From assembly GCA_004210915.1 (NCBI GenBank), contig SEGS01000030.1:1-64000 (forward strand): a stretch of DNA of 64,000 nt, written 5' to 3'. The position numbers were made by a program, and so were the translations under genes. Of the stretch, positions 1 through 64,000 are shown in pieces. Within the stretch, counting starts at the first letter, position 1. Every line of letters begins with the position of its first letter. The notes beneath the pieces are model-generated. The model saw only the letters and a program-made list of their open reading frames with translations, searched no databases and was not told the DNA's origin. Source of the DNA: Variovorax sp. GTDB taxonomy: Bacteria > Pseudomonadota > Gammaproteobacteria > Burkholderiales > Burkholderiaceae_C.

Positions 1-84
1 CCTTGAGTTCCGCGTGCTTGGCAGCGTACTTGGCGACCAGGTTGTCGCGCTTGAGTTCGCGCTGGATCAAAGATGCTTTAGCCA
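1..84 (-). CDS. rpsN: 30S ribosomal protein S14 (5' part only, truncated by window edge)
   Basis: Reverse strand from 84 reads [28 protein letters not shown]; follows rplE as in spc operons. Confidence 0.9.
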
Positions 85-92
85 TGGTCGCC

Positions 93-632
93 TCAGTTCT
101 TGAACGGGAAACGGAAGCCAGCGAGAAGCGCCTTGGCTTCTTCGTCGGTCTTGGCCGTGGTCGTGATGCTGATGTTGAGACCGCGCAGGGCATCAACCTT
201 GTCGTACTCGATCTCGGGGAAAATGATCTGCTCTTTCACGCCGATGTTGTAGTTGCCACGGCCATCAAAAGCGCGGCCGCTGATCCCGCGGAAGTCGCGA
301 ACGCGCGGCAGGGCCACGGTCACGAAACGGTCGAGGAATTCGTACATCTGCACGCCACGCAGCGTGACCATGCAGCCGATCGGCTGTTGTTCGCGGATCT
401 TGAAACCGGCGATGGCCTTCTTCGACTTCGTGACGACCGGCTTCTGGCCAGCGATCTTGGTCAGATCGGCGACGGCGTTGTCGAGCACCTTCTTGTCGGC
501 AACCGCTTCACCCACACCCATGTTGAGCGTGATCTTGGTGATGCGCGGAACCTGCATCGGCGACTTGTAGCTGAACTTTTCGGTCAGCTCTTTCGCGATC
601 TTTTCGCGATAGATTTGTTGGAGACGTGCCAT
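93..632 (-). CDS. rplE: 50S ribosomal protein L5
   Basis: [43 protein letters not shown]; spc operon context. Confidence 0.98.
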
Positions 633-643
633 GTGAGTGCTCC

Positions 644-961
644 TTAGGCCAGCTTGATTTCTTCGCCGCTGGACTTGAAGACGCGCACGCGCTTGCCGTC
701 CGTGACCTTGATGCCCACGCGATCGGCCTTGCCGGTCGCGGCATTGAAGATCGCCACGTTGGATTGATGGATCGGCATCGTCTTTTCTGTGATGCCACCG
801 GTCGTCCCCTTGAGCGGGTTCGGCTTGGTGTGTTTCTTGACGATGTTGACACCGTCGACGATCAGGTGCGAATCGTCCTTGCGCAGCGACACCGTGCCGC
901 GCTTGCCCTTGTCGCGACCGGCCAACACGATGACCTGGTCACCCTTGCGAATCTTGTTCAT
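644..961 (-). CDS. rplX: 50S ribosomal protein L24
   Basis: [27 protein letters not shown] motif; spc context. Confidence 0.98.
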
Positions 962-973
962 GACCTTGTGTCC

Positions 974-1342
974 TTACAGAACTTCGGGAGCCAGCGACAC
1001 GATCTTCATGAACTTCTCGGTGCGCAGTTCGCGCGTCACCGGTCCGAAGATGCGGGTGCCGATCGGCTCCAGCTTGGCGTTGAGCAGCACGGCGGCATTG
1101 CCGTCGAACTTGACGAGCGAGCCGTCGGCGCGACGAATGCCCTTGGCGGTGCGGACAACCACAGCGCTGTAGATCTCGCCCTTCTTGACGCGACCGCGCG
1201 GTGCGGCTTCCTTGATGCTGACCTTGATGACGTCGCCCACGCTGGCATAACGCCGCTTGGAGCCACCGAGCACCTTGATACACAGGACGGATTTCGCGCC
1301 CGTGTTGTCGGCCACTTCGAGCCGGGATTCAGTTTGGATCAT
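974..1342 (-). CDS. rplN: 50S ribosomal protein L14
   Basis: [33 protein letters not shown]; start moved to internal ATG at 1342. Confidence 0.97.
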
Positions 1343-1635
1343 TTTTCGTAGTTCCCAACTTGACCGATGCATCCCCCGGAATTCCGTGGGTTGCCGCAGT
1401 CAGTCTTGGGCCCGTCGTCCGTGCCCCGAACCACTCGAGGCACTTCCGTCTGGGCGGAAAGCTTCGCCTTTTTTGAAGCGAAGCCCGCGATTGTTGCATG
1501 ACATGCCCCCAACGTCAAGCGCCTTCCGTGTCGGAATTTCGAAACAGCGGGTGCGGCGACAATTTCCGTCCTGCCTTCTTCGTTCTTTTCCTCTCAGGGG
1601 TGACACGCCGTCGCCCGGAACCGGTACCGCCGCCC

Positions 1636-2478
1636 ATGACCCCCGCCTCGCACCGCCACCCACCCTTGCCGCCGATCGCCTTCATCGGCGGGGGCAACAT
1701 GGCCAGCGCCATCCTGGGCGGACTGATACGGGAGGGCGCGACCGCCGCGCAGTTCGAGGTGATCGAACCTTATGCCGAGGCGCGTGCGCGGCTGGCCCAC
1801 GACTTCGGGATTCACGCGCTGCCGGAGGCAGGCAGCGCCTTGGCCCGTTGCGCCGCCGTGGTCTGGGCCGTCAAACCCCAGACTTTTGCCGAGGCCGCGC
1901 GCCCGGTTCGCGCGCACGCGGGCGACGCCCTCCATCTCAGCGTGGCGGCCGGCATTCCGTCGGACAGCATTGCGCGCTGGGTCGGCAGCGAGCGCGTGGT
2001 GCGCGCGATGCCCAACACGCCGGCGCTGGTCGGCCAGGGCATGACGGGCCTGTTCGCCCGGTCGGCCGTCGCAGCCGCCGACCGCACCCTGGTCGAGCAG
2101 ATGCTGGCACCGACCGGCGAAATGCTTTGGGTCGACGCAGAAAGCGCGCTCGACACCGTGACCGCCCTTTCGGGTTCAGGGCCGGCTTATGTGTTCTATT
2201 TCATCGAGGCAATGACCGAAGCCGGCGTGGAACTGGGCTTGCCGGTCGCGCAGGCGCAGCGTTTGGCGATCGGCACCTTCACGGGCGCCTCGGCCCTGGC
2301 CCGGAGCGCGACCGAACCTCCGTCAGTGTTGCGTGAGCGGGTCACGTCCAAGGGCGGTACCACCCACGCCGCCATCTCGTCGATGCAAGACACCGACGTC
2401 AAAGCCTTGTTCAAACGGGCGATCCACGCGGCACACCGGCGCGCTGGAGAACTGGGCGAGGAGTTCGGGAAGGGCTGA
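1636..2478 (+). CDS. proC: pyrroline-5-carboxylate reductase
   Basis: IAFIGGGNMASAILGGL N-terminus, SGSGPAYVF and SKGGTT motifs. Confidence 0.95.
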   Translation: MTPASHRHPPLPPIAFIGGGNMASAILGGLIREGATAAQFEVIEPYAEARARLAHDFGIHALPEAGSALARCAAVVWAVKPQTFAEAARPVRAHAGDALHLSVAAGIPSDSIARWVGSERVVRAMPNTPALVGQGMTGLFARSAVAAADRTLVEQMLAPTGEMLWVDAESALDTVTALSGSGPAYVFYFIEAMTEAGVELGLPVAQAQRLAIGTFTGASALARSATEPPSVLRERVTSKGGTTHAAISSMQDTDVKALFKRAIHAAHRRAGELGEEFGKG

Positions 2479-2528
2479 CGCACAACAAGGCGACGCCGCG
2501 CCGCCACCGCGCTGAACGCTAGGCGGGA

Positions 2529-3389
2529 TCAGCGGACAGCGTAGCCCGCGACGATGCCCGCAAAAACGGTGAAGCCCAGCCAATGGTTGAGACGGAAGGC
2601 CTTGAAGCAGCCTTCCCGCGTGCGATCCCGGATCAGGCGCCAGTGCCACACCGCCTGCGCCGCAGCCACACCGATCGCGACGATGAACAGCCATCCCAGC
2701 CCCGCACGGAGGCCGACGGCCGTCCAGATGCCCAGGAACAGCGCGTAGCTCCCCATGACCGCAGCGACATCGAGGCGACCGAAGGTGATGGCCGAGGTCT
2801 TCATGCCGATCTTCAGGTCGTCGTCACGGTCCACCATCGCATATTCCGTGTCGTAGGCCAGCACCCAGAACAGATTGCCGAGCAGCAACCAGCCCGCCAC
2901 CGCGGGCACGTCGGACTGCACGGCGGTGAACGCCATGGGAATGCCGAAGCTGAAAGCGATGCCCAGCACCGCTTGCGGCACGGACACGAAGCGTTTGGCG
3001 AACGGATAAGCCAGCGTCACCGCGAGCGCGCCGAACGACCACGCCACGGTAAGCCGGTTGGTCGTCAACACCAGACCAAACGCCGCCAGCGCCAGCCCGC
3101 CGCCGAGCGCAAGTGCTTCCTTGACGGAGATCGCGCCGCTGGTCACGGGCCGCTGGGCGGTGCGCTTGACGTGGCGATCGAAGTCGCGATCGGCCACGTC
3201 GTTGACGCAGCAGCCGGCGCTGCGCATGAGGATGGTGCCCAGCACGAAAACCACCAGCAAATGCCAGCCGGGCCAGCCATCGGCGGCCAGCCACAGGGCG
3301 CCGAGCGTGGGCCACAACAGCAACAGCCAACCCGCCGGGCGGTTCCAGCGGATCAGGTCGAGGTAGAGCGCGAGGCGACGGGAAAGCAT
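2529..3389 (-). CDS. ubiA: 4-hydroxybenzoate polyprenyltransferase
   Basis: [19 protein letters not shown] prenyltransferase motif, multiple TM helices. Confidence 0.95.
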
Positions 3390-3392
3390 GAA

Positions 3393-3424
3393 CAAAAAAA
3401 AAGGAACGGCGATTGTGCCGTTCC
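3393..3424 (-). terminator. intrinsic terminator after dps (minus strand)
   Basis: ggaacggc-gattgt-gccgttcc stem followed on minus strand by T9. Confidence 0.75.
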
Positions 3425-3459
3425 TCTTGGTTCATCAGGCCTTGCGGCCGTGAGTCTGC

Positions 3460-4053
3460 TCAGTCTTCGAGCAGCGAGCGCAGCATCCACGCGGTCTGGT
3501 CGTGCACCGTGCAGCGCGCGGTCAGCATGTCGGCCGTCGGATCGTCGCCAGCTTCTTCCGCCACGGGAATGAACTCGCGTGCAATGCGCGACACGGTTTC
3601 ATGGCCCTTCACGAGGATGCGCACCATTTCCATGGCCTTGGGCGGGGTCTGCGGCACATCGGGCACCGTCGAGATCTTGCTGAACTCGGCATAGGAGCCG
3701 GGCGCATAGTGGCCCAACGCGCGGATGCGCTCGGCCAGCACGTCGGTCGCGGTCCACAACTCGGTGTACTGGGTCATGAACATCGCGTGCAGCGAGTTGA
3801 AGTGCGGCCCGGTCACGTTCCAGTGGAAGTTGTGCGTCGTGAGATACAACGTGTAGGTGTCGGCCAGCACGCGCGACAGCCCTTCGGCGATGGCCGCGCG
3901 GTCCTGCCGATCGATGCCGATGTTGATGATCGGCGCGTTGCGGCTGCCCGACTCCTGCGCCACCATGGCGTCGCCCTTCTTAGGCACCTTGCCTGCAGCG
4001 GCAGCGGGCGCATTGGCGATGGACGGCTTGGTTTTCTTCAGTTCTTTGGCCAT
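3460..4053 (-). CDS. dps: Dps/ferritin-like DNA starvation protein
   Basis: LSRVLADTYTLYLTTHNFHWNVTGPHFNSLHAMF ferroxidase signature. Confidence 0.92.
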   Translation of the reverse strand: MAKELKKTKPSIANAPAAAAGKVPKKGDAMVAQESGSRNAPIINIGIDRQDRAAIAEGLSRVLADTYTLYLTTHNFHWNVTGPHFNSLHAMFMTQYTELWTATDVLAERIRALGHYAPGSYAEFSKISTVPDVPQTPPKAMEMVRILVKGHETVSRIAREFIPVAEEAGDDPTADMLTARCTVHDQTAWMLRSLLED

Positions 4054-4167
4054 GGCAAAACGCTTTCTTCAGAGGGATGGGAGGATGCGATTCTCGAAGC
4101 AGGCGCGCCGCTTCGCAATCTACGCACTCTATCGCAGCGATGGGCGCGGCCGCGTAGGCCGACTCCG

Positions 4168-5145
4168 TCAGGACAGGCGCTTGACGCCCGGCAGCTCGCA
4201 CGCGTAGATCGCATTGCGCAAGGCCGCGATGGCCTCGTAGCGCGTGAAGCTGCGGCGCCATGCGAGGACCACCCGCCGCATCGGCGGCTCGCGCCCTTCG
4301 GCGTCCTGCACCGGCAGGTACCGCACCAGCTGGCCGGCCTCCTTGCGCGGCCGGGTGCGCAGCTTGAGTGCCTCTGCCGGCACCGACAGGCGCGGCACCA
4401 GCGTCACGCCCATGCCCGCCGCCACCATGTGCTTGATGGTTTCCAGCGACGACCCCTCGAAGCTCTTGCGGATGCCTTCGGCGTTGCTCGAGAAGCGCGC
4501 GAACTCCGGGCAGACCTCCAGCACGTGATCGCGAAAGCAATGGCCGGTGCCCAGCAGCAGCATGGTCTCGTTGCGCAGTTCCTCGGAGGTCACGGCATCC
4601 TGCGCGGCCAGCGGGTGGTCGGTCGGCAGCGCGGCCATGAACGGCTCGTCGTACAGCGGCGCCACGGCCAGCCCGGCGTCCGGGAAGGGCTCGGCCATGA
4701 TCGCGCAATCGATCTCGCCGGCGCGCAGCATCTCGAGCAGCTTGACGGTGAAGTTTTCCTGCAGCACCAACGGCATCTGCGGCGTGCGCGCGATGTTCTG
4801 GCGCACCAGGTCGGGCAAGAGGTAGGGCCCGATCGTGTAGATCACACCCAGGTTCAGCGGGCCGGCCAACGGGTCCTTGCCGCGCTTGGCAATCTCCTTG
4901 ATGGCGGCGGCCTGATCGAGCACGGTCTGCGCCTGCTGCACGATCTGCTCGCCCAGCGGCGTGACCGTGACTTCGCCGGCGCTGCGTTCGAACAGCTTGA
5001 CTTCGAGCTCTTCTTCCAGCTTCTTGATGGCGACCGACAGGGTCGGTTGCGACACATAACAAGACTCGGCCGCCTTGCCGAAATGACGCTCGCGGGCGAC
5101 AGCGACGATGTATTTGAGTTCGGTCAAGGTCATAGCTTGCGTCAA
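4168..5145 (-). CDS. oxyR: LysR-family regulator, OxyR-like
   Basis: MTLTELKYIVAVARERHFGKAAESCYVSQPTLSVAIKKLEEEL; GTGHCFRDHVLEVCPEF cysteine region. Confidence 0.88.
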   Translation of the reverse strand: MTQAMTLTELKYIVAVARERHFGKAAESCYVSQPTLSVAIKKLEEELEVKLFERSAGEVTVTPLGEQIVQQAQTVLDQAAAIKEIAKRGKDPLAGPLNLGVIYTIGPYLLPDLVRQNIARTPQMPLVLQENFTVKLLEMLRAGEIDCAIMAEPFPDAGLAVAPLYDEPFMAALPTDHPLAAQDAVTSEELRNETMLLLGTGHCFRDHVLEVCPEFARFSSNAEGIRKSFEGSSLETIKHMVAAGMGVTLVPRLSVPAEALKLRTRPRKEAGQLVRYLPVQDAEGREPPMRRVVLAWRRSFTRYEAIAALRNAIYACELPGVKRLS

Positions 5146-5182
5146 TTATGCGCAGACCGGCCGCGCTTGGCGTTGCGCGCGG

Positions 5183-6442
5183 CTATTCGAAGCGATGCGC
5201 CAGATAGGGCGTCGGGTCGATGAACGGCGTCTCGCCGCTGATCAGCTCGGCCACCAGCCGCCCCGTCACGGGCCCGAGCGTGAACCCCTGGTGCGCATGC
5301 CCGAAGTTGAACCACAGCCCGGGATGGCGCGGCGCCGGGCCCAGCACCGGCTGCATGTCGGCCGTGCAAGGCCGCGCACCCAGCCACGGCGCGGGCTCGA
5401 CCGGCGCGCCCAGTTGCACCAGCTCCCGCGCCGACCGCTCGGCCCGGTCGAGTTGCACCGGCGTCGGCGGCGCGTCCTGCCGCGCGAACTCGGCACCGGT
5501 GGTCAGGCGCAGGCCTCGGGCCATCGGCGCCAACATCACGCCGCGCTCCACGTCGAGCATCGACAGGCGAAGACCGCCATGCCCGGCGTAGTGACGGTGG
5601 TAGCCGCGCTTGACGAACAAGGGCATCCGGTAGCCCAGCGCATGCGTGAGCCCCTGTGCCCAGGGGCCGAGTGCGACGACAGCGTGACGGCCCTGGACGC
5701 GGACGCCGTCGTCGCCAGCCACCGACCAGCCACTTCCCGCCGGCTGCAGCGAAAGCGCGTCGCCGCGCAGCGACGCCCCACCCCGCTGAACGAAAAGATC
5801 GGCATAGCGCGCCACCAGGTCGCCGGGGTCGCGCACGGTCCACGGGTCGCCCCAGTGCACCGCGCCGGCGAGCCCGGGCTTCAAAGCAGGTTCGGCCGCG
5901 GCCAGCGCCGCGGCGTCCTGCACCGTGGCAGCCAGGCCGTGGCGCGCTGCCACCACCAGGGCCGCGCCGGCCGCTTCATCGAAAGCCCGCTGCGACCGGT
6001 ACGCCTGCCGCCATCCGTCCTTGTGAATCAGGCCCCAGGCACCGGCGCTCTCGATCCAGCCCGCGTGTTCGTCCAGGCAGTGTTCGATCAAGCGGCTGTG
6101 CGCACGTGCGATGACTTCGTAGCGCACCGGCGCCGAGGCCCGCCAGTACCGGAACAGCGCCGGCAGGAGCGCACCGATGGCTCCCCAGTGGTAGTTGGCG
6201 TCGTTGCTGCGCCCGGCGGCGATGCGCGCAAGGGTGCGCAGGTCGCGCGGAAACGCATAGGGTTCGACGGCTTCGCGCTGGATGATCCCGGCGTTGCCGT
6301 ACGAAGTCTCCTGGCCGGGCGGCCGGCGGTCGACCAGGGTCACGGCATGGCCGCGCTGCTGCAGTGCGAGCGCCGTGCTGACGCCGACCATGCCCGCGCC
6401 CAGGACCAGAACTTCGGAAGCGGCTGCGTGCGTGGATGGCAT
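5183..6442 (-). CDS. FAD-dependent D-amino-acid dehydrogenase-like oxidoreductase
   Basis: VLVLGAGMVGVSTALALQQRGHAVTLVDR Rossmann motif; DAO-type C-terminus. Confidence 0.85.
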   Translation of the reverse strand: MPSTHAAASEVLVLGAGMVGVSTALALQQRGHAVTLVDRRPPGQETSYGNAGIIQREAVEPYAFPRDLRTLARIAAGRSNDANYHWGAIGALLPALFRYWRASAPVRYEVIARAHSRLIEHCLDEHAGWIESAGAWGLIHKDGWRQAYRSQRAFDEAAGAALVVAARHGLAATVQDAAALAAAEPALKPGLAGAVHWGDPWTVRDPGDLVARYADLFVQRGGASLRGDALSLQPAGSGWSVAGDDGVRVQGRHAVVALGPWAQGLTHALGYRMPLFVKRGYHRHYAGHGGLRLSMLDVERGVMLAPMARGLRLTTGAEFARQDAPPTPVQLDRAERSARELVQLGAPVEPAPWLGARPCTADMQPVLGPAPRHPGLWFNFGHAHQGFTLGPVTGRLVAELISGETPFIDPTPYLAHRFE

Positions 6443-6482
6443 GTCTGGAAAAGAAAAAATAGAACGCGCGGGGTCGTCCCGC

Positions 6483-8603
6483 TCAGGCCTTCAGGTATTC
6501 GGCCTTGCTGCCGAGCCACCGGTCCACATGCTTGTGTGCCAGGTCCGGATAGCGGTCGAGCATCTTCGGCGCCAGCTCGCGTGCCCAGTCGAGCAGCAAC
6601 GCGTCGGCTTCGAGGTCGGCGAAGCGCAGCAGCGGCGCGCCGGATTGCCGCGCGCCTAGAAACTCGCCCGGTCCGCGGATCTCCAGGTCGCGCCGCGCGA
6701 TCTCGAAGCCATCGCCCGTTTCCGCCATCGCCTTGAGTCGCGCACGCGCCGTCTCGCCGACACGGCCGCTGTCGCCCGGCGCATAGAGCAGCACGCAGGC
6801 CGACGCCGCGGCGCCGCGGCCCACGCGACCGCGCAACTGGTGCAACTGCGAGAGGCCGAAGCGCTCGGCGTGCTCGATCACCATGAGCGAGGCGTTCGGG
6901 ACGTCGACGCCGACCTCGATCACCGTCGTGCTCACTAGCACCTGCACCTGGTTGGCGGTGAAGGCGGACATCACCGCCGCTTTCTCGGCCGTTGGCATGC
7001 GCGAATGCAGCAGCCCGACGTTCACGTGGGCGCCGAGTTGTTCGGCCAACTCGTCGCGCGTTTCGGTCGCGTTGCGCAGATCGACGGCTTCGCTCTCTTC
7101 GATCAGCGGGCACACCCAATAGACCTGCCGGCCTTGCGCCAGCTGCGCCTGGATGCGCGCGATGACTTCGTCGCGCCGATGGTCAGCCACCAGCTTGGTG
7201 ACGATCGGCGTGCGGCCCGGCGGCAGCTCGTCGAGCGTGGACACGTCGAGGTCGGCGTAGTAGCTCATCGCCAAAGTGCGCGGGATGGGCGTGGCGCTCA
7301 TCATGAGCAAATGCGGCTCCAGCCCCTGCGTCGCCTTGCCGCGCAAGGCCAGGCGCTGCGCGACGCCGAAGCGGTGCTGCTCGTCGATGATCGCCAGCGC
7401 GAGGTTGTGAAAGCGCACCTTCTCCGAAATGACCGCGTGCGTGCCGATCACCAGCGCCGCTTCGCCGTTCTCGACGGCGGCGGACATCGTGTCGCGCTCC
7501 TTCTTTTTCTGGCTGCCGGTGAGCCAGGCGACGCGCAAGCCGCGCTCGGCGAGCAGCGGGTCGAGCCAGCCGACCAGCTTGCCGAAGTGCTGCGCCGCGA
7601 GGATTTCGGTCGGCGCCATCAGCGCGCACTGAAAGCCGGCGTCGATGGCCAGCGCCGCGGCGAGCGCGGCGACCACCGTCTTGCCGGACCCGACATCGCC
7701 CTGCAGCAGCCGGTGCATGGGGATTTCGCGTGCGAGGTCGCGCCGGATCTCGTCGCCGACGCGTTGCTGCGCACCGGTCAGGCCGAACGGCAGCACGGCC
7801 TGCAAATGTGCGTGCAGGGAAGTCGCCGACGGCGCGGTGCTCAAGCCCATCGCACGCTGCGATGCGCGTTCACGCCGCGCCTGCAGTTGCGACAGCTGCT
7901 GCGCCAGCAGCTCTTCGCCCTTGATCCGCTGCCACGCCGGGTGGCTGCGGTCTTCGAGCGTGGCCATCGCCACGTCGGGCGTCGGGTAGTGCAAAAACGA
8001 TAGCGCCTCGCGCAGGCCCCATGCGCCCTGCAGGCCGATTTGTTCTGGAACCGTCTCATCCAGCGCGGCGCGCGCGAGGCCCGAGCGAACCTCGCGCCGC
8101 AGCACCGGCTGCGCGAGCCCCGCGATGGTCGAATACACAGGCGTGAGCGCCTCGGGCAGCGACGTGCCGGCGGCCTTGACCGTCGGATGCATCATCGTGC
8201 GGCCGACGAAACCACCGCGCATTTCGCCGCGCACCCGCACTCGCGCACCGACGGTCAGCTGCTTTTGCTGCGACGGGTAGAAGTTGAAGAAGCGCAGCTG
8301 GCACGTGTCGCTGCCGTCGTCGATGGTCGCGATGAGCTGGCGGCGCGGGCGGAACACCACCTCGCAGTCCATCACCACGCCCTCGACCTGCGCCATCTCG
8401 AAATCGCGCGTGTCGGCGATGCGCACGATGCGCGTCTCGTCCTCGTAGCGCATCGGCAGGTAGAGCGCGAAATCGATGTCGCGCACCAGGCCGAGCTTGC
8501 GAAGCGCGCGCTGCACGGGGCTCAGGCCCGTGCCGGGCGGTTGCGCAGGCGCGGCGTTTTTTCGATCGGCGGTGACGGCGGCAGCGCGTGGCACGTTCAG
8601 CAC
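6483..8603 (-). CDS. recG: ATP-dependent DNA helicase RecG
   Basis: Helicase motifs LLQGDVGSGKT, DEQHRFG, MSATPIPRTLA, LRGRVGRG; probable GTG start near 8603. Confidence 0.95.
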   Translation of the reverse strand: MLNVPRAAAVTADRKNAAPAQPPGTGLSPVQRALRKLGLVRDIDFALYLPMRYEDETRIVRIADTRDFEMAQVEGVVMDCEVVFRPRRQLIATIDDGSDTCQLRFFNFYPSQQKQLTVGARVRVRGEMRGGFVGRTMMHPTVKAAGTSLPEALTPVYSTIAGLAQPVLRREVRSGLARAALDETVPEQIGLQGAWGLREALSFLHYPTPDVAMATLEDRSHPAWQRIKGEELLAQQLSQLQARRERASQRAMGLSTAPSATSLHAHLQAVLPFGLTGAQQRVGDEIRRDLAREIPMHRLLQGDVGSGKTVVAALAAALAIDAGFQCALMAPTEILAAQHFGKLVGWLDPLLAERGLRVAWLTGSQKKKERDTMSAAVENGEAALVIGTHAVISEKVRFHNLALAIIDEQHRFGVAQRLALRGKATQGLEPHLLMMSATPIPRTLAMSYYADLDVSTLDELPPGRTPIVTKLVADHRRDEVIARIQAQLAQGRQVYWVCPLIEESEAVDLRNATETRDELAEQLGAHVNVGLLHSRMPTAEKAAVMSAFTANQVQVLVSTTVIEVGVDVPNASLMVIEHAERFGLSQLHQLRGRVGRGAAASACVLLYAPGDSGRVGETARARLKAMAETGDGFEIARRDLEIRGPGEFLGARQSGAPLLRFADLEADALLLDWARELAPKMLDRYPDLAHKHVDRWLGSKAEYLKA

Positions 8604-9269
8604 AGATCCTGCAAAGCGCTCCGTGCATCCGGAAAGCGGAACCGGAAGCCGGTCGCAAGCAGTCCGGCCGGCGCCACGCGCTGGCCCTCGAGCATCAGGT
8701 CGGCCTGCTCGCCCAGCGCCAGCCGCAGCGGCCAGCCCGGCGTCGGGCTTGCCGGCCACGCCGAGCTTCACAGGCAGCAGCAACAGCGGCAAGGAGCCGT
8801 GATGGCCCAGCACCACCCCGAAGCGCATGCAGACCACGCGCACCCCGTACCGGCTCGCTGCGCCGGCCGCGGCCTCCCACTGCTGGCACAGCTCGGACAT
8901 GAAGACGGGCTGTGGGGGACTCGATTCGGTCAGCTCGGTCGGGTCGCCCTGCGGCTGCACGCCGTAGTAGCCGATGGCCGAGGCCGACAGCAGCAGGCTT
9001 GGCTTGAGCGAACGCTGGCCGATCCAGCCGACCAGCGTGTCGGTCAGGCCGACGCGGCTGCGCAGCAAAGCGGCCTTGCGCGCCTCGGTCCAGCGCGGCC
9101 CGCGCACCGGGGCGTCGAGATCGGCGTTGGCGGGCTTGCGCGTCCACACCGTGACAGTGTGACCGTCGCCCTGCAGCGCTTGCACCAGCAGCCTGCCGAT
9201 GAAGCCCGTGCCGCCCGTCACCAGAACATGCTGCGGCCGGAGAGCGGGCGAATCGGGTGATGGGGTCAT
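8597..9269 (-). pseudogene. TIGR01777/SDR39U1-type NAD-dependent epimerase, degraded
   Basis: Intact N-terminus (HVLVTGGTGFIGRLLVQAL), SASAIGYYG motif and C-terminus (PGWPLRLALGEQADLMLEGQ...FPDARSALQDLC) are present, but two internal segments are missing and the C-terminus is out of frame. Confidence 0.8.
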
Positions 9270-9364
9270 GGGCCGATTCTGCCGCCGCGCCCGCGCCCGT
9301 GCGGCATTCCGGGCGTGGGACAATCGCGCCTTCCTTGGAACGGGTCTGTCCAGCCCTCAAGCGC

Positions 9365-11583
<2,219 letters not shown>

Positions 11584-11592
11584 CCACACAAA

Positions 11593-11623
11593 GCAAGAGG
11601 CCCGTCGACGACGGGCCTCTTGC
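11593..11623 (+). terminator. hairpin after tgt
   Basis: gcaagaggcccgtc-gac-gacgggcctcttgc, 14-bp perfect stem. Confidence 0.7.
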
Positions 11624-11721
11624 TGTTCGTGAAACACCGCGGAACCGGCTTTGCCGGGCCGCTGGTGTTGCCCCCTTGAGGGGGCGACGGCGACACGCAG
11701 TGCGCCGCTTCGGGGGTGGGC

Positions 11722-12099
11722 TCAGTCCCGCAGATCGGCCGGCAGCGTGCCGCCGTTGGCCGCAATGCGCGTCATCACCTGCTTGTGCAGGCCGATGTTC
11801 CACTCGGCCGAGCCCGGCTCGCCGTTGCTGTAGAGGATTTCGTTGGCGAGTTCCTTGCGCGCAGCCAGGCTGCTGTCCAGGCCGAGCAACTTGAGCAGGT
11901 CGACGATGGACGTGCGCCAGTTCAGGCCGGCGGCACCGGGCATCGCGTCCAGGATGGCGGGCACGTCGCCCAGGGGGATCGAGGGCGGTGGCGCGACAGC
12001 GGCGGGTGCGCCCGGTGCGGCAGCCGGCGGTGCGGCCACGACTTCAGCGGCGTTGGCCGAGGGGAAAATCTTGGAAAAAATCTTGCCGAAAAAGCTCAT
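11722..12099 (-). CDS. DUF3597 domain-containing protein
   Basis: MSFFGKIFSKIFP...LNWRTSIVDLLKLLGLDSSLAARKELANEILY. Confidence 0.75.
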   Translation of the reverse strand: MSFFGKIFSKIFPSANAAEVVAAPPAAAPGAPAAVAPPPSIPLGDVPAILDAMPGAAGLNWRTSIVDLLKLLGLDSSLAARKELANEILYSNGEPGSAEWNIGLHKQVMTRIAANGGTLPADLRD

Positions 12100-12280
12100 G
12101 TGAATACTCCGCTGGATTGCAAATGGAAGTTCTTGCGCGCGGGATGCAACGCAAGTGCCCGTTCTATCACGACCGGCTGGCGGGCATGCGTGAGACGGAC
12201 CGCCGTCCCGTGCATAACTCGTCAACGCCGCTGCTCTTACATGCCCTTACAGCCAGGGCTTTTCCCCGATACTCCACCCC

Positions 12281-13423
12281 ATGAACAAAGCGACCAAGCT
12301 CATCGTCACTGTGCTGCTGCTCGCGGCATTCGGCGGGGCGGCGTACTTCTCGGTGTTCCAGACGGGGCGTCTGGAGGGCGGCCCTGATGGCCTCGCCGGG
12401 CGGCTCACAGGCGCGGTCCAGACGCAGGAACTCGAAGGACTGATCTCGCTGGACGTAGAGCCCTACTTCAACGACCCGCGCGTTCAGAAAGCGCTGGCGG
12501 ACAACGGCTTCAAGCTCAAGGTGGTGCGCATCGGATCGCGCGACATGGCCGACCGCGTGGTGCCGGGCCAGACGCCGGACTTCTTCTTCCCGTCGGGCGT
12601 CGTGGCGGCCAACCAGATCGCCGATGCAGCGCGCAAAGCCAACGTCGCCTCGGGCATGTACTCGCCCTTCTATTCGCCAATGGTGATCGCCTCGTGGGCG
12701 CCGATCGCGCGCGTGCTGGCGGCCAACGGCATGGCAAAGGAAGTGCAGCCCAAGGTGTGGAGCGTCGATACCGTGCAACTCACGCGGCTGATGCTCGACA
12801 ACAAGCGCTGGCGTGACCTCAAGGGCGCCGAGGCCTACAACGTCAGCAAGAGCGTGCTGGTGTCGACCACCGATTTGCGCAAGAGCAACTCGGCCGCGAT
12901 GTACCTGGCGCTGACCAGCTATGCCCTGAACGGCGGGGACATCGTGACCGACCGCGCCACCGCCGAGAAGATGGCGCGCGGCGTGGCCGGGCTCTTCAAG
13001 CGGCAGGGCTACCAGGAGAACTACGTCAACGGCAACTTCGACGACTACGTCTCCATCGGCATCGGCAAGACGCCGATGGCCTTCATCTACGAGTACCAGA
13101 TCATGACCCACGCGCTGGCGCAAAAGGGCATCGGCGCCGACATGGTGCTGATGTATCCGGCGCCCACGCTGTTCAACAAGGAAGTGTTCGTTTCGACCAG
13201 CGAGCGCGCGCGCAAGCTGGGCGATCTGCTGTCGACCAACGCCACGCTGCAGCGACTGGCGGTGGCGCATGGCTTCCGCATCGCCGACACGGGCCACTTC
13301 GTGCAGACCGCGAACGCGGCAGGGCTGGCGGTGGAAGAACGCATCACCGAAGTGATCGACCCGCCGAGCTTCGAGCTGATGGGCAGCATGATCGACGTCG
13401 TCAGCCGGGAAATGAGTCAGTAG
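12281..13423 (+). CDS. membrane-anchored substrate-binding-like protein
   Basis: N-terminal TM/signal segment; periplasmic-binding-like fold suggested by similarity to N-terminal half of the next gene product. Confidence 0.55.
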   Translation: MNKATKLIVTVLLLAAFGGAAYFSVFQTGRLEGGPDGLAGRLTGAVQTQELEGLISLDVEPYFNDPRVQKALADNGFKLKVVRIGSRDMADRVVPGQTPDFFFPSGVVAANQIADAARKANVASGMYSPFYSPMVIASWAPIARVLAANGMAKEVQPKVWSVDTVQLTRLMLDNKRWRDLKGAEAYNVSKSVLVSTTDLRKSNSAAMYLALTSYALNGGDIVTDRATAEKMARGVAGLFKRQGYQENYVNGNFDDYVSIGIGKTPMAFIYEYQIMTHALAQKGIGADMVLMYPAPTLFNKEVFVSTSERARKLGDLLSTNATLQRLAVAHGFRIADTGHFVQTANAAGLAVEERITEVIDPPSFELMGSMIDVVSREMSQ

Positions 13424-13440
13424 TGCCGGAGGAGGCCACC

Positions 13441-15120
13441 ATGAAGAACAAGACAACAACGAAGCGGATCTTTCTCATCGGGCTGGCCGCCGGCCTGCTC
13501 GCCCTGGCGGGCTGCGGCGACAAGGCGCCGGAGTCCATCACAGGCATGCTGTCGGGTCCGGCCGCGAGCGAGCCGTTCACCGTGCTCGCCACCAGCGACC
13601 TGCGCGACGCGCAGCCGCTGGAAGAGATGGCGCGCAAGGCCACCGGCATTCCGCTCAAGTTCCGCTTTGGCGGCACCATGGAAAGCACCGAAGCCGTGCA
13701 GACCGGGCAAGCCAATGCCGATGGCGCCTGGTTCGCCAACGCGAAGTACCTACTGTCCGATCCCAAGGGCCAGGCGCAGGTCAAGTTGCAGGAAAAGATC
13801 ATGCTTTCGCCGGTGGTGGTCGGCGTGAACGAAAGCCAGGCGCGCGCCCTCGGCTGGGACAAGCCCGAAGTCGCGGCCCAGGTCACCTGGCGCACCATCG
13901 CCGAGGCGGCGCAGCGCGGCGACCTGAAGTACGCGCTGTCGAACCCGGCCACCTCCAACCAGGGCTTCATGGCGCTGATGGGCGTGGTCGCGTCCGCCGC
14001 CGGCAAGTCCGAAGCGCTGACCGCCAGCGATGTCGACCGCAAGGCCATCGCCGGCTTCATCAAGGGCTACCGCCTGCCGGGTGACAACAGCACCTACCTG
14101 AGCGAACGCTTCATCGAACAGCAGGGCACGCGCGTCAACGCCTTCATCAACTACGAAAGCTGGCTGCTCTCGCTCAACCAGTCGGGCAAGCTGCGCGAGA
14201 AGCTCACGCTGATCTACCCGCACGAAGGCGTCGCGACCGCCGACTACCCGCTGATGCTGCTGAACGACGGCAAGCGGGAGCAGTACCAGAAGCTGGTGGC
14301 CTACCTGAAGGGCGAAGAAGCCCAGGCTTGGCTGGCCAGGACCACCCTGCGCCGCCCGGTCAACCCCGACGTTGCGCGCGCGCAGGCCGGCCTGTTCCCG
14401 CAGGGCTCGATGCTGGTGGAGCTGCCCTTTTCGACCGATCGCGCGCTGGCCGACGGCCTGATCGATGCGTACCTGAACGAGTTCCGCACGCCGATCGCCT
14501 CGACCTTCGTGCTCGACGTCAGCGGCAGCATGAGCCGCGAGGGTCGACGCCAGCAACTGGTCGACGCGTTGCAGTACATCGCGGGCGATGACGCTTCGCT
14601 GACCGGCCGCATCGCGCGGCTGACCGACCGCGAGAAGATCTGGATGCTGACCTTCTCCGAGCAGGTCAACCGGCCGGTGTTCTTCCAGCTGCCGGCGTCG
14701 AAGCCGGGCGCTACGGGCGTGCAGTTGCAGGCCGGCAGCGATGCGCGCCGCAGGGTGCTGGGCGATGTGCGCGACTACGCGGAGTCGCTGCAAATGTCGG
14801 GCGGCACGGCCCTGTACGACGCGGTGCTGGTGGCACTGCGCACCATGGCCAGCGAACGCGTGAAGAACCCCGGCTACCAGTACTCGGTGGTCGCTTTCAC
14901 CGACGGCGAGAACAACAAGGGCCTGAGCCTCGCGGAATTCAAGACGGCCTACGCGCGCCTGCCCGAGGACGTGCGCGCGGTGCCGGTCTTCATGGTGCTG
15001 TTCGGCGAGGCCAACGAAGAAGCGCTCAAGGAGCTGGTCCAGACGACAGGCGGCCGCCTCTTCGATGCGCGCAAGGCCTCGCTCTACAGCGTGTTCCGCG
15101 ACATCCGCGCGTACCAATGA
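13441..15120 (+). CDS. lipoprotein with substrate-binding-like domain plus C-terminal VWA domain
   Basis: Lipobox LLALAGC; SBP-like N-terminal half; VWA MIDAS STFVLDVSGSMSREG. Confidence 0.8.
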   Translation: MKNKTTTKRIFLIGLAAGLLALAGCGDKAPESITGMLSGPAASEPFTVLATSDLRDAQPLEEMARKATGIPLKFRFGGTMESTEAVQTGQANADGAWFANAKYLLSDPKGQAQVKLQEKIMLSPVVVGVNESQARALGWDKPEVAAQVTWRTIAEAAQRGDLKYALSNPATSNQGFMALMGVVASAAGKSEALTASDVDRKAIAGFIKGYRLPGDNSTYLSERFIEQQGTRVNAFINYESWLLSLNQSGKLREKLTLIYPHEGVATADYPLMLLNDGKREQYQKLVAYLKGEEAQAWLARTTLRRPVNPDVARAQAGLFPQGSMLVELPFSTDRALADGLIDAYLNEFRTPIASTFVLDVSGSMSREGRRQQLVDALQYIAGDDASLTGRIARLTDREKIWMLTFSEQVNRPVFFQLPASKPGATGVQLQAGSDARRRVLGDVRDYAESLQMSGGTALYDAVLVALRTMASERVKNPGYQYSVVAFTDGENNKGLSLAEFKTAYARLPEDVRAVPVFMVLFGEANEEALKELVQTTGGRLFDARKASLYSVFRDIRAYQ

Positions 15121-15148
15121 GCACGCGAGGCATCCTCGTCCACACGCC

Positions 15149-15802
15149 ATGCAACTGATCGCGCGTTTCCTGCAGTCCGGCGCCAACTGGTGCGGGCTGG
15201 CGCTCGCCACGGCGGCCCTGGTGCTCAGCAGCCTCGGGCTGGCGCAATGGGGCGGGCCCTGGCTGGCCCTGCTCGGCTACGTCGCGGGCTTCGGCATCGG
15301 CGGCCTCTGGCTCGGCTTTCCGCACCGCGCGCCCAGCCCCTGGGAAGCGCTCGACTTCAAGGATGACGGCGATGCCCGCACGAGCATGAGCAACGCGCTC
15401 CATGCAGTGCGCCAGCTGGTCGACCACAACCCGAACGGGCGCCTGCCGGCCAGCCTGCAGGCCAAGGTGCTGGGGCTGTGCAAGCAACTCTCGACCCTGC
15501 TCGACCAATGGGAGCGCAGCAAGGGCAAGCTCTCGCTCGAGGAGAGCTTTCACGCACGCCACATCGCTCTGAGCTACCTGCCCGACGCGCTCAAGACTTA
15601 TCTGTCGATCCCGCCGGAGTTCGCGGCCACGCGCGTGCTGGGCAATGGCAAGACGGCTCAGGAGACCTTTCGCGTCACTCTCGATGACCTGAGCGGCAAG
15701 GTGTCGCAGCTCACCGATGACCTGGCCTCGCAGGATGCCGAGGCCTTTCTGAACCACTCGCAGTTCCTGACCGAGAAGTTCCGCCGGAACCTGCCACCGT
15801 GA
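15149..15802 (+). CDS. membrane protein of unknown function, possibly XpaC-like
   Basis: Two N-terminal TM segments, then helical region with ALSYLPDALKTYLSIPPEF. Confidence 0.55.
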   Translation: MQLIARFLQSGANWCGLALATAALVLSSLGLAQWGGPWLALLGYVAGFGIGGLWLGFPHRAPSPWEALDFKDDGDARTSMSNALHAVRQLVDHNPNGRLPASLQAKVLGLCKQLSTLLDQWERSKGKLSLEESFHARHIALSYLPDALKTYLSIPPEFAATRVLGNGKTAQETFRVTLDDLSGKVSQLTDDLASQDAEAFLNHSQFLTEKFRRNLPP

Positions 15803-16638
15803 GCGCCCCGCGTCCCGACCCGCGCTATGCCAGCGCCAGCCGTCCGATCAACCTGCGGACTGCGCCGCGCGAGGCACCCGCCGTGCCGCCGCAAGTCCAC
15901 GCCTCCGTGCGACAGCGGCTGCAGAGTACACACGCCCGCCAGCTGCTCGGCACTCCGCTGCACCGGCAACTCGGACAGCCGCCGTTGCAAACCGGCCCGC
16001 GCCGACCGGCCAGCCGGCGCCACGCGGTGCTGGGCCTCGCGCCGATGGTGGCGCTGGTCGGTGCCTGGCTGGCATGGCCGCCCTCGACGCCAACCGCACT
16101 CGCCGCGGGAGGTCTGCTGGTGGCGGGCGGACTCGGCGCCGCGGCATGGGCCCTGGTCGACGGCCATCGTGCGCGGCAAGCCCGTGCCGGCAGCGCCGCG
16201 CCTGTCGCGCCTGCATTCGACATGCAGGCGCTCGTGCGACTCGATGCGGTGCTCGAAGAACTGGCGCCGCTGGCGCCCCCGGCCACGCTGGTGCAGCTGG
16301 GCGAGCTCAAGGCCACGCTGGTGCGCGTGGCGCCCCTGCTGGCCACCGCTCCCGTCAACGAACTCTTCACGCTCGACGACCGGCTCTACATGGCCGAAGC
16401 CGTGCGCCGTTATCTGCCCGACAGCCTGCAGGGCTGGCTGCAAGTGCCGGCGCATCTGCGCGACACGCCGGGCGATGGGGACGGCGACGAAGCGCTGTCA
16501 GCCCAGGCCCTGCTCGACCGCCAGCTCACGCTGCTGCAGGCCGAATTGCACCAGCGGGAGCGCAAGCTCGGTCGCGGTGCGGCGGCGAAGTTGCTGCAGC
16601 AGCAGCGCTTTCTCGCAGCCAAGCACCGCGGCGGCTGA
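15799..16638 (+). CDS. membrane protein of unknown function, related in C-terminal half to previous gene
   Basis: TM pair plus AVRRYLPDSLQGWLQVPAHL and shared C-terminal helical region; ATGA-type overlap with previous ORF. Confidence 0.55.
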   Translation: MSAPRPDPRYASASRPINLRTAPREAPAVPPQVHASVRQRLQSTHARQLLGTPLHRQLGQPPLQTGPRRPASRRHAVLGLAPMVALVGAWLAWPPSTPTALAAGGLLVAGGLGAAAWALVDGHRARQARAGSAAPVAPAFDMQALVRLDAVLEELAPLAPPATLVQLGELKATLVRVAPLLATAPVNELFTLDDRLYMAEAVRRYLPDSLQGWLQVPAHLRDTPGDGDGDEALSAQALLDRQLTLLQAELHQRERKLGRGAAAKLLQQQRFLAAKHRGG

Positions 16639-16655
16639 CGCCGTCCGCCGGCGCC

Positions 16656-16758
16656 TTCCGGTTCGCATTCAAGGCGAGCACAAGGCGCGAAGCCGCAGAC
16701 AGTGCGGGCGCACGGCAAGGCGAAGCAACGCCGTGATCGCCTTGAAAGCGGATCGGAA
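16656..16758. repeat. imperfect inverted repeat between convergent genes
   Basis: ttccggttcgcattcaaggcgagc / gatcgccttgaaagcggatcggaa (about 20 of 24 complementary). Confidence 0.65.
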
Positions 16759-17226
16759 TCAGTCTTCGATACGGGCTGCGGCCCGGGCCGGCGGTGGCAT
16801 GCCGCCCGAGCGGTCCATCAGGTCGGCCTCGTGCTTGTCGCGCACGGTCTTGGCCACCGTGAACGTGCTGCTGACCAGGAACAGCCAGCTCACCACCATG
16901 AAGCCCTTTTGCCACTCGCCGATGTTCATGCGCCAAAGGCCCCAGGCCGTGAGGCAAACCGCGGCGCCGAAGGCGATCCACACCGTCATGAGCCACGACG
17001 CGGTGTCGACCTGACCGTCGCGGTTGTCGCGGATCGTCTTGGCGACGGAGAAGCTGGTGAACAGGCAGAAGAAGAAACCGATCGCCAGGAAGGCGCGGTC
17101 CAGCTCCTGGCCCGGCAGCAGGATGACGCCAATGGCGCTGGCGGTGATCGCCAGGCCGAACGAAATCCAGACCTGCATGCGCCAGCCGTTGGTGTCGCGC
17201 TGCATCACGTATTGACCTGTTGCCAT
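16759..17226 (-). CDS. YiaA/YiaB-family inner membrane protein
   Basis: Two repeats of WISFGLAI...GFFFCLFTSFSVAKTIRDNRD / WIAFGAAV...WLFLVSSTFTVAKTVRDK. Confidence 0.8.
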   Translation of the reverse strand: MATGQYVMQRDTNGWRMQVWISFGLAITASAIGVILLPGQELDRAFLAIGFFFCLFTSFSVAKTIRDNRDGQVDTASWLMTVWIAFGAAVCLTAWGLWRMNIGEWQKGFMVVSWLFLVSSTFTVAKTVRDKHEADLMDRSGGMPPPARAAARIED

Positions 17227-17273
17227 GGTGTTTTCTCTCCTCGATTTTTTGGGTTGGAATGGAATGCGGGTGC

Positions 17274-18485
17274 TCAGAGGGCCACCGGCCCGCTGATGGC
17301 TTGCTTCGTGGCTTCACGCGCCTTCTGCTCGCGCACGCGGTCGACGTATTGCTCGGCCTTGGCCAGCTGCTCGCTCATGATCTTGTTGTTCTGGCCCATC
17401 ACGTCGATGGCCTTGACGCGGAAGCTGTCCATCGCGTCCATCGCCTTGAAGGTCTGGTCGAACATCTCGCGGATCTTGTCGATGCCGATCATCGGGTTCT
17501 GCGCGAACTGGGCCGTCTTGTCGACATGCGTGTTGAGCTGGCGGCCGGTCTCGGCGATCAGGTTGCCGATGCTGGCATTCACGCCTTCGAGCATCTCCAT
17601 CACCTTGATCTGGTTGCCGGTCGCGCGCGCCACGGTCTGCGCCACGGCCAGCGCGCTCATGCCGGTGGTCGCCACGCGGCTGCAGCCGTTCATCATTTCA
17701 CGGCCGGTCTTCTTGAGCACGTCGAGTGCGAGGTAGCCGTTGGTGCACACCGCCTGTTGCGTGAGCATGTCGGTCAGGTTCTGGCGCGCGTAAAACAGCA
17801 CCTCTTGCTGCAAGGCCTGCGCGCGGGTCGGGTCGGTGGCCTGCAGGCTGTCGACCTTGGCGGCCAGCTGGCTGTCGAGCGTTTCGGCGAAATGAATCGC
17901 ACCGCCGAGCTTTTGCATTGCTTCCCAGAGCTTGGTGCGGACGGCCTCGATCTCGACCACGTCCCGCTGCATGTCGTCGCGCGCGCCGTAGATCTGCTGC
18001 ATGCTCTTTTGCAGCTGGCCGCCGGCGCTCTCGAACTTGCGGAAATACGCTTGCAGCTTGTTGCCGAAAGGAATCAGGCCGAGCAGCTTCTGCGGCTGCA
18101 GCAGGTCGCCTTCCTTGCCGGGATTCAGATCGTCGAGATGGCCGCGCATCTCCTGGATCGCCTTGAAGGCCGCGCTGTCTTCCACGCCGACGAAGTTGCG
18201 CTGCATGAAGCGCCCCTGCATCAGGCTCGATGCGATGGAGATCTCTTCCTTGCCCAGCGCGAACGCGCTGTCGAGCTTGGCCTTGAAGGCGTCGCTGTGC
18301 ACGTCTTCCGACAAGAGCGCCTCGACGAAACGCGTGACCTGCGCATCCACGGCGGACTGCAGCTCCGGCTTGAGTGGCACCGCCTTGTGGGCAGCCTGCT
18401 CGGACAGCGGCGTGAGCACTTCGGGCGGTGCCAGCTGGAAGGTGTCAGTCACGACCGGTGCAGGGGAACTAGGCGATGTGCTCAT
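17274..18485 (-). CDS. telA: TelA-family toxic anion resistance protein
   Basis: TelA-like helical core, e.g. LIPFGNKLQAYFRKFESAGGQL...NLTDMLTQQAVCTNGYLAL. Confidence 0.85.
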   Translation of the reverse strand: MSTSPSSPAPVVTDTFQLAPPEVLTPLSEQAAHKAVPLKPELQSAVDAQVTRFVEALLSEDVHSDAFKAKLDSAFALGKEEISIASSLMQGRFMQRNFVGVEDSAAFKAIQEMRGHLDDLNPGKEGDLLQPQKLLGLIPFGNKLQAYFRKFESAGGQLQKSMQQIYGARDDMQRDVVEIEAVRTKLWEAMQKLGGAIHFAETLDSQLAAKVDSLQATDPTRAQALQQEVLFYARQNLTDMLTQQAVCTNGYLALDVLKKTGREMMNGCSRVATTGMSALAVAQTVARATGNQIKVMEMLEGVNASIGNLIAETGRQLNTHVDKTAQFAQNPMIGIDKIREMFDQTFKAMDAMDSFRVKAIDVMGQNNKIMSEQLAKAEQYVDRVREQKAREATKQAISGPVAL

Positions 18486-18561
18486 GGTGTCTTCTTCAGG
18501 ATGGAAGGGCCAGGGAATGCGGGAGTGTAGAGCGCGGTAAGCGCTGGTAAGTGGTTGTTTC

Positions 18562-19635
18562 TCACGGCGCCGGGGCCAAGACCGTCGAGGCCGGGTGGCG
18601 CGTGCCCGCAGCGCTGCCGCAGGCGTGGCAGAACTTGGAGAACGCGCTCTTGCGCGTATCGCAGGGCCCGCAATGGTCGAACAGGCCGATACCGCAGTGC
18701 GGGCAAAAATCGATGTCCGCGTTCTTCAGGTCGACCGGCCGCTCGCAGCCGGGGCAAACGCTCTTGCCGAGCCGCACCAAGGCCGTGTCGTAGCTCAGTT
18801 CTTCGCGCCGCAACTGGTCAGGTTGCGCTTCGGCGAGCTTCTGCCTGGCCAAGTAGGTATTGAGCGCGACGATCGCGTAGCGACCGATCAACACCGTGAC
18901 CACGATGCCCACGATGTAGCGCACATAGCCGCCGTAGCTTGGCAGGTAGGGCACCAGTTCCACGAAGAAGGCGAACAGCGCGAAGAAGATGAAGCCCCAG
19001 ACGAAGGGCCAGTAGGTGCTCTTGCGTTTCTTCACGAACAACCAGCCAGCGATGACCAGCAAGGGCAGCGTGAGCGCCAGCCGCAGACCGAACACGCGCA
19101 ACTCGACGCGCCGGTACTCGGCTCGCAGCTGGTCGTTCGCCGCCCGCTCGAGCACCGCGAGTTGCTCGCGTGCGCGCTCTCCCGCCTGCCGCGCGTCCAG
19201 CGCGATCTGCTGCTGCGTGCCGACGCGGCGCTGCGCCTTGTCCTCGTCGGCCTTGAAGGCGTCGAGCGCCTGGGTGCGCGTGATCAGTTCGCGGTCCTGG
19301 TCGGGCCGCTCGGTGGCGCGCCGCGTGGCGATCCAGTTGGCGAAGGTCTCGCGGGCGTTCTGGCTGGCCTGCTGGGCGGCGCCGAGTTGCAGCTCGGCCT
19401 GCTCGAGCTCGCTGCCGGCCTGGCGCTCGGTCGTCTCGGCGGCCTGGACCGTGGCGCGAAGCGGCTCGGCCGCTGATCGGTCGATGAAGTCGTCGAGCCC
19501 GCGCACTTGCTCGACCTGCGGCAAGTCGCCCACCACGGCACTGCCGAGCCCGATCAGGAAGCTCGCGAAGACGATCGCCACCAGCCACAGACCGCGACGA
19601 AACCATTTTTCGGAAAGACGCAAAGACTTGCTCAT
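18562..19635 (-). CDS. membrane protein with C-terminal zinc ribbons
   Basis: N-terminal TM, coiled coil, TM pair, then CPGC...CPHCG...CGPC...CHACG. Confidence 0.7.
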   Translation of the reverse strand: MSKSLRLSEKWFRRGLWLVAIVFASFLIGLGSAVVGDLPQVEQVRGLDDFIDRSAAEPLRATVQAAETTERQAGSELEQAELQLGAAQQASQNARETFANWIATRRATERPDQDRELITRTQALDAFKADEDKAQRRVGTQQQIALDARQAGERAREQLAVLERAANDQLRAEYRRVELRVFGLRLALTLPLLVIAGWLFVKKRKSTYWPFVWGFIFFALFAFFVELVPYLPSYGGYVRYIVGIVVTVLIGRYAIVALNTYLARQKLAEAQPDQLRREELSYDTALVRLGKSVCPGCERPVDLKNADIDFCPHCGIGLFDHCGPCDTRKSAFSKFCHACGSAAGTRHPASTVLAPAP

Positions 19636-19713
19636 GAAGTTTTCCCTCGATGCATTTTTTTGTCCGCGCCGCGGCGGCGCAGCCGCACTGCGGCTGGCGC
19701 GAGCGCTTGTTTT

Positions 19714-20595
19714 CTAGAGCTTGAAGCCCACCGGCCGCGCGGCCAGGCCGGCGCGCGGGAGCCAGGCGAACACCGAGTCGACCGTGACCGTCTCGATGCG
19801 GTCCGAGAAGCGTTTGTCGTTCGGATGGTCATCGAAGGCGATGTTGGCCGAGCCGACGCGCCCGCCCAGGCGGGTCAGCGGGCCGAGCCGGAGCGTTGTC
19901 GGCTCGTAGCCCTTGAACTGCAGCCACGCCTGGGCCTGCGCGCGGCCCTGCACGGTCGCCGGCTCCATGGCCGCGGCCAGGGTCTCGATGGCCCATTGGT
20001 TGGACTGTTGGTACTTCTGCCCCCAGACATAGCTCACGATGCTGTACGGCGCCCCATGCAAGCGCGTGACTTGTTCGGTCGGCGCTTCGAGCATCGCCAG
20101 CAGGCGCGCCTGCACGTCGGGCGTCGGCACGGCCCAGGCCGCTTCGTAGCGCCACAGGTCGTCGAGGAAGAACTCGCCGAGTCCCTGCCGATAGACCCCC
20201 GCCGTCGCCGTGCCGCACTGGTTGAGCTTGTGCACGACGCGCCACGACCCGGCCTCGGTCTTGTAGGCGAGGCCCAGATGCGAGTAGCGCAGGTCGTATT
20301 TCGACAGATCCTGCCCGGCACGCGCCAGCACCACCACCCGCGCGCCGCTGGCGTCGAGCCCCTGCGCGGTGCGCTCGGCCAGTTGCATGCCCTTGATGAT
20401 CACCGCCGGTGACGGCTTGGCCGCTTCACAGGAACGGCCGGCATGCGCGTCCGCCGGAAACACGAACAGCCCCAAGAGGACGACGATCGCGGCCAGCGTG
20501 GCCGTGCGCAGGGCCGCGCGCAGCAGGCGGCGCCGGCGCGGCACGCCCGCGTCGCGCGGGTCGTCGTAGGCGCCGAAATTGGTTTCGCGGGTCAC
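19714..20595 (-). CDS. DUF2145 domain-containing protein
   Basis: Signal segment, then AGRSCEAAKPSPAVIIKGMQLAERTAQGLDASGARVVVLARAGQDLSKY; GTG start at 20595. Confidence 0.65.
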   Translation of the reverse strand: MTRETNFGAYDDPRDAGVPRRRRLLRAALRTATLAAIVVLLGLFVFPADAHAGRSCEAAKPSPAVIIKGMQLAERTAQGLDASGARVVVLARAGQDLSKYDLRYSHLGLAYKTEAGSWRVVHKLNQCGTATAGVYRQGLGEFFLDDLWRYEAAWAVPTPDVQARLLAMLEAPTEQVTRLHGAPYSIVSYVWGQKYQQSNQWAIETLAAAMEPATVQGRAQAQAWLQFKGYEPTTLRLGPLTRLGGRVGSANIAFDDHPNDKRFSDRIETVTVDSVFAWLPRAGLAARPVGFKL

Positions 20596-21050
20596 ATCAG
20601 CCTTTCGTTGTGCAGCAGGGTGCGGCCCAGCGCGTTCGGTACGAACGCGAGCACCTCGCCCGCCGCCGACAGGACCACCCCGCTGCCGATCACGCTGACT
20701 GTCACGGCGGACCCGATGCCGATCGATGCGCCTTGCGCCACGCCACCGGCGAGCTTGACGCTGGCGCGGGCGCCGTCGCTCGCGCGCTCCAGCAGGTAGG
20801 TCACGCCGTCCACTGAGGCCTCGACCGCCACCACCGTCAGCACCGCGCCGCCGACAGACAGCGCGACCGGCACGGCGACCACCGCGCCCGATGCGGCGCC
20901 GGCCACCGACACCGCGCCCACCGCCGAGGCCACCGGCAGCAGCGACAACGCGACCGAGGCATCGCTCTGGGCGTGCGCCTGCAGCGGGAGCATCGCGCCG
21001 CCCCACGCCGCGCAGGCGGCGATCGCCACCGCGACGGAGGACCGCTTCAT
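20592..21050 (-). CDS. small exported hypothetical protein
   Basis: Signal peptide MKRSSVAVAIAACAAWGGAMLPLQAHA; overlaps start of downstream DUF2145 gene. Confidence 0.5.
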   Translation of the reverse strand: MKRSSVAVAIAACAAWGGAMLPLQAHAQSDASVALSLLPVASAVGAVSVAGAASGAVVAVPVALSVGGAVLTVVAVEASVDGVTYLLERASDGARASVKLAGGVAQGASIGIGSAVTVSVIGSGVVLSAAGEVLAFVPNALGRTLLHNERLM

Positions 21051-21183
21051 CAAGGTGCGCAAGGGGAAAAGAGTGGGCATGAGGGTCTCAAGGCAAGTGA
21101 AAGAGGAACGAATGATCGGTTCCCGTTTCAGAATCAGCCCCGAATTCATGCACCGGTTTCGCCGTGAGGCGCCTGAAGTACCC

Positions 21184-21825
21184 CTAATCGATACTTGGCG
21201 AGAGACGGCGCCGCAGCAAATCTTCGCGGGTGAAAGGACGCTCGATGCCGGCGAGCCGGACCGCGATGATTTCGAGGGCGCCTTGGGTGGGCGCCGGTGC
21301 GCCGGGCTTGAGCAGCAACAGCGGTGTCGCCAGGCTGGCCACACCCATCAGCCAATGCAGCCGCGGGTGCGGCCGGCTGTGCTGCCACCACAGGAAGCAC
21401 GCGCTCACGGCCATGCCCAGCGCCAGGCCCGCCACGACTTCGGATTTGGAGTGCGCGAGGATGGCCAGGCGCGAGTAGCCGATCAGCGCGGCAAAGACCC
21501 AGCCGACCGTCGCGGCCGCCACGCGCACCCGGTGGCCGCCGCGCGACGCCGCCAGCCACAACGCGACGGGCCAGATGCTGGCCGCGAACGCAGTGTGCCC
21601 GCTGAAGCCGGTGAAATTGAGGGTTGCGCTGCCGATGCCCCAGCCCATGAAAGCCAGCTTGGAGACCAGCACAGCGAGGGCGCCGAGCCCGAACAGCAGC
21701 ACCCAGACCAGCGCCACCGGGCGCGTGGCGCGCCCGATGGCCAGCCAGGCGGCGATCCACAGCGCAGCCGGCATCAGCAGGCCGCTGTCACCGAACCAGG
21801 TGAGCCCGTACCAGAACCCCGTCAT
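21184..21825 (-). CDS. PAP2-family phosphatase
   Basis: FTGFSGHTAFAASIWP and GYSRLAILAHSKSEVVAGLALG motifs. Confidence 0.8.
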   Translation of the reverse strand: MTGFWYGLTWFGDSGLLMPAALWIAAWLAIGRATRPVALVWVLLFGLGALAVLVSKLAFMGWGIGSATLNFTGFSGHTAFAASIWPVALWLAASRGGHRVRVAAATVGWVFAALIGYSRLAILAHSKSEVVAGLALGMAVSACFLWWQHSRPHPRLHWLMGVASLATPLLLLKPGAPAPTQGALEIIAVRLAGIERPFTREDLLRRRLSPSID

Positions 21826-23768
21826 TCAGCGGCCAGCAACCCACCTACCCGCTGCTGCAGGAGTTCCGGCTGAACGTCTGTCGGCAACAGCGCGCTGCCG
21901 ACGTTGAGCCCGACGCGGCTGAAGAAGCCGCGGCGGAACGGTCGCACCATGGCGACGTTGCGGCCCTCGCGCTCTTCGACGCGGCTGAAGTAAGAGCCCC
22001 AGAGATTGGTCAACGCCATCGGGATCACGGGCGGCGCGATGCCTTCTGCACGCGCGGCTTCGAGGATCTTCATCACACCGCCCTTGAAGGGTTGCAGCGC
22101 GCCGTCGCGCGTGATCGCGCCCTCGGGGAAGATCGCGAGCAGATCGCCCTCGCGCAGCACCTTCACGGCCTCGGCGAATGCGCGCTCGTATGCGGCCGGG
22201 TCTTCCTTCTGCGGCGCGATCGGGATCGCCTTGGCGAGCTTGAAGAGCCAGCCGAGCACCGGCACCCTGAAGATGCGGTGGTCCATGATGAAGCGGATCG
22301 GGCGCGGGCTCGCGGCCATCAGCAGCACCGCGTCGATGAAGCTCACGTGGTTGCACACCAGCACCGCGGCGCCCTCGGTCGGGATGTGCTGCTCGCCCTG
22401 CACGCGGAAGCGGTAGACAAAGTGCGACAGCACCCACGAGACGAAGCGCAGCAGGTACTCCGGCACCAGCATGAAGATGTAGAACGCCACCACCGCATTG
22501 GCGATCCCGGTGAACAGGAAGATCTGAGGAATCGTGAAGCCCGCACCCAGCAACGCACCGGCGATGACCGAACTGGCGATCATGAACAGCGCGTTGAGGA
22601 TGTTGTTGGCCGCGATGATGCGGGCCCGGTGTGTCGGTTGGCTGCGCAGTTGGATCAGCGCATACATGGGCACGCTGTAGAGGCCGGCGAACAGCGACAG
22701 CAGGCCGAGATCGGCCATCACGCGCCAGTGCGCCGCTTGCCGCACGAACTCGCCCAGACCCATCACCGCCGCCGGCGGCAAGGCGCGCGAAGCGAAATAC
22801 AGGTCGATCGCGAACACGCTCATGCCGATGGCACCGAGCGGCACGAGGCCGATCTCGACCTGCCGCCGTGACAGCGTCTCGCACAGGAGCGAACCGATGC
22901 CGATGCCCACGGAGAACACCACGAGCAGCAGCGAGGCCACCTGCTCGTTGCCGTGCAGCACTTCCTTCGCGAAGCTCGGAAACTGGCTCAGGAACACGGC
23001 GCCGAAGAACCACATCCACGAGATGCCCAGCAGCGAGCGGAACACCACGATATTGCCGTGCGCGAGCTTCAGGTTGCGCCAGGTTTCGCTGAACGGGTTC
23101 CAGTTGATCGCGAGATCCGGATCGGTCGCCGGCGCCGGCGGAATACCCTGCGCCACACCGCGGCCGATCAGCGCCAGCAGCAGGCAGGCGACCGCGACCG
23201 CCGTGTGGCCGACCGCGGGCATCGCCACCAGCAGTCCTCCGGCAACCTGGCCGAGCAGGATCGCGACGAAGGTGCCCATTTCCACCATGCCGTTGCCGCC
23301 CGTGAGTTCGCGCGCATCCAGCACCTGCGGCAGGTACGCGAACTTGACCGGGCCGAACAGCGTGGAGTGCAGGCCCATCAGGAACACGCAGGCCAGCAGC
23401 AGCACCGCGTCGGCGCGGAAGAAGCCCCAAGCGGCGACCACCATGATCGCGATCTCGAGATTCTTGACGAAGCGGATCATCTTCGTCTTGTCGTACTTGT
23501 CGGTGAGCTGGCCGGCGGTGGCCGAAAACAGCAGGAAGGGCAGGATGAACAGCGCACCGATCACCAGCCCCGCCATCGCCGGCGGCATCCAGCTCAACTG
23601 GAGCTGGTAGGTGACCATCACGGTGAACGCAAACTTGAACAGGTTGTCGTTCGCCGCGCCCGCGAACTGGGTCCAGAAAAAAGGCGCGAACCGCCGCTGA
23701 CCGAGCAAGGCGAACTGGTTAGCGTGCGCGTTGGTATCGGCGGGAGAAACGGCGGCGGGTGTGGTCAT
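21822..23768 (-). CDS. MFS transporter fused to PlsC-type acyltransferase
   Basis: 12-TM LplT-like N-terminus; C-terminal NHVSFIDAVLL and FPEGAITRDG motifs. Confidence 0.85.
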   Translation of the reverse strand: MTTPAAVSPADTNAHANQFALLGQRRFAPFFWTQFAGAANDNLFKFAFTVMVTYQLQLSWMPPAMAGLVIGALFILPFLLFSATAGQLTDKYDKTKMIRFVKNLEIAIMVVAAWGFFRADAVLLLACVFLMGLHSTLFGPVKFAYLPQVLDARELTGGNGMVEMGTFVAILLGQVAGGLLVAMPAVGHTAVAVACLLLALIGRGVAQGIPPAPATDPDLAINWNPFSETWRNLKLAHGNIVVFRSLLGISWMWFFGAVFLSQFPSFAKEVLHGNEQVASLLLVVFSVGIGIGSLLCETLSRRQVEIGLVPLGAIGMSVFAIDLYFASRALPPAAVMGLGEFVRQAAHWRVMADLGLLSLFAGLYSVPMYALIQLRSQPTHRARIIAANNILNALFMIASSVIAGALLGAGFTIPQIFLFTGIANAVVAFYIFMLVPEYLLRFVSWVLSHFVYRFRVQGEQHIPTEGAAVLVCNHVSFIDAVLLMAASPRPIRFIMDHRIFRVPVLGWLFKLAKAIPIAPQKEDPAAYERAFAEAVKVLREGDLLAIFPEGAITRDGALQPFKGGVMKILEAARAEGIAPPVIPMALTNLWGSYFSRVEEREGRNVAMVRPFRRGFFSRVGLNVGSALLPTDVQPELLQQRVGGLLAAE

Positions 23769-23789
23769 GGAATGTCCCTGTGGGGCGCT

Positions 23790-24620
23790 TCAGGCCGCGA
23801 CGGCAGCGGCGCCCGGATTGTGCCGCAGCGTCTTGCGGCCGAGCGATTGCATCGCGTGCAACACCGGGAGCGCGGCAAGCGCTGCGACCATGTGCTTGAG
23901 GCTGTGGCCGGACACGATGTGCTGCGTGGCCTCGTAGATCGCGTGGTCGCCCAATTCAAAACCCTTGGCCAGCGCGTAGAAGAAGATCACCCAGCCCAGC
24001 CGCAGACCGATGGCGCCCGGCATCGGGCGGGCGATCGCCAGCGTCAGCACCAGCGCCATGCCGCCGAATTGCACCAGCGCCCAGGGCAGCACGTTGCCCG
24101 TCTCGTGCCACACCGCGACGGCGAGGAGCCCACTGCCCAGCGCGAACCAGGCAGCCGCCCAACCGGCGCGCTGGCTCACCTTTTCGCAGACGGCGAAGCC
24201 GATGAGGCCGGCGAAGGCCACCGCCATGCCGGCGCGGTCGGCGGCCAGGCGCAGCGTGTCGTCGGGCTGCAGGTGATAAAAGGTCGAGCCTACCGAGGTG
24301 GCGATCAGACCGGCGAAGAAGAGCCATGCGCAGTCAAGCGCGTTCACTGGCGCCTCTCCGCCCGCCGACTCCGTGACATGCGACCGGTCCAGCCAGTGCA
24401 GCTGGCGCAAACCCCACACGCCCAGCACAAGGAAGGGCAGGTTGCTGAGCACGTCGAGCGCGTTCGGCAGGCCATGCCAGGCCCGACCATCGGCGAACAC
24501 GCTGGCCGGCAACGCGTCTGACGGCAAGGCCGGCCCGAACAAGCCGACCGCTGCAAGTAAAAGGAAGACGAAGAACAGGCCGCGCTCGCGGCGGGTGAGA
24601 TGAAGGTTGAGGGTGGGCAT
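23790..24620 (-). CDS. alkaline ceramidase-like membrane protein
   Basis: NALDVLSNLPFLVLGVWG, GSTFYHLQPDD, GHSLKHMVAALA. Confidence 0.65.
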   Translation of the reverse strand: MPTLNLHLTRRERGLFFVFLLLAAVGLFGPALPSDALPASVFADGRAWHGLPNALDVLSNLPFLVLGVWGLRQLHWLDRSHVTESAGGEAPVNALDCAWLFFAGLIATSVGSTFYHLQPDDTLRLAADRAGMAVAFAGLIGFAVCEKVSQRAGWAAAWFALGSGLLAVAVWHETGNVLPWALVQFGGMALVLTLAIARPMPGAIGLRLGWVIFFYALAKGFELGDHAIYEATQHIVSGHSLKHMVAALAALPVLHAMQSLGRKTLRHNPGAAAVAA

Positions 24621-24743
24621 GGCGGACTCCAATGGCGGGTGTGCGCCGCAATTTAGGTTGTCAACCGCCCAACAGGCATCGAGAATCGATACGGCGCATT
24701 TATTCACACCTGCCAGTACCATCTTTCAATACCCAAACCGCCC

Positions 24744-25475
24744 ATGAGCACCACCGTCGACCTTGTCCTCGCCCTCAAGACCGAACTCAAAAATGCCCGC
24801 ATGACCTACGCCGACCTGGCGCGGTCGCTCGGCATGGCGGAGTCCAGCGTCAAGCGGATGCTGGCCAAGGGCGACATGCCGCTGTCGCGCGTCGACGCGA
24901 TCTGCCGCGCTCTGAAGATCGATTTCGCCGAGCTGGCGCGGCGCGTGGCCGATGCCCAGCCGTTGCTGAAAGAGCTCACCCACGAGCAGGAAAAAGCCGT
25001 CGTCCAGGATGTGAAGCTGACGCTGGTGGCGATCAACGTGCTCAGCCAGTGGACGCTGGAGCAGATCATCGGCGCCTACCGGATCACCGAGGCCGAGTGC
25101 ATCCGCTGCTTCGCGCAGCTCGACCGCATCGGCATCATCGAGCTGCGGCCAATGAACCGCTACCGCCTGAAGCTGGCCAAGACCTTCCGCTGGCGGCCGC
25201 ACGGGCCGTTCATGGAGTTCTTTCGCGACAACGTGGTGCTCGACTACTACCGTGGCGGCTTCGACGGTCCCTCCGAAACGCTGGTGCTGGTGCACGGCAC
25301 CATCAGCCGCGCCTTGGCGCCATCGTTCCGGGAGCGCCTGCAGCGCGTGGCGCAGGACTTCGCGCAGCAGCATCAGACCGACCAGAAAGTGGCGGCCAAG
25401 GACGTGGAGGGCTACACCCTGGTGCTGGGCATGCGAAATTGGGAATTCGAGGGCTTCACGCGCCTGCGCCGCTGA
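24744..25475 (+). CDS. XRE-family HTH transcriptional regulator
   Basis: MTYADLARSLGMAESSVKRMLAKGDMPLSRVDAICRAL. Confidence 0.85.
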   Translation: MSTTVDLVLALKTELKNARMTYADLARSLGMAESSVKRMLAKGDMPLSRVDAICRALKIDFAELARRVADAQPLLKELTHEQEKAVVQDVKLTLVAINVLSQWTLEQIIGAYRITEAECIRCFAQLDRIGIIELRPMNRYRLKLAKTFRWRPHGPFMEFFRDNVVLDYYRGGFDGPSETLVLVHGTISRALAPSFRERLQRVAQDFAQQHQTDQKVAAKDVEGYTLVLGMRNWEFEGFTRLRR

Positions 25476-25509
25476 GCTTGCCACAATTGTTAACTGGGTT
25501 AAACTTGCG

Positions 25510-25735
25510 GTCGCAGGAAAGCGGGCAACGGCGCCCCACCCCCAGTGCAAACTCCCATGAACACTGACGGTGAGCCCCTCGCGGCTCCGTAACTGCATCT
25601 CACTGAAAACGCCGTCTGGAGAGCCGCCACGCCTGTGGCGCACCGAAGGAGCAAGCCCGCTGCAAGCGCAGCGGGTGAATCTCTCAGGTACCAAGGACAG
25701 AGGGAGCGGCATCCCGCGAACCAGCCACCGAACGC
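25510..25735 (+). promoter_or_regulatory. glycine riboswitch (tandem; aptamer 1 degenerate)
   Basis: Aptamer 2 ggagagccgccacgcctgtggcgcaccgaaggagcaa...gaatctctcaggtaccaaggacagaggg; aptamer 1 eroded. Confidence 0.85.
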
Positions 25736-25790
25736 AGCCCATCCGGCGTGTCCGCGCGCGCGGCTCGCGCGATCCCACAAGGATCTGGAA

Positions 25791-27020
25791 ATGCGCGTAC
25801 TCGTACTCGGCGCCGGCTTGCTCGGCGTCACATCGGCTTATTACTTGCAACAGCTCGGCCATGAAGTGACGGTGGTCGACCGCCATGCCACGCCGGCCGC
25901 CAAGGCGCGTGGCCGCGTCGCGCCGTCCAGCTTTGTGCCCCCGAGCCGGGCGGCATCTCCTGCCCCGGCCGGTCCCGGCGTGATGTTGGTGCGTCGTTTG
26001 CGCGCGCTGGTCGTGGCGCTGCGTGCGAAGTGGCCCCGGGCCGCGCGCCCCGACCCGCTCGAGAACATGGTGCGCCTGGGCGCCTACAGCCGCGAAACCG
26101 TGCGCGCGTTGCGCGATGAGGCCGGTGTGCCGCAAGCCCAGCGCAGCGCCGGCCTGCTGAACTTCTACATGGACCGCAACGCGTTCGAGGCCGCAACCGC
26201 ACGCGCGCCGCGCCTGCATGCGCTCGGTTGCGAAGCCCAATGCCTGTCGGCCGAAGACACGGTGCAGACCGAGCCGGCATTGACGGCCATGCGGGAACAG
26301 CTGGCGGGCGCCTTCTTCGCCGCCGAAGACCCGTCGCGCGACCCCGCGGCGTTTGCGGCGAGCATGGTCTTCCTGTGCCGCGCCGCAGGCGTTCGCTTCC
26401 TGACGAACCACACGGTCGTCGCGCTGCACGAGGGCACGGGCAGCCTGAACCAGGTCGAGCTCACCGATGGCGACGGACAAACCGTCTTCCTGCGGGCGCA
26501 TGCCTACCTGCTGGCGCTGGGAACGGCCAGCGTGTCGCACGCTGATGCCCTGGGCATCGACATGCCGCTGAACTTCGTGCGCGAGTACACGGCCATCATT
26601 CCGGTCAAGGACGTTACGCGAGCGCCACGCCACTCGCTGCACGACCAGAGCGGCAAGCTGCGCATCAAGCGCATCGAGACGCCCGAAGGCGATGCGCTGC
26701 GCGTCTCGGCGCTGGTGCGCGCCGTCGATGACAACGAAACCTTCGAGCCCGATTCGGACCGCTTCGACGCGATCAAGCGACGCGTCAACCTCCTGCTGCC
26801 CGGTGCCACCGACATTCCGAACGCCCGCCTGCACACCGCCGTGCACGCGGTGAGTGCCGATGGCCTGCCGCTGATCGGCAAGACGCGGCTGCGCAATCTG
26901 TTCCTCAACACCGCACCGGGCGCGCCGGGTTGGGTCAACGCCTGTGGCGCGGGCAAATCGATCGCACGCATCGTCAGCGGCTTGCGGCCGGAACTGGCCT
27001 TCTCTTTCACGGGCATGTAG
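25791..27020 (+). CDS. D-amino-acid dehydrogenase paralogue, probably impaired
   Basis: VLVLGAGLLGVTSAYYLQQLGHEVTVVDR; residues ~34-75 do not match the downstream paralogue, rest does. Confidence 0.7.
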   Translation: MRVLVLGAGLLGVTSAYYLQQLGHEVTVVDRHATPAAKARGRVAPSSFVPPSRAASPAPAGPGVMLVRRLRALVVALRAKWPRAARPDPLENMVRLGAYSRETVRALRDEAGVPQAQRSAGLLNFYMDRNAFEAATARAPRLHALGCEAQCLSAEDTVQTEPALTAMREQLAGAFFAAEDPSRDPAAFAASMVFLCRAAGVRFLTNHTVVALHEGTGSLNQVELTDGDGQTVFLRAHAYLLALGTASVSHADALGIDMPLNFVREYTAIIPVKDVTRAPRHSLHDQSGKLRIKRIETPEGDALRVSALVRAVDDNETFEPDSDRFDAIKRRVNLLLPGATDIPNARLHTAVHAVSADGLPLIGKTRLRNLFLNTAPGAPGWVNACGAGKSIARIVSGLRPELAFSFTGM

Positions 27021-27078
27021 CACGCAGGCGTCAGTTGCGCTGGCCGGCGGCGCGCTGGCCCCCTAGAATCGCCCCCTG

Positions 27079-27303
27079 CAGGAGAGCGGTCCGCTTGCGA
27101 AAGCGGCCCCACCGAAGGCGCAAACTCCCATGAACGCTCAGGTCCACCGGCCAGAATCTTCTGAACCGGCCACGTACTGCACCTTTTGAAACGCCGTCTG
27201 GAGAGCCGTCACGCCATGCCGTGACGCACCGAAGGAGCAACTGCCGCAGGCCCGATTCCTGCAGCACGAATCTCTCAGGTACCAAGGACAGGGGGAGCGG
27301 CAT
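27079..27303 (+). promoter_or_regulatory. glycine riboswitch, two tandem aptamers
   Basis: ggagagcggtccgc...ccaccgaaggcgcaaactcccatgaacgctcaggt and ggagagccgtcacg...gcaccgaaggagcaa...gaatctctcaggtaccaaggacaggggg. Confidence 0.92.
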
Positions 27304-27324
27304 TCACCTTCAAAAGGTTCTCCC

Positions 27325-28626
27325 ATGCGCGTGATCGTTCTCGGCGCCGGCTTGCTCGGCGTCACCTCGGCCTATTACCTCCAGCAACTCGGTCACGACG
27401 TGACCGTGATCGATCGGCAGGCCACGCCGGCCGCCGAAACCAGCTTCGCCAACGGCGGGCAAATCTCCGTCTCGCACGCCGAGCCCTGGGCCAACCCGAG
27501 CGCGCCGCTCAAGGTGCTGCAGTGGCTGGGCAAGGAAGATGCGCCGCTGCTCTTTCGCATCCGCGCCGACATGCGCCAGTGGCTGTGGGGCCTGCAGTTT
27601 TTGCGCGAATGCACGCCGGCGCGCACGCGCCACAACATCGAACAGATCGTGCGCCTGGGCACCTACAGCCGCGATATGCTGCAGGCGCTGCGCCGAGACG
27701 CGGGTATCGCGTACCACGAGCGCGCGCAGGGCATCCTGCACTTCTATACGACGCAGAAAGAGTTCGACGGCGCATTGAAGCCCGCCGAACAGATGCGCGC
27801 GCTGGGCTGTGAGCGCACCGTGATCTCGGCCGACGAGGCCGTGAAGATCGAGCCCGCGCTCGCGCACATCCGCCCGCAACTGGCCGGCGCCACCTACACG
27901 GCCGAAGACGAATCGGGCGACGCCAACCGCTTCGCTCGGGAGCTGGTCAAGCTCTGCGAAACCGCCGGCGTCAAATTCCTGATGAGCCACACGATCACCG
28001 CGATCCGCGAGGCTGGCGGCCAAGTCGACCACATCGAGGCCACCGACAGCGAAGGCCGCTTCCAGCGCATCCACGCCGACGCCTTCGTGCTCGCGATGGG
28101 CTCGCTCAGCCCGATCTACGCGAAGCCGCTCGGCATCCATTTGCCGATCTACCCGGCCAAGGGCTACTCGGTGACGATGCCGGTGATCGACCCGGCGAAG
28201 GCGCACCAGGTCTCGCTCACCGACGACGAGTTCAAGCTCGTGTTCTCGCGCTACACCGACGAGCACGGCGACCGCCTGCGCATCGCCGGCACGGCCGAGC
28301 TCAACGGCTACGACCGGGACCTGAACCGCGTGCGCTGCGAAGCCATCGTGCGCCGCGTGGAGCAGCTCTTTCCCGGCGCTGGCGATGCGAGCCAGGCGAG
28401 TTTCTGGACGGGCCTGCGCCCTGCGACGCCGAGCAACGTGCCGCTGATCGGCCGGACGAAGCTGCCGAACCTGTTCCTCAACACCGGCCACGGAACGCTG
28501 GGCTGGACGCACGCGTGCGGCTCGGGCAAGTCGATCGCGCGGATCGTGAGCGGGCTCGCGCCGGAGGTGGATTTCGCGTTCACCGGCATGCCGGCCGCGG
28601 CGCCGCGGGTGCTCCAGCCCGCTTGA
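27325..28626 (+). CDS. dadA: D-amino-acid dehydrogenase small subunit
   Basis: MRVIVLGAGLLGVTSAYYLQQLGHDVTVIDRQATPAAETSFANGGQISVSHAEPWANP, full-length. Confidence 0.9.
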   Translation: MRVIVLGAGLLGVTSAYYLQQLGHDVTVIDRQATPAAETSFANGGQISVSHAEPWANPSAPLKVLQWLGKEDAPLLFRIRADMRQWLWGLQFLRECTPARTRHNIEQIVRLGTYSRDMLQALRRDAGIAYHERAQGILHFYTTQKEFDGALKPAEQMRALGCERTVISADEAVKIEPALAHIRPQLAGATYTAEDESGDANRFARELVKLCETAGVKFLMSHTITAIREAGGQVDHIEATDSEGRFQRIHADAFVLAMGSLSPIYAKPLGIHLPIYPAKGYSVTMPVIDPAKAHQVSLTDDEFKLVFSRYTDEHGDRLRIAGTAELNGYDRDLNRVRCEAIVRRVEQLFPGAGDASQASFWTGLRPATPSNVPLIGRTKLPNLFLNTGHGTLGWTHACGSGKSIARIVSGLAPEVDFAFTGMPAAAPRVLQPA

Positions 28627-28644
28627 GCCCAGCGCCCTGACAGC

Positions 28645-29925
28645 TCAGTCGTTGCTGGTGAACACCGTCAGCACGCCCGTGTAGCCGTACAGGTGGTGCC
28701 GGGCGATCTCGCCGGCGGCGAAGAAGCCGACCAGCGGCACGTCGCCCAGCGCGTGACGCACGATCTGCAGCTCGGCGCCCGGCGCGCCGAAGTGCGGGCC
28801 GCCGCGCCCCGAGCAGCTCACGTACACCGCGCCCGCGATGCGCCGCGCCGGGTGGGGCGCAGCTTCGGCCTCGCCGGCCGCAACGGCGCGCGCGGTGGCC
28901 AGCGTTTGTTCTTCGGGTTCGAGTTCCTCGCGGATCTCGGCGCAGATGCGCATCAGGTCGGCACGCGCCGCCTGCGCGTTGCGGCGGCAGAGCGTCAGGC
29001 GCATGCCCGGCTCGGCGGCATTGGTGATCGCGATGCCACGGCGCGTGGGGTCGAGCCCGATGATGTGGCGCACGCGCACGTCGGCCCCCAGGTCGCCGGT
29101 GCGGCGGATGCTGTCGCTGCCCGCATCGACCAGGCCCACGAGCGTGTTGCGGACAGCCTCGATGGCCTCCTGCGGCTGCTCCAGCGACACCTGCAGCTCG
29201 GCCAGCAGCACGTCGAGCGCCGGCTCGCCATCGAGCTTCAGGATCAGGTTGGCATCGGCCTCGGTGATCACGCGTTCGCGGCCTACGCCACCCGGCAGGG
29301 GTTGGCAACCCTGCGTGACGCGCGAGACCAACCGCACGTCGGCGCCGAACACCACGCCCGACAACCCACCTGAAAACACGCCGCCCGCGGCTCCATGACC
29401 ACGGATGTTGCCGTTGCCGCCGATCGCGAACTGCAATGCGTCGCCGCGGCCCGAAGAGAGCCCGCCGAACAGATAGCCGGTGTCGGTGCGGCCGGCCATC
29501 TCGCCGATCAGGTCGGCCAGCTCGGGCGTCTCCGGATCGGCGTGCACCAGCGCGGTGTGGGCCTCGAAGCCGCTCATTTCGGAATTGGCCAGCGGTGCGA
29601 CGCCGGAAAACACCCGGTACTGGTCGCTTGGCAGCGCGCAGAGCATGAGGCTCATGCCCGGCTCGTCGAAATATTCGGCGTTGTTGGCGGCCACACCGAT
29701 GCCGACGGTACCCGACCAGTCGGTGACCTCAGGCAGCTCGGCGCCCAGGTGATCGAGGATCTCCTGCGCCTCGTCGGCGTAGTGGTCGGTGATGTAGAGC
29801 AGGCCCAGCGTGGGCGCGGCGGCGTAATCGGGCAGGGTCATTTGCGCGCGCAGTTGCGCGAGCACGAGCCCGGCCGCCATGCGCCATTGCGGATGGGTCG
29901 CGTGGCCGGAGGGAAACAGTTTCAT
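28645..29925 (-). CDS. FIST N/C-domain protein
   Basis: LGLLYITDHYADEAQEILDHL...WSGTVGIGVA...GYLFGGLSSGR; C-terminal SCSGRGGPHFG. Confidence 0.8.
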   Translation of the reverse strand: MKLFPSGHATHPQWRMAAGLVLAQLRAQMTLPDYAAAPTLGLLYITDHYADEAQEILDHLGAELPEVTDWSGTVGIGVAANNAEYFDEPGMSLMLCALPSDQYRVFSGVAPLANSEMSGFEAHTALVHADPETPELADLIGEMAGRTDTGYLFGGLSSGRGDALQFAIGGNGNIRGHGAAGGVFSGGLSGVVFGADVRLVSRVTQGCQPLPGGVGRERVITEADANLILKLDGEPALDVLLAELQVSLEQPQEAIEAVRNTLVGLVDAGSDSIRRTGDLGADVRVRHIIGLDPTRRGIAITNAAEPGMRLTLCRRNAQAARADLMRICAEIREELEPEEQTLATARAVAAGEAEAAPHPARRIAGAVYVSCSGRGGPHFGAPGAELQIVRHALGDVPLVGFFAAGEIARHHLYGYTGVLTVFTSND

Positions 29926-29947
29926 GCGGAAATGGAAATACGTGCGC

Positions 29948-30760
29948 CTATCGTTTGCGCGCCGTGCTGGCCGCCTTGCGCGCGGGGGCCTTCTTTGCGG
30001 CCGCGCGCTTGCGGGCCGCAGGCGCAGTCTTCTTCGCCGGCGCGTTGGTGGATGTTTTGGCGGAGTTTTTAGTGGATGTCTTGCCGCCGGGCTGGCCGGC
30101 GCTGATCACGCTCTTGACGGCATCGGCCAGCGGCTGCGCCACGGCCGGCATCTTCAGCTGGGCCGCGTCCTGCAGCGCGGAGCTGGCGATCTCCTGGAAC
30201 TGCTGGGTGAGCGAGCCCCACCACTGCAGCGGGTCGACCACGCCGGCGCCGCCTTCTTCGGTGGGCTTCGCCTTCGCCTTGCTCTTCGGCGCGGCTGCGG
30301 CGGATTCGGCGACAGGGGCTTCAGGTTCAGGCGCCGGTTCGACCTCTGTCGCCGGTGCAGCCACCGGGGCGGACGCGAAGAAGGAAGGCGGGCTGGCGGG
30401 CGCTGGTGCCGCAGGAGCCGGTGCGGCCGCCGTAGGCGTCGCAGGCCGGGTGAACGCATTGGCCAGGTCTTCCATCCGCACGTTCATGCCGCGCAAGGTG
30501 GAGAGCGTCATCTTCTGCACTTCGAGCGCCTGGATGGTGGCCTTGAGTGCGAGGCTGTTTTGTTCGAGCCAGAACTGCACGGTCTTGAGCTCCTGGATGC
30601 GCTTGTCCACCTCTTCGACGCTGAGCGTCGGCGCCACCCAGTTGGCGAGTCCGGGGATCGCGCTGCCGCTGCCCGTGCCGCCGCCGGTGGCGAGGTTCTT
30701 GAGGAAGTCGAAGCCGGGAACGAATTGGCTGAACGCGAAGGGCTTGGCTGTATCACTCAT
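29948..30760 (-). CDS. phaM: PhaM-family polyhydroxyalkanoate granule regulator
   Basis: GFDFLKNLATGG...LSVEEVDKRIQELKTVQFWLEQN plus Lys/Ala-rich histone-like C-terminus. Confidence 0.85.
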   Translation of the reverse strand: MSDTAKPFAFSQFVPGFDFLKNLATGGGTGSGSAIPGLANWVAPTLSVEEVDKRIQELKTVQFWLEQNSLALKATIQALEVQKMTLSTLRGMNVRMEDLANAFTRPATPTAAAPAPAAPAPASPPSFFASAPVAAPATEVEPAPEPEAPVAESAAAAPKSKAKAKPTEEGGAGVVDPLQWWGSLTQQFQEIASSALQDAAQLKMPAVAQPLADAVKSVISAGQPGGKTSTKNSAKTSTNAPAKKTAPAARKRAAAKKAPARKAASTARKR

Positions 30761-30858
30761 GGCACGGGTCTCCTGAAGGTTCTTGTGCTGCCAGCTTACT
30801 CCAAGGGTCCGCCGCGCCAGCGTCCACACACGGGGCAAAGGGCCAACATAATCGCCCC

Positions 30859-31272
30859 ATGCAAAGCATCTTCCACCTGGCCTTCCACGTCCGTGATCTC
30901 GATGGTGCCCGCCGTTTCTACGGCGGTGTGCTGGGCTGCGCCGAGGGCCGCAGCACGGACACCTGGGTCGATTTCGACTTCTTCGGCCACCAGATCTCGT
31001 TGCATCTGGGCGAACCGTTTGCCACAGCCGATACCGGCCGGGTCGGCGACGTGATGGTTCCGATGCCGCACTTCGGCCTGGCGCTTGAACTGCCGCAATG
31101 GCAGGCCATGGCGGAACGGCTCGAAGCAGCCGGCACCGCGTTCGTGCTGAAGCCGCAAGTGCGCTTCGAAGGGCAACCGGGCGAGCAATGGACCATGTTC
31201 TTCCGCGACCCGTTCGGCAATCCGATCGAGGTCAAGGGCTTCCGCTCGCTCGCCACGCTGTACGACAAGTGA
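30859..31272 (+). CDS. VOC-family (glyoxalase/dioxygenase-like) protein
   Basis: FHLAFHVRDLDGARRFYGGVLGCAEGR; FFRDPFGNPIEVKGF. Confidence 0.88.
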   Translation: MQSIFHLAFHVRDLDGARRFYGGVLGCAEGRSTDTWVDFDFFGHQISLHLGEPFATADTGRVGDVMVPMPHFGLALELPQWQAMAERLEAAGTAFVLKPQVRFEGQPGEQWTMFFRDPFGNPIEVKGFRSLATLYDK

Positions 31273-31280
31273 GCCGCGCC

Positions 31281-32468
31281 ATGCACCACGCCCTGGCCCC
31301 TGTCGGCGCTGCCACGATGGTCCGTTCGCTCGTCGCCGCTGCGGCGCTTCTCAGTTACGTCGGCCTGACGCACGCGGTGCAGGACTGCGACCTGGACGGC
31401 ACGCCGATCAACGTCAACCACGGCGGCATGACGGCAGGAAAAAGCGGCCTGATCCGCTGCAAGGACCGCGACAGCGGCCAGGTGCGGCGCGAGCAGCAGA
31501 TCCAGAACGGCGTCTACATGGGCCTGGTGCGCATGTATCAGGACGGCAAACTGTTCAAGGAACACTACGTCAACGCCAAGGGCAACATGGAAGGTCCGGC
31601 GCGCGAGTTCGCCCCCACCGGCAAGGTGGTGCGCGAGTCGGTCTACGTCGATTCCAACGAAGTCGGCCTGATCCGCGTCTTCTACCCGGGCGGGGCGCGC
31701 CGGCGCATCGCCTTCAACGGCGAAGGCAGCCGCGAGGCGGCCAGCGTCGAGTTCACGGAATCGGGCCAGCTGAGCGCGCTGCGCTGCGGCGACAAGCCGG
31801 TGCTCGGCCCCGGCTTCGACGATGCACGCGCCTGCGGCTTCAGCGGCACGCCCGTGCCCATCGAACTGTTCGACAGCAAGGGCACGGTGCGCCAGCGCAT
31901 CACCTACAGCGACGGCAAGCGCATACGGTGGGAGAGCCTGTACGACAACGGCCAACCGGAGACCACGGGTGAGCTCAGCGGCACCCAATCGACAGTGCGC
32001 CGCTTCGCATCGACCGGCGTGAAGCGCGCCGAAGTGATCAGCCTCATCTCGGACCGGCGCAGCGTGCGCCAGCGTGAGATCGAATATTCGGAGCGCGGCG
32101 TACTGGTGCGGGAGCAACGCTGGTCCACCGAAGGCCTGCCGACCACCGACGAAAGCTACTACCTCAACGGCCAGCCGCGGAGCAAGACGGTCTACAGCGG
32201 CAGCGGCGCCGCGCGCGCGCTCGAGATCACCGAGTTCCACGACAACGGCCAGCGCGCTGCGCAGGGCCGCTACATCATGGGCGCGCGCAACCTGCAACTG
32301 CCGACCGGCATCCACCAGCGCTTCGATGAAAAGGGTGTGTTGCGCGCCGAATCCCACTACGACGGCAAGGGCCGTGTGGCGCGCGAGCGCACCTGGGACA
32401 CGGCGGGCCAGCCCGAGCGCGACGACGAACTCTTCGAGGACGGCTCGCGCAAGGCCTTTGCGAAGTAG
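31281..32468 (+). CDS. exported MORN/YwqK-like repeat protein
   Basis: Signal peptide; repeated motifs of type LYDNGQPETTGEL, YYLNGQPRSKTVY, FHDNGQRAAQGRY. Confidence 0.7.
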   Translation: MHHALAPVGAATMVRSLVAAAALLSYVGLTHAVQDCDLDGTPINVNHGGMTAGKSGLIRCKDRDSGQVRREQQIQNGVYMGLVRMYQDGKLFKEHYVNAKGNMEGPAREFAPTGKVVRESVYVDSNEVGLIRVFYPGGARRRIAFNGEGSREAASVEFTESGQLSALRCGDKPVLGPGFDDARACGFSGTPVPIELFDSKGTVRQRITYSDGKRIRWESLYDNGQPETTGELSGTQSTVRRFASTGVKRAEVISLISDRRSVRQREIEYSERGVLVREQRWSTEGLPTTDESYYLNGQPRSKTVYSGSGAARALEITEFHDNGQRAAQGRYIMGARNLQLPTGIHQRFDEKGVLRAESHYDGKGRVARERTWDTAGQPERDDELFEDGSRKAFAK

Positions 32469-32469
32469 C

Positions 32470-33450
32470 TCAGTCGAGCTTGATGCCCTGGGCCTTGATG
32501 ATCGGCCCCCAGCGCCTCGATTCCGCGCGCGACAGCGCCGCGAACTGCTCGGGCGTGCCGGGCAGCGGTTCCATGCCGAAATCGTTGAAGCGCTTCAGGA
32601 CAGCCGGGTTGCTGAAAGACCGGTTCAGTTCGCCATTGAGCTTCGCCACCACAGACGCAGGCAGGCCGGCCGGACCGAGCACGCCCTGGAAGGCGAACAC
32701 CTCGGTGTTGGGCACGCCCATTTCGGCCAGCGTCGGCACATCGGGCAGCAGCTTGCTGCGCTGGGCCGAGCCGATGGCCAACACGCGCACCTTGTTGCTC
32801 TGCATGATCGAAAGGCCGGAAGCCAGATCGAGAAACATGCACGGCACCTGCCCGCCCATCACATCGGCCATGGCAGGTGCCGCGCCGCGGTAAGGGATGT
32901 GCGTGATGAAGGTGCCGGTGCGGTTCTTGAACATTTCCATCGCCAGGTGGTGCGGCGAGCCATTGCCGGGCGAGGCGTAGTTGAGCTTGCCGGGGTTGGC
33001 CTTGGCATAGGCCAGGAACGCCTTGAAGTCCTTGGCCGGAAAGTCGGGGTGCACCACGATCGCCAGAGGAAATCGGCCGATGGCGCCGATGTAGCTGAAG
33101 TCCTTTTCGGGATTGAAGGGCAGCTTGCCGAACAGGTGTTCATTGAAGGCCAGCACGGCGTTGTCGGCCGACATGATCGTGTAGCCGTCGGGCTTGCTCT
33201 TGGCGACGATGTCGGCGCCGATGTTGGTCGACGCTCCCGGACGGTTGTCGATCACGATGGCCTGCCCGAGCGCGGTCCGCATGGCTTCCGAAAGGGTGCG
33301 CGCGATGACGTCGGTGCCGCCGCCCGCGGGATAGGGCACGACCCACTTGATCGGTTGTTCGGGATAGCCCTGCGCGCGCGCCCAGGGGGCAACTGCGGTG
33401 GCACCGGCCGCCGCCAGCCCGGCGAGCAATGTTCTACGTTGGAATGTCAT
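32470..33450 (-). CDS. Bug-family tripartite tricarboxylate receptor (periplasmic binding protein)
   Basis: YPEQPIKWVVPYPAGGGTDVIARTL...VIDNRPGASTNIGADIVAKSKPDGYT. Confidence 0.92.
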   Translation of the reverse strand: MTFQRRTLLAGLAAAGATAVAPWARAQGYPEQPIKWVVPYPAGGGTDVIARTLSEAMRTALGQAIVIDNRPGASTNIGADIVAKSKPDGYTIMSADNAVLAFNEHLFGKLPFNPEKDFSYIGAIGRFPLAIVVHPDFPAKDFKAFLAYAKANPGKLNYASPGNGSPHHLAMEMFKNRTGTFITHIPYRGAAPAMADVMGGQVPCMFLDLASGLSIMQSNKVRVLAIGSAQRSKLLPDVPTLAEMGVPNTEVFAFQGVLGPAGLPASVVAKLNGELNRSFSNPAVLKRFNDFGMEPLPGTPEQFAALSRAESRRWGPIIKAQGIKLD

Positions 33451-33689
33451 GAGGTCGTCTCCGTGGGTGTTGAGGGTGAAGCGGAAAGTGAGGGCACTGG
33501 CAACTCGGCCAGCGCGTCGGCCAGGGCCCGCTTGCAGCGAGCCTCGTCACCGACTTGCTCGAACAGCAGCAGCGCCAGCCGTGCAAGGAACAGCGATTCG
33601 CGCGCCTCGCCGGCCTCGGTGATGGCGTTGGCACACGCGGCGTAGAGGCGGTCGCGGGCTTCGGGGGCCAGCACGGTGGTGATCGTCAT
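33447..33689 (-). CDS. small protein, DUF2783-like
   Basis: 81 aa, LARLALLLFEQVGDEARCKRALADA; stop/start overlaps with both neighbours. Confidence 0.6.
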   Translation of the reverse strand: MTITTVLAPEARDRLYAACANAITEAGEARESLFLARLALLLFEQVGDEARCKRALADALAELPVPSLSASPSTPTETTS

Positions 33690-35425
33690 GCGGGCTCCGT
33701 CGTTTCGTTGCAGTGCAACGCGCCAGCGCGCACCAGTGCCTGCCGCAGCATCTCGGCCGCTGGCACGCCGCGCCAGCGTGCGGCCACATGGCCGTCGGGG
33801 CGCAGCAGGTAGACCACGCCCTCCGCTTGCACGCCGAGCGCGGCGAAGGCGGCGGCGTTGTGCGCGTCGCGCTGCAGCCGATGCAGCACCAGGGGCACGC
33901 CTTCGACGTCCTTCGACGCGCATTCGCATTGCAGCGCGAGCAAGGTGAACGCCGGCGCCTGCAGCAGGTCGCTCAGGTGCAGCGCCGGCCCGAGTGGCAG
34001 GTTCGGCATCACCTCGCCCGGCTTCGGCCCGGCGGGCAACGCGTCGCCCGCGCTCGACAGCGCCGACCGCTCGTAGCACACAGCCTGTGTCTGGCGCGGG
34101 TTGATGAGGTTCGCTATTTCGCGGTGCCGGCCCGACAGCGACAGCGCCGCCTCGCGCAGCAGGTCGAAGCCGCGCGACGGCGGCGACATGAATTCGGTGC
34201 TGCGCATCGCACTCTCGGCGTTGACGTGGAACGCGGCGATCCGCTCTTGAGAGTAGCTGTCGAGCAGCGACGCATCGGACAAGCCACGCGCCACGAATGC
34301 CAGCTTCCACGCCAGGTTGTCGGCGTCGTCGAAGCCTGAATTGAGGCCCCGCACGCCGAAGATCGGCATCGCGTGCGCTGCATTGCCAGCGAACAGAACG
34401 CGGTCATGGCGGTAGCTTTGCAACGTCATCGCGCCGGCGCGGTAGACCGAAGTCCATACCGTGTGCCAAGGCAGATGGCCCTCGCCGATCGCATCCAGGT
34501 GGCGCTGCACGAACTCGGCCACGGCGGCGGGTTGCAATGCTTCTTCGGTGCTCTGGCCGGCGCGCAGCTGGTAGTCAATGCGCCAGATGTCGTCGGGCTG
34601 ACGGTGCATGAGCACGGTCGAGCCGGGGTTCCAGGGCGGATCGAACCAGGCGCGGCGCTCGGTCGGATGGTCGCTGTGCAGTTCGATGTCGATGATCACG
34701 TAGCGGCCTTCGTAGCCGGTGCCTTCGAGGGCAAGTCCGAGCGCCTTGCGCACGAAGCTCTGGCCACCGTCGCAGGCCGCGAGCCAGTCGCCGTGCAGCG
34801 TGTAGTTGCCGTCGGCGTTGCGCACCTGGAGCGTCACGCCGCCGTCGCCCTGCACCAGCGCCACGAGCTCGGTGCCCCAGCGGATGTCGATCAGGCCAGG
34901 CGCCGCTTCGTTGCGGCGCGTGATCTCGTCCAGCAGGTACTGCTCGATGTAGTACTGCTCGAGATTGATCATCGGTGGCAGCTTCTGCGTGTCGTCGTGC
35001 GGCATCTCGAAGCGGAACACTTCATCGGTCTTGTAGAAGCTGCGCCCGCCGGTCCACGGCAGACCTTTCGACAGGAAGGCCGGCAGCGCGCCGAGGCGCT
35101 CGACGATCTCGAGGCTGCGGCGCGAGATGCAGGCCGCGCGGCTGCCGACGCAGACCGTGTCATCGGCTTCGAGGATCACGCTGCGCACGCCGTGGTTGGC
35201 CAGCCCCAACGCCAGCGCCATGCCGACCGGGCCACCGCCCGCGATGACGACCGGATGCCGGCCCGGCTCGAAACCTGCGTCGAGCGGCGGCGTGAAAGGC
35301 GCGAAGCGCTTGTAGTGGAAGGCGCCGACCGAGGGCGGCAGGGCCGCGCCGGCCGCCGGTGGCAGCGGGCCGGAGGCCGCGTCGCCGGGCCGCGCGGTGG
35401 GAGCAGGATTTGCAGTGGTGTTCAT
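33686..35425 (-). CDS. FAD-dependent aromatic monooxygenase
   Basis: HPVVIAGGGPVGMALALGLANHGVRSVILEADD; RVLFAGNAAHAMPIFGVRGLNSGFDDADNLAWKLA. Confidence 0.9.
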   Translation of the reverse strand: MNTTANPAPTARPGDAASGPLPPAAGAALPPSVGAFHYKRFAPFTPPLDAGFEPGRHPVVIAGGGPVGMALALGLANHGVRSVILEADDTVCVGSRAACISRRSLEIVERLGALPAFLSKGLPWTGGRSFYKTDEVFRFEMPHDDTQKLPPMINLEQYYIEQYLLDEITRRNEAAPGLIDIRWGTELVALVQGDGGVTLQVRNADGNYTLHGDWLAACDGGQSFVRKALGLALEGTGYEGRYVIIDIELHSDHPTERRAWFDPPWNPGSTVLMHRQPDDIWRIDYQLRAGQSTEEALQPAAVAEFVQRHLDAIGEGHLPWHTVWTSVYRAGAMTLQSYRHDRVLFAGNAAHAMPIFGVRGLNSGFDDADNLAWKLAFVARGLSDASLLDSYSQERIAAFHVNAESAMRSTEFMSPPSRGFDLLREAALSLSGRHREIANLINPRQTQAVCYERSALSSAGDALPAGPKPGEVMPNLPLGPALHLSDLLQAPAFTLLALQCECASKDVEGVPLVLHRLQRDAHNAAAFAALGVQAEGVVYLLRPDGHVAARWRGVPAAEMLRQALVRAGALHCNETTEPA

Positions 35426-35435
35426 CGTTTTGATC

Positions 35436-36566
35436 TCAGTGCAGCACGCGCGCGAGCCACGCTTCCATCGCGTCAGCCGATTGCGCGACCAGCGCCGGCT
35501 GGCCGGCCAGGTAATGGTTGCCACCGACCACGCGCTCCTCGGTCAGCCGCGCGCCGCCCGCCTCGCGCCACAGCGCGGCGGTGCTCGGGAAGGTGGAGCC
35601 GTCGGCTGTGTGCGTCATCAGCAGCACCGGCACCTGGGTGCGCGCCAGGCCCGCCGGGCCGTCGGCTTGCGAGCCGGACGACCACTGCGACAGCCACGAG
35701 CGCAGCGTGTTGAATCGGCCCATCGCATTGGCCGCGTAGTTGACCGTGCGCGCGTCGCCCCAGATCGAGCCGACCGGGCGGTCGTTCGCATCCAGCGTGA
35801 GGTCGAGAAAGCGCGGATCGCTGTGCGTGCGGTAGACCAGAAAGGTCTGGTCCGACGGCCCGCCCGGCGTCGCGCGCAGCATGCGCAGCCGCGCCCACAC
35901 CCAGGCCTCGATGCGGTCGCGGCGCGCCCGTTGCGCCGCCCGGAAGCGCGCGACGTGATCGGCCGCGAACGGCACGGGCTCCTGGCCGGCATAGAGGTCG
36001 AAGGCCGGGTCGGTCGCCAGCGGATCGGCCTCGTCGATCACCGACGGGTCCAGCCACTCGGCCAATAGTCTTGATCGCCCCGGGTGTGCGGCCGACAGCA
36101 TGAGCGCATCGACCGGTGGCAGATCGGCCGCCGACAGATGCGTTGGCAGGCCGTCGACGAAGTGCGTGGCGGTCAATTGCTCGGCTTGCGATTGGTAGAA
36201 CGACGCGAGTGCCGCGCCGCCCGAGTTGCCGACCAGCACCACCCTCTTGTAGCCCTGCGCGCGCAGCCACTTCACGCCGGCGCCGAGGTCCTGCAGCACC
36301 GTCTCCATCAGCAGCATGGTGTCATTGCCGGCATAGCGCGAGTTGAGCCCCATGCAGGCGATGCCGCGCGCGGCCAGCGGCGCCATCAGGTAGTGGCCCA
36401 TGAAATTGCTGGTCGGGTGCATCACGATCGCGGCGGTGCCGGTGCCCTCGCCCGCCGGCCGCAGCAGCGCGCCGAAGATGCGCGGGCGCAGCGCCTGCAG
36501 GCCCGACTGGCTTTCCATCGTGACGCCGGGCTGGACGTCGATGGCGACGAGTTGCGGCTCAGGCAT
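35436..36566 (-). CDS. alpha/beta hydrolase
   Basis: VVLVGNSGGAALASF nucleophile elbow; catabolic cluster context. Confidence 0.8.
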   Translation of the reverse strand: MPEPQLVAIDVQPGVTMESQSGLQALRPRIFGALLRPAGEGTGTAAIVMHPTSNFMGHYLMAPLAARGIACMGLNSRYAGNDTMLLMETVLQDLGAGVKWLRAQGYKRVVLVGNSGGAALASFYQSQAEQLTATHFVDGLPTHLSAADLPPVDALMLSAAHPGRSRLLAEWLDPSVIDEADPLATDPAFDLYAGQEPVPFAADHVARFRAAQRARRDRIEAWVWARLRMLRATPGGPSDQTFLVYRTHSDPRFLDLTLDANDRPVGSIWGDARTVNYAANAMGRFNTLRSWLSQWSSGSQADGPAGLARTQVPVLLMTHTADGSTFPSTAALWREAGGARLTEERVVGGNHYLAGQPALVAQSADAMEAWLARVLH

Positions 36567-37104
36567 GGGCGGCGCTCCGGCGTTGCTCTGTCCACTGCGC
36601 GAGCGCGGCATGCGCCTCGCGCCGGTAACCGTCGAGCGTCGGTTGCGTCGCCAGCTCGGTGGTCAGCTCCAGGCGAAAGCCGTTGGGATCAAAAAAATAG
36701 ATCGAGTGGATGTAGCCGTCATGGTCCGTTATGCCGATCACTGCGATGCCATGCGCCTCAAGGCGCGCCTTCATCGCGTCGAGCGCCGCGTCGGAGTCGA
36801 CCCGCAGCGCGATGTGGTTGACCCAGGCCGGCGTGTTGGGCGAAGGCTCGGCCGCGATGCCGTCGCCCAGATCGAAGAACGCCATGTGCGAGCCGTCGGC
36901 CATGCGGAAAAAGATGTGCACGTAGGGGCAGTGCTCGCCGGTCGAGGGCACGGTGTCATTCCGGATCACGTGGGTGAGCGGCAGACCGAGGATGTCTTCA
37001 TAGAAATGCCGCGTTTCTTCGGCATCGCGACAGCGCCAGGCGAAGTGGTGCAAGCCGCGGATCGGGTGCGGGGGGCTTTGTCCCGCAAGGGTGGTGGGCG
37101 TCAT
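36559..37104 (-). CDS. VOC-family ring-cleavage-dioxygenase-like protein
   Basis: IRGLHHFAWRCRDAEETRHFYEDILGLPLTHV; IYFFDPNGFRLELTTEL. Confidence 0.85.
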   Translation of the reverse strand: MTPTTLAGQSPPHPIRGLHHFAWRCRDAEETRHFYEDILGLPLTHVIRNDTVPSTGEHCPYVHIFFRMADGSHMAFFDLGDGIAAEPSPNTPAWVNHIALRVDSDAALDAMKARLEAHGIAVIGITDHDGYIHSIYFFDPNGFRLELTTELATQPTLDGYRREAHAALAQWTEQRRSAAHA

Positions 37105-37182
37105 GGTGGAGGGATTGTCCCGATGCAATTCGGCGCTGCGCCTCCTAACTTCGTACGACGTGTTTACCCTGATCTCCATTCC

Positions 37183-37971
37183 ATGAAGCGCCGCCGCATC
37201 CACCCTGCCGATGACATGCTCGATAGCGCCACGGTGCTCACGATCGTGGGGGGCATCGGCACGCCGCACCTGGCCGATGGTTTCCTGGCGGCGATGCAGC
37301 GGGTGCTGCCGTTGACGTTCTGCACCGTATTCGCACTTGGCGCCAACGGCCGGGTCGTGACCGTCTCCACCGCCAGCAACTATGGCGATGCGGCGCTGCA
37401 GACCTCGGAGCACTACATCGAGAACCGTTTCGACCTGCTCGATCCGAACATGGTGTGGCTGTCGGCTCGCGCGCTGCCCAGGCAACCGACGCTTTGGCTC
37501 AGCCACCAGCATGCCGACGAAGTGGCCGACCCCGCCTATCGCGCGGCGTGCTACGGCGATGTCGGCATACGGGAGCGCGTGTCGGTGTTGCTGCTGCTGC
37601 CGACCGGGCAACGCGCGGCCGTGAGCTTTTATCGCAGCCTGGCGCTGCCGGAGTTCGCCGACCGCGACTTCGGGCTCATCGCACGCCATGGCGCCCTGCT
37701 GGCCGAAGCCACGGCCGCCCACAGCCGCGGACTCGTCGGCGCGGCCAACGCTTCACGCGGCAATGCCGGGCCGATCGAACCAAGGCTGTTGGGGCTCAGC
37801 GTGCGCGAACGCGAAGTCATCGGCCATTTGCTGGCCGGCCGCACCGCGAAAGAGACCGCGCGCGAAACCGGCCTGGCGCTGAGCACCGTGCGCACGCACC
37901 AATACCGCGCGTTCAGGCGACTGAAGATCCCGACATTGAAGGCGCTTCTGCTCGAGTTGGGCAGCCGGTAG
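37183..37971 (+). CDS. LuxR-family transcriptional regulator
   Basis: C-terminal LSVREREVIGHLLAGRTAKETARETGLALSTVRTHQYRAFRRL. Confidence 0.85.
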   Translation: MKRRRIHPADDMLDSATVLTIVGGIGTPHLADGFLAAMQRVLPLTFCTVFALGANGRVVTVSTASNYGDAALQTSEHYIENRFDLLDPNMVWLSARALPRQPTLWLSHQHADEVADPAYRAACYGDVGIRERVSVLLLLPTGQRAAVSFYRSLALPEFADRDFGLIARHGALLAEATAAHSRGLVGAANASRGNAGPIEPRLLGLSVREREVIGHLLAGRTAKETARETGLALSTVRTHQYRAFRRLKIPTLKALLLELGSR

Positions 37972-38016
37972 TGCACGGCGGAACGGCCGGCGCCTGGGCG
38001 CGCCTCGCCTCGCTGC

Positions 38017-38790
38017 TTACTTCTTCGCGCTGTCGAGCCGCTTCTGCATCGCGGCCGCGCGTGCCGCCGACGGCGGGTGCGAGCTCATCAGCGAACTGCC
38101 CGTGGCCGACGGGCCGCTGAGCTTGGCGAGCTTCTCGAAGGCCGTGACCAGGCCCTTGCGTTCCAGCTTGCGCTCGGTGAGCAGATCGAACGAGTAGTTG
38201 TCCGCAGCGCTCTCCTGCGACTGCGAGAACTGCGCGTTGACAAACTTCTCGGCCAGATCGCCCGCCTGCGACTGCGTCATCTGCCCCACCGTGCCGCCCA
38301 CCGCGCCGACTAGCGCGCGCGCTGCCGAAGCCGCGTACGCCGTCTGCATGCGCGACTTGCTGTGGCCCAGCGCGACGTGTCCGATTTCATGGCCCACCAC
38401 ACCGCGCACTTCGTCGTCGGTCATCAGGTCCATCAGGCCGCTGTAGACGCGGATGCAGCCGTTGGCCATGGCCCAGGCGTTGACGTCTTCGGTCAGGTAC
38501 ACCTTGTAGCTGGCGGGCCGGCCGTTCACTGTCGTCGGCATCTGGCGAATCATGTTGTTCAGGCGCACGGTGTACTTGTTGTTCGCCGGTGCGACCTGGT
38601 TCTTCTGGTCCATCGCCGCGCACGACTGGTCGGACATCGTGGCGATCTCCCCGTCGGTCAGCGACATCGCCTTGTAAGCGGTGCCGCCCGCGGTGCTCAG
38701 TGCGCCGGTATCGACGTTCTTCATGGTTTCGCAGCCTGCGAGGGCCATGGAAGCGGCAGCGGCCAGAGCGGCCCAACGGAAACGATGCAT
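38017..38790 (-). CDS. M48-family metalloprotease lipoprotein
   Basis: Lipobox ALAGC; GVVGHEIGHVALGHSKSRM zinc motif. Confidence 0.92.
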   Translation of the reverse strand: MHRFRWAALAAAASMALAGCETMKNVDTGALSTAGGTAYKAMSLTDGEIATMSDQSCAAMDQKNQVAPANNKYTVRLNNMIRQMPTTVNGRPASYKVYLTEDVNAWAMANGCIRVYSGLMDLMTDDEVRGVVGHEIGHVALGHSKSRMQTAYAASAARALVGAVGGTVGQMTQSQAGDLAEKFVNAQFSQSQESAADNYSFDLLTERKLERKGLVTAFEKLAKLSGPSATGSSLMSSHPPSAARAAAMQKRLDSAKK

Positions 38791-38945
38791 TGGAAAAATC
38801 CCTTTGGTTGAATGCGCCGACGCGCGCAAGCGCGCCCTTGGCGCGGTTGCCGCGTGGCATGTTGCGGAGGCGGAATGATAGGGGGCTGGCTGCCGCCGCC
38901 CCGCGCCGGCTTTTCTGAACGCGCCCGGCGTGCGCGAGACGCTGC

Positions 38946-39992
38946 TCAGGAAACCGCCGGAACTTCCGCTGCCACCGCCCGCCCCGCCGGCGACACGATT
39001 TCCTGCTCGATCGCGCCGAACAGCGAGCGCCCGTCCAGACCCTTCATCTCGATCCGGATCGTGTCGCCGAACTTCATGAACTCGGTGGCCGGCGCGCCGT
39101 CCTTAATCGTTTCGATGCAGCGCTTCTCGGCGATGCACGAGTAGCCCTTGGGCCAGTCCATGCGGCCGCCCGCGCCTTCGACGCCCTTGTTGCTCACCGT
39201 GCCGCTGCCGACGATGCTGCCGGCGCGCACGTTGCGCGTCTTCGCGATGTGGGCGATGAGCTGGCCGAAATGGAAGGTCATGTCATCGCCGGCGTCGCAC
39301 ATCCCGACCTTGCGGCCGTTCCAGGTGCTTTGCAGCGTGAGGTGAACGCGGCCTTCCTGCCAGGCCTCGCCGATTTCGTCGAGCGTGACGGCGACGGGGC
39401 TGAAGGCGGTGGCCGGCTTACTCTGAAAAAAGCCGAAGCCCTTGGCCAGTTCGGCCGGGATCAGGTTGCGCAAGCTCACGTCGTTGGCGAGCATGACGAG
39501 GCGGATGCCGTCGAGCGCCTGCTCGGGGCTCGCGCCCATCTTCACGTCGCCGGTGACGACGGCGATCTCGGCCTCGAAGTCGATGCCCATCGCTTCGCTC
39601 GGGACCATCACGTCGTCGGTCGGGCCGAGGAAGTCGTCGCTGCCGCCCTGGTACATGAGCGGGTCGCTGTAGAAGCTCTCGGGCACTTCGGCGTTGCGCG
39701 CCTTGCGCACCAGCTCGACGTGGTTGAGGTAGGCCGAGCCGTCGGCCCACTGGTAGGCGCGCGGCAGGGGCGCCATGCACTGCTTCGCATCGAACGGGAA
39801 GGCGTGGCGCGCGCGGCCGTTGTTGAGCCCGTCGTACAGGTCCTGCAGCTGGGGCGCCATGAAACCCCAGTCGTCCAGCACCTGCTGCAGGCGGCTGGCG
39901 ATGCCGGTGGCGTAGTGGGCGAGCGTGAGATCGCGCGAGACGACGACGAGCTGGCCGTCGCGGGAGCCGTCCTTGAGGGTGGCGAGTTTCAT
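38946..39992 (-). CDS. fumarylacetoacetate hydrolase family protein
   Basis: MVPSEAMGIDFEAEIAVVTGDVKMGAS; GSIVGSGTVSNKG. Confidence 0.88.
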   Translation of the reverse strand: MKLATLKDGSRDGQLVVVSRDLTLAHYATGIASRLQQVLDDWGFMAPQLQDLYDGLNNGRARHAFPFDAKQCMAPLPRAYQWADGSAYLNHVELVRKARNAEVPESFYSDPLMYQGGSDDFLGPTDDVMVPSEAMGIDFEAEIAVVTGDVKMGASPEQALDGIRLVMLANDVSLRNLIPAELAKGFGFFQSKPATAFSPVAVTLDEIGEAWQEGRVHLTLQSTWNGRKVGMCDAGDDMTFHFGQLIAHIAKTRNVRAGSIVGSGTVSNKGVEGAGGRMDWPKGYSCIAEKRCIETIKDGAPATEFMKFGDTIRIEMKGLDGRSLFGAIEQEIVSPAGRAVAAEVPAVS

Positions 39993-40114
39993 GGTGCGGA
40001 GAGCGCTGCGCAGGCGGGATCGCGCGGCGCTGCTACTAAACTGATTGGACGGGCGGCAGTGTACCGAGGCACCGGGGATTGAACCCTGCTGGCCGGCGCC
40101 CGCTCCACCTCCTC

Positions 40115-41312
40115 ATGTCGACCCTCGCCACGCCCGCGTCGCCCGCGCTGCATGCCCGCCCGCCGTGGCGGGCGCTCGCGATGTTGACGATGGTGGTGGG
40201 CGCGGTGCACCTGCTGTTGCTCGCGCTGGCGCCGACCGCCGTGGCGCCGGCGCCCTCCCCGCTGGTGAACCGCTTCAGCACCCGCACGATCGTGATCGCG
40301 CCGCCTTCGCCGCCGGCTGCAGCAGCGCCCGCGTCCTGAAAAGACGCAGACGCCAGCGACGCCGCTTCGAGACGCAACAACTGGCACACCCGAATCCGAC
40401 GCGCCGCAGGATCCGCTGGCCGATGCATCCGCGGCGCTTCCGTCGCCGATGCCGGCGGCGAGTGCGAGTGCGAGTGCGAGTGCCGAGGCAGCGGCGGTGG
40501 CAGACGCCGGATCGACCGCAGCAGCGAGCGACACCGTCACGGCCGAAGCTCCCGGCGCCACCGGCAGCATGGGCGCCCCCGGTGCATCGGGCAGTTCAGG
40601 TCCGCCGGGCGCCTCGGGTGCAGGCACTGGCGCCGGCGGCCCCCGGGCCGGCCCCGTCGCGCTGCAGATTCCCGGCTCGGTCCGCTTGCTGTTCACCGTC
40701 ACGGGCCAGCAGGGCGCCTCGCCGATGCAAGGCGTGTTCGGCGAGCTGACCTGGCTGCAGGACGGCGCAGCCTACGACGCGCGCCTGTCACTGACGCTGC
40801 TGTTCAAGACCCTGCGCAGCCAGCACAGCACCGGCGCGATCGGCGCCACGGGCATCGAGCCCCGGCGCTTCTCGGACACGCGCAAGAGCGAAGTGGCGTC
40901 GCACTTCGTGCGCGAGCGCGGCGAGGTCGTGTTCAGCAGCAATGCGCCGAGCGTGCCGCTGCAGGCCGGCGCGCAAGACCGTCTGAGCGTGGTGATGCAG
41001 CTGGGCGGCCTGCTGGCGGGCGCGCCGGGCCGTTACCCGGCCGGCAGCGCGATCGCGGTGCAGACGGTCGGCCCGCGCGATGCGGACATCTGGACGTTCC
41101 AGGTCGACGGCGAGGAAACGCTCGCGCTGCCGGCTGGGGAGATGGTGGCGCGCCGGCTCACGCGCACACCGCGGCGCCCGTACGACGACAAGATCGAGTT
41201 GTGGGTGGCGCCGGCCCTGGGTTACCTGCCGGTGCGCATCCGCCAGACCCAGGCCAACGGCGATTTCGCCGACATGCAGCTGCGCGAACAGGCGCCGGTG
41301 CGGGCACCGTGA
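40115..41312 (+). pseudogene. DUF3108-family protein, single-base frameshift
   Basis: N-terminal TM ORF (40115-40339) and C-terminal ORF (from 40449) join perfectly if one T at about 40337 is removed (PASEKTQTPATPLRDATTGTPESDAPQDP). Confidence 0.75.
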
Positions 41313-41407
41313 CCCAAGCGAGCCCGAAACCCGCAAAAGTTGCAGGCCGACGCCCACAAAATCACGCGCTTCTTGAAACTGGCGCGTTGATTGCTATCTA
41401 ACGGAGC

Positions 41408-41719
41408 ATGAACGCCATCGAACTGCTGACAGGACCGACCATGCACATGCTCTACGACTCCGAGGACTACGCGGTGGTCCACGTGCAGCCGACCGAAGAC
41501 GACGCGCCGGTCGCCCCGCATCTGCCGGTGCTGGCGCGGCATGGCTTCGAGATCGTCGACAAGCGCTCGGGCAAGGAGGTCTACCTCGATGGTTCGTGGG
41601 CCGAGCTGTTCCAGCAGCAAATCACCGCGTGGCAGCTGAACACGCCGACGCAGGAAGAAGTGGAAGACACGCTCGAAGGCTACGCCGAGCTCGCACAAAC
41701 ACCGGTGCTGATCCACTGA
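41408..41719 (+). CDS. DUF3567/BTH_I0359-like protein
   Basis: MHMLYDSEDYAVVHVQ...GFEIVDKRSGKEVYLDGSWAELFQQQI. Confidence 0.7.
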   Translation: MNAIELLTGPTMHMLYDSEDYAVVHVQPTEDDAPVAPHLPVLARHGFEIVDKRSGKEVYLDGSWAELFQQQITAWQLNTPTQEEVEDTLEGYAELAQTPVLIH

Positions 41720-41742
41720 CGCGGGCCGCTCCGACGGTCGAT

Positions 41743-41769
41743 CGCAGGCGCCTTCAGGGCGCCTTTTTC
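41743..41769 (+). terminator. intrinsic terminator
   Basis: caggcgcc-ttca-gggcgcc followed by ttttt. Confidence 0.75.
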
Positions 41770-42900
41770 ATGGCCGCGGCGCTTCTTCGGCCGGGGCCGG
41801 CCGCCGGTACAGCCAGCCGTACATCGGCCCGACGATGATCAGCACCGCCACGAGGCGGCAGACCTGGAAAGCGGTGACCACCGGCACGCCCAGCTGCAGC
41901 ACCTTGGCCGTGATCGACATCTCTGCGATGCCACCCGGCGACGTGCCGAGGATCAGCGTGGCCGGATGCAGCCCGGTGCCCCAGGCCAGAAGCCAGCCGA
42001 AGGCGCCGCACAGCACGATCATGCCCAGCGTGCCCAGCGCCACCGAGGCCAGCCAGCGCGGCGCCGTGTGCAGGAACTCGCGGCTGAAGCGCACCCCCAG
42101 GCTAATCGCGATGACCAGCTGCGCGGCGTTCGACAGCCACGTCGGCACCGCGGACAGCGGCTGGCCGGCGATGGTGAAACCCATGGCGACGAGCAGCGGG
42201 CCGATGAACCACGGGTTGGTGCGGCGCAGCGCGCGCATCGCCAGCGCGCCGGCGCCCGTTGCCAGGGCCAGCAGCGCGAGCCCGCCCGCGCTCACTTCGC
42301 GCACGCCGGGCGGGTTGATCTCCAGCCCATGCAGGCCGCTCCATTGCATCGCGAACGGGATGGCCACCGTCACCACCACCAGCCGCAGGCTGTGCGCCGC
42401 CGCGACGAGATCGGTGCGGGCGCCGGTAGCCTCGGCCAGCAGGGTCATCTCCGATGCACCACCGATTGCACCGGAGAAGTAAGTCGTCGCTCTCATGGAT
42501 TGCGCTGGCACTTGGGGCATCTGGGCAGCGTGCCGCCGGTGCAGCCAGCGCCCGAAGCCCCAGCCGAGCGCCAGGGCCCAGAGGATCGCCAGCACGATGG
42601 CCCACCACACGCCAGCGACCAGCGCCACCACTTCCGGCGTGAAGTACAGCCCCAGCGCCGTGCCGATGACCCACTGCCCCATGTTGCGCAGCACTGCGGC
42701 GCTGGCCGTCGGCGCACCCATGATGGATGCCGCCGACACGGCCAGCAGCGGCCCGATCATCCAGGGCAGCGGGGTGCGCAGCGCGAGGCAGACACCCGTG
42801 GCAGCCAGTGCCAGCAGCAAAGTGGCGAGCACGCGAACGAGGAACGGGAAAGAGACGGACACAACGAGGCGAAACAGGATGGCACGCAAGGCGCGAAGGG
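41768..42900 (-). CDS. AbrB-family (ammonia monooxygenase-like) membrane protein
   Basis: PLPWMIGPLLAVSAASIMGAP...LGTSPGGIAEMSITAKVL; exact start uncertain. Confidence 0.8.
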
Positions 42901-42927
42901 GCCGAAGCCGGCGCGTAGTATGGCGCG

Positions 42928-43755
42928 ATGTCCTTCGCGCAACGCCCCCTGTGGTCCTGGTCTTCGGCACGCAGCGCCGTCATCGCCGTTGCTGCGTCTG
43001 CCGCGCTCGCCGGCTGCGCAGTGCTCTTCTCCTCGGCCGATGCGCCTGTGGCGCGGCGTGTCGCCGCCCTGCTGCCGGTCGATGCCCTGCTGATCGGCGA
43101 GCAGCACGACGCGGCTGCGCACCATGCCGCCGAACGTGAAGCCGTCGAGGCGCTCGCGCAGCGCGGCCGGCTGGCGGCGCTGGCCATCGAGATGGCGGAA
43201 GAAGGCAACGCGAGCGGCCACCTGCCCGCCGATGCGACCGAAGCCCAGGTGAAAACCGCCCTCGGCTGGAACGACAAGGCCTGGCCCTGGGCGAGCTACG
43301 GCCCCATCGTGATGGCGGCCGTGCGCGCCGGTGTACCGGTGGTCGGCGCCAACCTGCCGCGCGAGCGCATGAAAGACGCGATGGCCGACGTCTCGCTCGA
43401 CGTCCAACTGCCGCCCGAAGCGTGGCGCGCGCAACAGGAGGCCGTGCGCGACGGACACTGCAAGCTGCTGCCCGAATCGCAGATCCTGCCGATGACACGC
43501 ATCCAGGTCGCACGCGACCGCGCGATGGCGCAAGCGATCGTGAAAGCGCGGCAGCCGGGCAAAACGGTGTTGCTGGTCAGCGGTGCGGGCCACGCCACGA
43601 AGCCACTCGGCGTGCCGCAGCACCTGCCGACCGACGTGACCGTCAAGTCGGTGGCGCTGCAAGCCGGTGACGGCCCGGATCGCCCGGGCTACGACGCCAT
43701 CTGGCGCACCCCCGCGATGCCCGAGAAGGGCTACTGCGCGTCGTTGCGCAAGTAG
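42928..43755 (+). CDS. ChaN-family lipoprotein
   Basis: LAGCAVLFSS lipobox; LIGEQHDAAAHHAAEREAVEALAQRG. Confidence 0.82.
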   Translation: MSFAQRPLWSWSSARSAVIAVAASAALAGCAVLFSSADAPVARRVAALLPVDALLIGEQHDAAAHHAAEREAVEALAQRGRLAALAIEMAEEGNASGHLPADATEAQVKTALGWNDKAWPWASYGPIVMAAVRAGVPVVGANLPRERMKDAMADVSLDVQLPPEAWRAQQEAVRDGHCKLLPESQILPMTRIQVARDRAMAQAIVKARQPGKTVLLVSGAGHATKPLGVPQHLPTDVTVKSVALQAGDGPDRPGYDAIWRTPAMPEKGYCASLRK

Positions 43756-43767
43756 TCCCGTTCGCCT

Positions 43768-45102
43768 TCAGGCGAACTTCTTGATGCTGTCGGCCAGCGT
43801 GTTCACCAGCGTGTCGATGTGCGACTTTTCGACGATGAACGGCGGTGCGATCACGATCACGTCGCCGGCCGGCCGCACCAGCGACCCCTTGTGATAGCAG
43901 TCCAGGAAGATGTCGTAAGCCCGTTTGCCCGGTGAGCTGGCGATGGGCGCCAACTCGACCGCCGCGGCCAGGCCCAAGCTGCGGATGCCGATCACGTTCG
44001 GCAAGCCCTTGAACGCGCTGTGGAACGCGTCACCCAGCACCGTGCCCATTTCGCCGGCACGCGAGAACAGGTTTTCTTGCTGCAGCAGATCCAGCGTCGC
44101 GATCGCGGCAGCGCACGCGACCGGATGGCCCGAGTACGTGTAGCCGTGGAAGAACTCGACCACGTGCTCGGGCGCGTCGGTCTTCATCATCGCGTCGTAC
44201 AGCTTGTCGCGGCAGATCACGCCGCCGAGCGGAATCACGCCGTTGGTCACGCACTTGGCGAAGTTCAGCATGTCCGGCACCACGCCGTAGTAGTCGGCCC
44301 CGAAGTTGGTGCCCAGCCGCCCGAAGCCGGTGATGACCTCGTCGAAGATCAGCAGGATGCCGTGCTTGTCGCAGATCTCGCGCAGGCGCTTCAGGTAGCC
44401 CTTGGGCGGCACGTACCACCCGGCCGAGCCGGCGATGGGCTCGACGATGATCGCGGCCACGTTGCTCGGATCGTGCAGGGGCAGGATGCGCTGCTCGAGC
44501 TCCAGCAAGGGGTCTTCGGCCCACAACGGCTCCTCGTTGTGCACGTACGCGTGGTTGACGGGGTCGTGGATGAAGCGCATATGGTCCACGCGCGGCAGAA
44601 AGGCCGTGCCGAACACCTTGCGATTGCCCGGGATGCCACCGACCGACATGCCACCAAAGCCAACACCGTGGTAGCCCTTCTCGCGGCCGATGAACACGTT
44701 GCGGTGGCCTTCGCCGCGCGCCCGGTGATAGGCCAGCGCCACCTTCAGTGACGTGTCGGCCGCTTCACTGCCCGAGTTGCAGAACAGCACCTTGTTGAGG
44801 TCGCCCGGGGCCAGCGCCGCGATCATCTCGGCGGCCTTGAAGGCGCGGTCATTGCTGACCTGGAAGGCGGTGGCGTAGTCGAGCGTGTCGAGCTGCTTCT
44901 TGATCGCCTCGTTGATCGGCTTCCTGTTGTGCCCCGCGCCCACACACCAGAGCGACGAGATTCCGTCGATCACCTTCTTGCCGTCGTGCGTGGTGAACTC
45001 CATGCCGTCGGCCGCGGTGAACACGCGCGGATCTTTCTTGAAGTGACGGTTGGGCGTGAAGGGCAACCACTGGTTGTCCATGTTGAAGTCGTTGTAGGCC
45101 AT
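43768..45102 (-). CDS. class III aminotransferase (omega-amino acid:pyruvate type)
   Basis: LFCNSGSEAADTSLKVALAYHRARGEGHRNVFIGREKGYHGV; LLIFDEVITGFGRLG. Confidence 0.92.
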   Translation of the reverse strand: MAYNDFNMDNQWLPFTPNRHFKKDPRVFTAADGMEFTTHDGKKVIDGISSLWCVGAGHNRKPINEAIKKQLDTLDYATAFQVSNDRAFKAAEMIAALAPGDLNKVLFCNSGSEAADTSLKVALAYHRARGEGHRNVFIGREKGYHGVGFGGMSVGGIPGNRKVFGTAFLPRVDHMRFIHDPVNHAYVHNEEPLWAEDPLLELEQRILPLHDPSNVAAIIVEPIAGSAGWYVPPKGYLKRLREICDKHGILLIFDEVITGFGRLGTNFGADYYGVVPDMLNFAKCVTNGVIPLGGVICRDKLYDAMMKTDAPEHVVEFFHGYTYSGHPVACAAAIATLDLLQQENLFSRAGEMGTVLGDAFHSAFKGLPNVIGIRSLGLAAAVELAPIASSPGKRAYDIFLDCYHKGSLVRPAGDVIVIAPPFIVEKSHIDTLVNTLADSIKKFA

Positions 45103-45161
45103 TCGTGAACTCCTGCAGGGGGAAGCCAACATTCTGCACGCCTGCGACAATCTCGGCCCTC

Positions 45162-46013
45162 ATGACATCGCCTGCCTACATCCTCACCCTCTCCTGCCCC
45201 GACCGCACGGGCATCGTCCACGCCGTCTCCGGTTTCCTGCTCGAGCGCGGCGGCAACATCGAAGAAGCGGCGCAGTTCAACGACAACGACACCGGCCTCT
45301 TCTTCATGCGCGTGCGCTTCGCCTGCGCGGCGCACGACGAAGGCGCGTTGCGTTCGCAGATCGCGGTGCTGGCCGAGACCTTCGGCATGAAATGGCAACT
45401 GCACGCCGCCGCGGTGCCGATGAAGACCGTGATCCTCGTGAGCAAAGACGGCCATTGCCTGAACGACCTGCTGTTCCGCTGGAAGAGCGGCCACCTGGCG
45501 ATTGACGTGCGTGCCATCGTCTCGAACCACCGCGACTTCTATCAGCTGGCGGCCAGCTACAACGTGCCCTTCCACCACATCCCGGTGACGAGCGCGACCA
45601 AGGTGCAGGCCGAGGCGAAGCAGCTGGAAATCATCGAAGCCGAAGGCGCCGAACTCGTCGTGCTCGCGCGCTACATGCAGATCCTGAGCAACGACCTTTG
45701 CACGCAGCTGGCCGGCCGTGCGATCAACATCCATCACTCGTTCCTGCCGAGCTTCAAGGGCGCGAAGCCCTACTACCAGGCGCACGACCGCGGCGTGAAG
45801 CTGATCGGCGCGACCGCGCACTACGTGACGGCCGACCTCGACGAAGGCCCGATCATCGAGCAGGACGTGGCCCGCGCCGACCACACCAACACCGTCGAAG
45901 ACCTCACGGCCCGCGGCCGCGACACCGAAAGCCAGGTGCTGGCGCGCGCCGTCAAGTGGCACAGCGAACACCGGGTGCTGCTCAACGGGCATCGCACGGT
46001 CATCTTCAAGTAG
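45162..46013 (+). CDS. purU: formyltetrahydrofolate deformylase
   Basis: MTSPAYILTLSCPDRTGIVHAVSGFL; LARYMQILS; NIHHSFLPSFKGAKPY. Confidence 0.95.
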   Translation: MTSPAYILTLSCPDRTGIVHAVSGFLLERGGNIEEAAQFNDNDTGLFFMRVRFACAAHDEGALRSQIAVLAETFGMKWQLHAAAVPMKTVILVSKDGHCLNDLLFRWKSGHLAIDVRAIVSNHRDFYQLAASYNVPFHHIPVTSATKVQAEAKQLEIIEAEGAELVVLARYMQILSNDLCTQLAGRAINIHHSFLPSFKGAKPYYQAHDRGVKLIGATAHYVTADLDEGPIIEQDVARADHTNTVEDLTARGRDTESQVLARAVKWHSEHRVLLNGHRTVIFK

Positions 46014-46047
46014 CCCGGCCTGCAGGGCTTGTCGTAGAGTCTTCGTC

Positions 46048-47550
46048 ATGAACGCACCCACCAGCGCCCTGCAGCACAACGAACTCGCCCACACGGCACG
46101 CCAGGCCCAGGTGGTGCGCGCGCTGCAGGCCGAACTGCCGGCGCACGCGTTGATCTGGCATGCCGAAGACACGACGCCCTACGAGTGCGATGGCCTGACG
46201 GCCTATCGCGCGCGCCCGTTGGTGGTCGCCCTGCCCGAAACCGAGGCGCAGGTCGCGGCCGTGCTTCGCATCTGCCATGGGCTGGGTGTGCCGGTGGTGG
46301 CGCGCGGTGCGGGCACCGGCTTGTCCGGGGGCGCGATGCCGCACGCCCAGGGCGTGACGCTGTCGCTGGCCAAGTTCAACCGCATCCTCAAGATCGACCC
46401 GGTCAGCCGCACCGCCATCGTGCAATGCGGCGTCCGCAACCTCGCGATCAGCGAAGCGGCCGCGCCGTTCAACCTCTACTACGCGCCCGATCCGTCGAGC
46501 CAGATCGCCTGCACCATCGGCGGCAACGTGGCGGAGAACTCGGGCGGCGTGCATTGCCTCAAGTACGGGCTGACGCTGCACAACGTAATGCGTGTGCGCG
46601 GCTTCACGGCCGAGGGTGAGGCCATCGAGTTCGGCGGCGAGGCGCTCGACAGTCCGGGCCTCGACCTGCTGGCGCTGGTGGTCGGCAGCGAGGGCATGCT
46701 GGCCGTGACCACCGAAGTGACGGTCAAGCTGGTGCCCAAGCCGCAGCTCGCGCGCTGCATCATGGCCAGCTTCGACGACGTGCGCAAAGCCGGTGACGCG
46801 GTGGCCGCAGTGATCGCCGCCGGCATCATCCCGGCGGGCCTGGAGATGATGGACAAGCCGATGACGGCCGCGGTCGAGGACTTCGTCAAAGCCGGCTACG
46901 ACCTCGATGCCGAGGCCATCCTGCTCTGCGAATCCGACGGCACGCCGGAAGAGGTCGAGGAAGAGATTGGCCGCATGACCGCCGTGCTGCGCGGCTGCGG
47001 CGCGACCGCCATCGCGATCAGCACCAGCGAAGAAGAGCGCCTGCGCTTCTGGAGCGGCCGCAAGAACGCATTCCCCGCGTCCGGCCGCATCAGCCCCGAC
47101 TACATGTGCCTGGATTCGACGATCCCGCGCAAGCGCCTGGCCGACATCCTGCTGGCGATCCAGCAGATGGAGAAGAAGTACCGGCTGCGCTGCTGCAACG
47201 TGTTCCACGCAGGCGACGGGAACCTCCATCCGCTGATCCTGTTCGATGCGAACGACCCCGACGAATTGCATCGCTGCGAGCTCTTTGGCGCCGACATCCT
47301 GGAGACCAGCGTGGCCATGGGCGGCACGGTGTCGGGCGAGCATGGCGTGGGCGTCGAGAAGCTCAACAGCATGTGCGTGCAGTTCACCGCGGCCGAGAAC
47401 GAGATGATGTTCGGCGTGAAGCGCGCCTTCGATCCGGCCGGCGGGCTCAACCCCGGCAAGGTCATTCCGACGCTGCAGCGCTGCGCCGAGTACGGCAAAC
47501 AGGTGGTGCGCGGCGGTCGCTTGCCGCATCGCGATCTCCCGCGCTTCTGA
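46048..47550 (+). CDS. glcD: FAD-linked oxidase, glycolate oxidase GlcD-like
   Basis: PVVARGAGTGLSGGAMPHAQGVTLSLAKFNRIL; SGEHGVGVEK. Confidence 0.9.
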   Translation: MNAPTSALQHNELAHTARQAQVVRALQAELPAHALIWHAEDTTPYECDGLTAYRARPLVVALPETEAQVAAVLRICHGLGVPVVARGAGTGLSGGAMPHAQGVTLSLAKFNRILKIDPVSRTAIVQCGVRNLAISEAAAPFNLYYAPDPSSQIACTIGGNVAENSGGVHCLKYGLTLHNVMRVRGFTAEGEAIEFGGEALDSPGLDLLALVVGSEGMLAVTTEVTVKLVPKPQLARCIMASFDDVRKAGDAVAAVIAAGIIPAGLEMMDKPMTAAVEDFVKAGYDLDAEAILLCESDGTPEEVEEEIGRMTAVLRGCGATAIAISTSEEERLRFWSGRKNAFPASGRISPDYMCLDSTIPRKRLADILLAIQQMEKKYRLRCCNVFHAGDGNLHPLILFDANDPDELHRCELFGADILETSVAMGGTVSGEHGVGVEKLNSMCVQFTAAENEMMFGVKRAFDPAGGLNPGKVIPTLQRCAEYGKQVVRGGRLPHRDLPRF

Positions 47551-47570
47551 AGCGCCGACCACACAAGAAA

Positions 47571-47593
47571 AAGCCCGCGTGAAGCGGGCTTTC
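47571..47593 (+). terminator. intrinsic terminator
   Basis: aaagcccgc-gtgaa-gcgggcttt. Confidence 0.75.
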
Positions 47594-47607
47594 TCGTGGG
47601 TCATCGA

Positions 47608-47982
47608 TCAATAGCGGTTCGGGTTGTTGGGGCGGCGGTCGCGGCGATCCGGCACGCCATCACGGTCGCGGTCCCAGGCGCCCCGGCGGTATTCCCAGCG
47701 CCCATCGCGTTCGCGCCACTCCGGTGCGCGGTACGCGTAGCCCGGTCGTGCCTTGATGTAGCTGCCTCGCACCCAGACATGGCGACCACCGCGCCACTCG
47801 TAGTGACCGGGCGCCCAGACGTAGCCGCGGCGCGGTGGCGGCACGCGTTCGGCCCGCGGCGGGGGGGGCGCCGACTGGATGGTGATGTAAGCCTGTGCCT
47901 GAGCCGTCGAGGGCACAACCGCTGCGCCCAGGGTCAGCAGCGAAGCGGCACCAATGGCGAAGCTGATGGCAATTTTTTTCAT
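47608..47982 (-). CDS. YXWGXW-repeat-like exported protein
   Basis: Signal peptide; GYVWAPGHYEWRGGRHVWVRGSYI...DRDRDGVPDRRDRRP. Confidence 0.75.
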   Translation of the reverse strand: MKKIAISFAIGAASLLTLGAAVVPSTAQAQAYITIQSAPPPPRAERVPPPRRGYVWAPGHYEWRGGRHVWVRGSYIKARPGYAYRAPEWRERDGRWEYRRGAWDRDRDGVPDRRDRRPNNPNRY

Positions 47983-48103
47983 GGGTTTCACCTCATGCGT
48001 TGGTTGGAAGCTCCATGCTGCGCCGCCGACGTGAAGCGTGTGTAAGGCCAGGGCGAAATGTTGTGTAGAGCTGTATCGCGACCGTGCGCTCGCCCGGGGC
48101 CAA

Positions 48104-49247
48104 CTATTCGCGCAGTTCGCGCAGATCCACAGCGGCCGCCATCGCGGCATAGCCTGCGTTGCCCGGGTGCAGATGGTCGCCACTGTCGTAGAGCGGATTC
48201 ATGGCGGTGGGGTCGGTCGGGCTGCGCAGCGCGGCGTCGAAGTCGATCACGCCGTCGACATCCTGCCGGCCGCGAATCCATCTGTTCACCGCTTGCCGCA
48301 TCGCCTCGCTTTCTTCGGTCCAGAAGGGCGCGCCCTTGAAGGGCAGCACCGTGCCGAGCAGCACCTTGACGCCTTTGGCCCGCGCCTGGTCCATGAGCCG
48401 CTGCAATGCGGCGGTCAGCCGGTCGGCCGTCGGCTCCTGGCTGCGCGGCGTCTTGCGCCCCGGCACATCGGCAAACACACTGGCCGCGATGTCGTTGATG
48501 CCGATCAAGAGGATCGTGTGCGTGACGCCACTCTGCGCCAGCACGTCCCGCGCAAACCGGTCCACCCCTTCGGGGCCGGCAGCATCAACCACGAGGCCGT
48601 TGCCGCCGATGCCCGCATTCACCACCGCCACCGGTCTGGCGCCCGCGGGCCCGTCGCGCAGGCGGCGCGCCAGATGGTCGGGATAGGCGCCCTCGCCCTG
48701 TGTGGCGCCGACGCCCTCGGTGATCGAATCGCCGAACGCGACAACGACGCGCGCCGCCTGGGTCGTCGCGACGTCGAGCCCGGTGACGTGGTGGTTCCAT
48801 GCCGCCAGCGCGGGCTCGTGAAGGCGCGCATTGGCCACGCTATTGCCCGCGCCCACCCAGGTGGCCTGGCGCGGGTTCCGATGCACCGTCGCGACCGGCG
48901 TGGGTTCGTCGAGGAAGCTGCTCACGGCCAGCACCAAACAGATTCGAGAAGCGTACCCGCACCTTCGCGCCGCCCAGCGTGGGCGCGATCAGCTGACGCA
49001 GGGTTTGTTGAACGAAGGCCGCGGCCGGTGCCGGCGCCATGCCGGGCACGATGGACGGCTCGCGGTGGTCCTGCGGCGCGGCAATCCAGCTGGCGGCCCA
49101 GCCGCCTGCCGCGGAGGGCGCCGATATCGCTGGTGTCGTGACGTTCACGGCAACGGTCGCTGCAACGACCCATGCCAGCGCAAGACGGCGAGCCGGCAGG
49201 AAACTCGCCAGCGGACGCCAGCGCAGCAAGTAACGGGCACTCTTCAT
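48104..49247 (-). pseudogene. SGNH/GDSL hydrolase, interrupted
   Basis: N-terminal ORF (signal peptide, VRVRFSNLFGA) and C-terminal ORF (VAFGDSITEGVG...GDHLHPGNAGY) are in different frames with a missing segment between. Confidence 0.75.
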
Positions 49248-49280
49248 TCGGGCAAAGCGACTGAGTGTACGGACGCTCCA

Positions 49281-51593
49281 TTAGCTTTGCCCGCCCAGCA
49301 CACGCAGTTGGGCATCGGCGTCGCCGCCTTGCAGCCGCACCGTGGTCAAGAGGCGCACGTAGCGGCCCAGCGCGTATTCGGCCGTCATTCCGATGGCACC
49401 GTGCAACTGCACTGCCTGTTCGGCCACGAAGGTCGCGGCCTCTGCCAAGGCGAGCTTGGCAGAGGCCAGACTGTTGCGGCGCTCGGCACTATCAGCCCTG
49501 ACCGCCCATTCGGCGGCCAAGGCCGCCATCGCCTCGGCTTTGAGCAAGTGGATGCGCATGTCGATAAAGCGATGCCGCAGCACCTGGAACTGCGATAGCG
49601 CCTGCCCGAACTGCCGGCGCTCGGAGAGGTAATTTGCCGTCATCTCGCACACGGTTTGAAGGGCGCCGACACCCAGCGCCGCCAAGCCTGCGATCTGCCA
49701 GCCGCGCAACCGCTCTACCAATGCATGGGCGGCCTCGCCGCGCGCCAGTAGCATGGCCTGGTCGGTCGCTGCTGGCAGTGCCAGGTCGGCCAGCGGCGTA
49801 CCGTCCAACCCGCGGTACTGGCGCGTGCAGGTCGCCAGCCCAACGGGAAGCACGAACAGCGCCAGCTCACCTCCTTGCTGCGCGGACACAACGACGGCCG
49901 CGGCACCTGACCCATACGGCACGCCAGTTTTGGTGCCGCTGAAAGCCATCTGGCAGCCTTGCGCCTGGAACGTCGCCTGCGGCGCATGCCAGTCGTAGCG
50001 GGTCTGCGCCTCGTCAAGGGCCAGCGTGACGAGCGCGCCCTCCTCGCCTTCATGCATGCGCCTCAGCCAGGCATGCGCCCCATCGTCGGGGGCGGCGCGC
50101 AGCGCCAGCGTGGCCAGCACCGCGTGCGGCAGGTACGGCGTGCTGGCGCCGGCACGGCCCAGTTCGCGCAATACCAGCATCGCCTCGGTCGTTCCGCCAC
50201 CCAGCGCCTCGGCCTGCTCCGGTGCCAACAGGCTGGTCACGCCCAGCGCAGCCAAGCCCTGCCAGTGCGTGCGCTCCCGGTCTGCGTCGATGGCGTCGGG
50301 CAGGCACTCGGGCAGCGCTGCGTCGCGCAGATAGCGCGCCAGCATGTCCTGCAGCATTTGCTGCTCGGTGTCGAAGCCTGGTTCGGGCGCGCGACCCTGC
50401 GGCGCGTCCAGCAAGAGCCTGGCCGTGATGTTCTTCTGGATTTCGTTGGAGCCGCCATAAATCGTGGTCTTGCGCATGTTCAGGTAGGTCGCGGCTAGCG
50501 GCGCGCAACGGCTGCCGCGCGCATCACCATTGAGCCCGCCGTCAGTCAGTGCGTTGCGGTCGAACACCAAACTGCCCAGCCCGCCGGCCTGCAGACTCAG
50601 GTCGGCAATCGCCTGCTGCAGTTCGGACGTCATGATCTTCAGGAACGACGCCGAATGCGCGTCGGTCGCGCTGTCGCTGGTCAGCAAGCGCATGTTCACG
50701 GTCTCGATGGTCACGAGCTCGGCCTCCAGCCGTGCCAGCCGCGCCGCGAACAGCGGATCGTGTAGCAACGGCCGCGCCCCACAGGGTTCCTCGGCAGCGA
50801 GGCGGCGCAGCCGCGCCAGGTCGCGCCGGCACCCGCCCATCATGGTGCCGAAGTTCGCGCGCTCGTGGGCCAGCAGGAACTTGGCATAGGTCCAGCCGTG
50901 GTTTTCTTGCCCGACCAGGTTTTCGACCGGCACCTGGACGTTGTGGAACCAGACCTCGTTGACCTCGTGCGCGCCGTCCAGCGTGATGATGGGTCGAACC
51001 TCCACGCCCGGCGAGCGCAGGTCGATCAGCATGAAAGAGATGCCCTCCTGCGGCCGGCCGTCGCTGCGCGTGCGTACTAGGCAGAAGATCCAGTCGGCAT
51101 ACTGGCCGTGCGTGTTCCAGACCTTCTGGCCATTCACCACGTAATGCTCGCCGCGCCGCTCGGCGCGCGTGCGCAGCGAGGCCAGGTCGGAGCCGGCGCC
51201 GGGCTCCGAATAGCCCTGCGACCACCAATGCTCCAGGCTGGCGATGCGCGGCAGGAAATAGTCGCGCTGCGCCGGGCTGCCATAGCGCATCAGCACCGGT
51301 GCCACCATTTTGTAGCCGAAGGGCACCAGCTCGGGCGCACCGGCCAGCGCAGTCTCCTCCTCGAAGATGTGCCGCTGCACGGCGTCCCAGCCCGGGCCGC
51401 CATGTTCCGCCGGCCAAGGCGGGGTGCCCCAGCCGTGGGCGTGCAGCGCATGGTGCCATTGCACATAGTCGTCGCGCTCCAGCGTGTAGCCCTCCAGCAC
51501 CTTGCGGCTGGTAGCGGGCGACAGGCGGGCTGCGATGAAGGCGCGCACCTCGTCGCGAAAGCGCTGCTGCGCTTCGGTCAGTTGAAACGACAT
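49281..51593 (-). CDS. double-domain acyl-CoA dehydrogenase
   Basis: Two ACAD modules in one 771-aa ORF: GYSEPGAGSDLASL...IYGGSNEIQKN and SERRQFGQALSQFQ...QLHGAIGMTAEYALGRY. Confidence 0.92.
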   Translation of the reverse strand: MSFQLTEAQQRFRDEVRAFIAARLSPATSRKVLEGYTLERDDYVQWHHALHAHGWGTPPWPAEHGGPGWDAVQRHIFEEETALAGAPELVPFGYKMVAPVLMRYGSPAQRDYFLPRIASLEHWWSQGYSEPGAGSDLASLRTRAERRGEHYVVNGQKVWNTHGQYADWIFCLVRTRSDGRPQEGISFMLIDLRSPGVEVRPIITLDGAHEVNEVWFHNVQVPVENLVGQENHGWTYAKFLLAHERANFGTMMGGCRRDLARLRRLAAEEPCGARPLLHDPLFAARLARLEAELVTIETVNMRLLTSDSATDAHSASFLKIMTSELQQAIADLSLQAGGLGSLVFDRNALTDGGLNGDARGSRCAPLAATYLNMRKTTIYGGSNEIQKNITARLLLDAPQGRAPEPGFDTEQQMLQDMLARYLRDAALPECLPDAIDADRERTHWQGLAALGVTSLLAPEQAEALGGGTTEAMLVLRELGRAGASTPYLPHAVLATLALRAAPDDGAHAWLRRMHEGEEGALVTLALDEAQTRYDWHAPQATFQAQGCQMAFSGTKTGVPYGSGAAAVVVSAQQGGELALFVLPVGLATCTRQYRGLDGTPLADLALPAATDQAMLLARGEAAHALVERLRGWQIAGLAALGVGALQTVCEMTANYLSERRQFGQALSQFQVLRHRFIDMRIHLLKAEAMAALAAEWAVRADSAERRNSLASAKLALAEAATFVAEQAVQLHGAIGMTAEYALGRYVRLLTTVRLQGGDADAQLRVLGGQS

Positions 51594-51609
51594 GGTTGGC
51601 CTGCGCGCG

Positions 51610-52422
51610 TCAGTTGCCAGTGAAACGCGGTGCACGCTTCTCGACGAAATGTGCCACGCCTTCGCGGAAATCGTCGCTTTGCACGCTCTCGGACATGTCG
51701 CGGTTGGCCGTGATCGTGGCCTCGGCCAGGGTCTGGAACGGCACCTCATACTGCTGGCGCTTGATCACGCGCATCGAGCGCGGCGACACGTTGTCGGCCA
51801 GATCGCGCGCATAGGCATAGGTGGCCTCGGCCAGTTTCTCGGGTGCATAGGTCTTGTTGACCAGGCCCATGGCCAGCGCCTCGTCGGAGCGGAACTTGCG
51901 CGCGGACAGCAGCAGGTCCAGCGCATTCGCATGGCCGACGATGCGCGGCAGCATCCAGCTCAGCCCGTGCTCGGCGATCAGGCCGCGGCGCGCGAACGAG
52001 GTCGAGAACGCGGCGTTGTCCGCCGCGAAGCGCAGGTCGCAATACAGCGCATGCACCAGGCCGATGCCGGCCGTGGCGCCGTTCAGCATGGCGATCACGG
52101 GCTTGGGCACCTGCGGGTAGAACGAATAGCGCGTCTGCCAGTCGGGCCGGCGGTTCATGTCGAAGGGCCGCATCCATGACTCGCTCTTGATGTCGTTCGG
52201 GTCCAGGTCCTTCAGCTCGTCCATGTCGGCCCCGGCACAGAAGCCGCGGCCGGCGCCGGTCAGCACGATGACGGCGACACCGGCGTCGCCTGCGGCCTGC
52301 TCCATGGCGGTGCGCACCTCACGCTCCATGGTGGCGGTCCAGGCGTTCAGCCGTTCGGGCCGGTTCAGCGTGATAGTGGCGATGCGGTGTTCGACGGCGT
52401 ACAGGATGTGCTGGTAGTTCAT
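51610..52422 (-). CDS. enoyl-CoA hydratase/isomerase
   Basis: TITLNRPERLNAWTATM; VLTGAGRGFCAGADMDEL. Confidence 0.93.
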   Translation of the reverse strand: MNYQHILYAVEHRIATITLNRPERLNAWTATMEREVRTAMEQAAGDAGVAVIVLTGAGRGFCAGADMDELKDLDPNDIKSESWMRPFDMNRRPDWQTRYSFYPQVPKPVIAMLNGATAGIGLVHALYCDLRFAADNAAFSTSFARRGLIAEHGLSWMLPRIVGHANALDLLLSARKFRSDEALAMGLVNKTYAPEKLAEATYAYARDLADNVSPRSMRVIKRQQYEVPFQTLAEATITANRDMSESVQSDDFREGVAHFVEKRAPRFTGN

Positions 52423-52931
52423 GCGGGGCTCCTCGGGGAAGTGGACTTGCCGCGGGCCAGATAGGCCTGCGTTGCGGGTTGTGCGCGCAGCTCGCGGCCC
52501 CAGCGGGCCAGCACCTTGGCCAGGCGCGGCGGCTCCACGCCCAGTTGCGCCATGGCCACGCCGCCGTTGACCGATTCACGGTAGTCGTGGATCAGGCCAT
52601 CCTTGAGTTCGAAGCGGCTCATGCCGTCGATGACGACGAAGTTGCCCGCGTACTCGGGCACGCGCGAGCTGAAGCTCGACAGCGACCAGGCGTAGGCCAG
52701 ATCGCCGTTGCAGACCGGGTCGAACATCTCCCAGCGGTAGTCGGGCCCGGCATCGCGGTGGAACAGGTCGGACATCATGTGCGCGATGTCGGCCCGGCCC
52801 TGGTGGTCGCCGTAGATGTAGTCGTGGTAGACGCCGTCGGGCGTGAAACAGGCCGCGAAGGCCTCGCCATCGCCTGCCTCGGCGGCCGCGGTGAAGCGCT
52901 GCAGCAGCGCGCGGAATGCATCAGGAGTCAT
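52419..52931 (-). CDS. SnoaL/NTF2-like protein
   Basis: FTPDGVYHDYIYGDHQGRADIAHMMSDLF... Confidence 0.75.
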   Translation of the reverse strand: MTPDAFRALLQRFTAAAEAGDGEAFAACFTPDGVYHDYIYGDHQGRADIAHMMSDLFHRDAGPDYRWEMFDPVCNGDLAYAWSLSSFSSRVPEYAGNFVVIDGMSRFELKDGLIHDYRESVNGGVAMAQLGVEPPRLAKVLARWGRELRAQPATQAYLARGKSTSPRSPA

Positions 52932-52955
52932 GCAGTCTTCCTCGTGTCGTTGGGG

Positions 52956-54458
52956 TTATGCGGATGCGGTCGCGCGCAGTTGCATGCGGTCGACCTTGCC
53001 GTTGGCGTTGCGCGGCAACTGGTCCACGAAGCGGACTTCGCGTGGCACCTTGTAGCGGGCCAGTTGGCGTTCGCAGGATGCGAGGATGTCCTGCGCCTGC
53101 AGCGGCCGGTCGGCGCTGACGATCGCCACGATGCGCTCGCCCAGTCGCGCGTCCGGCAGCCCGATGGCGGCACCCTCCAGCACGCCGGGGATGGCGTAGA
53201 GCACCTCTTCGATCTCGCGCGGGTAGACGTTGTAGCCCCCTGTGATGATCAATTCCTTCTTGCGGTCCACGACGAACAGGAAGCCGTCCGCATCCAGGTG
53301 GCCGATGTCGCCGCTGTGGATCCAGCCGTCCCGGAAGGTGGCGGCCGTGAGTTCAGGCTGGCCCCAGTAACCGCGCGCCATGCCGGGCGTGCGGATCAGA
53401 ATCTCGCCAGCCTCCCCGGCCGGCTGGTCGCGGCCGTCGTCATCGACTATGCGCAGTTCTACACCCCAGTACGGCCGGCCGGCCGAGCCCATGCGGCGCT
53501 GGGCGGCGTCGAAGCGGTTGCCCACCACGGAAGGGCTGGCCTCGGTCATGCCGTAGCCCTCGGAGATCCAGACGCCGAATTTTTCCTCGAAGCGCCGATG
53601 CACCTGCTCGGGCAGGGCCTGGCCGCCGGACACGCAGGCGCGCAGCGCCGACAGGTCCGCGCCCTCGGGGATCGGCGTTTCCAGCAGCGTCCAGTACATG
53701 GTCGGCACGCCCATGAACACCGTGACCTTGTGCGCGGCCATTTCGCGCAGCGCCAGTTGCGGGTCGAAGCGCGGCGCCAGCACCAGCCGCGCGCCCACAT
53801 GCAGAAAGGTCGACAGCAAACAGGTGTGCGCGTAGACATGCGCGAAAGGCATCACACCGTAGCCGCAGTCCTCGGGCTTGAGCTTGAGCAGGTCGTGCGC
53901 GAAGGCGTGCACGTTCCACAGCACGTTGTAGTGCGACAGCTCCACCCCCTTGGGACGGCCAGTGGAGCCCGAGGAGTACAGGATCACGGCGGCTTCACCG
54001 GGCTCGAACTCGGGAAACGGAAAGTCCAGCTGGCCCGGCTTGATCGTGAGGCCCGCCGCCTCCACGCCGACGTCAATGATGGTGCCGCGCGCGTTGAACT
54101 CAGGCAGCGCCTCGCGCAACTCGGTGGCGTGGCGACCGTCGTCGATGATCAGCGCCGGCCGGCAGTCGCGCGCGATGGCCGCGATCTCGGGTGTCACCAG
54201 CAGCGGGTTGATCGGCACAGGGATGGCGCCACTTTGCAGCACGCCCTGGTAGATGACCACCCAGGCGATCGAATTGGGCAGCACCACCATCACGCGCTCG
54301 CGCGGCTGCACGCCCAGCACGCGCAGCGCATTGGCGCAGCCGGCCGCCATGCGGTCCAGTTCGCCGTAGCTGATGGACCGCTCGCCCTCGCTGAGCGCGA
54401 TCGCATCGGGCCGGTTGCGCGCATGCCAGCGCACGGACTCGGCAATGTTCAAAGCCAT
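52956..54458 (-). CDS. AMP-binding acyl-CoA synthetase
   Basis: ILYSSGSTGRPKGVELSH; GYGMTEASP; GDIGHLDADGFLFVVDRKKELIITGGYNVYP; LPRNANGKVDR. Confidence 0.94.
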   Translation of the reverse strand: MALNIAESVRWHARNRPDAIALSEGERSISYGELDRMAAGCANALRVLGVQPRERVMVVLPNSIAWVVIYQGVLQSGAIPVPINPLLVTPEIAAIARDCRPALIIDDGRHATELREALPEFNARGTIIDVGVEAAGLTIKPGQLDFPFPEFEPGEAAVILYSSGSTGRPKGVELSHYNVLWNVHAFAHDLLKLKPEDCGYGVMPFAHVYAHTCLLSTFLHVGARLVLAPRFDPQLALREMAAHKVTVFMGVPTMYWTLLETPIPEGADLSALRACVSGGQALPEQVHRRFEEKFGVWISEGYGMTEASPSVVGNRFDAAQRRMGSAGRPYWGVELRIVDDDGRDQPAGEAGEILIRTPGMARGYWGQPELTAATFRDGWIHSGDIGHLDADGFLFVVDRKKELIITGGYNVYPREIEEVLYAIPGVLEGAAIGLPDARLGERIVAIVSADRPLQAQDILASCERQLARYKVPREVRFVDQLPRNANGKVDRMQLRATASA

Positions 54459-54487
54459 CTCGTTCGTTCCTTGCTCTTCTTCGATCG

Positions 54488-55450
54488 TCAACGCCCGGCG
54501 CCGCGACGCAGACGCGCCCACAGCGCCGCGGCCATCGGTACCAGGCCGCGCGGGAAATACACCATGGCCAGGATCAGCAGCACGCCGTAGGCGATGAAGC
54601 GAAAGGTTTCGGCCACGCGCAGCAGCTCGGGCAACGCCACCACGAGGCCGGCGCCCACCAGCGGGCCGACCAGCGTGCCGCTGCCGCCCAGGATCACGGC
54701 CAGGATGGCGTTCATGGACGCATCCACCGAGAACGGCGAGGGGTTGATGAACCCCACGTAGTGCGCATACAGCGCGCCCGCGAAACCGGCGTACAGCGCA
54801 CTGGCGATGAAGGCCGCCAGCTTGTAGCGCGCGCAGGAGATGCCCAGCGCCTCGGCGTAGTTCTCGTTCTGGCGGATCGCCTGCCAGGTGCGACCGATGC
54901 GCGAGCGCACGATCCAGGCCGCCACCAGGCTGGTTGCCACCAGCGCGGCGAGCATGAGGTAGTAGTAGTGCGACCGGTTGCTGAAGTCCACCGTGACCCC
55001 GCCCACCGAGAAGCCCGGCGGTGGCGGGATGCGGCTGATACCCGACTCGCCGCCCGTGATGTCGATGGCATTGATCAACACGATGAAGATCACCATGTTG
55101 TAGGCCATGGTCACGATCGCGAAGTAATGCCCCTTCACACGCAGCGAGGGGTAGCCCGCCACCAGGGCCACCACACCAGTGATGACCGGCGCCACGAAAA
55201 GCGAGATCCATACTGGGAGTCCAAGTCGCATGGCCAGCAAGGTGGAGGCATACGCGCCCACGCCCATGAAGCCACCCTGCACGATCGAAACGTAGCCGGT
55301 GTATCCCTGGATGAAGTTGGCGCCCTGCGCCACCATGGCCCAGACCATGGCCAGCACGGCCAGGTGGATGTAGTACTTGATGTCCAGCACCAGCGGCAGC
55401 AGTGCCGCCAGGACGACCATCGCCCAGACCCAGGATTTGTGTTTGCCCAT
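54488..55450 (-). CDS. livM: branched-chain amino acid-type ABC transporter permease (LivM)
   Basis: Multi-TM; GYTGYVSIVQGGFMGVGAYASTLLA; GRTWQAIRQNENYAEALGI. Confidence 0.9.
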   Translation of the reverse strand: MGKHKSWVWAMVVLAALLPLVLDIKYYIHLAVLAMVWAMVAQGANFIQGYTGYVSIVQGGFMGVGAYASTLLAMRLGLPVWISLFVAPVITGVVALVAGYPSLRVKGHYFAIVTMAYNMVIFIVLINAIDITGGESGISRIPPPPGFSVGGVTVDFSNRSHYYYLMLAALVATSLVAAWIVRSRIGRTWQAIRQNENYAEALGISCARYKLAAFIASALYAGFAGALYAHYVGFINPSPFSVDASMNAILAVILGGSGTLVGPLVGAGLVVALPELLRVAETFRFIAYGVLLILAMVYFPRGLVPMAAALWARLRRGAGR

Positions 55451-55455
55451 GGTGC

Positions 55456-56316
55456 TCAGCCTTTCTTGCGCATCAAGCCTTCGGGCCGCAGCAGCAGCAC
55501 GCCGATCATGATCACGAAGGAGATGACGTCCTTGTAGCCCGAGGACAGAAAGCCCGCCGACAGCGATTCGCTGACACCCAGAATCAGCCCGCCGACGATG
55601 GCCCCGGGGATCGAACCCAGCCCGCCCAGGATCAGCACTGCGAAGCCCTTGATCACCAAACCGCCGCTGACGCCCGGCGCCACTGCGAACAGCGCGCCCA
55701 CCAATGCGCCGGCCGCCACGGCCAATGCCGAGCTCAGCGCGAACACGATCATGGACACGCGGTTCACGTTCACGCCCATCAGCACGGCGGCGGGCCGGTT
55801 CTGCGCTACGGCGCGGATGGCCGAGCCCATCCAGGATTTGTTGATGAACAGCGTCATGGCCACCACCAGCACTACGGCGATCAGGAACACATAGGCGCGC
55901 AGCTCGGGCACCACGATCTCGCCGAACTCGAACACGTCACCGAACGGGCTTTGCACGATCACCTGGTCGGGCCCGAACATCAGCAGGTTGAGCTTTTCGA
56001 TGACCATGGTCAGGCCCAGCGCAATGATGAAGGCGTTGATCGGTGGATCGTTGCGCACCGGGTGGTAGGCCACGCGTTCGATCACCACGCCCAGTACCGC
56101 GCCGGCCACCATGGCCAGCGGCATGGCCACCAGCAGGTGCACGCCCAACGTCTGCATGAGCACATAGGTCAGGTAGCCACCGAACATCGCCACGCTGCCA
56201 TGCGCGAAATGCGCGATGCCCAGGATGCCGAAGATGATGGTCAGGCCCAGTGCGATCAGCGTGTACACGCTGCCCACGACCAAGCCGTTCAAAATTTGCT
56301 GGATCAGCTCGATCAT
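55456..56316 (-). CDS. livH: branched-chain amino acid-type ABC transporter permease (LivH)
   Basis: QILNGLVVGSVYTLIALGLTIIFGILGIAHFAHG. Confidence 0.92.
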   Translation of the reverse strand: MIELIQQILNGLVVGSVYTLIALGLTIIFGILGIAHFAHGSVAMFGGYLTYVLMQTLGVHLLVAMPLAMVAGAVLGVVIERVAYHPVRNDPPINAFIIALGLTMVIEKLNLLMFGPDQVIVQSPFGDVFEFGEIVVPELRAYVFLIAVVLVVAMTLFINKSWMGSAIRAVAQNRPAAVLMGVNVNRVSMIVFALSSALAVAAGALVGALFAVAPGVSGGLVIKGFAVLILGGLGSIPGAIVGGLILGVSESLSAGFLSSGYKDVISFVIMIGVLLLRPEGLMRKKG

Positions 56317-56356
56317 CGCCACTCCACCCTGGGTACGGACAGCACGCGGGCCTGGC

Positions 56357-57589
56357 TTACTTGCGCAGCGAGCGCAGGTAGACCGAGTAGGTCTTGGCGT
56401 CCGACGGCAGTTCGCCGGCGAAGGTCCACTTGCCACCCTTCCAGACAAAGGCGCCGTTGGAGATGTAGGCCTGGCCGTTCTCGTCGAACATCTTGCCGTC
56501 GATGGGGATGTACTTGAGCAGTGCGTCGGCCGGCACCGGCAGGGTGCGCACCGCGGCGATCATCTTCTTCACGTCGGTCGTGGTCTGGGCCGCCTTCAGC
56601 GCGTCGCGCAGCACATAGACCTGGTCATAGGCGTAGGCCGTGTTGGGCGTGGGATCTTCCTTGTACTTGGCCTTGTAGGCTTCGGCGAAGCGCTTGGCCT
56701 TGTCGCTGCCCAGGGCCTGTACCGAGAACTCCACGGCCAACAGGTCGGTCACGCCTTCCATCTGCTCATTGCTGGCGACCTTGAGGAACTGCGCCTCGCT
56801 GCCGCCCGAGAAGCCATAGCGCGGCATACGCAGGCCCAGTTCCTTGGACTGGCGGTAGGCGAACGCGGCCTGCTCCACATAGCCGGAGATGAACACCGCG
56901 TCCGGCTTGAGCGCGCGCAGCTTGGTCAGCTGCGAGCTCATGTCGCGGTCCTGACCACCGAAGGTTTCCATGGCCGCGACCTTGCCGCCCGCGTCGGTGA
57001 AGGCCTTGATCAGGGACTCGCGGTACTGTGTGAACAAGGCCACATCGCGCACGGCCAGGATGCCCAGGTTGCGCACGCCCTTGTCGTACAGGTAACGCCC
57101 CGCCGCCGCGCCGGTGTAGTCGCCCGGCGGGCGCGTGCGGAACACGTTGGGGTTGCCGGCCGCTGTGATGTCGCGCGCGCCGGCCGTGCCGACCAGCATC
57201 AGCACATCTTCGCGGCCGATGAAGGAAGCCACGGCCCCGCCCGAGGCAGAGCAGCAAAAGCCCAGCAGCACCTTCACGTTGTCGCGATCGATCAGCTTGC
57301 GGACCACGTTGGTGGCCTCGGTCGGATCGGCCTTGTCGTCGTAGGCAATGGTCTTGATGCGGAAGTTGTCCTCGCCGATCTTGATGCCGCCGGCCGCGTT
57401 GATCTCTTCCACCGCCAGGTCGATCGCGCGCTGTTGCGGCAGGCCGTAGACGGCGCCACCGCCGGACAGCGCATCGCTGATGCCGACGTTGAGCACCTTG
57501 TCAGCGGCCTGGGCACCGATGGACGCCAGGGCCAGCAGCGCCGCGGCGCCGATCGCGCGCAGGCCGCGCGGGGAATGTGCGTGTTTCAT
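56357..57589 (-). CDS. LIV-type ABC transporter substrate-binding protein
   Basis: Signal peptide; VGISDALSGGGAVYGLPQQRAIDLAVEEINAAGGIKIG. Confidence 0.92.
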   Translation of the reverse strand: MKHAHSPRGLRAIGAAALLALASIGAQAADKVLNVGISDALSGGGAVYGLPQQRAIDLAVEEINAAGGIKIGEDNFRIKTIAYDDKADPTEATNVVRKLIDRDNVKVLLGFCCSASGGAVASFIGREDVLMLVGTAGARDITAAGNPNVFRTRPPGDYTGAAAGRYLYDKGVRNLGILAVRDVALFTQYRESLIKAFTDAGGKVAAMETFGGQDRDMSSQLTKLRALKPDAVFISGYVEQAAFAYRQSKELGLRMPRYGFSGGSEAQFLKVASNEQMEGVTDLLAVEFSVQALGSDKAKRFAEAYKAKYKEDPTPNTAYAYDQVYVLRDALKAAQTTTDVKKMIAAVRTLPVPADALLKYIPIDGKMFDENGQAYISNGAFVWKGGKWTFAGELPSDAKTYSVYLRSLRK

Positions 57590-57617
57590 GTCTCGTCTCC
57601 TTGTGGTTGAAAAGGGT

Positions 57618-58322
57618 TCAATGGCCGAGGTAGGCGTTGCTGATTTCAGGGTTGTCGCGCAGGCTGGCGCTGCTGCCTTCGAGCCGCACCACGCCGGCCT
57701 CCAGCACGTAGCCGCGATCGGCCACGCGCAGCGCCATGGAGACGGTCTGCTCGACCAGCAGCATGGTCACGCCGCGCGCCTTGATGGCCAGCAGGATCTG
57801 CTCGACTTCATCGACGATCTTGGGAGCCAGGCCCAGCGAGGGCTCGTCCAGGATGCACAGCCGCGGACGCGCCATCAGCGCACGGGCGATGGCCACCATT
57901 TCCTGCTCGCCACCGGACAAGGTGCCGGCCTTTTGCGCCATGCGCTCGCGCAGTCGCGGGAACAGGTCCAGCATTTCTTCCAGGTCGGATTGCCAGCCGC
58001 CACGGGCGCGCCGGGTGTAGGCACCCATGCGCAGGTTCTCCAGCACGCTCATCTCGCCAAAGACCTGTCGCCCTTCGGGACACATACTGATGCCCAGGTG
58101 GGCGATCTCGTGGCCAGGCAGGCTGCGCAGCGAGCGGCCTTCGAAGCGCACGTCGCCGCCCTTGACCGGCACCAGGCCGCAGATGGCCTTGAGCGTGGTC
58201 GACTTGCCGGCCCCGTTGGGGCCGATCAGGGCCACGCATTCGCCTTGAGCGACTTCGAACGAGACGCCGTGCACGGCCTCGATGCTGCCGTAGGCAACGA
58301 CCAGATCAGTGACTTGCAGCAT
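57618..58322 (-). CDS. livF: LIV-type ABC transporter ATPase (LivF)
   Basis: LIGPNGAGKSTTLKAI; LSGGEQEMVAIARALM. Confidence 0.93.
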   Translation of the reverse strand: MLQVTDLVVAYGSIEAVHGVSFEVAQGECVALIGPNGAGKSTTLKAICGLVPVKGGDVRFEGRSLRSLPGHEIAHLGISMCPEGRQVFGEMSVLENLRMGAYTRRARGGWQSDLEEMLDLFPRLRERMAQKAGTLSGGEQEMVAIARALMARPRLCILDEPSLGLAPKIVDEVEQILLAIKARGVTMLLVEQTVSMALRVADRGYVLEAGVVRLEGSSASLRDNPEISNAYLGH

Positions 58323-59103
58323 CGCCGTGGTGTCCCAGGTAGGCCTCGATCACGGCCGGGTTGTGGCGGATTTCCGCCGGCGTGCCCTCGGCGATCTTCT
58401 CGCCGAAGTTGAGCACGACGATGCGCTGGCAGACGTCCATGATCAGCCCCATGTGGTGCTCGATCACCAGCACGCTGAGCCCGCGCTCGGGCAGGCGCTT
58501 GATCAGCGCGCCCAGCAGGCGCCGCTCGCTCGCCACCATGCCGGCGGCGGGCTCGTCCATCAGCAGCACGCCGGGCTGGTTGGCCAGAGCACAAGCCACC
58601 ATCAACAGCCGCTGCTCGCAGACGCTGAGGGCGGACACACGCACCTGGTCGCGCCCGGCCAGGCCGACGAACGCCAGCAACTCCAGCGCCTCGGCGCGCA
58701 CGCGGGCCTCGTCGGCGCGCGCGGCGGCCAGGCCCAGCACGTTGCCGAACACGCCGACGCCGTAGCGCCGGTTGGCGCCCAGCAGCACACTGTTCAGCGC
58801 GTTGAATTCCTCGAACATCTGCGTCGTCTGGAAGGTGCGCGCCAGGCCCTGGGCGACCACGCGGTTCGCCGGCAGGCCCTGAATTGGAACGCCCTCGAGC
58901 ACGATCTCGCCGGCCGTCGGCGCCAGCGTGCCCGAGATCACATTCACGCAAGTGGACTTGCCCGAGCCGTTGGGCCCGATCAGGCCGATCACCTCGCCGG
59001 GCCGCACCTCGAAGCTCACATTCTTGAGCGCGGTGACGCCGCCGAAGACCTTGCGCACCTCGCGCAGCGACAGGCGCGGCTGTATGGCTGTGGAATCGAC
59101 CAT
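58306..59103 (-). CDS. livG: LIV-type ABC transporter ATPase (LivG)
   Basis: LIGPNGSGKSTCVNVISG; LLMDEPAAGM. Confidence 0.92.
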   Translation of the reverse strand: MVDSTAIQPRLSLREVRKVFGGVTALKNVSFEVRPGEVIGLIGPNGSGKSTCVNVISGTLAPTAGEIVLEGVPIQGLPANRVVAQGLARTFQTTQMFEEFNALNSVLLGANRRYGVGVFGNVLGLAAARADEARVRAEALELLAFVGLAGRDQVRVSALSVCEQRLLMVACALANQPGVLLMDEPAAGMVASERRLLGALIKRLPERGLSVLVIEHHMGLIMDVCQRIVVLNFGEKIAEGTPAEIRHNPAVIEAYLGHHGDAASH

Positions 59104-59105
59104 CG

Positions 59106-60539
59106 TCAGGCCGCCTTGGGTGGCAACGGCATCTGAATGGACTTGAGTTCGAGGAACTCCTCCATCCCGTAGACGCCGTTTTCGCGGCCCAGGCCCGACT
59201 GCTTGTGACCGCCGAACGGCGCCTGGATGTTGAACGGCGCACCGTTGATGTCGACCTGGCCGGTGCGCATCTGGCGCGCTACGCGCACAGCGCGCTGCAC
59301 ATCCGCGGACCAGACGCCGCCGGCCAGGCCGTAGTCGGAATCGTTGGCCAGCGCGACGGCATGGGCCTCGTCGCGGTAGCTGATGATGGACAGCACCGGC
59401 CCGAAGATCTCCTCGCGCGCCAGCGGCGAGGCGGGGTCGACCTGGCCGAACACCGTGGGGGCTACGAAAAAGCCGCCGGTTGGCAGCGGACCGCCGCCCG
59501 CGACCAGTTCGGCACCCGACGCCTGGCCCTGGGCGATGGCTGCACGCACCCGCTCGAGTTGCCGCTGGTTGGCGATCGGCCCCAGGCGCGTGGCCTCGTC
59601 CATCGGGTCGCCCGCCGCGTAGCTGGCGGCCGCCGCAGCCACCAGCGGCTTGATCTGTGCATAGGCCGATGCTGGCACCAGCATGCGCGTGTGGGCCGAG
59701 CAGGTCTGGCCGGCATTCTGGAAGCAGGCTGCGACGATGCCTTTGGCGGCAGCGGCGAAGTCGGCATCGTCCAGCACCACGGCGGCGGACTTGCCGCCCA
59801 GCTCCAGCGCCAGGCGCTTGACCGAAGGCGCGCACAGCGCGGCGATGCGCTTGCCAGCCGCAGTGGAACCTGTGAACGAGACCATGTCCACCTCCGGATG
59901 CGTCACCAAGGCCTCGCCCACCCCAGGCCCGTCGCCGGTAACCAGGTTGAACACACCGGCCGGCAGACCAGCAGCATGGATGACCTCGGCCAGCAGCAAG
60001 GCCGACAGCGGCGCCGTCTCGGCCGGCTTCAGCACCACGGTGCAGCCGGCCGCCAATGCCGGCGCGACCTTGCACGTGACCTGATGCAGGGGGTAGTTCC
60101 AGGGCGTGATGGCCGCGATCACACCGACCGGTTCACGCACCACCAGCGAATGGCCGACCTCTGATTCGAACGCGAACTCGGCGGCCAGGCGTGCGTACTG
60201 GCCCCAAGCATACAGCGGGCCGGCCACCTGCAGCCGGCCGCATTGCTTGATCGGCGTGCCGACTTCGGACGTGATCAGCCGGGCCAGTTCGTCAGCACGG
60301 GCCTTCAGGCCCTGTGCGATCTGCTGCAGGTAAGCGGCGCGCTGCACCGGCGTCAGCGCCGACCACGCCGCCAAGGCGGCCCTGGCCGCGGCGGCGGCGG
60401 TTGCCACATCCTCGCCCGAACAGGCGGGCACGCGAGCGATGGCCCGAGCAGTGGCCGGGTTGACGACGGCCAGCGGCGCCGCTTCCCGCATCGGGCGTAC
60501 CCATGCCCCTCCGATGTAAATGTGTTCCCTATCCTGCAT
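59106..60539 (-). CDS. NAD(P)-dependent aldehyde dehydrogenase
   Basis: TPWNYPLHQVTCKVAPALAAGCTVVLKPAE; ELGGKSAAVV; NAGQTCSAHTR. Confidence 0.94.
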   Translation of the reverse strand: MQDREHIYIGGAWVRPMREAAPLAVVNPATARAIARVPACSGEDVATAAAAARAALAAWSALTPVQRAAYLQQIAQGLKARADELARLITSEVGTPIKQCGRLQVAGPLYAWGQYARLAAEFAFESEVGHSLVVREPVGVIAAITPWNYPLHQVTCKVAPALAAGCTVVLKPAETAPLSALLLAEVIHAAGLPAGVFNLVTGDGPGVGEALVTHPEVDMVSFTGSTAAGKRIAALCAPSVKRLALELGGKSAAVVLDDADFAAAAKGIVAACFQNAGQTCSAHTRMLVPASAYAQIKPLVAAAAASYAAGDPMDEATRLGPIANQRQLERVRAAIAQGQASGAELVAGGGPLPTGGFFVAPTVFGQVDPASPLAREEIFGPVLSIISYRDEAHAVALANDSDYGLAGGVWSADVQRAVRVARQMRTGQVDINGAPFNIQAPFGGHKQSGLGRENGVYGMEEFLELKSIQMPLPPKAA

Positions 60540-60596
60540 GTCTCCTCCGGTCGCCGTACCGCCTTGGTTCGGTCGGAGAAACTATAAATGAACACA

Positions 60597-60612
60597 AACG
60601 AACATGTTCGTT
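60597..60612. promoter_or_regulatory. operator-like palindrome 1
   Basis: AACGAACATGTTCGTT, perfect 16-bp palindrome in divergent intergenic region. Confidence 0.7.
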
Positions 60613-60647
60613 ATTTTTCTAATGGATAACCCGACATCGAATTTTTT

Positions 60648-60659
60648 CGAACATATTCG
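60648..60659. promoter_or_regulatory. operator-like palindrome 2
   Basis: CGAACATATTCG, near-palindromic copy of site 1 about 49 bp away. Confidence 0.65.
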
Positions 60660-60723
60660 TTTGATAGACCGCAGTTTCTGCCCCTCTAAAATCTGCGACC
60701 GCTTGCCACGCGCCTTCCACTTC

Positions 60724-61569
60724 ATGACCCACAGCAAGACGTCCAAAGCCGCAGCCACCGCGACCACGCAACTGCACCCACGCCAGCGGGCGCTGGTCGA
60801 GCGCGTGCAGAACCAGGGAGGTAGTTGTTCGGTAGAAGCGCTGGCCCAGGCGCTGGACGTCACGCCGCAAACCATCCGCCGCGATGTGCTGCAACTGGAG
60901 CAACTGGGGCTGCTACGGCGTTACCACGGTGGCGTGGCCCTGCCCGGTGGCGCTGCCAACCTGGCCTACAGCACACGTCAGACGCTGCTGGCCGGCGAGA
61001 AGCGGTCGATCGCGGAACTCGTGGCCCAGCACATCCCGCACCATTCCTCGCTCTTCATCAATCTGGGCACCACGACCGAGGAAGTGGCCAAGGCGCTGCA
61101 CCAGCACCGTGGCCTGCGCATCCTGACCAACAACCTGAACGTGGCCATGCTGACCTGCGACTTTCCGGAAGCCGAGGTCACGGTGGTAGGCGGCGTCGTG
61201 CGACCCCGCGACCGCGGCGTGACCGGTGAGGCCGCGATTGACCTGATCCGCCAGTTCCAGGTCGATTACGCGGTGATCGGCGTCTCCAGCGTCGACCTGA
61301 ACGGTACGCTGCGCGACTTCGACTACCGTGAGGTGCGCGTGACCCAGGCCGTGATGGCACAGGCGCGCCAGGTGTTCCTGGTGGCCGACCATTCCAAACT
61401 GGGCCGCCCGGCGCTGGTGAGGCTGGGTGAACTGCGCGAGATCGACGCGTTCTTCACGGATCTGCCGCCGCCGCCCGAACTGCTGGCGGCGCTGCAAGGC
61501 AGCAAGACGCAGATCCACGTGGCAGGCGAAACCGTGACGCCGGCCAGGAAACCCGCACCGCTTCGCTAG
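60724..61569 (+). CDS. DeoR/GlpR-family transcriptional regulator
   Basis: HPRQRALVERVQNQGGSCSVEALAQALDVTPQTIRRDVLQLEQLGLLRRYHGGV; C-terminal sugar-isomerase-like sensor domain. Confidence 0.92.
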   Translation: MTHSKTSKAAATATTQLHPRQRALVERVQNQGGSCSVEALAQALDVTPQTIRRDVLQLEQLGLLRRYHGGVALPGGAANLAYSTRQTLLAGEKRSIAELVAQHIPHHSSLFINLGTTTEEVAKALHQHRGLRILTNNLNVAMLTCDFPEAEVTVVGGVVRPRDRGVTGEAAIDLIRQFQVDYAVIGVSSVDLNGTLRDFDYREVRVTQAVMAQARQVFLVADHSKLGRPALVRLGELREIDAFFTDLPPPPELLAALQGSKTQIHVAGETVTPARKPAPLR

Positions 61570-61586
61570 CGAGCCGGACGTCTGCC

Positions 61587-63080
61587 ATGGGCCTGAACAT
61601 CGCCGAATTCCTGCGCTGGCAGGCGCGCTGCCGTCCAGACGCGATCGCGCTGATCGAGGGTGATCGCCAGCTCAGCTATGCCGAGTTCGACCTGCTGGCC
61701 GCTGGCTGTGCGAACGCGCTGCATGTAATGGGCGTGCAGCCACGCGAGCGCGTGATGATCGCGCTGCCCAATTCCATCGCCTGGGCCGTGATCTATGAAG
61801 GCGTGCTGCAAAGCGGCGCCATCCCGGTGCCGATCAACCCGCTGCTGGCTACTTCGGATATCGCGGCAATCGCGCGCGATTGCCTGCCTGCGCTGATCTT
61901 CGACGACGGCCGTCACGCCGCCGAGCTGCGTCAGGCTCTGCCCGAATTCGACGTGCGCGGCCAGATCATCGACATGGGCGTGGAGGAAGCGGGCTTGTCA
62001 CTGCTGCCGGGCCAGCTGCTGCATCCTCTGCCCACGTTTGCGCCGGAAGAGACGGCCGTGATCCTGTACTCCTCGGGTGCCATGGGACCGCCCAAGGGCG
62101 TGGAGCTGTCGCATTTCAACGTCTGGTGGAACGTGCAGGCGTTCGCTCACGACCTGCTGGGCCTGTCCGAACACGACTGCGGCTACGCCGTGCTGCCGTT
62201 CTCGCATGCCTATGCCCACACCTGCTTGTTCTCGTCCTTCCTGTCCGTGGGCGCGCGCCTCGTGCTGGCGCCCAAGTTCGATGCCCGGCGCTGCCTGCAG
62301 GACATGGCGCGCGAACAAGTCAGCGTGCTGATGGCCGTGCCGGCCATGTTCTGGTCGCTGGCCGAGGCAACCGACGCTCCGCCGTTGTCGGCGCTGCGCG
62401 CCTGCGTGTCGGGCGGTCAGGCGTTGACCGAGCCGGTGCAGCGGCGCTTCGAAGAGCGCTTTGAGACCCTGATCTCCGAAGGCTATGGCATGACCGAAGC
62501 CGGCCCTTCCATCACCGGCAACCGCTTCCATACCGACGGCCGGCGCGCAGGCTCGGTCGGCCTGCCCTACTGGGGCGTGGAACTGAAAATCTGCGACGAG
62601 GGCGGACAGGAACTGCCGATCGGGCAGACCGGCGAGATCCTGGTGCGCTCGCCCGGTATTGCCCGCGGCTACTGGAACCGGCCCGCGTGCAGCATGCGCA
62701 GCTTTCGCGATGGCTGGCTGCACAGCGACGACTTGGGTTACCTAGATGCGGACGGGTTCTTGTATGTGGTCGGCCGCAAGAAGGAAATCATCATCAGTGG
62801 CGGCTACCACGTGTATCCGCAGGATGTCGAGCAGGTACTGCTGACCTTGCCGGGCGTGCGCGAAGCCGCCGTTCTGGGCGTGTCAGATGCGCGCTTGGGC
62901 GAACGCGTCGTGGCCTTCGTGGTCGCAGCCTCGCCGCTGCGGACCGAGGAGATCGCCGCGCAGTGTCGCGCCAAGATGGCCCGCTACAAGGTGCCGCGAG
63001 ACATCCGCTTCGTAGACGCGCTGCCGCGCGGACCGGAGGGCGCAGTTGATCGCACCCGGTTGCGCTCGCTCAGTACTTGA
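61587..63080 (+). CDS. acyl-CoA synthetase paralogue with divergent catalytic motifs
   Basis: Homologous along its length to 52956-54458; YSSGAMGPPKG and PRGPEGAVDR replace YSSGSTGRPKG and PRNANGKVDR. Confidence 0.88.
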   Translation: MGLNIAEFLRWQARCRPDAIALIEGDRQLSYAEFDLLAAGCANALHVMGVQPRERVMIALPNSIAWAVIYEGVLQSGAIPVPINPLLATSDIAAIARDCLPALIFDDGRHAAELRQALPEFDVRGQIIDMGVEEAGLSLLPGQLLHPLPTFAPEETAVILYSSGAMGPPKGVELSHFNVWWNVQAFAHDLLGLSEHDCGYAVLPFSHAYAHTCLFSSFLSVGARLVLAPKFDARRCLQDMAREQVSVLMAVPAMFWSLAEATDAPPLSALRACVSGGQALTEPVQRRFEERFETLISEGYGMTEAGPSITGNRFHTDGRRAGSVGLPYWGVELKICDEGGQELPIGQTGEILVRSPGIARGYWNRPACSMRSFRDGWLHSDDLGYLDADGFLYVVGRKKEIIISGGYHVYPQDVEQVLLTLPGVREAAVLGVSDARLGERVVAFVVAASPLRTEEIAAQCRAKMARYKVPRDIRFVDALPRGPEGAVDRTRLRSLST

Positions 63081-63185
63081 GACTACTGGCGCTTCGTAGA
63101 TACCCCCAGGGCATGTCAATCTCGTGTCAGATCGGCGGGAAGTTTGGGCGTGGAAAATTCTCAGGCCCCCGCGCCATCGCGCGCC

Positions 63186-64000
63186 TCACCAGGTGTCGAC
63201 GTAGCTGCTGACGGGCGCCGTCATCTGCGTGGCGGACGCCAACCCGCGCACCAGCCAGCCGCGCGTGTCGGCCGGGTCGATCACGGCGTCGATCTCCAGC
63301 GTCTGCGCCATGTGGATCGCTTCGCCGTTCGCGTACTGCTGCGCCACCAGTTGCTGGAACAACGCATCGCGCGCGGCACCCGCGGGCGCCTCGGCGAGCT
63401 CCTTGCGGTAGCCGAGCCGTACCGCGCCCTCGAGCCCCATGGCGCCGAACTCGCCGGTCGGCCAGGCCACGGTGAACACCGGCGCATCGAAGCCGCCCGC
63501 CGTCATGGCTTGCGCGCCGAGGCCGTAGCCTTTGCGCAGCACGACCGCGAAGAAGGGCACACGCAGGTGAGAGGCGACCATGAACATGCGGCACACGTGG
63601 CGCACCTGCGCCTGCGCTTCGATCTCGGGCCCGACCATGAAGCCTGGCGTGTCGCACAGCGACACCATGGGCAGCCCGTGCGCGTTGCACAACTGCATGA
63701 AGCGCGCGGCCTTGTCGGCTGCCTCCACATCGATCGCGCCACCGAGGTGGTGCGGGTTGTTCGCGATCACACCGATCGCCTTGCCCTCGATGCGCGCGAG
63801 CGCGGTGACGATGCCGGCGCCGAAGCCCGCGCGCAGCTCGAGCACCGAGCCGGTGTCGGCGATGCCGCGCAAGGCGGCGCGCACGTCGTACACGCGCAGG
63901 CGGTTCTCGGGCACCACATGGCGCAGCGCGCGCGGATCGGCGCAGTGCCAGTCGCTCGTAGCGCCCTGGAAGTACGAGAGGTATTGCTTCGCGGCCGCGA
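63186..64000 (-). CDS. acyl-CoA carboxylase carboxyltransferase (beta) subunit, 5' truncated by window edge
   Basis: IGVIANNPHHLGGAIDVEAADKAARFMQLCNAHGLPMVSLCDTPGFMVG. Confidence 0.9.
   Translation of the reverse strand, partial: AAAKQYLSYFQGATSDWHCADPRALRHVVPENRLRVYDVRAALRGIADTGSVLELRAGFGAGIVTALARIEGKAIGVIANNPHHLGGAIDVEAADKAARFMQLCNAHGLPMVSLCDTPGFMVGPEIEAQAQVRHVCRMFMVASHLRVPFFAVVLRKGYGLGAQAMTAGGFDAPVFTVAWPTGEFGAMGLEGAVRLGYRKELAEAPAGAARDALFQQLVAQQYANGEAIHMAQTLEIDAVIDPADTRGWLVRGLASATQMTAPVSSYVDTW

Follow-up and report, generated by a model that had tools for sequence, protein, structure and literature searches.

Gene content and setting of the ligase paralogue

The window, meaning the whole stretch of DNA analysed, covers 64,000 nt of the genome of a Variovorax sp., a soil-type bacterium (contig SEGS01000030.1, positions 1-64,000; GCA_004210915.1). 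A DeoR-family regulator gene and a second acyl-CoA ligase gene diverge here from a catabolic operon that encodes a ligase of its own:

49281-60539, minus strand: catabolic operon, from domain searches, collinear with Xenophilus azovorans region L007 at 80% nucleotide identity
52956-54458, minus strand: operon acyl-CoA ligase, canonical motifs, 500 aa, 81% identical to its Xenophilus orthologue (L007:10001-11503)
60585-60622, unstranded: operator-like element of 38 nt with the palindrome AACGAACATGTTCGTT at 60597-60612, identical at 35/38 positions in Xenophilus (L007 3679-3716)
60724-61569, plus strand: GlpR-type DeoR-family regulator with a complete DeoRC sensor domain, 82% identical to its Xenophilus homologue
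61587-63080, plus strand: paralogous acyl-CoA ligase of ANL fold, 497 aa, from ORF, translation, Pfam, panel comparison and AF2 model
49280-63178, unstranded: insertion of ~14 kb with the paralogue at its end, from the flank distance in six congeneric genomes

The operon encodes a fused PimC/PimD-like acyl-CoA dehydrogenase, an enoyl-CoA hydratase, a SnoaL-like protein and the acyl-CoA ligase, together with Liv-type ABC permeases, a binding protein, ATPases and an aldehyde dehydrogenase. The dehydrogenase (49281-51599, minus strand, 772 aa) joins in one chain halves resembling PimC and PimD, the large and small subunits of pimeloyl-CoA dehydrogenase. Correcting the initial annotation, we place the operon ligase gene on the minus strand, with transcription heading away from the DeoR gene and the paralogue.

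Across 499 aligned columns, the paralogue and the operon ligase share 66% identity (79% positives), which upholds the full-length homology noted in the initial annotation; the ORF coordinates and motif strings given there were likewise exact by ORF and translation checks. Pfam scores of 288.3 bits (AMP-binding) and 67.6 bits (AMP-binding_C) place the protein among acyl-CoA ligases of the ANL superfamily, and phmmer matches it to benzoate/4-coumarate/feruloyl CoA ligases (E 1e-67). An AF2 model built on a 44-sequence alignment is of high quality (pLDDT 91, pTM 0.89), with 4-coumarate-CoA ligases as the top PDB matches in Foldseek and TM-scores of 0.74-0.92 to benzoate/4-coumarate/feruloyl CoA ligases. 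The model adopts a thioester-type domain arrangement (TM higher to 5bst/3cw9 than to 5bsm/1t5d), to which we give zero weight, there being no operon-ligase control. The gene begins 17 nt after the DeoR gene on the same strand with no terminator-like site in between, and a search upstream of its start revealed no clear Shine-Dalgarno sequence. Its GC3 of 0.829 equals that of DeoR, whereas the operon ligase has a higher value of 0.884.

Both domains of a DeoR/GlpR regulator are present in the neighbouring protein (HTH_DeoR 57.3 bits, DeoRC 162.5 bits). Its start had been placed at 60604, but comparison with the Xenophilus homologue makes the ATG at 60724 most likely. GlpR-type models give the highest scores, PRK10906 reaching 246.7 bits, under its 331-bit cut-off; judged by position, the regulator controls the acyl-CoA/ABC-transporter catabolic operon and not glycerol genes. 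The 38-nt element is likely the DeoR operator. A near-copy of the palindrome AACGAACATGTTCGTT occurs 49 nt away at 60648-60661 in the DeoR/aldehyde dehydrogenase divergent region, and the motif has 3 matches against 0.21 expected; a single copy of the element was seen in the counterpart region of Xenophilus.

The whole cluster, including the paralogue, is an insertion that six congeneric genomes lack, because the flanking genes (a GDSL hydrolase and a biotin-dependent carboxylase) lie about 550 bp apart in those six and 14.25 kb apart here. The right junction falls near 63178. At the other flank, the GDSL-type hydrolase (48104-49247, minus strand) looks frameshifted, its N-terminal part in an ORF at 48840-49247 and its C-terminal part in one at 48104-48937; each congeneric copy occupies one open frame of at least 361 codons.

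Altered catalytic motifs and their predicted effect

To assess conservation, we compared the paralogue with 41 further ligases of roughly 28-39% identity, a panel in which 25 columns are conserved at >=95%. The paralogue departs at four of these (T166M, T369S, G381D and K486A), whereas neither the operon ligase nor the Xenophilus azovorans orthologue departs at any of the 25; in a leave-one-out control, each tested panel member departed at 0-3 columns. K486 and G381 occur in 41/41 panel ligases, T166 in 40/41 and N408 in 36/41, and all four residues are retained in both close relatives. The affected motifs, all on the plus strand, are:

62067-62099: A3/P-loop, YSSGAMGPPKG (S165A, T166M, R168P), from codon comparison with both relatives
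62724-62732: A7 motif, S-D-D for S-G-D (G381D); glycine in 41/41 panel ligases
62799-62819: A8 loop, GGYHVYP (N408H); asparagine in 36/41 panel ligases and both close relatives
63021-63053: A10 motif, LPRGPEGAVDR (K486A, with N482G, A483P and N484E); lysine in 41/41 panel ligases, codon AAG to GCA

Translation, panel and codons thus confirm the altered A3 motif and the lost A10 lysine reported in the initial annotation. Its further statement that the rest is intact does not hold, since A7 reads HSDD for HSGD and A8 carries E413D beside N408H. The unusual feature of the paralogue is real and somewhat stronger than first described. Where competent AMP-forming CoA ligases have an invariant A10 lysine, an (S/T)GD at A7 and a P-loop of the form (S/T)G(S/T)TGxPKG, the paralogue has alanine, SDD (within HSDDLG) and SGAMGPPKG, respectively. 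The Mg-binding glutamate of A5 (E304), the ribose-contacting D382 and R397, the P-loop K170 and G406 of the A8 CoA tunnel are retained. By the panel comparison, the paralogue lacks catalytic residues in the manner of a pseudoenzyme.

A sequence error at the canonical lysine, raised earlier as an alternative, is ruled out. Codon 486 reads GCA where both relatives have AAG, and codon 482 reads GGA instead of AAC; each differs at all three bases with no frameshift, which excludes a single-base sequencing slip. More broadly, a draft genome of 139 contigs could harbour sequencing or assembly errors, but the differences here are in frame, involve two or three bases per codon and extend across four motifs and 34% of residues, and the contig continues 58 kb past the window end; the chance that error accounts for the gene is negligible.

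Across the adenylate-forming superfamily, conservation is highest at the A10 lysine, which is also a target of control by acetylation. In published comparisons this lysine is 100% conserved, touching the alpha-phosphate and the carboxylate during adenylation and swinging out into solvent once the thioester conformation is adopted (PMC6122825). Its replacement lowers the activity of 4-chlorobenzoate CoA ligase 500-600-fold (K492A; PMC6122825) and costs FadD13 96% of its activity (K487A; PMC2793005), while a glycine-to-alanine change at A7 of acetyl-CoA synthetase lowers kcat >200-fold (PMC3438747). For the P-loop, the E. coli substitution Thr217Ala (index 325), at the position of A165 in the paralogue, lowers Vmax by 73% (PMC6122825). 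On the strength of the mutants at the A10 lysine and A7 glycine, adenylation has very likely been lost from the paralogue; extrapolating from these relatives, we predict a reduction of at least hundreds-fold. An intact second half-reaction, thioesterification, is also doubtful. By motif position, H408 corresponds to Asn411 of 4-chlorobenzoate CoA ligase, a residue that is bonded to the AMP phosphate in the thioester conformation but not otherwise (PMC6122825).

Divergence, distribution and competing explanations

In the collections searched, Xenophilus azovorans was the only other species found with this ligase, its protein sharing 81% identity with the operon ligase and 67% with the paralogue. 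The Xenophilus cluster is collinear with 49306-61522 of the window at 80% nucleotide identity, runs through DeoR and ends there; a second ligase is absent both at DeoR and elsewhere in that genome. Searches of genomes from the genus (102), family (401), order (300) and phylum (399), and from the Xenophilus family (401) and Xenophilus relatives (250), found no orthologue of the paralogue; these sets overlap, and some were queried with the operon ligase, which would match the paralogue as well. Plasmids gave no match above 40% identity and viral contigs none at all, and a scan of 84,980 genomes, which depends on exact matches to short peptides and can overlook relatives, matched Xenophilus alone. 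In a tree with weak internal support (95/59), the paralogue is sister to the operon ligase plus its Xenophilus orthologue, on a branch of 0.36 compared with 0.13 and 0.11 for the two orthologues.

The initial annotation had proposed a dN/dS check, and the result was purifying selection. In a codon model of three taxa (paralogue, operon ligase and Xenophilus orthologue), with synonymous sites near saturation and a paralogue branch that includes time before the catalytic losses, omega was 0.09 on that branch (about 0.045-0.15), the other two sequences giving 0.054, and omega = 1 was rejected (2dlnL 58, p 3e-14). When the model had seven site classes, including a uniform neutral phase at the end of the paralogue branch gained about 0 lnL; in eight simulated data sets with a 10% neutral phase, the gain was 8.6-26.8 lnL. 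Neutrality being rejected and a late neutral phase finding no support, the ORF was apparently maintained as a protein over most of its history, although the codon test is too coarse to detect a short recent decay. A model freeing ~20% of codons on the paralogue branch fitted better by 14 lnL, but we dropped this signal of released sites as specific to the paralogue; distant functional ligases show it as well, so the codon test is used against uniform decay only. The fit says only that the paralogue seems to have diverged as a constrained protein does. Segments 272-280, 298-309 and 204-216, which from general knowledge of ligase structures we take to form the acyl pocket, keep 29/34 residues, compared with 66% overall.

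These observations favour, with a probability of about one half, a folded paralogue of an acyl-CoA ligase in which adenylation has been lost and which has been kept as a non-catalytic protein, that is, an ANL pseudoenzyme. The term had appeared in the initial annotation, and as an inference it stands: several catalytic positions are lost, published mutants indicate that such losses impair adenylation, and selection has been purifying. Its main rival, which we consider possible though clearly less probable, is a redundant second ligase that lost its function recently and is becoming a pseudogene, its frame intact because time has been short. This would suit a gene that is missing from Xenophilus and all other genomes searched, with several catalytic positions changed together, no obvious Shine-Dalgarno sequence and quicker protein evolution (21 changes from the family consensus v 7, p 0.013; branch 0.36 v about 0.2). 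Weighing against recent decay are the codon models, which lend no support to a uniform neutral phase, and the 497 codons free of stops and frameshifts. The A10 loop itself must have taken time to change, with two codons differing at 3/3 bases and replacements in four of seven, while the rest stayed constrained.

Retained activity of some kind fares less well. A still-active ligase, with another basic residue in place of the A10 lysine or a new co-substrate, could explain the purifying selection and the conservation of E304, D382, R397 and K170, and active 'pseudoenzymes' with migrated lysines exist (PMC10211241). We nevertheless regard it as very improbable, for a search of the A10 loop and P-loop found no new lysine and four motif positions have changed together. 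Only slightly more credible is a protein whose sole reaction is to thioesterify acyl-adenylates formed beforehand, as suggested in the initial annotation, or to hydrolyse them, perhaps working alongside the operon ligase. Such a role would fit an A10 lysine that is needed for adenylation and faces solvent in the thioester conformation (PMC6122825), and G406 of the CoA tunnel is present. The suggestion is weakened by the further changes at A8 and A7, where N408H alters the residue whose bond to the AMP phosphate is specific to the thioester conformation and G381D abuts the ribose aspartate; moreover, the operon ligase already performs both steps. Free acyl-adenylate pools are not known to us. 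A role as ligand-sensing partner of the neighbouring DeoR, also proposed at the outset, is unlikely too. Adjacency stands in its favour (same strand, 17-nt gap, no intervening terminator-like site, similar GC3), but the paralogue is not required for DeoR function, given that Xenophilus keeps DeoR and the operator-like element without it and that DeoR has its own full DeoRC domain, with best scores to GlpR-type models. No DeoR-ligase partnership was found in open-access papers.

Possible role and relation to known systems

If the pseudoenzyme reading is right, the protein that the paralogue partners or binds ligand for is more likely to be the active operon ligase than DeoR, although how it acts, as a partner of that ligase, a ligand buffer or a sensor, is conjecture. 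It may still bind the acid and/or nucleotide, and could be produced at a low level from the regulator's transcript. It might then modulate the active operon ligase, to which it is 66% identical, or buffer that enzyme's substrate or intermediate, rather than working via DeoR. Acyl-CoA ligases commonly form dimers. Pseudoenzymes that regulate active paralogues by heterodimerisation have been reviewed (PMC10211241). More speculatively, the protein could be a natural bacterial ANL pseudoligase, expressed from the regulator's transcript, that serves the active ligase of the same catabolic cluster as a substrate-sensing or prozyme-like subunit. Open-access papers offered nothing direct on ANL pseudoenzymes or DeoR-ligase partners. 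Should the paralogue prove maintained, it would become a candidate example of the ANL fold serving non-catalytically in bacterial acid catabolism, adjoining a working sister ligase; as a merely dying duplicate it would be ordinary, and its single carrier genome limits its interest.

The closest known proteins, the operon ligase and its Xenophilus azovorans orthologue, share with the paralogue full-length homology (66% and 67%), fold and acyl-pocket segments; unlike it, they keep T166, G381, N408 and K486 and lie inside the catabolic operon. The AF2 model also matches benzoate/4-coumarate/feruloyl CoA ligases (PDB 5bst, 8wev, 4eat and 3cw9), a family characterised by the A10 lysine and the A7 glycine, both of which the paralogue lacks. 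The same A10 residue is missing from the engineered variants 4-chlorobenzoate CoA ligase K492A, FadD13 K487A and McbA K483A (PDB 6h1b, which matches the paralogue model); those are laboratory changes, whereas the change described here is natural and combined with others at A3, A7 and A8. Prozyme-type pseudoenzymes (FAM20A, the AdoMetDC prozyme and PRMT1 PRO; PMC10211241) belong to other enzyme families, and a paralogue-ligase interaction is conjectural here, yet they share with the arrangement proposed for this locus a dead paralogue kept beside an active one.
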